A stretch of DNA of 34,973 nucleotides, taken from Bacillota bacterium. Lineage in GTDB: Bacteria > Bacillota > UBA4882 > UBA8346. Position 1 is the first letter of the stretch. Every line of letters starts with the position of its first letter. The position numbers and the translations under genes are program-made. Below the pieces are notes generated by a model that was not told where the DNA came from, ran no database searches, and was given only the letters and a program-made list of their open reading frames with translations. Location of the stretch: the NCBI GenBank assembly GCA_012728785.1, contig JAAYEK010000021.1, positions 1 through 34,973 on the forward strand. The letters run 5' to 3'. This document shows positions 1 through 34,973 of the stretch, in pieces.

Positions 1-78
1 GCGATGATCTATCTTTTGGGTGGGAAGCTGACTTTTGATTTCCAGAAAAATGATGCTTCTAAACACCATTTTGGTTAG
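1..78 (+). CDS. C-terminal end of an upstream protein (partial)
   Basis: An open frame enters from the left edge and stops at TAG 76-78. Its 25 visible residues end in alternating hydrophobic/polar order (GGKLTFDFQ) followed by a short polar tail. That alternation is compatible with the last strand of a beta-barrel and would fit the two barrel-like genes that follow, but it is too short to prove homology. It could also be a chance open frame. The tag stop is followed by 44 bases before the next gene. Confidence 0.3.
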   Translation, partial: AMIYLLGGKLTFDFQKNDASKHHFG

Positions 79-122
79 TTGATAGTCGGGTTACCCACAC
101 GATTTAGCGAAACGCCTTTTTT

Positions 123-821
123 ATGGTGTTAGTTTTTGGATTGTTTTTTGGATTAGCTTCAGCTAGCCGGGGGGAAGAGAAAGAAGAGGGTATGTACTTT
201 AGTATTTTGGGCGTAGAGAACAGTATTGGCGGAGATTTTAAAGGTACTGTTACCGGGGGATTTGTGGACAGTACAGTCTTAATTAGAATACCTGAGATTA
301 AAAACGGTAGTGGTTTTGGGATTCTAATCGGAGGTTATACCGAAAAATTGGCTGGGGAATTATATTATTCATGTTCAAAACATGATACTTCATTTAAGTT
401 TTATGACCTTAACTGTAATGGGTTTAATGATGGCGGAGCTGAAGATACTGTTTATTACCAAGATGGTGAATGTCAAGTATTTGGTGCTAATGCCAAGTGG
501 TTTTTTGCTAATTTATTTGATAGTAACTTTCGTTTTTTTGGACAATTAGGATTTTTTGTTCCTAAAATCTCCATGGAACATGGGGCTTATCAAGAGGATG
601 ATGTTGATGATACCGCGGATGTTTCTTTTACCGGTTATGGAGTGGATCTTGGTCTCGGAGTTATAATTCATCTACATCCCAAATGGGCTATCACCGGCTC
701 CTCCGTTTATCGGTATATTCGAATTAAAGAAGCCACCGCTTTTGGTGAAGATAGGATTCCATCGGATACTATGGTTGGGAGTGGCTGGAGTTATAGTGTT
801 GGCATAAATTATTATTTTTAA
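123..821 (+). CDS. Putative outer-membrane beta-barrel protein
   Basis: A 232-residue protein of no family I can name. The N-terminus is a hydrophobic stretch (about residues 1-15) ending in an Ala-Ser-Ala-like cleavage region, consistent with a signal peptide, but it lacks the usual basic n-region. The rest is rich in Gly, aromatic residues and alternating-polarity segments, and it ends in VGINYYF. A terminal aromatic residue after an alternating strand is typical of outer-membrane beta-barrels. No Shine-Dalgarno sequence is visible before ATG 123, and an in-frame TAG lies at 105-107, so the start is uncertain and the N-terminus may be damaged. The next gene begins 18 bases downstream and has the same architecture, suggesting co-transcription. 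Function is unknown; surface or porin-like roles are only inference. Confidence 0.6.
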   Translation: MVLVFGLFFGLASASRGEEKEEGMYFSILGVENSIGGDFKGTVTGGFVDSTVLIRIPEIKNGSGFGILIGGYTEKLAGELYYSCSKHDTSFKFYDLNCNGFNDGGAEDTVYYQDGECQVFGANAKWFFANLFDSNFRFFGQLGFFVPKISMEHGAYQEDDVDDTADVSFTGYGVDLGLGVIIHLHPKWAITGSSVYRYIRIKEATAFGEDRIPSDTMVGSGWSYSVGINYYF

Positions 822-839
822 TAATTTTGGGAGGGGCTA

Positions 840-1439
840 ATGTTACATAACTTAATGATTTCTTTTTTAATTATTATTCTTTCATTTGGATTTGTAGTTT
901 ATGATACCGCAATGGTTTTAGCTGAGGAAGGGGATCAAAAGTACTATTTTGCTTTAAAAGCCAATCATATTTGGTTTGATGGTGATGTTGAAGAACTGGA
1001 GAAAGACGTAGGCGGTGGGTTAATATTCGGGGCGACTAAAGATATATATACTTGTGAATTTAGTTATTCCTATTCGGAACATAATATAATTAACTCCAGT
1101 CCCACCTTGACTACGGAATTAGAATCATTAAATCTTAGCATAAAAGTTACCCCCAAGAGTTTATTGAAAAAACGATGCCAGCCTTATGGACTTATAGGGT
1201 ACGGGATTACTCGACTTTCAGTTGATGATTCGTTTGACCTAAAATATGAGGGGAAAGGGTTTCATTTGGGATTTGGCATGAATTGCAAGCTCAGTAATAA
1301 GATAGGCATTGATGGGTCAGTTGCTTACTATCGTTATGATATAAGTAAAGTGGAAATTATGGAAGTGGGAGTTCCGTTGGATGATGTAACATTGATCAAT
1401 ACCGTTGCTAGTTTAGGAATTAAGTTTTATTTCAAGTAA
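840..1439 (+). CDS. Putative outer-membrane beta-barrel protein (OmpA/porin-like size)
   Basis: A 199-residue protein preceded by a good ribosome-binding site (GGGAGGGG at 830-837). It has a hydrophobic N-terminal segment (about residues 5-28, ending VLAEEG) that reads as a signal peptide. The mature part has repeated Gly/aromatic amphipathic strands, for example YGLIGYGITRL and GFHLGFGMN, and ends in LGIKFYFK, resembling a barrel C-terminal strand. The size is near that of 8-stranded barrels. It follows the other barrel-like gene by 18 bases, and the two look like divergent members of one class rather than recent duplicates. The exact family is not recognised. The call rests on pattern rather than a diagnostic motif. 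Confidence 0.6.
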   Translation: MLHNLMISFLIIILSFGFVVYDTAMVLAEEGDQKYYFALKANHIWFDGDVEELEKDVGGGLIFGATKDIYTCEFSYSYSEHNIINSSPTLTTELESLNLSIKVTPKSLLKKRCQPYGLIGYGITRLSVDDSFDLKYEGKGFHLGFGMNCKLSNKIGIDGSVAYYRYDISKVEIMEVGVPLDDVTLINTVASLGIKFYFK

Positions 1440-1610
1440 TTTTTGCAACCCTTAGAGCTTTTTTCGCTAAAAATCAAATAGAGCGTCTTTCCTGATTGCC
1501 CTGCCTTGAAGAAAAGGGGACCGGGATATTATTGAAAATTGACTTAAAAGCTTAAAGGATTAGTTATCCAGATGTAGAAATTATCTAGGTAACTTAAGGA
1601 GGTAATAACT

Positions 1611-1898
1611 ATGGATGATAGTAAAGTAGCGATATTAATCGAAGATTTACTATCTAAATTTCAGGTATTTGGCGAAGGGCAAGATGATCTTCGAAATAAA
1701 ATGGAACGATTAGAACAAAAAGTTGATGGACTGACTGAAGACATGAATATTATTAAACCCACGGTTAGAGGTATAATTGAGGACATGGATTTTATTAAAC
1801 CGACTCTTAATAAAATCGTCAATCGGCTTGATAATATCGAAGGTGAAATAATTAAAATTAACCCTGAATCAAGGACGGTCTTGAAACAAATTAAATAG
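1611..1898 (+). CDS. Small coiled-coil protein with an internal 14-residue duplication
   Basis: A 95-residue acidic protein with a strong ribosome-binding site (AAGGAGG about ten bases before ATG 1611). Most of it has the hydrophobic spacing of an alpha-helical coiled coil (MERLEQKVDGL, IVNRLDNIEGEI). Residues 42-55 and 56-69 are a tandem duplication: TEDMNIIKPTVRGI then IEDMDFIKPTLNKI. There is no signal peptide or membrane segment, so it is probably cytoplasmic. It converges with the minus-strand gene at 1922-2149. The function is unknown; small repeat coiled coils of this sort are common in Bacillota and often occur in families. Confidence 0.65.
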   Translation: MDDSKVAILIEDLLSKFQVFGEGQDDLRNKMERLEQKVDGLTEDMNIIKPTVRGIIEDMDFIKPTLNKIVNRLDNIEGEIIKINPESRTVLKQIK

Positions 1899-1921
1899 CC
1901 ATTTTAGTTTATTCCACCTCC

Positions 1922-2149
1922 TCACCCATTTTTCTTAAATACCACCGGTTGATAGTTATCGATATATTCTAAGGCTTGATTGGGATCGTTTGTTACATAT
2001 ACAAACTTCTCGCCTCCGGTTTGGCGAACTTTTGATCGGGCATCCATGACCGCTTTGCGTTCCCGCATTCCTTCGGTGACAATCAGTTCGTCGCAACAAT
2101 CATAGACTACGCCTTTAATGTTCAGGGCTTTTGGAATGACACCGATCAC
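1922..2149 (-). CDS. Hypothetical small protein (75 aa)
   Basis: The frame starts with GTG at 2149-2147 on the minus strand, preceded by GGAAAG with an eight-base gap, which supports translation. The 75-residue product contains Cys-Cys (VVYDCCDELIV) and a basic central segment (GMRERKAVMDARSKVR), then a probable beta-alpha ending. I do not recognise a family. The two adjacent cysteines and proximity to the thiol-redox genes starting at 2289 (opposite strand) may be coincidental. It could be a remnant of a larger protein, because the start is abrupt and the length is small. Confidence 0.45.
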   Translation of the reverse strand: MIGVIPKALNIKGVVYDCCDELIVTEGMRERKAVMDARSKVRQTGGEKFVYVTNDPNQALEYIDNYQPVVFKKNG

Positions 2150-2288
2150 TAATTATTCTTTCCAGTGAAGCAAAATCCTTCCCGCTGTTGTAAGATTTCT
2201 TGAAGGATAAAGAGATGTTAAAGCGAAGTGATTTAGCGAATGATAAAATGATATCTGAAAGATAAATCCACATATTTTGGAGGAAGGG

Positions 2289-2573
2289 ATGAGCGATTTG
2301 AAGCCGGAAACAGTTGGAAGTAAAGGTAAGGTATTGCTGTATGCCCTAAGTACCTGTATCTGGTGTCGAAAGACCAAGAATCTCCTGGACGAGCTGGGTG
2401 TCGCTTACGATTTCATCGATGTCGACTTATTGACTGGTGAGGATAGCCAAAAGATCCGACGGGAACAGGAGCTTTGGAACCCCAGTGGTTCATTTCCGAC
2501 ATTAGTGATTAATAATGCCAAGTGTATTATCGGATTTGAAGAAGACCAGATCCGGAAAGAATTCGGGAAATGA
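2289..2573 (+). CDS. Glutaredoxin/thioredoxin-like protein
   Basis: A 94-residue thioredoxin-fold protein. The active-site motif CIWC follows the first beta strand ([12 protein letters not shown]), and a conserved-looking FPTLVIN segment supplies the cis-proline of the fold. The C-terminal [10 protein letters not shown] helix matches glutaredoxin-like family ends. ATG 2289 is chosen over the in-frame TTG 2277 because GGAGG sits at 2279-2283. The stop overlaps the next start (ATGA), so translation is probably coupled to the ferredoxin:thioredoxin reductase-like gene. The natural inference is that this protein is the small thiol partner reduced by that enzyme, in the cytoplasm. Confidence 0.88.
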
Positions 2574-3085
2574 GTAAAAAGATGCAAATTACACCCGAAG
2601 AGTTGGAGCAGGCCTATCAAAAGTTACTGCAAGAGACAGAAACCGCCGGTTATCATCTCAACCCGGATCTGGAGTTTACCAAAGATTTGATCGAGTCTTT
2701 ACTGATCAATGAGGCAAGGTATGGATATCAGGCCTGTCCGTGTCGGCTGGCTTCCGGTAACAAAGAAGAAGATTTGGATATCATCTGTCCCTGCGATTAT
2801 CGGGACCCTGATCTAACTGAACATGCGGCTTGTTATTGCGCGTTATATGTATCGGGCAAAATTCATAAGGGTGAAGCGAAAGCAAAGCCGATTCCAGAAA
2901 GAAGACCGGGACGAGAGGAGCGACTAAAAAAAATGACTGCCAATTCAAACAGCGGCGAAATCAATAACCTGGCATATCCCGTTTGGCGTTGTAAGGTTTG
3001 CGGTTATTTGTCCGCCCGCAACGAGCCACCCGAGGTTTGCCCAATCTGTAAAGCTGAAAAGGAAAGGTTTGAACGGTTTTTATGA
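2570..3085 (+). CDS. Ferredoxin:thioredoxin reductase catalytic subunit fused to a rubredoxin domain
   Basis: A 171-residue protein. Residues 1-95 carry the ferredoxin:thioredoxin reductase catalytic pattern: C56-P-C58, C73-P-C75 and C88-Y-C90, with the flanking [10 protein letters not shown] and ACYCALYV typical of the family. These cysteines bind a 4Fe-4S cluster and supply the redox disulfide. A linker (about 96-135) joins a rubredoxin-like domain with C141-x2-C144 and C157-x2-C160, expected to bind one iron. In the family, electrons from ferredoxin reduce a partner thiol protein; the fused rubredoxin probably replaces or adds an electron donor (inference). The gene overlaps the glutaredoxin-like gene upstream and tag downstream by four bases each, so the three form one operon. 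Confidence 0.9.
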
Positions 3086-3702
3086 AAAACGGAGATTCCA
3101 AGGGATTGGTAAGGTGTGGCTGGGCGGGTAATGATCCGCTATACATCGAATACCACGATACCGAATGGGGGGTTCCGGTTACCGACGACCGAACTTTATT
3201 TGAGTTTCTAACTTTAGAAGGAGCCCAAGCCGGTTTAAGCTGGATTACGATTTTGAGGAAAAGAGAAAACTACCGCCAAGCCTTTGATAAATTTGAACCC
3301 CTAAAGGTGGCGGCTTATAACGAAGCCAAAATCAATCAATTAATTGATAATCCCGGAATCATCCGCAATCGGCGAAAAGTAGCAGCGGCTATCATCAATG
3401 CCCAGGCTTTTTTAAAGGTCCAAGCGGAATTCGGCAGTTTTGCCAAGTATCTGTGGAGTTTTGTTGATTACCAACCGATTCAGAATAATTGGGAGACCCT
3501 TAAAGATGTGCCGGCCCAGACTGACATTTCGCAGCTCCTAAGCGGGGACTTGCAGAAACGGGGGTTTAAATTTGTCGGGCCTACGATTTGTTACGCTTTA
3601 ATGCAAGCCATAGGGATGGTTAATGACCATACGTTGGACTGTTTCCGCCATACTGTGGTGAGAGATTTAGCCAGGAATACTGATATCTTAAACCGGATTT
3701 AA
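3082..3702 (+). CDS. tag: DNA-3-methyladenine glycosylase I
   Basis: A 206-residue enzyme that excises 3-methyladenine from alkylated DNA in base-excision repair. The N-terminal [13 protein letters not shown] and [10 protein letters not shown] blocks are diagnostic. C12, H25, H183 and C187 match the zinc-binding set of the Tag family, and E46 matches the substrate-contacting glutamate of the E. coli enzyme. [20 protein letters not shown] is the usual C-terminal core. It starts at ATG 3082, overlapping the reductase stop by four bases. The link with a thiol-redox pair is unusual and may mean a shared response to oxidative or alkylating damage, or only convenient co-transcription. Confidence 0.95.
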
Positions 3703-3761
3703 AGAAATGAATTTTGGCTGGTATTTAACTATTATTTAACGATTATTTTGATAGACTTTCA

Positions 3762-3790
3762 TTGACTGATAGTCAGTCAGTGGATATAAT
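3762..3790 (+). promoter_or_regulatory. Promoter with embedded palindromic operator for the TetR-exporter operon
   Basis: A near-consensus sigma-A promoter: TTGACT (3762-3767), 17-base spacer, TATAAT (3785-3790). Inside it lies a perfect inverted repeat, TGACTGA-TAG-TCAGTCA (3763-3779), covering the -35 box and part of the spacer. Operators of this shape are typical for TetR regulators, so binding by the regulator encoded immediately downstream would block polymerase. Autorepression is inference from position. Confidence 0.85.
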
Positions 3791-3810
3791 AAAAGAAAAG
3801 GGAGGCAATA

Positions 3811-4440
3811 ATGGCGCGAGTTACTAAAGATCCGGAAGAACGCAAACATGAAATTATGCTAGCCGCTTTTCAACTGTTCGCTACCAAGGGGTTTGAGGAG
3901 ACGGCGGTCAGCGATATTGTTAAAAAAGTCGGCGTGGCCCAAGGGTTGTTTTATTACTATTTTAAATCTAAGGAAGAAGTCTTGGAAGCTGTTATGGAAC
4001 ATTACACCAAAGAATTGGTGTGCAAGATTAAGCAGATAACCATGGATAGCTCTAATAACACTCTCGAGAAAATGCAAAGAATCTTCGATGCTTTTTTCGA
4101 TTTTGGAGAGTATGACGACCGGATGATTAGTTTCGCCCATAGTCCCGAGAATGCCGATTTGCACCAGCGTTTTATGTTCCAAACCATCAAAAAAGTGCTG
4201 CCGGACTTGATAATGTTGGTCAAGGAAGGGATTGACGAAGGGATATTTGTAACAGAATACCCGGAGGATACGGCTTCAATTTTGCTTTTAGGAATTGGGA
4301 CTTACATTCATTCAATCGATGGTTTCTTCGAACAAAAAGAGGTCTTCATGACAAAAAGGAAGTCCTTCTTGGAAATTATCAGCAAGACGCTGGGGGTGAA
4401 AATAGGATTTAGAAGTCAGGAGACAGGAGACAGTAGCTGA
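3811..4440 (+). CDS. TetR/AcrR-family transcriptional regulator
   Basis: A 209-residue regulator with the standard N-terminal helix-turn-helix (about residues 10-60: FATKGFEETAVSDIVKKVGV then GLFYYYFKSKEEVL), followed by an all-helical ligand-binding domain. The ribosome-binding site GGAGG is at 3801-3805. The operator palindrome lies 32-48 bases upstream of the start. The stop is 35 bases before the ABC ATPase, so it very likely controls the exporter operon as well as itself. The last residues (RSQETGDSS) come from a low-complexity AGTCAGGAGACAGG-type repeat, so the natural C-terminus has been replaced or extended by repeat DNA. The ligand is unknown. Confidence 0.93.
   Translation: MARVTKDPEERKHEIMLAAFQLFATKGFEETAVSDIVKKVGVAQGLFYYYFKSKEEVLEAVMEHYTKELVCKIKQITMDSSNNTLEKMQRIFDAFFDFGEYDDRMISFAHSPENADLHQRFMFQTIKKVLPDLIMLVKEGIDEGIFVTEYPEDTASILLLGIGTYIHSIDGFFEQKEVFMTKRKSFLEIISKTLGVKIGFRSQETGDSS
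4411..4437 (+). repeat. AGTCAG/ACAG low-complexity repeat at the tetR 3' end
   Basis: The purine-rich stretch AGTCAGGAGACAGGAGACAG forms the last codons of tetR. Related sequence recurs at 11561-11636, 17017-17054, 25949-25979 and 27221-27239. Confidence 0.6.
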
Positions 4441-4475
4441 AACCTAGTTACTTTTAGGATATACGGGGTGATAAG

Positions 4476-5186
4476 GTGGAACGGACTAATCTCTTTAAAT
4501 TAGAGAATGTCGTCAAGGAATATGATATGGGCGAGGTTAAGGTTGTGGCTTTAAAAGAGGCCAATTTTAATCTGTTCAAAGGTGAGCTAGTGGTAGTGCT
4601 GGGGCCCAGCGGTTCCGGGAAAAGCACTTTATTGAACATCATGGGCGGGATGGACACACCGACTAGAGGCCGTGTTTATTGCGGCGCAACGGATATTGCC
4701 GCTTTGAACGAAGGGCAACTGACTTCTTTCCGCCGTCATCAGGTAGGGTTCGTCTTTCAATTCTATAATTTAATGCCCAACCTTACCGTTAAGGAAAATG
4801 TCGAATTGGCCACGGAGATCTCTGAAAATCCCCTGGATGTGGTAGCTGTTTTAGAACAAGTAGGACTGGAAAAAAGGGCTAACCATTTTCCGGCCCAGTT
4901 GAGCGGCGGAGAACAACAGCGGGTGGCCATCGCCAGGGCCGTAGCCAAGAACCCGGAGGTACTTTTATGCGATGAACCCACCGGCGCTTTGGATCACCTT
5001 ACCGGAATCAAAGTGCTCCGATTGTTATGTGATATTAATCAAAGTACCGGAAAGACAGTGATTATCATTACCCATAATCAGCCTATTGCCGGAATTGCCG
5101 ACCGGGTAATCAAAATGAGCAGTGGCGAAATTGTCGAGATTATTGAAAACCGGCAACGGATTGAACCCGAAAAAGTTGAGTGGTAA
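4476..5186 (+). CDS. ABC transporter ATP-binding protein (MacB/LolD type)
   Basis: A 236-residue nucleotide-binding subunit. Walker A is G43-PSGSGKS-T51, the ABC signature LSGGEQQR is at 142-149, and Walker B is [12 protein letters not shown] with D166-E167. The switch histidine lies in IITHN. The [20 protein letters not shown]-loop region is characteristic of the MacB/LolD/FtsE-related group, which powers mechanotransmission permeases rather than classical importers. The start is GTG 4476. It follows tetR by 35 bases and precedes the permease by 31, so it is the ATPase of this export operon, acting at the cytoplasmic face of the inner membrane. Confidence 0.93.
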
Positions 5187-5217
5187 AGGGTTTGCCTAGC
5201 GGAGGTATGAGGATCTA

Positions 5218-7584
5218 ATGAAAAAACTCAATATTATGCTTATTCGGGAAATCGCTAAGGCCAAGGGGCAATTCATCGCCGCTGCGGCGGTGATTATGGC
5301 TGGGATTGTCATGTTTGCCGCCACTTATCTATCATACCGTAATCTAAAAAATTCCCTTGAACTTTATTACGATCAGTACCGATTCCTGGATTATTTCGCT
5401 GAAGCGAGCTACATACCGGAATATATTGTGGATCGTGTCAAAGGGCTTGAAGGAGTCGAGGCAGCTTACGGCCGGATTAGTGTCGATGTCGGGGCTGATG
5501 TTGGCGAAGAACGGCGGATCACCTTAAGGATCATCTCCTTGCCGGAACGCGGAACCCCAGCCTTGAACCGGATAACGGTCATCTCCGGCGGCTATTTTAA
5601 CGATCAAGCCGAAAATTCCTGTCTGATCAATCAACAGTTCGCCGAGTATAATCAGTTGGCTAAAGGCGGGATCATCAAAGCTATCATCGACAAACGAGTC
5701 TATGAACTTAAAATCGATGGGATAGTAAGAAGCCCGGAGTTCATTTATGCGATGAAATCGGCCGAGTCCTTATTTTCGGCGGCGGAAAACTTCGGCGTCA
5801 TTTATATCAAAGAATCAACCGCCTTCGAACTGTTCGGTTTCAATCACTGTTATAACCAGTTACATATTAGGTTTACCGCAAAAGCGGACCGCCCAAAGAT
5901 AATCAATCGGATTGAACGGATGCTGGTTCCATACGGGTTCATCAGTGGGGTTGAACGCAAGGACCAGCTAAGCAACAACATGATTCAAAATGAACTTTCC
6001 GAGTTGCAAAATATGGCGATAATGTTCCCAATCCTATTCCTGTCGGTGGCGGCGATGATTATTTACAACATGTTGCGTCGGATCATCAATAACCAACGGA
6101 CTCAAATCGGGGTTCTGAAAGCTTTCGGGTACTCCAACCAGCGAATTGTCGGCCATTATTTAGGGTATGCGGCATTAATCGGGTTGACCGGGGCTTTAGT
6201 AGGTGCTCTTCTGGGTTGGTATACCAGTACGGTTTTGACGGCCATGTATACCAAAATGTACAACATTCCGGTGTTGCAAAGGGTAATTTATGGCGAGGTT
6301 TTTCTGATTGGCCCCGGAATCAGCATGGTTGTTTGTTTGATTGCCGGTTTTAATTCGGCCCGGAAAATATTAAAGATCGAGCCGGCCCAGGCCATGCGTT
6401 CCGAAGCGCCCAAAGCCGGGCGGCGGATCTTTTTGGATGGGATCGGTTACATCTGGGACCGGTTGACTTTCGGTTGGAAAATGAGTCTCCGAAATATCTT
6501 TCGCAGCAGGCAACGGGCTTTACTAACTCTGTTGGGTATGGCCTTTACAATGATGTTTTTTATTATCTCCCTCTATTTTTTAGATGCGGTCGGTTATCTT
6601 TTGGAGCAACATTTCTTCGTTTTTCAACAGCAGGACTATAAAGTGTCTTTTTCCGATCCAGCCTCGTTTTACGACGCTTTGGAATTGAACCGGATCAAAG
6701 GAGTTAACAAGGCCGAGCCGGTCTTGGAAATACCGGCCCAGTTGATTAATGGCTGGATGAAAGAAGACACGATGGTAATCGGTTTGACCCGGCGGAATAC
6801 TTTTTATCGATTGACTGACGAAAATAAAGCAACAGTTCCGGTTCCGGCCAAGGGTATTTTAATCGCTGCCAGATTAGCTGAAAAACTGCGGGTAACCAAA
6901 GGAGAGACCATCACCTTAAAGACCTATCAAGGAAGAATCTTGGAAAAAGATATTAAAGTTGCGGGCGTAGTTAAGCAGTATGCCGGGGCCAACTGTTACA
7001 TGGACTTGGAGGAACTGGGCGGCTTATTGGAGGAAGGTCGGTTTGCCAATGGGGCGCTGCTCGGGATCGAAAACGGTATGGATCGGATTGTAAGGAAAGA
7101 GATCTTTAAAATTCCCGGAGTCGAAACCCTGGAGTCCCGGGTCAACTCATATCATGCTTTTCTGCAATTTATGGAATTTATCGATACCTTCATTATCCTG
7201 ATGCTTGTTTTCGGTTCAATAATGGGTTTTGCGATTGTCTTCAATACAACGGTAATCAATATTACCGAACGCCGCCGGGAACTGGCGTCGTTAAAAGTAT
7301 TGGGTTATACGGCCGGGGAAATCGAGCTGACCATCTTTCGGGAAAATGTTTGTTTGGGATTGTTGGCAATCCCCCCCGGGTTTTTACTGGGGAGAATCAT
7401 GTCCGGGCTGCTTTCTAAGATGTTCGGCGGCGAAATGATAACTTTGGAGGTTTTCATTTATCCGAAGACCTACTTGATTACTGCTGTCAGCGCGTTAATT
7501 TTTATTATCACGGCTCAGTTGGCCAATAGAAAGAAGATTACCGGTTTGAATATGGTCGAGGTTTTGAAAAACCGCGAAGGATGA
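5218..7584 (+). CDS. ABC transporter permease with two FtsX domains
   Basis: A 788-residue membrane protein with an N-terminal transmembrane helix (about 16-36), a large extracytoplasmic domain, then a first FtsX-type domain with helices near 270-390 (RTQIGVLKAFGYSNQRIVGHYLGY is the usual coupling loop). A second extracytoplasmic domain follows, and a second FtsX-type domain near 650-785 (RRRELASLKVLGYTAGEIEL). This duplicated arrangement matches the large permeases paired with LolD/MacB-type ATPases and often with a membrane-fusion protein. Substrates in such systems range from lipids and peptides to antibiotics; nothing in the sequence fixes it here. The adaptor gene starts 14 bases after its stop. 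Confidence 0.92.
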   Translation: MKKLNIMLIREIAKAKGQFIAAAAVIMAGIVMFAATYLSYRNLKNSLELYYDQYRFLDYFAEASYIPEYIVDRVKGLEGVEAAYGRISVDVGADVGEERRITLRIISLPERGTPALNRITVISGGYFNDQAENSCLINQQFAEYNQLAKGGIIKAIIDKRVYELKIDGIVRSPEFIYAMKSAESLFSAAENFGVIYIKESTAFELFGFNHCYNQLHIRFTAKADRPKIINRIERMLVPYGFISGVERKDQLSNNMIQNELSELQNMAIMFPILFLSVAAMIIYNMLRRIINNQRTQIGVLKAFGYSNQRIVGHYLGYAALIGLTGALVGALLGWYTSTVLTAMYTKMYNIPVLQRVIYGEVFLIGPGISMVVCLIAGFNSARKILKIEPAQAMRSEAPKAGRRIFLDGIGYIWDRLTFGWKMSLRNIFRSRQRALLTLLGMAFTMMFFIISLYFLDAVGYLLEQHFFVFQQQDYKVSFSDPASFYDALELNRIKGVNKAEPVLEIPAQLINGWMKEDTMVIGLTRRNTFYRLTDENKATVPVPAKGILIAARLAEKLRVTKGETITLKTYQGRILEKDIKVAGVVKQYAGANCYMDLEELGGLLEEGRFANGALLGIENGMDRIVRKEIFKIPGVETLESRVNSYHAFLQFMEFIDTFIILMLVFGSIMGFAIVFNTTVINITERRRELASLKVLGYTAGEIELTIFRENVCLGLLAIPPGFLLGRIMSGLLSKMFGGEMITLEVFIYPKTYLITAVSALIFIITAQLANRKKITGLNMVEVLKNREG

Positions 7585-7597
7585 GGTGTTTAGTAGT

Positions 7598-8725
7598 ATG
7601 TTTAAAAACAAATTGATGGTAGGATTATCAATTGGGTTGGCCATATTTGCTGTAGGATACGTATTCAACCATTTTCAGGCAACGGAAGTTCAGGTAAGGA
7701 CCGTTCTCCGGGGTGAATTGGCCGAATACATCGAGGTTCGGGGAAAGGTCGAGATGGATCGGAAAGAATTAATCTCCAGTAAATGGTCGGGCGTAGTTGG
7801 AGATATTTTAGTTAGGGAAGGAAACATGGTCCAGCCGGACACAGCTTTATTAAGCCTGAAAGTGCTAAATTCGGGCAACGCCGCCGCGGAGTTGGAAAAG
7901 GCCCGTATTTCCAAGCAGGCCGCTTTACGGGATTTTAACTATAAAAATGAAAAGCTGGAGAAATATCGGAAGCTTTACCGTGAAGGGATTGTCTCCGAGG
8001 AGGAAGTTAAGGACTTGGAAATGGCGGTAACCGCAGCGGAAGCGGCCCGTGTTGCAGCCGAACAACAATATAAAATCGTGGCCGATAATTTTCTGGTCAA
8101 TAGCAGCCTGGGACTGGAATCGGGGAATGGCCGGTTAACGGTCCGCGCTGGGACTACCGGTAAAATTTTGGCTAAATATGTTGATAGCGGGGTTAGTGTA
8201 GTATCCGGAGCGCCTTTGTTCGAAGTGGAACGGGAGAATTCCGCTTATTACGTCAGGGCCGATGTGTTGACTGACGACGCGGTTAAATTAAAACTAGGCC
8301 AAACCGCTATTCTCACGGGCGAGGCCTTGGATGATGCGGAATTGCCGGGAAAAATCGTTTATATTGCTCCGAAGGCGGAAACCACCCTCTCATCCCTGGG
8401 CGTGGAGCAACAAAGGGTGGAAGTTAGGATTAGTTACTCATACCAGGATCTACCCCTCAGACTCGGCTATGGAGTTGATGTAAAAATAGTGGCTGCGCTG
8501 GAACCGGATGCTATTTTCGTACCGGAAAAGGCGGTATTTGAGAAGGAAGGCATTGATCACGTTTTGGCAATCGAGGAGAATAAGTTAAAATTATTGCCGG
8601 TTAAAACCGGGATTGAAAATGATGATTATATTCAAATACTTGAGGGTTTGCGGGAAGGGGACAAAATAGCGGTTGATCCGGACAATAAATTGAAACCGGG
8701 GATGAGGGTCAAAATTAGGCGCTAG
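7598..8725 (+). CDS. Membrane-fusion (periplasmic adaptor) protein, HlyD/MacA-like
   Basis: A 375-residue adaptor from ATG 7598, preferred to GTG 7586 because GAGGTG lies at about 7583-7588. One N-terminal membrane anchor (about residues 5-22) is followed by a split lipoyl/biotinyl-like hairpin region (ISSKWSGVVGDILVREGNMV and later GTTGKILAKYV). An alpha-helical coiled hairpin about residues 88-155 comes between the two halves, then beta-barrel and membrane-proximal domains (GYGVDVKIVAALEPDAIFVP). In MacAB-type pumps such proteins link the permease to an outer-membrane channel; no TolC-like gene is present here. It is the last gene of the operon, 40 bases before a hairpin terminator. Confidence 0.92.
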   Translation: MFKNKLMVGLSIGLAIFAVGYVFNHFQATEVQVRTVLRGELAEYIEVRGKVEMDRKELISSKWSGVVGDILVREGNMVQPDTALLSLKVLNSGNAAAELEKARISKQAALRDFNYKNEKLEKYRKLYREGIVSEEEVKDLEMAVTAAEAARVAAEQQYKIVADNFLVNSSLGLESGNGRLTVRAGTTGKILAKYVDSGVSVVSGAPLFEVERENSAYYVRADVLTDDAVKLKLGQTAILTGEALDDAELPGKIVYIAPKAETTLSSLGVEQQRVEVRISYSYQDLPLRLGYGVDVKIVAALEPDAIFVPEKAVFEKEGIDHVLAIEENKLKLLPVKTGIENDDYIQILEGLREGDKIAVDPDNKLKPGMRVKIRR

Positions 8726-8765
8726 TGTACTTGTAAATATCAGATACTTATGGTAAGTTTTAAGA

Positions 8766-8793
8766 AAAGAGAGTGGGTATAGTCACTCTCTTT
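8766..8793 (+). terminator. Hairpin terminator of the exporter operon
   Basis: A perfect 10-bp stem, AAAGAGAGTG (8766-8775) and CACTCTCTTT (8784-8793), with an eight-base loop. The trailing T run is short (three bases), so efficiency is uncertain. The A/T flanks would also allow function on the opposite strand. Confidence 0.65.
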
Positions 8794-8818
8794 AACTTAA
8801 GTATTCCTGTGAGGATAT

Positions 8819-9247
8819 ATGGAACTGGATTTTTTAGTCGAAAGCCTAAAATCTTATTATCTTAATAAAACGGAAGTAATCTTCGGTTATTTATTCGGGT
8901 CCTACGCTAAAAATAGAGCGCGAAAGGACAGTGATCTCGATCTTGGAATTTACCTCAGCAACTATCAAAAAGAGGCCGCCTATAATTATAAGCTGGAAGA
9001 GACCGAAGAGTTGCAGCGGCTTTATGGTAAAGAGGTGGATTTGATATTACTTAACGAAGCTCCGCCTTTACTTCGACATGAGATCCTTAAATTTGGAATT
9101 CTAGTTAAAGAGCCGGAGCAACAGTTTTTAGTCAAATATAAAGTAAAGAGTTTTTATCAATATCTTGATCAACTTTATATTGTAGATCGGCTTTTTGAAA
9201 AAAATAAAGCTAAAATTCAGGGAGAAGATTCCAATGGTATCAATTAG
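8819..9247 (+). CDS. mntA: MntA-type nucleotidyltransferase antitoxin
   Basis: A 142-residue minimal nucleotidyltransferase. The motif G27-S28-x10-D39-x-D41 and a third acidic residue near D74 (KEVDLILL) form the metal-binding site of this family. In MntA/HepT (type VII) toxin-antitoxin systems the antitoxin transfers AMP to a tyrosine of the HepT ribonuclease and so silences it. The ribosome-binding site is GAGG near 8812. It overlaps the HepT-like gene by 14 bases, the usual arrangement for this pair, and lies alone between two terminator or repeat regions, as expected for a mobile defence or stress module. Confidence 0.9.
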   Translation: MELDFLVESLKSYYLNKTEVIFGYLFGSYAKNRARKDSDLDLGIYLSNYQKEAAYNYKLEETEELQRLYGKEVDLILLNEAPPLLRHEILKFGILVKEPEQQFLVKYKVKSFYQYLDQLYIVDRLFEKNKAKIQGEDSNGIN

Positions 9248-9653
9248 TATCATGAAAAAAAAGATTAACGCCATCCAGTTTAGTTTAGGAAGAATCAACA
9301 AATATAGATCCTTAGCTTTGGAAGAATTTATCGATGACAATGACGCTAAGGATATAGTAGCCCATAATCTTTTTTTAGCATTGCAAAACGTGATCGATAT
9401 CGGGACCCACATAATTGCCGACGCTAATTGGGAGGAGCCTAACTTTTTGGCGGAGATTCCGGGGATCTTGGCTCGAGAAGGTGTTATCACCGCTGAATTG
9501 GTTAAACCCTTAAAAGGGATGATTGGTCTTAGGAATTTGATTGCCCACGAATATGGAGACCTTGATTTTATTACGATCTTTAGAATTGTTCAAGAGGATC
9601 TAGGTGATCTAACCCGGTTCTTAGAGGCGGTAATCAAATATTGCAAATTGTGA
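9234..9653 (+). CDS. hepT: HepT-like ribonuclease toxin
   Basis: A 139-residue all-helical HEPN protein. The catalytic and modification motif R-x4-H-x-Y is present as R100-NLIA-H105-E-Y107. HEPN proteins of this sort cut RNA; the tyrosine is the AMPylation target of MntA in characterised pairs. ATG 9234 is chosen because GGGAGAAG sits at 9221-9228; ATG 9252 is an alternative without such a site. The start lies inside the antitoxin gene. Its stop at 9651-9653 is 17 bases before a 21-bp tandem repeat whose degenerate edge may reach the last codons. Confidence 0.9.
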   Translation: MVSISIMKKKINAIQFSLGRINKYRSLALEEFIDDNDAKDIVAHNLFLALQNVIDIGTHIIADANWEEPNFLAEIPGILAREGVITAELVKPLKGMIGLRNLIAHEYGDLDFITIFRIVQEDLGDLTRFLEAVIKYCKL

Positions 9654-9669
9654 GAAGGAGTCCTCGAAA

Positions 9670-9774
9670 TTCTCCCATGAAGACTCAAATTTCCCCGATG
9701 TAACACCAAAGTTGGCCAATGAAACACCAACGTTCCCCGATGTAACACCAAAGTTGGTCAATGAAGCACCAACC
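9670..9774. repeat. 21-bp tandem repeat, five units
   Basis: Five consecutive 21-base units start at 9670, 9691, 9712, 9733 and 9754. Units 2 and 4 are identical and units 3 and 5 differ at three positions, so the array alternates with a 42-base super-period. On the minus strand the unit reads as AACTTTGGTGTTACATCGGGG and one frame stays open as a heptapeptide repeat (NFGVTSG, NVGVSLA). The stop codon of rqcH (9758-9760) lies within unit 5. A strongly degenerate sixth unit may extend leftward to 9649. There are no spacers between units, so this is not a CRISPR array. Confidence 0.88.
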
Positions 9775-11527
9775 CCAAAGCTTCCAAAAGTATCCGGTCC
9801 GGTGTGATAATAGCGGTCTTGAAGTTGTCGTAAATCACAAAGCCGGGTTTGGCCGCCGGGGGTTTTTTCACGTATTTCCTTTGGGTATAATCCACCGGTA
9901 CCTTGGTGGACTCCCGGGCTTTTGAGAAATAAACCGCTAGTTGACAGGCGAAGTTCAAGGTCTCGTCGTCCACGGCAGTCCCTGGGTTGGGGCGGAGGAT
10001 CACGTGGGAACCGGGGATTTTTTGAGTATGGAGCCACCAGTCGGTCGGATCGGCGATTTTAAAAGTGAGCCGATCGTTTTGGAGATTGTTCCTCCCTACT
10101 AGTAAGATATGTCCGGCGGGGGTCTTAAATTGTCTCGGTTCCGCCGGGGCCTCTTTCTTTTTAGGAAAACTATTGCGTTTTACCGGTTTGTTGGTGGCCA
10201 GATCCCATTCTTCCTGAATTAGTTTTAAATCCGCAGGGTTGATGGAGCTAAGGATCATGGCTTCGATACTTTCCAGGTAATCTAGGCTTTCTTTGGTCTT
10301 GGTAATTTGGGCGGCGATAGCCAACTGGCTTTTCTTGGCCTTTTGATACTTTTTAAAATATTGTTGGGCATTTTCCCAAACCGAGAGGGCCGGGTTAAGC
10401 GGTATTTCCATTTCAGAATTATTCGGATCGTAATGATTGGTTAAGCGGGCTATCTTACTTCCCTTTTGGATGTGAGAGCCGTAGGAAGTCAGTAATTCTC
10501 CCATAATCCGCCATTCTTCACCTCGGTCGGCTTGGTCGGCTTCCTTTTCTTGTTTTCCAAGTTTGATCCGGGTTTTTTCCAGTACCACACCGACTTTTTT
10601 CAACAAATTATTCTTTAATTCCTGAAAGGCCTCGTTTGTTTGTCGGTTTCCAAAAATTTCGGCCACCGCTTTATTGAGGGAGTGGACTGGTTTGACGGTC
10701 AGCCCCATCTCAGGATGGCGAATTGGTAAGGCTGAACAGTCAATGGGCTTGCCTTCGGTATTATTAAGGGAACATGGTTCGAATTTACCGTTAGTCATAG
10801 AATCTGCCATTTTAGAGAAGGAATCGTGGAGTGTGGCATAATCCTTTTCATTATATTGACTAAGTGGTAGATCCGGTTTTAAACCAGCCTCCTTGGATAT
10901 TTCATCTGCCATCAGTTTAGAAAGGCCGTACCAATGTTTGAGCAGGAATTTAGCAGGGGTAACTTCCGGTGGGACTTGAGCGGCCAGGTTAATAAAGTCG
11001 GACCGGTTGAGTGTCACCGGTTGCCAGCGGCCTTGAGTGGAAGGGAATTCGTATTGGAGATCAATTGCCAGTTCCCGTTCGCTACGGGGACCGCCGCTTT
11101 TACGCCAAAGATCGATGATTATTCCTTGTTGATCGGTAATGATCAGATTGGAGCTCTTCCCGGTTAGTTCCAGATAAATATTTTTTTCATTTATTCCCAC
11201 CAGTTCTTCGTAAACCTCAAAGGTTAGCCGGATGATTCTTTCAAAAGGTATCGGGGCAACCTTAATCAGCTTGGCGCCGGAGAAATGTTTCCGGAGCGAT
11301 AAGCCAAAGGGAGAGGGTTTAGGTAGGGTTTCCGTCTTGCTATCGAAAAGATGAAGCCTGGCATAGCGGGAATTCAACGAGAATAGGAGTTTAAAAGAAT
11401 GGCCCATTCCGTAACAAGACAAGCTAAATTCATCGGAACGGGTCTGGTTGACCCGATCGACCTTGACTGGGAGTAAAGTATTAATTTCAGCGGCAACGGC
11501 TGCAAACAAAGGGGCGTCCAAGGGCAT
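9758..11527 (-). CDS. rqcH: RqcH/Rqc2 family ribosome quality-control protein (NFACT)
   Basis: A 589-residue NFACT protein. In bacteria RqcH binds stalled 50S subunits carrying peptidyl-tRNA, recruits tRNA-Ala and adds C-terminal alanine tails that mark the nascent chain for proteolysis (ClpXP among others; clpX is also in this window). The N-terminal NFACT-N domain is about residues 1-180, with coiled-coil segments in the middle (around 290-450) and the NFACT-R domain in the last 120 (GRNNLQNDRLTFKIADPTDW, HTQKIPGSHVIL). The D-R pair conserved in Bacillus RqcH is E96-R97 here. The start ATG has GGAGG seven bases upstream. The gene converges with hepT and its end is overlapped by a 21-bp repeat. 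Older annotations call this family fibronectin-binding. Confidence 0.93.
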   Translation of the reverse strand: MPLDAPLFAAVAAEINTLLPVKVDRVNQTRSDEFSLSCYGMGHSFKLLFSLNSRYARLHLFDSKTETLPKPSPFGLSLRKHFSGAKLIKVAPIPFERIIRLTFEVYEELVGINEKNIYLELTGKSSNLIITDQQGIIIDLWRKSGGPRSERELAIDLQYEFPSTQGRWQPVTLNRSDFINLAAQVPPEVTPAKFLLKHWYGLSKLMADEISKEAGLKPDLPLSQYNEKDYATLHDSFSKMADSMTNGKFEPCSLNNTEGKPIDCSALPIRHPEMGLTVKPVHSLNKAVAEIFGNRQTNEAFQELKNNLLKKVGVVLEKTRIKLGKQEKEADQADRGEEWRIMGELLTSYGSHIQKGSKIARLTNHYDPNNSEMEIPLNPALSVWENAQQYFKKYQKAKKSQLAIAAQITKTKESLDYLESIEAMILSSINPADLKLIQEEWDLATNKPVKRNSFPKKKEAPAEPRQFKTPAGHILLVGRNNLQNDRLTFKIADPTDWWLHTQKIPGSHVILRPNPGTAVDDETLNFACQLAVYFSKARESTKVPVDYTQRKYVKKPPAAKPGFVIYDNFKTAIITPDRILLEALGLVLH

Positions 11528-11889
11528 AGGGAGACCTCCGGTTGTGACTATTGGGTCTATGGAATTCAGAAGACAGAATTCAGAATACAGAAGACAGAAG
11601 ACAGGAGACAGGAGACAGGAGGCAGGAGGTAGAAGGTGTTAACCTCCGAAGCTAATTTCCAATACCGACTCCCGACTCTTTATGTATTTAAGAACATCGA
11701 AAGGCTTTACTTACACTTCTAACTTCTGTCTTCTACCTTCTACCTTCTAACTTCTATCTTCCTTCTCTCGCTTAATTGTACCTGTGTCTTTCCCCAACGT
11801 CAACATTTTTCCCCTTCAAGGGTCTATTCGATGGTCTGTAGGATTTTGCTCAAACATAAAATTGTAAAGACAAAAATGGAGGGGCAAAG
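11528..11889. repeat. Divergent intergenic spacer with purine and pyrimidine low-complexity repeats
   Basis: The 362-base gap between rqcH (minus) and the P-type ATPase (plus) holds no gene that I can support. At 11561-11636 is a polypurine run built of AGAAGACAG and CAGGAGA units; at 11715-11768 is the complementary type, a polypyrimidine run of (TA)CTTCTAC-like units. Together they form a long imperfect inverted repeat with about 80 bases between arms. Promoters for both flanking genes must lie here, but no convincing -35/-10 pair stands out. The P-ATPase ribosome-binding site (GGAGGGG) closes the region. Confidence 0.6.
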
Positions 11890-14607
11890 ATGAATAATTG
11901 GTTTAATTATGGTTCCGAACAGGTAATCAAGGCGTTAGCCACTAATCTGCCACAAGGATTGACCTCCTCCGAAGCGAAGAGGCGTCTGGAGAGGGTGGGC
12001 CATAACCAACTGAACGCCGTTTTAAAAATCTCACCATGGCGGATTTTTTTAGGTCAGTTTTCCGATTTCATGGTCTTGGTTTTAGTCGGAGCAGCCATAG
12101 TCTCCGGGATTATCGGGGAAAAAGAGGATGCTTTAACAATCATCGCAATCATAATTATTAACGCGCTGTTAGGTTTTTTCCAGGAATACCGGGCGGAAAA
12201 GTCATTAGAGGCCCTTAAAGAATTAACTTCACCCTTAGCTCATGTCCGGCGGGATGGAAAACTTCTAAAAGTTCCCGCTAAAGAATTGGTCCCCGGCGAT
12301 ATCATGGTCTTGGAAAGCGGCGACCGGATCCCGGCCGATGGGCGAGTAGTTGAAGTAATCGATTTGGAAGTGAATGAGGCCACCTTAACCGGAGAATCCA
12401 TGGCAGTCTCCAAAATAACGGAGGTCCTCCATGAACCCCAATCATCCTTGGGCGACCGGCGGAATATGGTTTTTGCCGGAACGGTTGTGACTGGTGGTCG
12501 GGGTCAGGCAGTGGTTTCCGCTACCGGGATGAAAACGGAGATCGGAAAAATAGCCGGAATGATTAGTCAAGTGGAGGAAGAAACCACTCCGCTCCAAAAA
12601 CGACTGGAACAATTGGGCCAATGGCTAGTCGTCATTTGTCTTGGGGTTTGCGCTATGGTGGGGACCATGGGAGTACTCCGGGGGGAACCACCCCGGCAAA
12701 TGTTTTTGGCCGCAGTTAGCTTAGCGGTAGCAGCCATCCCCGAGGGGTTGCCGGCGATTGTCACTATCGCGTTGGCTATTGGGGTCCAAAAGATGATTAA
12801 AAGGAAGGCTATTATCAGAAAATTACCGGCAGTAGAAACTCTAGGTTGCGCTACAGTAATCTGTTCTGATAAAACCGGTACATTAACCCGGAACAAGTTA
12901 ACCGTTACCAAAGTCTGGGCCGGGGGAGAAGAATATGCCGTACCCGGAACAAAGGAACAAGTTAAAAATGATACCGAACTTCCGGCTCCAATGAAACGAT
13001 TGTTGGAGATCGGGACATTATGTAATAATGCTCAATTGGAGCCGGAAGGAAAAGATTTTACGGTAATCGGCGATCCAACCGAGGGAGCGATTTTAGCGGC
13101 TACCGCCACTTATAACATAACCACTAATGAAATTAGCCGGGAGTATCGACGCGAAGGGGAGATCCCATTCAGTTCGGAACGGAAACGGATGGGAGTCTGG
13201 GTCAAAGATGGGAATGGTAACCGATGGTTAATGGTAAAAGGTGCTGCCGATGTTATTTTGGAACGTTCTACGCAGCTACATAATAATGATGCTCTGGTTG
13301 CTCTCGACACCACCTTGAAGTTGAAAATCAAGCAACAGATTGACACCTGGGGCGCTGAAGCATTAAGAGTATTGGCTTTTGCTTACCGTCCGACCCTTCC
13401 TGGGGAAAGTAAGGAAAGTAAGGCAAGGGATTGGGAACAAGAGTTAATCTTCTCCGGTTTGATGGGAATGACTGATCCGCCCCGGCCGGAATCAAGCTTC
13501 GCAATTGAAAAGTCAAGGAGGGCTGGGATCGAAGTCAAGATGATCACCGGTGACTATCCCCGTACTGCGGCGGCTATTGGGAAACAAATCTCACTTTTAA
13601 GACCCCAAGGCAAAATTATTACCGGTGCTGAGTTGGACCGACTTTCCGAGGCGGAACTGGGGAAGGTTATTGCGGATATTGATGTTTTTGCCCGAGTCTC
13701 TCCCCATCATAAATTGAGAGTAGTCAGGGCTTTAAAAAGAAATGGAGCGGTTGTGGCGATGACCGGCGATGGAGTCAACGACGCTCCGGCCATTAAAGAG
13801 TCGGATATTGGGGTAGCGATGGGGATTAGCGGTACGGACGTAACCAAGGAAGCTTCAGCCATGGTCATTGCTGATGATAATTTCGCCTCTATTGTAGCTG
13901 CAGTGGAAGAAGGACGGACCATTTATGATAATATCCGTAAATTTATCAGGTATTTATTAAGCTGTAATATTGGGGAGATTTTAACAATGTGCGGTGGAAT
14001 TTTGTTGGGTTTGCCATTTCCGTTATTACCAATCCAGATTCTCTGGGTCAATCTGGTGACCGATGGTTTACCGGCCATCGCCTTAGGGATGGAACCGGCC
14101 GAACCGGGTACTATGTCCCGTCCACCCCGGCCACGGGAAGAGGGCATTTTCAGTAGAGGTTTAGGATGGAAGATCGCTTTACAAGGATTTTTAATCGGTA
14201 GCGCCACTTTGGTGGTTTACATCATTCAGTTGCAGGGAGGAAGTAGTTTAGCTGCGGCTAGAACAGCGTCATTTGCGACATTGGTCTTTGCACAACTTGG
14301 CTTTGTTTTTCAGTGCCGGTCCGAGAACCGTAGTTTAATGGAGAATAATCCATTTGAAAACTTATATTTGTTGGGGGCGGTCTCTATATCCACGCTGATG
14401 CAAGTCGGGGTGATTTATCTGCCCTGGTTGCAAAGGGTTTTTTACACCACTCCTTTGAACGGCGGCGATTGGCTCTTGGTAGGATTAGCCGTAGGTTCGG
14501 TGACGTTCTGCGCTGATCTGGTCTTTAGGTTTAGGAAGGTTATTCGGAAACATTTGGCTATCTTTCGCTGGAATACGCATAGGGACCGATGCCCGGTGGT
14601 AAAATAA
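11890..14607 (+). CDS. Calcium-transporting P-type ATPase (P2A, SERCA/PMR1-like)
   Basis: A 905-residue cation pump that exports Ca2+ from the cytoplasm at the cost of ATP. The actuator motif TGES ends at residue 170, the phosphorylation motif is D327-KTGTLT, and the hinge motif TGDGVNDAPA follows. AAIPEGLPA in M4, SCNIGE in M5 and WVNLVTDGLPA in M6 carry the residues that bind calcium in SERCA-type pumps, including the M5 asparagine and glutamate of site I. That favours Ca2+ over Na+/K+ or Mg2+. The length is normal and no motif is missing. The ribosome-binding site is GGAGGGG. ytfI follows after 17 bases, so these genes are probably in one transcript ending at 15757. Confidence 0.94.
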   Translation: MNNWFNYGSEQVIKALATNLPQGLTSSEAKRRLERVGHNQLNAVLKISPWRIFLGQFSDFMVLVLVGAAIVSGIIGEKEDALTIIAIIIINALLGFFQEYRAEKSLEALKELTSPLAHVRRDGKLLKVPAKELVPGDIMVLESGDRIPADGRVVEVIDLEVNEATLTGESMAVSKITEVLHEPQSSLGDRRNMVFAGTVVTGGRGQAVVSATGMKTEIGKIAGMISQVEEETTPLQKRLEQLGQWLVVICLGVCAMVGTMGVLRGEPPRQMFLAAVSLAVAAIPEGLPAIVTIALAIGVQKMIKRKAIIRKLPAVETLGCATVICSDKTGTLTRNKLTVTKVWAGGEEYAVPGTKEQVKNDTELPAPMKRLLEIGTLCNNAQLEPEGKDFTVIGDPTEGAILAATATYNITTNEISREYRREGEIPFSSERKRMGVWVKDGNGNRWLMVKGAADVILERSTQLHNNDALVALDTTLKLKIKQQIDTWGAEALRVLAFAYRPTLPGESKESKARDWEQELIFSGLMGMTDPPRPESSFAIEKSRRAGIEVKMITGDYPRTAAAIGKQISLLRPQGKIITGAELDRLSEAELGKVIADIDVFARVSPHHKLRVVRALKRNGAVVAMTGDGVNDAPAIKESDIGVAMGISGTDVTKEASAMVIADDNFASIVAAVEEGRTIYDNIRKFIRYLLSCNIGEILTMCGGILLGLPFPLLPIQILWVNLVTDGLPAIALGMEPAEPGTMSRPPRPREEGIFSRGLGWKIALQGFLIGSATLVVYIIQLQGGSSLAAARTASFATLVFAQLGFVFQCRSENRSLMENNPFENLYLLGAVSISTLMQVGVIYLPWLQRVFYTTPLNGGDWLLVGLAVGSVTFCADLVFRFRKVIRKHLAIFRWNTHRDRCPVVK

Positions 14608-14624
14608 GCTATCGGGGTGACTTT

Positions 14625-15311
14625 GTGGTTGAAATCGCACTTTTTATCGGAACAATCTGTTTTTTTTCCTTTTTACCGGTACAATTCAGGTTTTATTACC
14701 AAAAAATCGCCTGGGACGATACCTTGGTAATGGAGATGACCTTTTTAGGCGGTTTACTCAAACGCAAACGCCAGGTGAGTCTGGTTAAACCAACTTTTAA
14801 AGGAGTAAAAGTTAGGGAAAAAAATTCGGGAAAATGGGTATTTATTACTAATCAGCAAGTAGTCAAAAAGATCTCCCCTTATCAAGGTAATTCCCGCGGC
14901 TTGCGGGAATTTTTCCACCGTTACCATCATTTCGGTTTAGGGGTAACCTTGTTAAGTTATTTTCTGCCGGCCCGTTACCATCGCTGGTTATTGGTGGTGG
15001 AGAACTTGGAAAAAAGAGGCGTCTTTCACCGATTTATCTGGATTACTAGATTAGGGTTGGGGCAACCGGCGGCTACGGCGATACTTTATGGGTTAACCTG
15101 GGGTTTAAAATCCAGTTTGGTCCAGACCCTTAACCAAAAATTTCGTTTTGTCCAAAAACCGGACCTTAAAGTAATCGCTGATTATCGATGTTTAAGATTT
15201 GATACTCGCTTCGATTGTATATTCCGTATTAAACTAGGCTATATTATTATTGCTTCTTTCCTAGCGTATTGGCGTCATCGTATGATGAAGGGAGGTGTCG
15301 GAATTGAATGA
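14625..15311 (+). CDS. ytfI: DUF2953 protein, YtfI-like
   Basis: About 228 residues with an N-terminal transmembrane segment (IALFIGTICFFSFLPVQF) and a DUF2953-like body rich in basic and aromatic residues (HRWLLVVENLEKRGVF). In Bacillus the DUF2953 gene ytfI lies immediately upstream of ytfJ and is spore-linked; the same order is seen here, which supports the name more than the sequence does. GTG 14625 is preferred, with GGGGTGA at 14614-14620; an in-frame ATG at 14589 would overlap the P-ATPase gene and lacks a good site. The end overlaps the YtfJ gene by eight bases. The role is unknown, probably in the forespore membrane. Confidence 0.78.
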   Translation: MVEIALFIGTICFFSFLPVQFRFYYQKIAWDDTLVMEMTFLGGLLKRKRQVSLVKPTFKGVKVREKNSGKWVFITNQQVVKKISPYQGNSRGLREFFHRYHHFGLGVTLLSYFLPARYHRWLLVVENLEKRGVFHRFIWITRLGLGQPAATAILYGLTWGLKSSLVQTLNQKFRFVQKPDLKVIADYRCLRFDTRFDCIFRIKLGYIIIASFLAYWRHRMMKGGVGIE

Positions 15312-15732
15312 TCATCCGATAGAGGGTTTAATGAAAACCGCCATGGAAAATATAAAGGAAATGGTCGATGTTAACACAATTTTGGGAGATCCGGTGGAGA
15401 CCCCGGATGGGAGCGTGATTGTACCTATTTCCAGAGTTGTTTTTGGATTTGCCGCGGGTGGTAGTGAGTTTGAGACTATTGGGGTTAAGCCAAAGGAAAA
15501 AGAGAAGGACCGCAATCAAGAACTAACCGCCGAAGCTGATAAACATCCCTTTGGGGGTGGTAGCGGAGCCGGAATCACTATTAATCCGGTAGCTTTTTTA
15601 GTGGTTGGTAAAGAACAAGTCAAGCTGCTGCCGGTTGAAAGTAATGTCTTGGTTGACCGGATCCTGGACTCCGCTCCGCAATTACTCGATAAAATCCAAA
15701 GTATGATCAGTCCTAGGCAAGAACTTCATTGA
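15304..15732 (+). CDS. ytfJ: GerW-family sporulation protein YtfJ
   Basis: About 142 residues, strongly conserved with YtfJ: DHPIEGLMKTAMENIKEM, VDVNTILGDPVETPDGS and the GFAAGGSEF block, then a GGGSGAGITINPVAFLVV core. The family is made in the forespore and affects spore germination. TTG 15304 is chosen as start because GGGAGGTG (15290-15297) has proper spacing and the product then begins MNDHPI like its relatives; GTG 15295 lies inside the binding site. It ends five bases before a stem-loop terminator. Confidence 0.93.
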   Translation: MNDHPIEGLMKTAMENIKEMVDVNTILGDPVETPDGSVIVPISRVVFGFAAGGSEFETIGVKPKEKEKDRNQELTAEADKHPFGGGSGAGITINPVAFLVVGKEQVKLLPVESNVLVDRILDSAPQLLDKIQSMISPRQELH

Positions 15733-15736
15733 ATAG

Positions 15737-15757
15737 CCGCGGTTGTCCGCGGTTTTT
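15737..15757 (+). terminator. Intrinsic terminator after ytfJ
   Basis: CCGCGG (15737-15742), loop TTGT, CCGCGG (15747-15752), then TTTTT-CTC-TTTT. It closes the P-ATPase/ytfI/ytfJ transcript. Confidence 0.88.
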
Positions 15758-15861
15758 CTCTTTTACCAAACATTACTAAAATAAAATCATCATAAGGAGC
15801 AGGTGTTTTAGGGTGTTTTTAGAAAGATAACCATAATTATAATAATATGGGGAAGAACAAC

Positions 15862-16986
15862 ATGAAAGATGGCTTATTGAAAGTATTGGTAGTATCATTA
15901 GTCTTATTTGTTTCCAAAGGCAGTCCGGCTCAGGCCACACCTCGACCTAATTTAGCCGCTTATTCGGCTGTCCTAATGGATGTTGTCACCGGAAAAGTTT
16001 TGTTGGCGAAGAATGGCGCTGAACGCCGGGCCCCCGCCAGCACTACCAAAATTATCACTGCTTTGGTAGCCATGGAAAGAGGTGAAATGAACCAAGTAAT
16101 AACTGCCAGTGAAAATGCGAGTAAAGTTGACGGCTCCTCTATTTGGCTGGCGCCTGGGGAAAAACATACCTTGGAAGAGCTCTTATACGGTGTATTACTA
16201 AATTCCGGAAATGACGCTTCGGTAGCAATCGCTGAAGGTTTAGCCGGTTCCGAAAAAGAATTTGCCGCTTGGATGAACGAAAAAGCTAAAGCCATTGGCG
16301 CAAAGGACAGTTGTTTTATAAATTGCAATGGCTTACCCGATACGGGTCATTTTTCAACTGCGTATGATTTGGCCTTAATTACTCGTTATGCGTTACATAA
16401 TCCCGTCTTTTCCAAAATAGTAAAGACCAAGAAAAAAGCCATTGAATGGCCAGGCAGGGATTATAATCGGTTGATGGTGAACCATAATAAGTTACTTTGG
16501 CGGTATGAATTTGCCGATGGCGTTAAAACCGGGTATACCAGACAAGCGGGAAGATGTTTGGTCGCCTCAGCTACAAAAAATGGCCAGCGTTTAATCGCTG
16601 TTGTTCTAAATAGCAAACGGATCTATGAGGATTCCAAACTACTATTTGAATATGGGTTTAATAATTATCAATTATTAACAGTAATTCAGTCGGAACAAAA
16701 GATTGGTTCAATACAGGTGGATGAAGGGGTCAATAAAAAAGTGTCTTTGCTTTCCCATCGTCCGGTGACTCTCGTTATTCCAAAAGGCCAGTTGGACCAA
16801 GTTAAGATAAATATCGAAGTGCCTAGTTCCATACCGGCTCCGGTGGAACGCTTACAGCAGGTAGGAGAAGTGGAGGTAAAAATCGGTTCCAAGCTAATTG
16901 AAAAAGTGCCGGTAGTGACGGCAGCCGGTGTTCCTAAGGATAGTTTATGGCGGCGGTTATGGAATTGGCTAAAATCAATGATCTAG
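15862..16986 (+). CDS. D-alanyl-D-alanine carboxypeptidase (PBP5/DacF type)
   Basis: A 374-residue low-molecular-mass penicillin-binding protein that trims the terminal D-Ala from peptidoglycan stem peptides outside the cytoplasmic membrane. A signal peptide spans about residues 1-25 (ending SPAQA). The three catalytic motifs are S60-TT-K63, S115-G-N117 and K222-T-G224. The C-terminus (RRLWNWLKSMI) is an amphipathic helix that anchors such enzymes to the membrane. ATG 15862 is preferred over 15847 because GGGGAAG lies six bases upstream. A TATAAT is present at 15838-15843 without a clear -35. The context beside ytfIJ suggests, but does not prove, a sporulation role like DacF or DacB. Confidence 0.92.
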   Translation: MKDGLLKVLVVSLVLFVSKGSPAQATPRPNLAAYSAVLMDVVTGKVLLAKNGAERRAPASTTKIITALVAMERGEMNQVITASENASKVDGSSIWLAPGEKHTLEELLYGVLLNSGNDASVAIAEGLAGSEKEFAAWMNEKAKAIGAKDSCFINCNGLPDTGHFSTAYDLALITRYALHNPVFSKIVKTKKKAIEWPGRDYNRLMVNHNKLLWRYEFADGVKTGYTRQAGRCLVASATKNGQRLIAVVLNSKRIYEDSKLLFEYGFNNYQLLTVIQSEQKIGSIQVDEGVNKKVSLLSHRPVTLVIPKGQLDQVKINIEVPSSIPAPVERLQQVGEVEVKIGSKLIEKVPVVTAAGVPKDSLWRRLWNWLKSMI

Positions 16987-17016
16987 CGTTTTTGGCTTTT
17001 GGCTCTTGGTTTTTGC

Positions 17017-17054
17017 AGCCAGCAGTCAATAGCCGATAACCAGTAGACAATAGT
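17017..17054 (+). repeat. AGTCAATAG/ACCAGTAGACAATAG low-complexity repeat
   Basis: A stretch of CAGTCAATAGCCGATAACC and related units precedes the tRNA promoter. It resembles the repeats at the ends of tetR, aroH and hisC, with some decay. Confidence 0.5.
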
Positions 17055-17055
17055 C

Positions 17056-17084
17056 TTGACGAAAGCTGACACCGGTGCTATAAT
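17056..17084 (+). promoter_or_regulatory. Promoter of tRNA-Leu
   Basis: TTGACG (17056-17061), 17-base spacer, TATAAT (17079-17084), 12 bases before the mature tRNA 5' end. This is a strong consensus sigma-A promoter. Confidence 0.88.
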
Positions 17085-17096
17085 CTTTATACGCGC

Positions 17097-17178
17097 GCGA
17101 GAGTGGCGGAATGGCAGACGCGCTAGACTTAGGATCTAGTGGGCAACCGTGCGGGTTCAAGTCCCGCCTCTCGCACCA
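17097..17178 (+). tRNA. tRNA-Leu (anticodon UAG)
   Basis: The cloverleaf can be folded by eye. The acceptor stem is GCGAGAG with CTCTCGC, the anticodon stem CTAGA/TCTAG holds the loop CTTAGGA (anticodon TAG), and there is a long variable arm as expected for leucine. The T arm is CGGGTTCAAGTCCCG. The CCA end is encoded (17176-17178). It reads CUN leucine codons, mainly CUA. A transcript of its own is likely, from the promoter just upstream. Confidence 0.96.
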
Positions 17179-17208
17179 TAAAAAATTCAATTATTATTTG
17201 AATTAGTA

Positions 17209-17237
17209 TTGACAACTAACTCTTGGAAAGTTATTAT
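17209..17237 (+). promoter_or_regulatory. Promoter of the tig-clpP-clpX operon
   Basis: TTGACA (17209-17214), 17-base spacer, TATTAT (17232-17237). Transcription would start near 17244, giving a leader of about 200 bases before the trigger factor ATG. A second TATAAT at 17415-17420 lacks a good -35. Confidence 0.7.
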
Positions 17238-17251
17238 TTTGTTTAGTATTC

Positions 17252-17275
17252 AACCCCTAATTGGGGTTTATTTTG
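17252..17275 (+). terminator. Small hairpin with T-rich tail in the tig leader
   Basis: AACCCC (17252-17257), loop TAATT, GGGGTT (17263-17268), then TATTTTGTT. It sits about eight bases after the inferred start of the tig transcript. It could terminate the tRNA-Leu transcript, act as an attenuator, or form a protective 5' stem on the tig mRNA. The stem is short and the T run interrupted, so its strength is doubtful. Confidence 0.5.
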
Positions 17276-17444
17276 TTAAATAGTCGGTAATAGTCCTTGA
17301 ATTAACCGTGTCTTTCCTAAAAACAGAGGTTAATAGGGGATCACATTCAAAAAGGAATTTTAATACCAATTGTCGAAATATTGTTAATGGGGAAAGAAAT
17401 TATAACGATAAACATATAATAGTACGGATTCAGGAGGAGCATAA

Positions 17445-18752
17445 ATGCAGTTTAACTTGGAGAAGCTAGACAAGAATTTTGTCGCTTTAGAAATAGCGAT
17501 GGACACGGAGGAGATTGAAGGGGCGTTAGCCGAAAGTTATAAACGGGTCGTTAAGAAGGTAAATATTCCCGGTTTTCGCAAAGGACACGTTCCTAGAGCT
17601 ATTTTGGAGAAACAATTCGGTAAGGAAGTATTATATGAAGAAGCCGTTGATATTTTAGTTCCAAAAGGATATCTTGGGGCTTTGGATGAATATAAATTAG
17701 AACCGATTGATCAACCAAAGTTAGAAGTGAAAGAGGCTTTTGAAGCCGGAAAACCATTTGTTTTTAAGGCAACAGTGGAAGTGACGCCTGAAGTTAAATT
17801 GGGGCAATACAAAGGACTGGAAGTTGAGAAGGCCAAGGCGGAAGTTAAAGAAGAACAAGTCACCGAAAGATTGACTTCTTTGCAAGAACGCCATGCCGAA
17901 CTGGTATTAAGCGATAAGCAGAACTTAGAAAAAGGCGATTTTGCCGTTGTCGATTTTGAAGGTTATATTGATGGCCAACCTTTTTCGGGAGGAGCGGCCC
18001 AAGCATATTCGTTGGAAATTGGGTCCGGTAGTTTTATCGCTGGTTTTGAAGAACAATTAATTGGAATGGAAGTTGGGACCGAAAAAGATATTAAAGTGAC
18101 TTTTCCTGAGGATTATCCAAGGGAAGACTTGGGTGGAAAAGAAGCTTCCTTTAAGGTTTCTTTGAAAGAAATTAAGGTCAAGGAGATCCCAGCCGCCGAT
18201 GATGATTTTGCACAGAGTATCGGTAATTTTGATACTATTGACGCTTTGAAAAACGACTTACGGGAAAAGATGATTGAATTTGCCAAACAAGAAGCTGATG
18301 CTAATTTTGCCCAAGGAGCAGTGAACAAAGCCGTTGAAAATGCCGAAGTTGAGGCGCCGGAAACTTTGGTCAAACGTGAAATGGACGAATTACTGCACCG
18401 TTTTGAATACAATTTGGCTTACCAAGGTCTAAATTTGCAACAATACCTTGAATACTCCAAAAAAACCAATGAAGAGGTGTTGGAAGATTTTCGGCCGGAA
18501 GCTGTAAAAAGGGTAAGAACCGATTTGGTGCTAAGTAATATTGCTCAGGCGGAAAATTTAGAAGTTACCGATGAAGAGCTAAATGAAAAATTGGCGGAAC
18601 TAGCCGAGCGGTATCAACAAAAAAATGTGGCCAAACTTAAAGAAACTCTTGAAGATAATGGCCGGTTGGGCTCGATAAAACAAGCAATTTTATTGGAAAA
18701 AGCAGTAGATTTCATTAAGGAAAATACCAAACCGATTGAAGTTGAAAAATAA
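17445..18752 (+). CDS. tig: Trigger factor
   Basis: A 435-residue ribosome-associated chaperone and peptidyl-prolyl isomerase that meets nascent chains at the exit tunnel. The ribosome-binding signature GFRKGHVP is at 43-50. The FKBP-type isomerase domain is about residues 155-240 (VVDFEGYIDGQPF, SFIAGFEEQLIGMEVG), followed by the long helical C-terminal arms. The ribosome-binding site AGGAGGAG is at 17431-17438. The order tig-clpP-clpX with short gaps (18 bases from its stop to the clpP start, then 36) indicates one operon coupling folding to degradation. Confidence 0.97.
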   Translation: MQFNLEKLDKNFVALEIAMDTEEIEGALAESYKRVVKKVNIPGFRKGHVPRAILEKQFGKEVLYEEAVDILVPKGYLGALDEYKLEPIDQPKLEVKEAFEAGKPFVFKATVEVTPEVKLGQYKGLEVEKAKAEVKEEQVTERLTSLQERHAELVLSDKQNLEKGDFAVVDFEGYIDGQPFSGGAAQAYSLEIGSGSFIAGFEEQLIGMEVGTEKDIKVTFPEDYPREDLGGKEASFKVSLKEIKVKEIPAADDDFAQSIGNFDTIDALKNDLREKMIEFAKQEADANFAQGAVNKAVENAEVEAPETLVKREMDELLHRFEYNLAYQGLNLQQYLEYSKKTNEEVLEDFRPEAVKRVRTDLVLSNIAQAENLEVTDEELNEKLAELAERYQQKNVAKLKETLEDNGRLGSIKQAILLEKAVDFIKENTKPIEVEK

Positions 18753-18770
18753 GACCGGAGGATGATTGAA

Positions 18771-19358
18771 TTGAATTTGGTACCAATGGTAGTAGAACAG
18801 ACCAATCGCGGCGAACGCGCCTATGATATTTTTTCCAGACTTTTAAAAGACCGCATTGTTTTTTTGGGTGGACCCATCGACGACAACATGTCGAATTTGG
18901 TCATCGCTCAGTTGCTGTTTTTGGCAAGCGAAGATCCGGAGAAAGATATCAATCTGTATATTAATAGCCCTGGTGGGGTAGTCTACTCCGGTCTGGCAAT
19001 TTACGATACCATTCAGTATATTCAACCTCAGGTAGTAACTACCTGTGTGGGGATTGCCGCCAGCATGGCAGCGATTTTACTAGCGGCAGGGGCCAAAGGG
19101 AAACGGTTTGCCTTGCCGAACTCCCGGGTGATGATTCATCAACCTCATGGCGGCGCTGAAGGTCAGGCTATTGATATTGATATTCAAGCGCGGGAGATTT
19201 TAAGGTTACGGGAGATCGGCAATGAAATCCTTGCCAAGCATACCGGTCAACCAATGGAAAGAATTGAGCGGGATGTTGATCGCAATTATTGGTTGTCTGC
19301 CGCGGAAGCCAAAGATTACGGATTGGTAGATGATATTTTTGTCAGTAAAAAGAAGTAA
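18771..19358 (+). CDS. clpP: ATP-dependent Clp protease proteolytic subunit, asparagine-variant triad
   Basis: A 195-residue ClpP, starting at TTG 18771 ([19 protein letters not shown], the usual mature N-terminus); the upstream in-frame ATG 18762 abuts the GGAGG binding site and would add three residues. ClpP forms a double heptamer that degrades substrates fed by ClpX. The nucleophile S98 (GIAASMAA) and H123 (MIHQPHGG) are in place. At the aspartate position of the triad the codon 19284-19286 is AAT, giving N172 (DVDRNYW in place of the common DTDRDxF). Asparagine at this position is known from Listeria ClpP1. Everything else looks like a normal full-length subunit, directly upstream of clpX. 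Confidence 0.96.
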
Positions 19359-19394
19359 TCAGACCCGGGAAAAATTCCGAAATGAGGTGAGACG

Positions 19395-20660
19395 ATGCTT
19401 AAGTTCGGAGATGAAAAGGGCCAGTTAAAATGTTCGTTTTGCGGGAAAGCTCAGGAACAGGTAAAGAAGTTAATTGCCGGTCCTGGAGTTTATATCTGCG
19501 ATGAATGTATTGAACTTTGCAATGAGATTATCGACGAGGAACTCAATGAAGAAGTTAATCTCGATTTGGTCAATAATCCAAAGCCCCAAGAAATCAAAGA
19601 TATTTTAGATCAGTATGTGATTGGCCAGGATGACGCTAAAAAGATTCTTTCAGTCGCCGTTTATAACCATTATAAAAGGATTAATTCTGAGGAACGGTTC
19701 GACGATGTTGAACTACAAAAGAGTAATATTTTGCTGCTTGGCCCTACGGGATGTGGTAAGACTTTATTTGCCCAGACTTTGGCAAAGATCCTCAATGTTC
19801 CTTTTGCTATCGCTGATGCCACTTCTTTGACTGAAGCCGGTTATGTCGGCGAGGATGTGGAAAACATCCTTTTAAAGTTGATTCAAGCGGCAGATTATGA
19901 CGTGGAACGGGCCGAAAAAGGAATCATTTATATCGATGAAGTCGATAAAATCGCTCGTAAATCGGAGAACCCATCCATAACCAGAGATGTTTCCGGTGAA
20001 GGGGTCCAACAGGCTTTGTTGAAAATTCTGGAGGGCACTGTCGCTTCAGTGCCGCCTCAAGGTGGACGTAAGCATCCCCACCAGGAATTCATTCAGCTGG
20101 ATACCACCAATATTCTGTTTATTTGCGGTGGGGCTTTTGATGGAATTGAAAACTTGATTGAAGCCCGTACCGGTAAAAAAACGATGGGCTTTGGGGCTGA
20201 GATTAAGCCTAAATCTGAAAAACCATTGGGTGAAATCCTTAGGCAAATAATGCCTGAAGATTTGCTTAAATACGGACTGATCCCGGAGTTTGTCGGCAGA
20301 TTACCGATTGTAGTCGCTTTGGACGCTTTGGATGAGAAAGCTTTGGTTCGTATTTTAAATGAGCCTAAAAATGCTTTGGTTAAACAATTTCAGAAAATGT
20401 TTGAATTAGATTCCATTGATCTATCCTTTGAACCGGAAGCCTTGGATTTCATCGCTCAATTGGCGATCAAGCGTAATACCGGGGCCAGAGGGTTAAGGGC
20501 AATCATCGAGAGTTTATTATTGGAGTTAATGTATGAACTGCCTTCCCGGACTGATGTGAAACGGTGCGTGGTAACCAAGAAAATGGTAGAAGAAAAGGGC
20601 GAACCTATTTTGGTGACTACCGCTGAAACACGGAAGAAGAAGAAAGAAGAAACCGCTTAA
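19395..20660 (+). CDS. clpX: ATP-dependent Clp protease ATP-binding subunit ClpX
   Basis: A 421-residue AAA+ unfoldase. The N-terminal zinc domain uses C13, C16, C35 and C38 to recruit adaptors and substrates. Walker A is G116-PTGCGK-T123, Walker B reads [10 protein letters not shown], and arginine-finger and sensor-2 regions follow ([13 protein letters not shown]). A ClpP-docking loop (family motif [LIV]GF) is seen as MGFGAEI. It unfolds tagged proteins and passes them to ClpP. The ribosome-binding site GAGGTGAG precedes ATG 19395. A strong terminator follows immediately, so lonB downstream is transcribed separately. Confidence 0.97.
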
Positions 20661-20665
20661 GCAAA

Positions 20666-20697
20666 AGACTCGGGGAACAAAGCCCGGGTCTTTTTTT
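20666..20697 (+). terminator. Intrinsic terminator after clpX
   Basis: AGACTCGGG (20666-20674) pairs with CCCGGGTCT (20683-20691) through one G-T pair, with an eight-base loop and a seven-T tail. Confidence 0.92.
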
Positions 20698-20782
20698 AGC
20701 TTTTTATTTCAAAAGAAGGGTTTAAATTTGCATATTTCGGCAGATACTATTGGTAAAATTTCCGGAGAAAGGAGTCCAAATA

Positions 20783-22447
20783 ATGGAATTTGTTACCAAT
20801 ATTATTGGGCTGATTAATCTTTTTTTTGCGATAGTCATTGGATTATATTTTTGGAATTTACTCCGTTCCCAGCAAGGTAATAAGGTAGCGGTTGATCGGG
20901 AATCCCGCAAAGAAATGGAGAAACTCCAGAAACTACGCCGAATATCTTTGACTGAACCTTTATCGGAAAAAACCCGTCCTAGTTCATTTGAAGAGATAAT
21001 TGGTCAAGGTGACGCATTAAAAGCGATGCGGGCCGCTTTATGCGGTCCTAATCCCCAACATGTGATTCTTTATGGCCCTCCCGGAGTGGGGAAAACCGCT
21101 GCAGCCAGAGTCATTTTAGAAGAAGCGAAAAAGCAAAACCTGTCTCCTTTTAAGGAATCAGCGAGGTTTGTAGAGATTGACGCCACTACGGCCCGGTTCG
21201 ATGATCGCGGAATTGCCGATCCCCTAATTGGTTCGGTCCATGATCCGATTTATCAAGGCGCCGGTCCTTTGGGTATGGCTGGGATTCCCCAACCCAAGCC
21301 GGGGGCGGTGACCAAAGCCCACGGAGGAATTCTTTTCATTGATGAAATTGGCGAGCTCCACTCGATTCAAATGAATAAGCTGTTAAAGGTATTGGAGGAC
21401 CGGAAGGTTTTTTTGGAAAGCGCTTATTATAGTTCGGAGGATACTAATATTCCCCACCATATTCATGATATTTTTCAAAATGGGTTACCGGCGGATTTTC
21501 GTCTGGTTGGGGCGACCACCCGCACTTCACAAGAGATACCGCCGGCGATTCGGTCACGTTGCGTCGAGATTTTTTTTAATAATTTGTCTCCCGGAGATGT
21601 CCGGCAGATCGCCGGAAACGCGATTCGAAAAATTAATTTCGATTATGAGCCGGGAGTGTTGGAGATTATCACCAAGTACGCCACCAACGGCAGGGATGCG
21701 GTTAACTTAATTCAAATTACCGCCGGATTGGCAATTACCGAGGGTCGAAGCCAAATCTCAGTCAAGGACATTGAATGGGTCATTCATAGCAGTCAATATT
21801 CACCTCGACCCAATATCAAAATTCCACCCCAGCCCCAGGTAGGCTACGTAAATGGGCTAGCGGTTTTTGGACCCAACATGGGCTCCGTCATTCAGGTTGA
21901 AGTTTCCGCGATTCCGGCAGAGCCGGGAAAAGGACGGGTTACAACTACAGGGGTGGTTGACGAAGAAGAAATGGGCCAAGCCGGAAGAACTATCCGTCGT
22001 AAAAGCATGGCCTTGGGTTCGGTTGAAAATGTTTTAACCGCGATTAGAAAGTTTCTCAATGTTAATCCAACCGATTTTGATTTACATATTAATTTTCCGG
22101 GAGGGATCCCAATTGACGGGCCATCGGCCGGGATTACCTTGGCTACCGCAATTTACTCGGCGATCATCGGTGAGCCGGTTGATAATGAATTAGCAATGAC
22201 TGGGGAAATTTCAATCCGGGGAGGCGTGATGCCTATTGGAGGCGTGGTGCCGAAAATCGCCGCAGCCATCGAGGCGGGGGCGAAAAAGGTCCTAATTCCT
22301 AAGGAAAATTGGCAGGAAATGTTTGAAAACGAAAGCCGGATTCAGATCATTCCCGTGGAAAGGATTGAAGAGGCAATTAAAGCAGCTGTGGTAAAGCCTC
22401 AAAAGGAAGTCACTCCGGTTATTCCCCATCCGGCTATTGGGATGTAG
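20783..22447 (+). CDS. lonB: Membrane-anchored ATP-dependent protease LonB
   Basis: A 554-residue LonB. It lacks the N-terminal substrate domain of LonA and instead has one transmembrane segment (about residues 5-27). The AAA+ domain has Walker A at 98-105 (GPPGVGKT) and Walker B ILFIDEIGEL. The C-terminal protease domain has the Ser-Lys dyad S448 (DGPSAG) and K491 (GGVVPKIAAA), 43 residues apart as in E. coli Lon (S679/K722). ATG 20783 is preferred (AAAGGAG upstream) over an in-frame GTG/ATG at 20750. In Bacillus lonB sits near clpX and is expressed in the forespore. The clpX-to-lonB order here supports this identity. Confidence 0.93.
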   Translation: MEFVTNIIGLINLFFAIVIGLYFWNLLRSQQGNKVAVDRESRKEMEKLQKLRRISLTEPLSEKTRPSSFEEIIGQGDALKAMRAALCGPNPQHVILYGPPGVGKTAAARVILEEAKKQNLSPFKESARFVEIDATTARFDDRGIADPLIGSVHDPIYQGAGPLGMAGIPQPKPGAVTKAHGGILFIDEIGELHSIQMNKLLKVLEDRKVFLESAYYSSEDTNIPHHIHDIFQNGLPADFRLVGATTRTSQEIPPAIRSRCVEIFFNNLSPGDVRQIAGNAIRKINFDYEPGVLEIITKYATNGRDAVNLIQITAGLAITEGRSQISVKDIEWVIHSSQYSPRPNIKIPPQPQVGYVNGLAVFGPNMGSVIQVEVSAIPAEPGKGRVTTTGVVDEEEMGQAGRTIRRKSMALGSVENVLTAIRKFLNVNPTDFDLHINFPGGIPIDGPSAGITLATAIYSAIIGEPVDNELAMTGEISIRGGVMPIGGVVPKIAAAIEAGAKKVLIPKENWQEMFENESRIQIIPVERIEEAIKAAVVKPQKEVTPVIPHPAIGM

Positions 22448-22557
22448 GTGATATTTTTTTGTTTTAGTTAGTTTTGAGAGGTAAAGAACTATTAATCGCG
22501 AATAAAATTGATTATAAAAGTATCGGCTTCGGCTGACCTTAATTCGATTATCATGAT

Positions 22558-22577
22558 GAGCCAACCTGGATTGGCTC
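22558..22577 (+). other. Stem-loop upstream of the patatin-like gene
   Basis: A perfect 7-bp stem GAGCCAA/TTGGCTC with a six-base loop lies 17 bases before the ATG at 22594. There is no T run, so it may be a weak terminator remnant of lonB or a structure affecting translation of the next gene. Confidence 0.45.
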
Positions 22578-22593
22578 AAGAAGGTGTTTCCCG

Positions 22594-23400
22594 ATGGTAG
22601 AGAAAAAATGTCCTAAAATTGTCTTGGCCCTGGGTGGCGGCGGGGCAAGAGGTTTTGCCCATATCGGCTTGTTGCAGGTTTTTCAAGAGCATGGAATTCC
22701 CTTGGATGGAATCGTTGGAACTAGCATGGGGGCTTTAGTGGGTAGTACTTATGCGGTAAAGACCGATATTTACTATTTAGGGCGTTTAGTTGAATATCTT
22801 GGTTGGGAAGACTTAATCGATATCAAAATTCATAGATTAGGTTTGGTTAATGGTGACAAGGTAAAGGCTTTGATTGATTTGTTGACTAAAGGCAAAAACT
22901 TTGAGGATACCCATCTTAATTTTTGGGCAGTAGCCACTGATTTAGATACGGGGCAAGCGGTAGTCTTTAAAGAAGGCCCTTTGGCTCCGGCTATCAGGGC
23001 TAGTATTTCCATTCCCGGTGTGTTTACGCCGGTAGAATTGGATGGAAAGACATTAATCGATGGAGCGGTGGTCGCCGGTGTACCGGTGAATATCGCTAAA
23101 ATGATGGGTGGGGATTTGACCATTAGCGTCAATGTGGGATTTGACCATACTCAACATTGTGTTAAAAATATCTTCGATGTAATGTCAAAAGTAATGGATA
23201 TTATGGGGAATCAACTGGATTCTGTTCAACTACCCGCTGCTGATTTGGTGATTACTCCAAAGCTTGGGGATATCGGGACCTTGGATTTTGGGAGAGCGGA
23301 TGAGTGTATCGAGATTGGTAGAAAAGCTGCTGAAGAAGCGATTCCTGATATTGAGAATTTAATTGAAGGATATTTAACCGGAAAGGATCGAGTAAGTTGA
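22594..23400 (+). CDS. Patatin-like phospholipase/acyl hydrolase (RssA type)
   Basis: A 268-residue alpha/beta hydrolase of the patatin group. The oxyanion motif GGGGARGF is at 14-21, the nucleophile elbow G-T-S44-M-G at 42-46, and the aspartate of the Ser-Asp dyad is D156 (IDGAVVAG). Bacterial members hydrolyse acyl chains of lipids; physiological substrates are poorly known. No signal peptide is present, so it is cytoplasmic or loosely membrane-bound. The binding site GAAGGTG precedes ATG 22594. Its stop overlaps the TTG start of the flavoprotein by four bases, indicating co-translation. Confidence 0.9.
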   Translation: MVEKKCPKIVLALGGGGARGFAHIGLLQVFQEHGIPLDGIVGTSMGALVGSTYAVKTDIYYLGRLVEYLGWEDLIDIKIHRLGLVNGDKVKALIDLLTKGKNFEDTHLNFWAVATDLDTGQAVVFKEGPLAPAIRASISIPGVFTPVELDGKTLIDGAVVAGVPVNIAKMMGGDLTISVNVGFDHTQHCVKNIFDVMSKVMDIMGNQLDSVQLPAADLVITPKLGDIGTLDFGRADECIEIGRKAAEEAIPDIENLIEGYLTGKDRVS

Positions 23401-24686
23401 GACCAGATTTAATCGTGGTAGGAGGCGGAGCCGCCGGAGTTATGGCGGCTCTTATTGCAGCCAAAGAAGGCGCCCAGGTGACTTTGATCGAAAAGAATAA
23501 GACTTTGGGCCGGAAATTGGCGATCACCGGGGGCGGACGTTGTAATATTACCAACCAATCGGATTTGGCCGAATTGATCAGAAATACCCCTGGAAACGGC
23601 CGTTTTTTATATAGCGCGTTTCAACGGTTTGGCCCGGAGCAAGTAATCCGGTTTTTCGAGGATGAATTGGGGGTAAAATTAAAAGTGGAACGGGGCCACC
23701 GGGTTTTTCCAGTCTCGGATCAAGCCCGGGAAGTGGTAGAAGCTATTTCCCGTCGTCTCCAGCGGTTGGGAGTGGAGATCTTAACCGGCGTTAAGGTGAG
23801 AGGGTTAATTATCGACCGGATTGAAAAGAAAGTCGGCGGTGTCTATCTGGAGAATGGAAAAGCTATCGAAGCTACGGCGGTGATTGTGGCTACCGGCGGC
23901 TTAGCTTATCCCGGGACGGGAAGTACCGGAGATGCTTTTACTTGGGCTGAAGCAGCGGGACATAGGATAATGCATTGTTTTCCTTCGTTGGTGCCGCTGG
24001 AATCCAAGGAAGAATGGCCTAAACAATTGGAAGGGTTATCCTTGACCAATGTTAAGTTGACTGTTTGGCATAACCATCAGAAGCTCAGCTCGGAGTTTGG
24101 GGAGATGCTTTTTACCGGTTTTGGGGTATCCGGGCCGATAGTTTTGAGTTTAAGCAGGCAGGTAGCGCCTTTGGTGGCGGCAGAACCAGGTTCGGTCATT
24201 CTGGAGATTGATTTGAAACCGGCTTTATCTGAAAAGGATCTTGATCAACGAGTACAACGGGATTTTAGCGAGTTTTCCCGCAAGCTCTATAAGAATTCAT
24301 TGGACGAGTTATTGCCGCAAAAAATCATTCCGGTTTTTATTGAATTATCCGGGATCGACCCCCTAAAGCCGGTCCATCAAATTACTAGGGAGGAACGTTT
24401 GGGGTTGGTCCGGTTACTAAAGAACTTGCCGATAACTATCGAACGGACCAGGCCTTTTACGGAGGCGATTGTAACTGCCGGAGGGGTTAACACCAAAGAA
24501 ATTAATCCGAAAACCATGGAGTCCAAACTCATCTCGGGACTGTATTTTACCGGTGAGGTGGTGGATGTGGACGCTTTTACCGGCGGTTTTAACCTCCAAA
24601 TCGCATTTTCCATGGGTTATGTCGCCGCCTGGGAAGTGGCCCATCAAATTCGGGCAAATATGAAACAAGCAACAGAAGTAATCTGA
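23397..24686 (+). CDS. HI0933/YhiN/BaiN-type FAD-dependent oxidoreductase
   Basis: A 429-residue flavoprotein. The dinucleotide-binding GGGAAG lies near residues 9-14. The family signatures LGRKLAITGGGRCNITN, IVATGGLAYPGTGSTG and the C-terminal GLYFTGEVVDVDAFTGGFN are complete. The family includes BaiN of bile-acid metabolism, but most members have unknown substrates. The start is TTG 23397, overlapping the patatin stop (TTGA). In many Clostridia this gene precedes cmk; here a small membrane gene and hutP follow instead. Confidence 0.93.
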   Translation: MRPDLIVVGGGAAGVMAALIAAKEGAQVTLIEKNKTLGRKLAITGGGRCNITNQSDLAELIRNTPGNGRFLYSAFQRFGPEQVIRFFEDELGVKLKVERGHRVFPVSDQAREVVEAISRRLQRLGVEILTGVKVRGLIIDRIEKKVGGVYLENGKAIEATAVIVATGGLAYPGTGSTGDAFTWAEAAGHRIMHCFPSLVPLESKEEWPKQLEGLSLTNVKLTVWHNHQKLSSEFGEMLFTGFGVSGPIVLSLSRQVAPLVAAEPGSVILEIDLKPALSEKDLDQRVQRDFSEFSRKLYKNSLDELLPQKIIPVFIELSGIDPLKPVHQITREERLGLVRLLKNLPITIERTRPFTEAIVTAGGVNTKEINPKTMESKLISGLYFTGEVVDVDAFTGGFNLQIAFSMGYVAAWEVAHQIRANMKQATEVI

Positions 24687-24708
24687 TTTTAATTTTATTA
24701 AAACCCTA

Positions 24709-24778
24709 TTTTGACAGGGAACGAAGCATAAAAAAGTTCCAATATCCCATGTAAATCTGTCAAAAAGAGAAGGAACTT
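24709..24778 (+). other. Structured leader with alternative pairings
   Basis: An outer stem TTTTGACAG (24709-24717)/CTGTCAAAA (24757-24765) encloses GGAAC (24718-24722)/GTTCC (24736-24740). AAGTTCC (24734-24740) can instead pair with GGAACTT (24772-24778), excluding the inner stem. It lies between the flavoprotein gene and the small membrane protein. No T run is present. Confidence 0.4.
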
Positions 24779-24800
24779 AGACGGGATTAATGAGATTAAC

Positions 24801-25076
24801 ATGGATTATAAAAAACCAACAAAGAGAAGGAACAGGGGGGTGAAAAAAGGGTTGGGCAAATCGGCGTTGCATTGGTATGAAAAACTATTCTACCGGTTAA
24901 TAATCGGGGAACGGAAGTGTTTTAAATTAATCATTTATTTGACTTTATTACTTATTATTGGTCAGGGTTTGTTAACTAACCCTTTTATCAGAAAATATTT
25001 AGTGTTGGTGGAAAGATACGAAGGGGAGCCGGTTAAGTTTTACAAAAGTTTAAGGGAAGAGGCTTGTAAGAACTGA
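24801..25076 (+). CDS. Small single-pass membrane protein (DUF5359/YpfB-like?)
   Basis: Up to 91 residues: a very basic N-terminus, one transmembrane helix (FKLIIYLTLLLIIGQGLL) and a C-terminal segment containing LVERYEGEPV. The pattern of one helix followed by a Tyr-Glu-Gly segment recalls the small YpfB/DUF5359 proteins that lie near cmk in Bacillus, and the preceding flavoprotein is often in that neighbourhood; this match is tentative. GTG 24840 with AGAAGG nine bases upstream is an equally good start and would give 78 residues. It ends 54 bases before the terminator upstream of hutP. Confidence 0.65.
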   Translation: MDYKKPTKRRNRGVKKGLGKSALHWYEKLFYRLIIGERKCFKLIIYLTLLLIIGQGLLTNPFIRKYLVLVERYEGEPVKFYKSLREEACKN

Positions 25077-25130
25077 AAAATTATGTTAAATTTAATTGAA
25101 AAGCATTGGTTTTAAAAGAATTGATCAAGG

Positions 25131-25154
25131 AAGCGCTCGGTAGGGTGCTTTTTT
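25131..25154 (+). terminator. Intrinsic terminator immediately upstream of hutP
   Basis: AAGCGCTC (25131-25138), loop GGTA, GGGTGCTT (25143-25150) with two G-T pairs, then six T (25149-25154). It ends 19 bases before the hutP ATG. It may simply end the preceding transcript or act as a leader attenuator for hutP-aroH. Confidence 0.82.
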
Positions 25155-25173
25155 GTCCTTAAGGGGGTCTTTG

Positions 25174-25590
25174 ATGATGGAGGCCAGTAGTAAAGAGGTT
25201 GCCAAAGCGGCGCTTTCAATGGCGATGACTGCTTCACGGGATGATGAAAAGTTATTAAAAGAAGAACTGCGAACCCATGAGATCAGAGCGGCGGCGATCG
25301 ATTATGGCGGAGAAGCGATTCCAGCCATGAAAACTATTGTGGAACGAGCAGTAGTGGCGGCTAAGAGGGAGCTTTTAATCAAAGATTGCCATGCCGAAGA
25401 GGGGGCAATCGCTGGAGCGACCCGAGAGGCATTATCCCAGATAATCACGAAGGCGATTGGGTTGAATATCGGTGGTAAAGTAGGCATAGCCCGTAAGGGT
25501 GACCATGTAAGCGTGGCGGTGTTTTTTAGTATCGGATTAATCCATTTAGATGAAGTGGCGGTAGGACTTAGCCACCGGGCGATCGCTTGA
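25174..25590 (+). CDS. hutP: HutP-family regulatory protein
   Basis: A 138-residue HutP-fold protein. Conserved blocks are RAAAIDYGGEAIPAMKTIVE, HAEEGAIAGATREAL and the C-terminal GLIHLDEVAVGLSH. H124 in GLIH matches H138 of Bacillus HutP, a ligand for metal and histidine; the other two metal histidines do not align clearly, so ligand specificity may differ. Bacillus HutP is an L-histidine- and Mg2+-dependent RNA-binding antiterminator of the hut operon. Here it is joined to aroH (TGATG overlap), not to hut genes. ATG 25174 has AAGGGGG upstream. An intrinsic terminator 19 bases before the gene makes leader control conceivable. Confidence 0.88.
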   Translation: MMEASSKEVAKAALSMAMTASRDDEKLLKEELRTHEIRAAAIDYGGEAIPAMKTIVERAVVAAKRELLIKDCHAEEGAIAGATREALSQIITKAIGLNIGGKVGIARKGDHVSVAVFFSIGLIHLDEVAVGLSHRAIA

Positions 25591-25964
25591 TGGGAGAAAA
25601 ACTTTGGGCAGTAAGGGGAGGGATCACCATCCCCGAAGATACCCCTGATGAAATTATCACCGCCACCAAACAATTACTAACTGAAATTATTAAAAGAAAT
25701 CAGATCAATCCGGAGCTGATCGTTAGTATCATATTTACAGTAACCACCGATATCACTAGTGAGTTTCCGGCAGTAGCCGCTCGCCAATTGGGGCTGGATT
25801 CTACTCCGCTAATGTGCTCCAGTGAAATCCCAAAACTCGGTTCTTTGCCCTTGTGCATTCGAGTATTGATGCATTTCCATACCAAATTATCCAAATCGGA
25901 AATTAACCATGTTTACCTAAGGGAGGCCGTGAAATTAAGGCCGGATTTAGTCAGTAATCAGTAA
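25590..25964 (+). CDS. aroH: Chorismate mutase, AroH type
   Basis: A 124-residue monofunctional chorismate mutase turning chorismate into prephenate, the committed step to phenylalanine and tyrosine. Counterparts of the Bacillus AroH active-site residues are present: Arg in VRGGIT, Arg in AARQLG, Cys and Glu in LMCSSE, Arg in CIRVLMHF, Tyr in VYLREAV and Arg in LRPDL. ATG 25590 overlaps the hutP stop (TGATG). The last residues VSNQ come from the dispersed AGTCAGTAATCAG repeat, so the original 3' end may have been altered. hisC follows after 156 bases. Confidence 0.93.
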   Translation: MGEKLWAVRGGITIPEDTPDEIITATKQLLTEIIKRNQINPELIVSIIFTVTTDITSEFPAVAARQLGLDSTPLMCSSEIPKLGSLPLCIRVLMHFHTKLSKSEINHVYLREAVKLRPDLVSNQ

Positions 25965-25979
25965 TCAGAGAACAGTGAC
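25949..25979 (+). repeat. AGTCAGTAATCAG low-complexity repeat across the aroH stop
   Basis: AGTCAGTAATCAGTAATCAG and AGAACAGTGAC span the stop codon TAA 25962-25964. It is of the same type as the tetR and hisC 3' ends. Confidence 0.6.
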
Positions 25980-26120
25980 CACTACCGGCGGCAATCTTAA
26001 AAGGTATAAGGTCGCTGTTAGACCAGTGAAGACTGTTGCTTTCATGTATATTATGCCTTAACTGGATAGTTATTATTATGTTTAAGTTTTTATAATACCG
26101 AGAATGAGGGAGCGATCCGA

Positions 26121-27239
26121 TTGGATATTGAGGAAATGATTAGAACTTGTATTGAAAAAATTCCTCCATACATACCGGGAAAGCCTATTGAAGAAGTGGA
26201 ACGGGAATTAGGACTAAGCGGAGTAACTAAAATGGCCTCCAATGAAAACCCTTTGGGACCGTCCAAAGAGGTCCGGCAGGCTATTACTAATGCTTTGGAC
26301 AAAGTCTTTTATTATCCTGATGCCAATAATTATTACCTTATTAAAGCCTTGGCCGAAGGACTGGGAGTAAATGAAGACCGGATTATAGTCGGTAGCGGGT
26401 TGGATGATGTTAACCGAATCCTGGCCGAAACAATCTTGAATCCCACCGACGAGGTAGTGATTCCGCAACCGACTTTTAGTATGTATCAGACCGTTACCTT
26501 GTTGATGGGCGCCAAACCAATCCTGGTTACAGGAAAAGGCTTGGGAAATGACCTTCAGGCTATAGCGGCGGCGGTCACCAAAAAAACGAAATTGATTTTT
26601 ATCTGTAATCCGAATAATCCTACTGGGACTATCGTCAAAAATGAGGAATTGAGAAAGTTTTTAAAAGGGTTACCCAGGAAGATCCTGGTAGTGATCGACG
26701 AGGCTTATTTCGATTTTGCCGATGATCCGGATTTTCCTAATGGGATTGACCTTTTGCAAGAGGGTTTTGATAATATTATTGTTTTCCGGACATTCTCCAA
26801 AATTCACGGTATGGCTGGATTGCGGTTGGGTTATGCTGTTGCCGAACCTCAGTTGATTCAAAATATGTTAAAGGTGAAAGATCCCTTTAATGTCAACCTA
26901 TTAGCTCAAGCTGCCGGGTTGGCGGCGCTGAAGAGTAAAAAACATGTACTTTTAAGTAAAGAATTGGTCCAAACGGGACGGCGTTTTTTTTATAAAGAAC
27001 TGGATGAGTTGGGTATTGACTATCTTCCGACCCAGGCGAATTTTATTTTGATCAATTGGGGACGGGACAGTAAGGAAATTTATCAGTTTTTGCTCCAACA
27101 TGGGATTATCGTCAGACCGACCCATTCCTTTGGATTACCCGATTATTTTCGAGTTACTTTCGGAACAGCCGAACAGAATGATCGGTTTTTCAGGGTATTA
27201 CGGGAAGGGATAAAAAAGCTCAAGTCAGATAACAGATAA
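26121..27239 (+). CDS. hisC: Histidinol-phosphate aminotransferase
   Basis: A 372-residue PLP enzyme of aminotransferase class I/II. SNENPLGPS near the N-terminus, NPNNPTGTI in the middle and the PLP lysine K227 (FSKIHGMAGLRLGY) identify it. It makes histidinol phosphate in histidine synthesis; in Bacillus the same enzyme also transaminates aromatic keto acids for Phe/Tyr synthesis. Placement after hutP-aroH, away from other his genes, makes the aromatic role attractive here. The start is TTG 26121 with GAGGGAG upstream. The last residues (KSDNR) come from an AGTCAGATAACAG repeat. A TATAAT lies at 26091-26096 without a clear -35. Confidence 0.93.
   Translation: MDIEEMIRTCIEKIPPYIPGKPIEEVERELGLSGVTKMASNENPLGPSKEVRQAITNALDKVFYYPDANNYYLIKALAEGLGVNEDRIIVGSGLDDVNRILAETILNPTDEVVIPQPTFSMYQTVTLLMGAKPILVTGKGLGNDLQAIAAAVTKKTKLIFICNPNNPTGTIVKNEELRKFLKGLPRKILVVIDEAYFDFADDPDFPNGIDLLQEGFDNIIVFRTFSKIHGMAGLRLGYAVAEPQLIQNMLKVKDPFNVNLLAQAAGLAALKSKKHVLLSKELVQTGRRFFYKELDELGIDYLPTQANFILINWGRDSKEIYQFLLQHGIIVRPTHSFGLPDYFRVTFGTAEQNDRFFRVLREGIKKLKSDNR
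27221..27239 (+). repeat. AGTCAGATAACAG repeat at the hisC stop
   Basis: CAAGTCAGATAACAGATAA supplies the last hisC codons and stop, matching the pattern at the ends of tetR and aroH. Confidence 0.5.
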
Positions 27240-27254
27240 TATCTGGATAATTAG

Positions 27255-27279
27255 CCACAGAGACACGGGACACAGAGGA
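27255..27279 (+). repeat. CCACAGAGACACGGGACACAG-type element
   Basis: A short CCACAGAGACAC / GACACAGAGG unit in the hisC-pepF spacer. I recall similar CCACAGAGACACAGAG units between genes in unrelated bacteria, but cannot verify that here. Confidence 0.45.
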
Positions 27280-27415
27280 TAAAAAGAAGATAAAAACCTA
27301 CTTTTCTTTTAAAATTAAATAAAGTTGGGAAAAATATATCTATGAGAATTTCAGAATTACTTGCGCCTTGCCTTTCAAATTATTGTCTTTTGGTTATTTA
27401 AAGGAGGAAGAATGA

Positions 27416-29239
27416 ATGGAAAGTACCGCCACTATGACTAAGCAACCGTCACGGGAAGAGATACCCGAGGAGTATAAATGGAAGTTAACGGATATATATA
27501 GTTCCAATGAGGCTTGGGAGGCTGATTTTCTTCGATTAAAAGGGCTTTTAGGGGAGATCGCCGCTGAACAGCAAAGTTTTTTAAACTCGGCGGCTAATAT
27601 TTTCACAGTCTTCCAACTTAAGGACAAAATCGGGATGGTCCTTGACAAACTATTCGTTTATGCCCGAATGCACAAGGATGAGAATAACGCAAACGCTGTA
27701 TACCAGGGAATGACTGATCGGATTCAAAGTCTGGCAACCGAGGCTGGCGGCGTCATTTCTTTTATTGTCCCGGCATTGGTTACTTTAGAAATGGAACAAC
27801 TGGGACAGTACCTGGCCCAACTACCGGAATTAAGGATTTATCAACGTTTTTTTGAGGAAATTCAGCGGCAAAAGGCGCATATCCTATCGGCAGCCGAAGA
27901 AAAGATCCTGGCTGAAAGCGCTGATTTAGCCGATAGTTCCGGCACTATCTTTGGAATGCTCGATAACGCCGACATTAAATTCCCCTTTGTTCGTGACGAG
28001 AATGGCGAAGCAGTGGAACTAACCAAAGGGCGTTATAGTAAATTTTTGGAGAGTCCGGATCGCCGGGTGAGGAAAGAGGCTTTTGAGGCGTTATACAGTA
28101 GTTATGGGAAGCTTCGTAACACTTTGGGAGCGACACTCAATTCGTCGGTAAAAGCGGATGTTTTTTACGCCCGGGCGCGGCGTTTCGATTCGGCCTTGCA
28201 GGCTTCGCTGGATGGGGATAATATCCCGGAAACCGTTTATGACCGATTGATTGAAGTGGTTCATAATTATTTGCCTGAGCTTAACCGGTATTTACGACTT
28301 CGTAAAAAAATGCTCGGTTTAGACGATTTACATATGTATGACCTTTATACTCCCTTGATTCCCGAGTATCGTAAGAATTACGAATACCAGGAAGCCAAAA
28401 AATTAGTATTGGAAGGCTTAAACCCATTGGGAGATCAATATATTAGCCTTGCCCATCAAGGTATGGAAAATGGCTGGATCGATGTTTTTGAAAACGAAGG
28501 CAAAACCAGCGGCGCTTACGCTTGGGGCGCCTATGAAACCCATCCTTACATTTTGCTAAACTATCAAGGGAAGATTCACGATGTCTTTACAATTGCTCAC
28601 GAAATGGGCCATGCGATGCATAGCTATCATTCTAACCATGCACAACCGTATATTAATGCCGGATATCGGATATTTGTGGCTGAGGTTGCTTCAACCGTTA
28701 ATGAAGCCTTATTGATGGAACATATGCTGAAAAAAGCCGGGGATCGGCTGGAAAAACAGTATTTGGTCAACCAATACCTGGAGCAGTTCCGGACTACCGT
28801 ATTTCGGCAGACTATGTTCGCCGAGTTTGAAAAGCTGATCCATTACGAAGTGGAGAATGGCGGGGCTTTAACCACCGACTGGCTCTCCGAATGTTATCTG
28901 GACTTAAACCGGCAATATTACGGCCAAGAAACTGTGATTGATTCCGAGATCGGGCTGGAATGGTCACGGATACCCCATTTTTATACCGGTTTTTACGTTT
29001 ATAAATATGCCACCGGTTATGCGGTAGCGATTGCTTTATCCCGCCGAATCTTGGAACAAGGTGAAGCAGCGCGCCAACAATATCTGGAGTTTTTGAAAGG
29101 CGGAGATTCGGACTATCCGTTAAATTTACTGCGAAGAGCAGGGGTTGATATGGAATCATCCGCTCCGGTGGAAGCCGCTTTGAACGTTTTTAAACAATTA
29201 GTGGATGAAATGGCGGAATTAGCGGGGATTCAGATCTAA
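27416..29239 (+). CDS. pepF: Oligoendopeptidase F
   Basis: A 607-residue M3-family zinc metallopeptidase degrading short peptides in the cytoplasm. The zinc motif is H395-E-M-G-H399, with the downstream zinc glutamate in the helix VAEVASTVNEALL. N-terminal residues (EEYKWKLTDIYSSNEAWEAD) and RYSKFLESPDRRVRKEAFEA are characteristic PepF blocks. The start ATG 27416 lies eight bases after AAAGGAGG; an overlapping ATG at 27412 is in another frame. The length is normal. It seems to be a single-gene transcript, 176 bases after hisC. Confidence 0.96.
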   Translation: MESTATMTKQPSREEIPEEYKWKLTDIYSSNEAWEADFLRLKGLLGEIAAEQQSFLNSAANIFTVFQLKDKIGMVLDKLFVYARMHKDENNANAVYQGMTDRIQSLATEAGGVISFIVPALVTLEMEQLGQYLAQLPELRIYQRFFEEIQRQKAHILSAAEEKILAESADLADSSGTIFGMLDNADIKFPFVRDENGEAVELTKGRYSKFLESPDRRVRKEAFEALYSSYGKLRNTLGATLNSSVKADVFYARARRFDSALQASLDGDNIPETVYDRLIEVVHNYLPELNRYLRLRKKMLGLDDLHMYDLYTPLIPEYRKNYEYQEAKKLVLEGLNPLGDQYISLAHQGMENGWIDVFENEGKTSGAYAWGAYETHPYILLNYQGKIHDVFTIAHEMGHAMHSYHSNHAQPYINAGYRIFVAEVASTVNEALLMEHMLKKAGDRLEKQYLVNQYLEQFRTTVFRQTMFAEFEKLIHYEVENGGALTTDWLSECYLDLNRQYYGQETVIDSEIGLEWSRIPHFYTGFYVYKYATGYAVAIALSRRILEQGEAARQQYLEFLKGGDSDYPLNLLRRAGVDMESSAPVEAALNVFKQLVDEMAELAGIQI

Positions 29240-29283
29240 GAAGCAGTGATCAGGGTCAGGTTAGCATTAGTAGAGCAGTAATA
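29240..29283 (+). repeat. Decayed CAGTGATCAGGGTCAGG repeat after pepF
   Basis: AGCAGTGATCAGGGTCAGG and AGAGCAGTAATAA lie between pepF and the DUF502 gene and resemble the other CAG-type elements of the window. Confidence 0.4.
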
Positions 29284-29306
29284 AATCCCATATGGAGGTG
29301 GAATTG

Positions 29307-29930
29307 GTGTTTAAAAAATTACGGAACCTATTTTTCACCGGTCTATTGGTCTTATTACCGGTTGTTATTTCACTAAAACTTGTTTTTTGGGGGTTTGAAA
29401 AAACCGACCAAATATTAGGAAACCTAATACAACAATTACTAGAAAAGTATTTTAATTACTCGGAGCCAATATATGGATTGGGTCTGGGGGTTTTAGTGAT
29501 TTTGATTATCCTGACTGGAGTTTTCGCAAAAAATTACCTCGGAAAAAAGTTAATAGCTATTGGGGAAAGAATCTTAGATAAAATTCCCATCTTAAATACT
29601 ATCTATAATGTTATCAAACAAGTTATTGAAAGTTTCTCCAAGGATAAAAATGCTTTTCAAAAGGTGGTTTTGATTGAATATCCCCGCGCCGGTATTTACA
29701 GTCCCGGCTTTTTAACCGGCGACGCGCCGACCGAAACTATGGACAAGACCGGTAAGCAAATGGTGAATGTATTTGTACCCACTTCTCCCAATCCGACCAC
29801 GGGATATTTGGTTTTTGTTCCTATGGATGATGTGATTGTGCTTGATACGAGTGTCGAGGATGGTTTTAAACTATTACTTTCGGCCGGGGTTATCAAACCT
29901 AAATTTATCGGCGGATCTAATATATCTTAA
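29307..29930 (+). CDS. DUF502 membrane protein
   Basis: About 207 residues. Two transmembrane segments (about 5-27 and 52-75) precede a soluble domain with the DUF502 blocks IPILNTIYNVIKQVIESF, YPRAGIYSPGFLTG and VFVPTSPNPTTGYLVFVP. The family is widespread in bacteria and of unknown function. GTG 29307 is chosen because GGAGGTGG lies at 29294-29301; the in-frame ATG 29292 sits before it. It precedes the V-ATPase operon by 144 bases. Confidence 0.9.
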   Translation: MFKKLRNLFFTGLLVLLPVVISLKLVFWGFEKTDQILGNLIQQLLEKYFNYSEPIYGLGLGVLVILIILTGVFAKNYLGKKLIAIGERILDKIPILNTIYNVIKQVIESFSKDKNAFQKVVLIEYPRAGIYSPGFLTGDAPTETMDKTGKQMVNVFVPTSPNPTTGYLVFVPMDDVIVLDTSVEDGFKLLLSAGVIKPKFIGGSNIS

Positions 29931-30074
29931 TAACCGTCGGCTGTCAGCTTCCTTTGTGACGGATTTGCCAATTATTTTCGCTGCTATGGAAGGTAAAATC
30001 AAACATATGTCGAAAAAAAATATGTCAAGCATTATAAATGTGATTTGAATTTGTTCATGCGATGGGGTGAGAAG

Positions 30075-30386
30075 ATGGCTAAGGAAGTTTGGGAAAAAGT
30101 AAAAGAAGCTGAAGCGAAAGCCGCTAAAGCTATTGAGGACGCCAAACTTCAAAGTGTCGCAATAATCAAAAAGGCACAGGAAGAAGCTGCCGAACTGATT
30201 AAAGCGACAGAAAAACAAAGTATCGCGGATGGAGAGCGATTAGTAGCCGATAAGACCGCTCAGGCGAAAACTTTTAAAGAACAAAGAATAGCTCAGGTTG
30301 AACAAGAATTAAAAAATTTGCTCTGGACAAGTTCGGGGCGGACGGATAGAGCAGTTAATCTAATCTTGGAAAAGGTAGTGAGATAG
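30075..30386 (+). CDS. V-type ATPase peripheral-stalk subunit (G/H, NtpF-like)
   Basis: About 103 residues, almost entirely charged heptad helix rich in Ala, Lys and Glu (EAEAKAAKAIEDAKLQ), typical of the small stalk subunit that pairs with subunit E. ATG 30075 has GGGGTGAG just upstream; an in-frame TTG at 30045 is less likely. Position first in a V-ATPase operon, directly before subunit I, matches E. hirae ntpF. Sequence alone is non-specific, so the call rests on context. Confidence 0.82.
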   Translation: MAKEVWEKVKEAEAKAAKAIEDAKLQSVAIIKKAQEEAAELIKATEKQSIADGERLVADKTAQAKTFKEQRIAQVEQELKNLLWTSSGRTDRAVNLILEKVVR

Positions 30387-32833
<2,447 letters not shown>

Positions 32834-32845
32834 GGAGCTTATGTG

Positions 32846-33451
32846 ATGGATGATCTTCAAGCCCTTACCGAAAGCATAATTTCCAAAGCAACTGATGAGG
32901 CTGCTTCGATAGTGGCTAATGCCAATCAAGAGGCAGAGGAGATTGCAGCGGCGGCCAAAACAAAAGCTCTGGAAGAAGCAAAAAAAGTAGCTGTTGAGTA
33001 TCAACGTAGGGCCGAAGCCGAGGAACGTCGCATCAAAATTGAAGCGGAGCTGGAAGGTAGAAAAATGGCGCTTACCAGCAAACAGCAGTTGGTAAGCGAC
33101 GTTTTTGAAAAAGCTCTGCAGGCGTTGAAAAGTTTACCGCCGGAAAAAAGAATCCGGTTTTTAGCCGGACGTTTGGCCGAAGCCGGTATGCAAGGCGGCG
33201 GAGAAGTGATCGGCGCCGGATCACCCAATGAATGGACCGCGATCATTTCCGCAGCCAATGAAATGATCGCCCGTTCCGGGAGATCGGTCCAATTGACACT
33301 TTCCAAAGAAAAACCGGATTTTGACGGCGGATTTATCTTAAAAGGGCCGAACTATAGGGTTGATTGCACCTATCAAGCTATTTTAGAGGAAGATCGGGAG
33401 GCTTTAGTCCCGGAGATTGCTGACTACTTGTTTAAACAAGAGAAAGGGTGA
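32846..33451 (+). CDS. ntpE: V-type ATP synthase subunit E
   Basis: About 201 residues. The N-terminal half is a long charged helix (ASIVANANQEAEEIAAAAK) for the peripheral stalk; the C-terminal half is the globular cap contacting the catalytic head (DFDGGFILKGPNYRVDCTY). ATG 32846 has AAGGAGC eight bases upstream. It is 12 bases after ntpK and followed by ntpC after four bases. Confidence 0.93.
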   Translation: MDDLQALTESIISKATDEAASIVANANQEAEEIAAAAKTKALEEAKKVAVEYQRRAEAEERRIKIEAELEGRKMALTSKQQLVSDVFEKALQALKSLPPEKRIRFLAGRLAEAGMQGGGEVIGAGSPNEWTAIISAANEMIARSGRSVQLTLSKEKPDFDGGFILKGPNYRVDCTYQAILEEDREALVPEIADYLFKQEKG

Positions 33452-33455
33452 ACCA

Positions 33456-34439
33456 ATGCGGGAACGTAATTTTGCTTATGCAGTCGGCCGCATTCGCGCT
33501 CTTGAAACCAAACTGTTTGACCGCGCCAGGATTGAGAGGCTGAGTGAAGCCTCCGGCTTAAATGAAGTCATTTCCGGATTGGCGGAATCGGAATACGGCC
33601 CGGCAATCGCCAATTTAAAAGATCCGGCTCAGTTTGAAAATGCTTTGAATGCTGAATTGGCCAGGGTAATCAAGTTGGTTTCCGACTTAGCCGACGGCGC
33701 TTCGGAGTTAATGGTTTTCGTTTACCGTTACGATCTGCTAAATTTGAAATTGATTTTAAAAACGGAAAATGGCAATCCTACCGGTTTGTCCCGCTTAGGG
33801 AACTGGGACCCCGATTGGCTGGTCCAAAAATTGAATGAAAACGATCTGACCGACTTGCCTGAAGTATTCCGGCAGGCTATTAACCGTTCCAAAGAAGCTT
33901 TTAAAGCTACCGGCGATACTCAGGAAATTGACCGGATCATGGATGAGGCCTGGTTTAGCTATGGTTACCAAACGTTGAAAGAAGGCATCTCCAGTCTCCT
34001 TTTTAACTGGTGGGTGGCTTTGATCGATCTGACCAATCTACGTACCTTTATCCGGTTACGGATTATCGGTTCGGGGTTTGGCGAGTTGCAAAGGTTCTTC
34101 GTTGATAATGGGACTATTAATATTGATGATTTTAAGGAGTTATGGGATCAAACCAACGAAAAGATCGCCGTTTGGCTTGGAAATACCAATTATTCAAAGT
34201 TGTTGGCTGAAGGAACAGCTTCGATTATTTCGCTGACCCAATTGGAACGGGAATACGACAATTTTCTGTTGGATCTGATCGCTTCGGCGAAGATGGTTGC
34301 TTTAGGAATTGAACCCCTGGTGGGATATTTATTGGCCAAAGAAAACGAGGTCAAATTACTCCGGATTATTCTGGTGGGTAAGGCCAATCAATTAACTAAC
34401 CCGGAGATAAAGGAGCGTTTGCGACGTGCTTACGCATAA
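33456..34439 (+). CDS. ntpC: V-type ATP synthase subunit C
   Basis: About 327 residues of the funnel-shaped V0 cap (subunit d in eukaryotes) that joins the central shaft to the K ring. Helical throughout, with the AYAVGRIRALETKL N-terminus and PLVGYLLAKENEVKLLRIIL C-terminal block of the family. ATG 33456 is chosen for the AAAGGGTG site upstream; an upstream in-frame start would lie inside subunit E. It overlaps subunit F by 14 bases. Confidence 0.93.
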   Translation: MRERNFAYAVGRIRALETKLFDRARIERLSEASGLNEVISGLAESEYGPAIANLKDPAQFENALNAELARVIKLVSDLADGASELMVFVYRYDLLNLKLILKTENGNPTGLSRLGNWDPDWLVQKLNENDLTDLPEVFRQAINRSKEAFKATGDTQEIDRIMDEAWFSYGYQTLKEGISSLLFNWWVALIDLTNLRTFIRLRIIGSGFGELQRFFVDNGTINIDDFKELWDQTNEKIAVWLGNTNYSKLLAEGTASIISLTQLEREYDNFLLDLIASAKMVALGIEPLVGYLLAKENEVKLLRIILVGKANQLTNPEIKERLRRAYA

Positions 34440-34761
34440 AATTGCCGCGATCGGCGAAGAAGATATCATTTTAGGATTTAAAGCATTGGGGATCGAAATT
34501 TATCCGGCGACATCGCCGGAAGCGGTTCCTGAAATTTTGGAACGCCTTGTCGAGACTGACGAATACGGCATTATTTTTATGACTGAATCCATAGCTGACA
34601 AGGTAGAGCAAGTAATGGCCGACATTGGGACCCGGCCGCTGCCGAGTATGGTTTTTATTCCAGGGAGTCAAGGAAGTCAAGGATTTGCTATGCAAAGGAT
34701 TCGTAAGATTATTGAAAAAGCGGTCGGCGCAGATATCCTGTCAGGAAAAGAGGTTGAATAA
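34426..34761 (+). CDS. V-type ATP synthase subunit F
   Basis: A 111-residue central-shaft subunit with the family blocks KIAAIGEEDIILGFKALG, YGIIFMTESIA and PSMVFIPGSQGSQGFAM. The start is GTG 34426 inside the end of ntpC. E. hirae calls this gene ntpG, other systems atpF. Subunit A starts four bases after its stop. Confidence 0.93.
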   Translation: MLTHKIAAIGEEDIILGFKALGIEIYPATSPEAVPEILERLVETDEYGIIFMTESIADKVEQVMADIGTRPLPSMVFIPGSQGSQGFAMQRIRKIIEKAVGADILSGKEVE

Positions 34762-34764
34762 TCA

Positions 34765-34973
34765 ATGGGAGTAGGCATAATTACCAGGGTTTCCGGACCA
34801 TTAGTCGAAGCCGAGGGCATGAGTGAGGCTAAGATGTATGAAGTGGTCCGGGTCAGCGACAAAAGACTGATTGGCGAAATTATCGAATTACGTGGCGATA
34901 AAGCTTCGATTCAAGTTTATGAGGAGACTACCGGCCTGGGACCGGGAGAACCGGTATACTTGACCGGAGCGCC
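34765..34973 (+). CDS. ntpA: V-type ATP synthase catalytic subunit A (partial, 5' end)
   Basis: The first 69 residues ([47 protein letters not shown]) match the N-terminal beta-barrel domain of catalytic subunit A, which hydrolyses or makes ATP. The frame runs off the right edge before the P-loop. Its place after subunit F fits the usual order F-A-B-D. Confidence 0.95.

Follow-up and report, generated by a model that had tools for sequence, protein, structure and literature searches.

Two adjacent genes at the edge of a contig raise the question whether a spore-forming member of the Bacillota builds an outer membrane, and whether the proteins that these genes encode reside in it as β-barrels. 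The stretch of DNA analysed here (34,973 nucleotides, referred to as the window) begins at the edge of contig G000:C248 and probably belongs near UBA8346, described as a novel Firmicutes lineage (PMC12993600); MAG UBA8347 (G008, L064) is of the same family. The answer reached below, to which we assign a probability of about 0.9, is that P0001 and P0002 are small, probably eight-stranded integral outer-membrane β-barrels (i.e., of the size class of the OmpA transmembrane domain, OmpX and OmpW) in an endospore-forming member of the Bacillota with an LPS-containing outer membrane. The features of the window are given below, with G001 denoting the one further genome of this genus that the searches covered.

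1–78, + strand: 3′ end of a cut ORF, 25 codons, broken off by the contig edge
123–821, + strand: P0001, predicted small outer-membrane barrel, 232 aa, ending in VGINYYF, with an EF-hand-like stretch at residues 95–108
840–1439, + strand: P0002, predicted small outer-membrane barrel, 199 aa, ending in LGIKFYFK, with a hydrophobic signal-like N-terminus
1922–2149, − strand: remnant of a LOG/lysine-decarboxylase-like gene, its middle part missing compared with the intact gene beside the barrel pair of G001
4476–8725, + strand: ABC ATPase, FtsX/MacB-type permease and RND/HlyD-type adaptor, the last being the MacA-like gene (7586–8725)
14589–15311, + strand: DUF2953 (ytfI-like) ORF
15295–15732, + strand: Spore_YtfJ ORF, 104.7 bits
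20750–22447, + strand: LonB-like ORF (AAA and Lon_C), starting 19.3 kb after P0002 ends

Both barrel ORFs were complete and lay in tandem within the opening 1.4 kb, separated by a gap of 18 bases. P0002 is preceded by a ribosome site (GGGAGGGG at 829–836) and has a hydrophobic N-terminus, as judged by inspection. The start of P0001 is uncertain, given a short hydrophobic N-terminus without positive charge (likewise by inspection), an in-frame TAG at 108–110, and no clear ribosome site upstream. The region around this start (60–125) lies beside a T-run, 0.1 kb from the contig edge, and the start may have changed or the assembly may be at fault here. No similarity could be established between the 25 codons of the edge ORF and P0007, a barrel-like gene located before the corresponding pair in G001. 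Further downstream, a 95-aa coiled-coil-like ORF with repeated segments (1611–1898) showed weak, below-cut-off similarity to DUF16.

An earlier note, made from the letters of this DNA, had proposed two barrel-type proteins with barrel-like C-termini, and complete ORFs, profile matches, paralogy and barrel-like models all bear this out. Specifically, the PF13505 profile (OMP_b-brl; Pfam cut-off of 28.7 bits) matched P0002 with 55.4 bits (E 1.1e-14), above the cut-off, and P0001 with 25.4 bits (E 1.8e-5), below it, and the two proteins proved paralogous, BLASTP aligning them at E 4e-8 with identity in 42 of 177 columns. When the alternating hydrophobicity of each protein was compared with that of 1000 shuffles, only 3 shuffles reached the score of P0002 and 13 that of its G001 orthologue P0005, while none of five control proteins of the window exceeded their own shuffles. 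The alternation of P0001 and of its G001 orthologue P0006 was not clearly above chance, with 88 and 107 of the 1000 shuffles reaching the respective scores. Since both the PF13505 score and the alternation are clear for P0002 and less so for P0001, the predicted barrel is well founded for P0002 standing alone, whereas for P0001 it leans on the paralogy with P0002. A C-terminal F was present in six of seven aligned relatives, P0001 included, and P0002 (ending in FYFK) carries its F one residue before the end. At E ≤ 1, no Pfam family matched P0006, and no OmpA-type peptidoglycan-binding domain was found in P0001 or P0002, in which the end of the barrel is the end of the protein. A PDB sequence search with the barrel profile returned nothing at E ≤ 1 except a chance-level potassium channel (E 0.8).

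The distribution of PF13505 was also examined among 199 sampled genomes of the phylum (two samples were taken as the same for these counts, and their handles agree where both are listed). Over-cut-off matches occurred in 22 of the 199 genomes, and every one of these 22 also had an Omp85 match, which was found in 49 of the 199. At E ≤ 0.001, 38 genomes were positive for PF13505 and 36 of them had Omp85; the other two (G039 and G123) belong to one genus, and both of their scores were under the cut-off. The genome of the window itself yielded PF13505 matches at five places (E ≤ 0.001), two of them over the cut-off.

AlphaFold2 models, for which the two window proteins served as the only alignment rows, were of low confidence for P0002 (pLDDT 53.9, pTM 0.50) as well as P0001 (pLDDT 40.2, pTM 0.35). 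The P0002 model contains nine strands, the first of which (residues 22–30) falls in the low-confidence signal region, and in the eight later strands short turns alternate with longer loops. The P0001 model contains ten strand pieces, which become eight only when two broken pairs are merged. Closed barrels of 8 to 10 strands had been put forward as the structural check on the earlier note, and the folds indeed came out barrel-like (eight strands after the signal region for P0002, ten pieces for P0001), albeit in poor models. A Foldseek search of the PDB with the P0002 model gave no match at E ≤ 0.001, its best matches being outer-membrane barrels at E 0.015 or worse, with two mutarotases among the best 50. 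With VIA-align, the designed transmembrane barrel 8uzl was the top match of both P0002 (Z 12.4, rmsd 2.2, 121 aligned) and P0001 (Z 10.9, rmsd 3.1, 110 aligned). Membrane barrels made up all of the best 50 rows for P0001 and 47 of the best 50 for P0002, the other three being the soluble barrels 5btu, 6ohh and 1nqn (Z 7.7 to 7.1). As far as such models can tell, the fold comparisons support a membrane barrel and leave the number of strands unproven.

The earlier note had named BamA, LptD and lipid A genes as a check, and the gene content of the genome (a 296-contig draft, 99.4% complete with 1.7% estimated contamination) was examined accordingly. Contig C111 carries genes for TamB, a sigma factor, a 215-aa protein without assignment, a BamA-type Omp85, a 430-aa protein without assignment, two OmpH/Skp proteins (with a 288-aa protein without assignment between them), LpxD, LptF/G, the 715-aa protein P0008, LptC and LptA. 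The Omp85 scored 140 bits and has three POTRA stretches, and it reached 213.8 bits on the NCBIfam BamA equivalog model, under the cut-off of 297.15; in one paper, the presence of genuine BamA in diderm Firmicutes is disputed (PMC8871954). LpxD was over its NCBIfam cut-off, and LptA, LptC and LptF/G were recognised by Pfam. A second contig, C21, carries LpxC, FabZ, LpxA and LptB, all four exceeding an NCBIfam cut-off, together with an LpxI-like protein (over the Pfam but under the NCBIfam cut-off), an LptA-like protein and a second LptF/G, and both LptF/G proteins were under their NCBIfam cut-offs. The search of this genome for lipid A and Lpt genes covered LpxA, LpxC, LpxD, LpxI, LptA, LptB, LptC, LptD and LptF/G. 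A BamA-type gene and lipid A genes, on which the earlier note had made its proposal depend, were therefore found, and the genome combines a BamA-type Omp85 with lipid A synthesis and Lpt transport, i.e., the gene set by which an LPS-diderm is recognised here.

Further genes of envelope interest were noted in the same genome. Directly after the Omp85 gene, the 430-aa protein (L003:14251–15543) is β-alternating and has counterparts of 39–65% identity in all but one of the seven named MAGs compared from this family; it had no Pfam, NCBIfam or PDB match and may be a partner of Omp85 or another barrel. On contig C296, a patatin-like phospholipase is fused to an Omp85-type barrel (L002:1345–3567). 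A search for SLH domains, as in an OmpM-type tether, yielded four places in two ORFs, neither of which was obviously OmpM. On contig C128, a protein of 216 aa (L111:1408–2058) combines a single SLH domain with a coiled-coil-like middle part and a hydrophobic segment at its C-terminal end, and could link layers of the envelope to one another.

Sporulation genes were also present. Spo0A_C matched at two places (125.2 and 110.2 bits) and SpoIVA matched with 379.8 bits, the pair of genes taken here to mark an endospore former; SpoIVA was found in 27 of 29 genomes (this one and 28 relatives). Within the window, the DUF2953 and YtfJ ORFs lie within the 16 kb of the barrels over which the earlier note had placed its spore genes, whereas the LonB-like ORF starts only at 20750. 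The MacA-like adaptor had been counted as a sign of a diderm and does pass TIGR01730 (128.1 bits over 94.9), but this family is not confined to diderms, and MacA-like adaptors exist in monoderm Bacillota too, so the gene is not diagnostic. The proposed diderm endospore former is nonetheless supported at the level of genes by the Omp85, Lpx and Lpt genes along with Spo0A, SpoIVA and YtfJ.

Three other explanations of the pair were weighed. P0001 and P0002 might be soluble periplasmic or extracellular meander barrels of an avidin- or lipocalin-like kind, to which the low confidence of the models, the three soluble barrels among the best VIA-align rows of P0002 and the two mutarotase rows of Foldseek lend some room; this is very improbable given the F that is the last or penultimate residue of all seven aligned relatives, the Pfam match to an outer-membrane barrel family, and the predominance of membrane barrels among the best rows of both fold searches. 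Still somewhat less probable is a horizontal transfer from a Gram-negative donor into a monoderm host, in which the pair would be useless or play another role. The local AT-richness that would suit such a transfer is real (GC of 0.381 for P0001 and 0.347 for P0002 vs. 0.439 for positions 1451–34973), and the distribution of the genes is narrow, since a four-sequence barrel profile found relatives in 5 of 29 genomes (this one included, all of family f1); P0002 alone as query was positive in 2 of 61 (this one included). A scan of genome contigs with P0002 found none. However, both genes have orthologues in G001 with their order kept, P0006 (68% identical to P0001) and P0005 (50% identical to P0002), preceded by P0007 and followed by a LOG-type gene; the LOG remnant that the window keeps beside its own pair, set against this intact neighbour, supports a conserved gene order. 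As the G001 pair has a GC of 0.443 and 0.446, AT-richness is no fixed property of these genes and makes no good case for recent import, contrary to what the earlier note had considered. Moreover, dN is low against saturated dS for P0001/P0006 (0.22 vs. 1.87) and for P0002/P0005 (0.39 vs. 1.84), indicating purifying selection on both genes. Conserved gene order, purifying selection and the GC of the G001 pair led us to reject an acquired island, and with the Omp85, Lpx and Lpt genes of the host genome added, the transfer is largely refuted.

The least probable explanation is that the outer-membrane genes came into the draft as contamination during binning, in which case the barrels would be β-proteins secreted by a monoderm spore former. 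The genome is a draft in many contigs with some estimated contamination, and C111 and C21 are contigs other than that of the window. Against this, Omp85 was found in all 29 genomes, and its identity to the present protein drops with kinship, from 70% in the same genus to 47–54% in the same family and 34–43% in the same class. Most C111 genes also occurred within the fetched flank of Omp85 in the seven named MAGs of the family. In an Omp85 tree built from 21 of 33 loci, with several inner branches modestly supported, this genome fell among Bacillota MAGs, with the Halanaerobiales as the nearest group in the sample that has cultured named members and a Synergistes row also in that part. The presence of Omp85 in every genome with over-cut-off PF13505 matches points the same way. 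On the kinship gradient, the 29 of 29 count, the flanking genes and the tree, binning contamination was rejected, and Omp85 in 29 of 29 genomes together with SpoIVA in 27 of 29 argues against both contamination and recent import.

Other barrel-like or related proteins were observed elsewhere. P0007 of G001 had no Pfam match at E ≤ 1 and reached an alternation score matched by 15 of 1000 shuffles. A distant barrel relative is located, in two further genera of this family, near a gene which we take to be asparagine-synthase-like (L103:7132–7836 and 9605–11509; L105:1636–2439 and 2397–4364), and in L103 repeated short, presumably transposase-like ORFs lie between the two. A 309-aa secreted-type protein that looks β-rich and ends in F (L103:5985–6914) adjoins the barrel relative of G007, and small barrels may thus tend to cluster together.

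Taking P0001 and P0002 as outer-membrane barrels, they would be exported by Sec, escorted by OmpH/Skp chaperones and inserted by the BamA-type Omp85 via their aromatic C-terminal strand, which would leave the long loops outside. They could then act as surface-loop display proteins and not as porins. Display appears likelier than transport because of the predicted topology of long loops and short turns, and because an eight-stranded barrel, as established for OmpA and OmpX, leaves too little room for a general pore. In P0001, the second loop contains an EF-hand-like D-x-N-x-N-G-x-x-D stretch (residues 95–108) that is conserved in P0006 and absent from the other five aligned relatives (P0002, P0005 and three more distant ones). 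This pattern, which was picked after the sequence had been seen, occurred in 12 of 20000 and 2 of 20000 shuffles of the two P0001 orthologues. It is possible, though on balance doubtful, that this surface loop binds calcium, which would stabilise the loop or bridge it to LPS or polysaccharide.

Compared with the small outer-membrane barrels of PF13505 (the OmpA transmembrane domain, OmpX/Ail, OmpW and OprH), the two proteins are alike in size and in the terminal aromatic strand, and P0002 additionally in the strand count of its model and in its Pfam match. They differ from OmpA in the absence of its C-terminal peptidoglycan-binding domain, P0001 differs in the long second loop with the EF-hand-like stretch, and the P0001/P0002 type is confined to one Bacillota family among the genomes searched (61 in one search, 29 in another). 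In fold, the barrels seem ordinary, and they are new only as a lineage-restricted sequence family.

The C111 cluster also bears on how LPS would reach the outer leaflet. PF04453 (the LptD barrel) had no match in this genome, which means little since the model picked out only E. coli and Caulobacter from 14 controls. Situated between LptF/G and LptC/LptA, P0008 (L003:7650–9797) has a weakly OstA-type N-terminus (18.1 on LptD_N, under the cut-off of 20.4), and LptD_N matched six of seven P0008 orthologues at E ≤ 0.01. A seven-sequence P0008 profile matched the N-terminal part to LptD in the PDB (7omm, E 2.1e-4; 8h1r, E 2.1e-3), whereas a single-sequence PDB search returned nothing. The alternation of residues 190–715 was far above chance (0 of 300 shuffles). 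A nearly complete P0008 was present in six of the seven named MAGs; in the seventh (L064) no counterpart was found, though LptF/G, LptC and LptA were. Halanaerobacter and MAG UBA5420 likewise have N-terminal matches close to Omp85. P0008 is thus a divergent LptD candidate, useful but unproven.

The literature on this point is divided. As far as the accessible texts go, no clear LptD/E was reported in Negativicutes and Halanaerobiales (Antunes et al. 2016, PMC5007114), LptD was detected in Veillonella outside the outer-membrane cluster (2017, PMC5491611), unlike the candidate inside the cluster here, and lptD was stated in 2022 never to have been found in atypical diderm genomes (PMC8871954). 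No in-cluster LptD was seen in the papers found on LptD, Negativicutes and Halanaerobiales, most subscription papers excepted. The cluster of Halanaerobacter jeridensis shares with C111 LpxD, LptF/G, LptA and TamB near Omp85 as well as an N-terminal P0008 match, but the Omp85 proteins of the Halanaerobiales are only 26–31% identical to the one found here. The broader proposal, that this uncultured endospore-forming family has an LPS outer membrane with its own in-cluster LptD (LptF/G–LptD–LptC–LptA) and family-restricted small barrels, of which one has a surface loop that binds calcium, stands at somewhat under even odds. An in-cluster LptD, if true, would run contrary to the survey without lptD in any atypical diderm, as given in its accessible part (PMC8871954), and the candidate bears on the published disagreement over the placement of LPS in the outer leaflet.

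Finally, the combination of endospores and an LPS outer membrane in one bacterium is already known, if uncommon. According to the accessible parts of the sources, Acetonema longum is a diderm endospore former (PMC7985256), Limnochorda pilosa is a 'Gram-negative spore-former' by a title cited in PMC11456536 and PMC11448272, and, as PMC11456536 relates of Taib et al. 2020, an outer-membrane gene cluster was reported from 46 genomes of uncultured Limnochordia. A literature search on Hydrogenispora and the outer membrane gave, judged by titles, nothing on its envelope. Like the genome studied here, Acetonema longum (Negativicutes) and Limnochorda pilosa (Limnochordia) have genes for an LPS outer membrane and for sporulation; the present lineage differs in being an uncultured family. 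Such bacteria are central to the dispute on whether the ancestor of the Bacillota had two membranes, and what is added here is an uncultured family that has kept both sets of genes.
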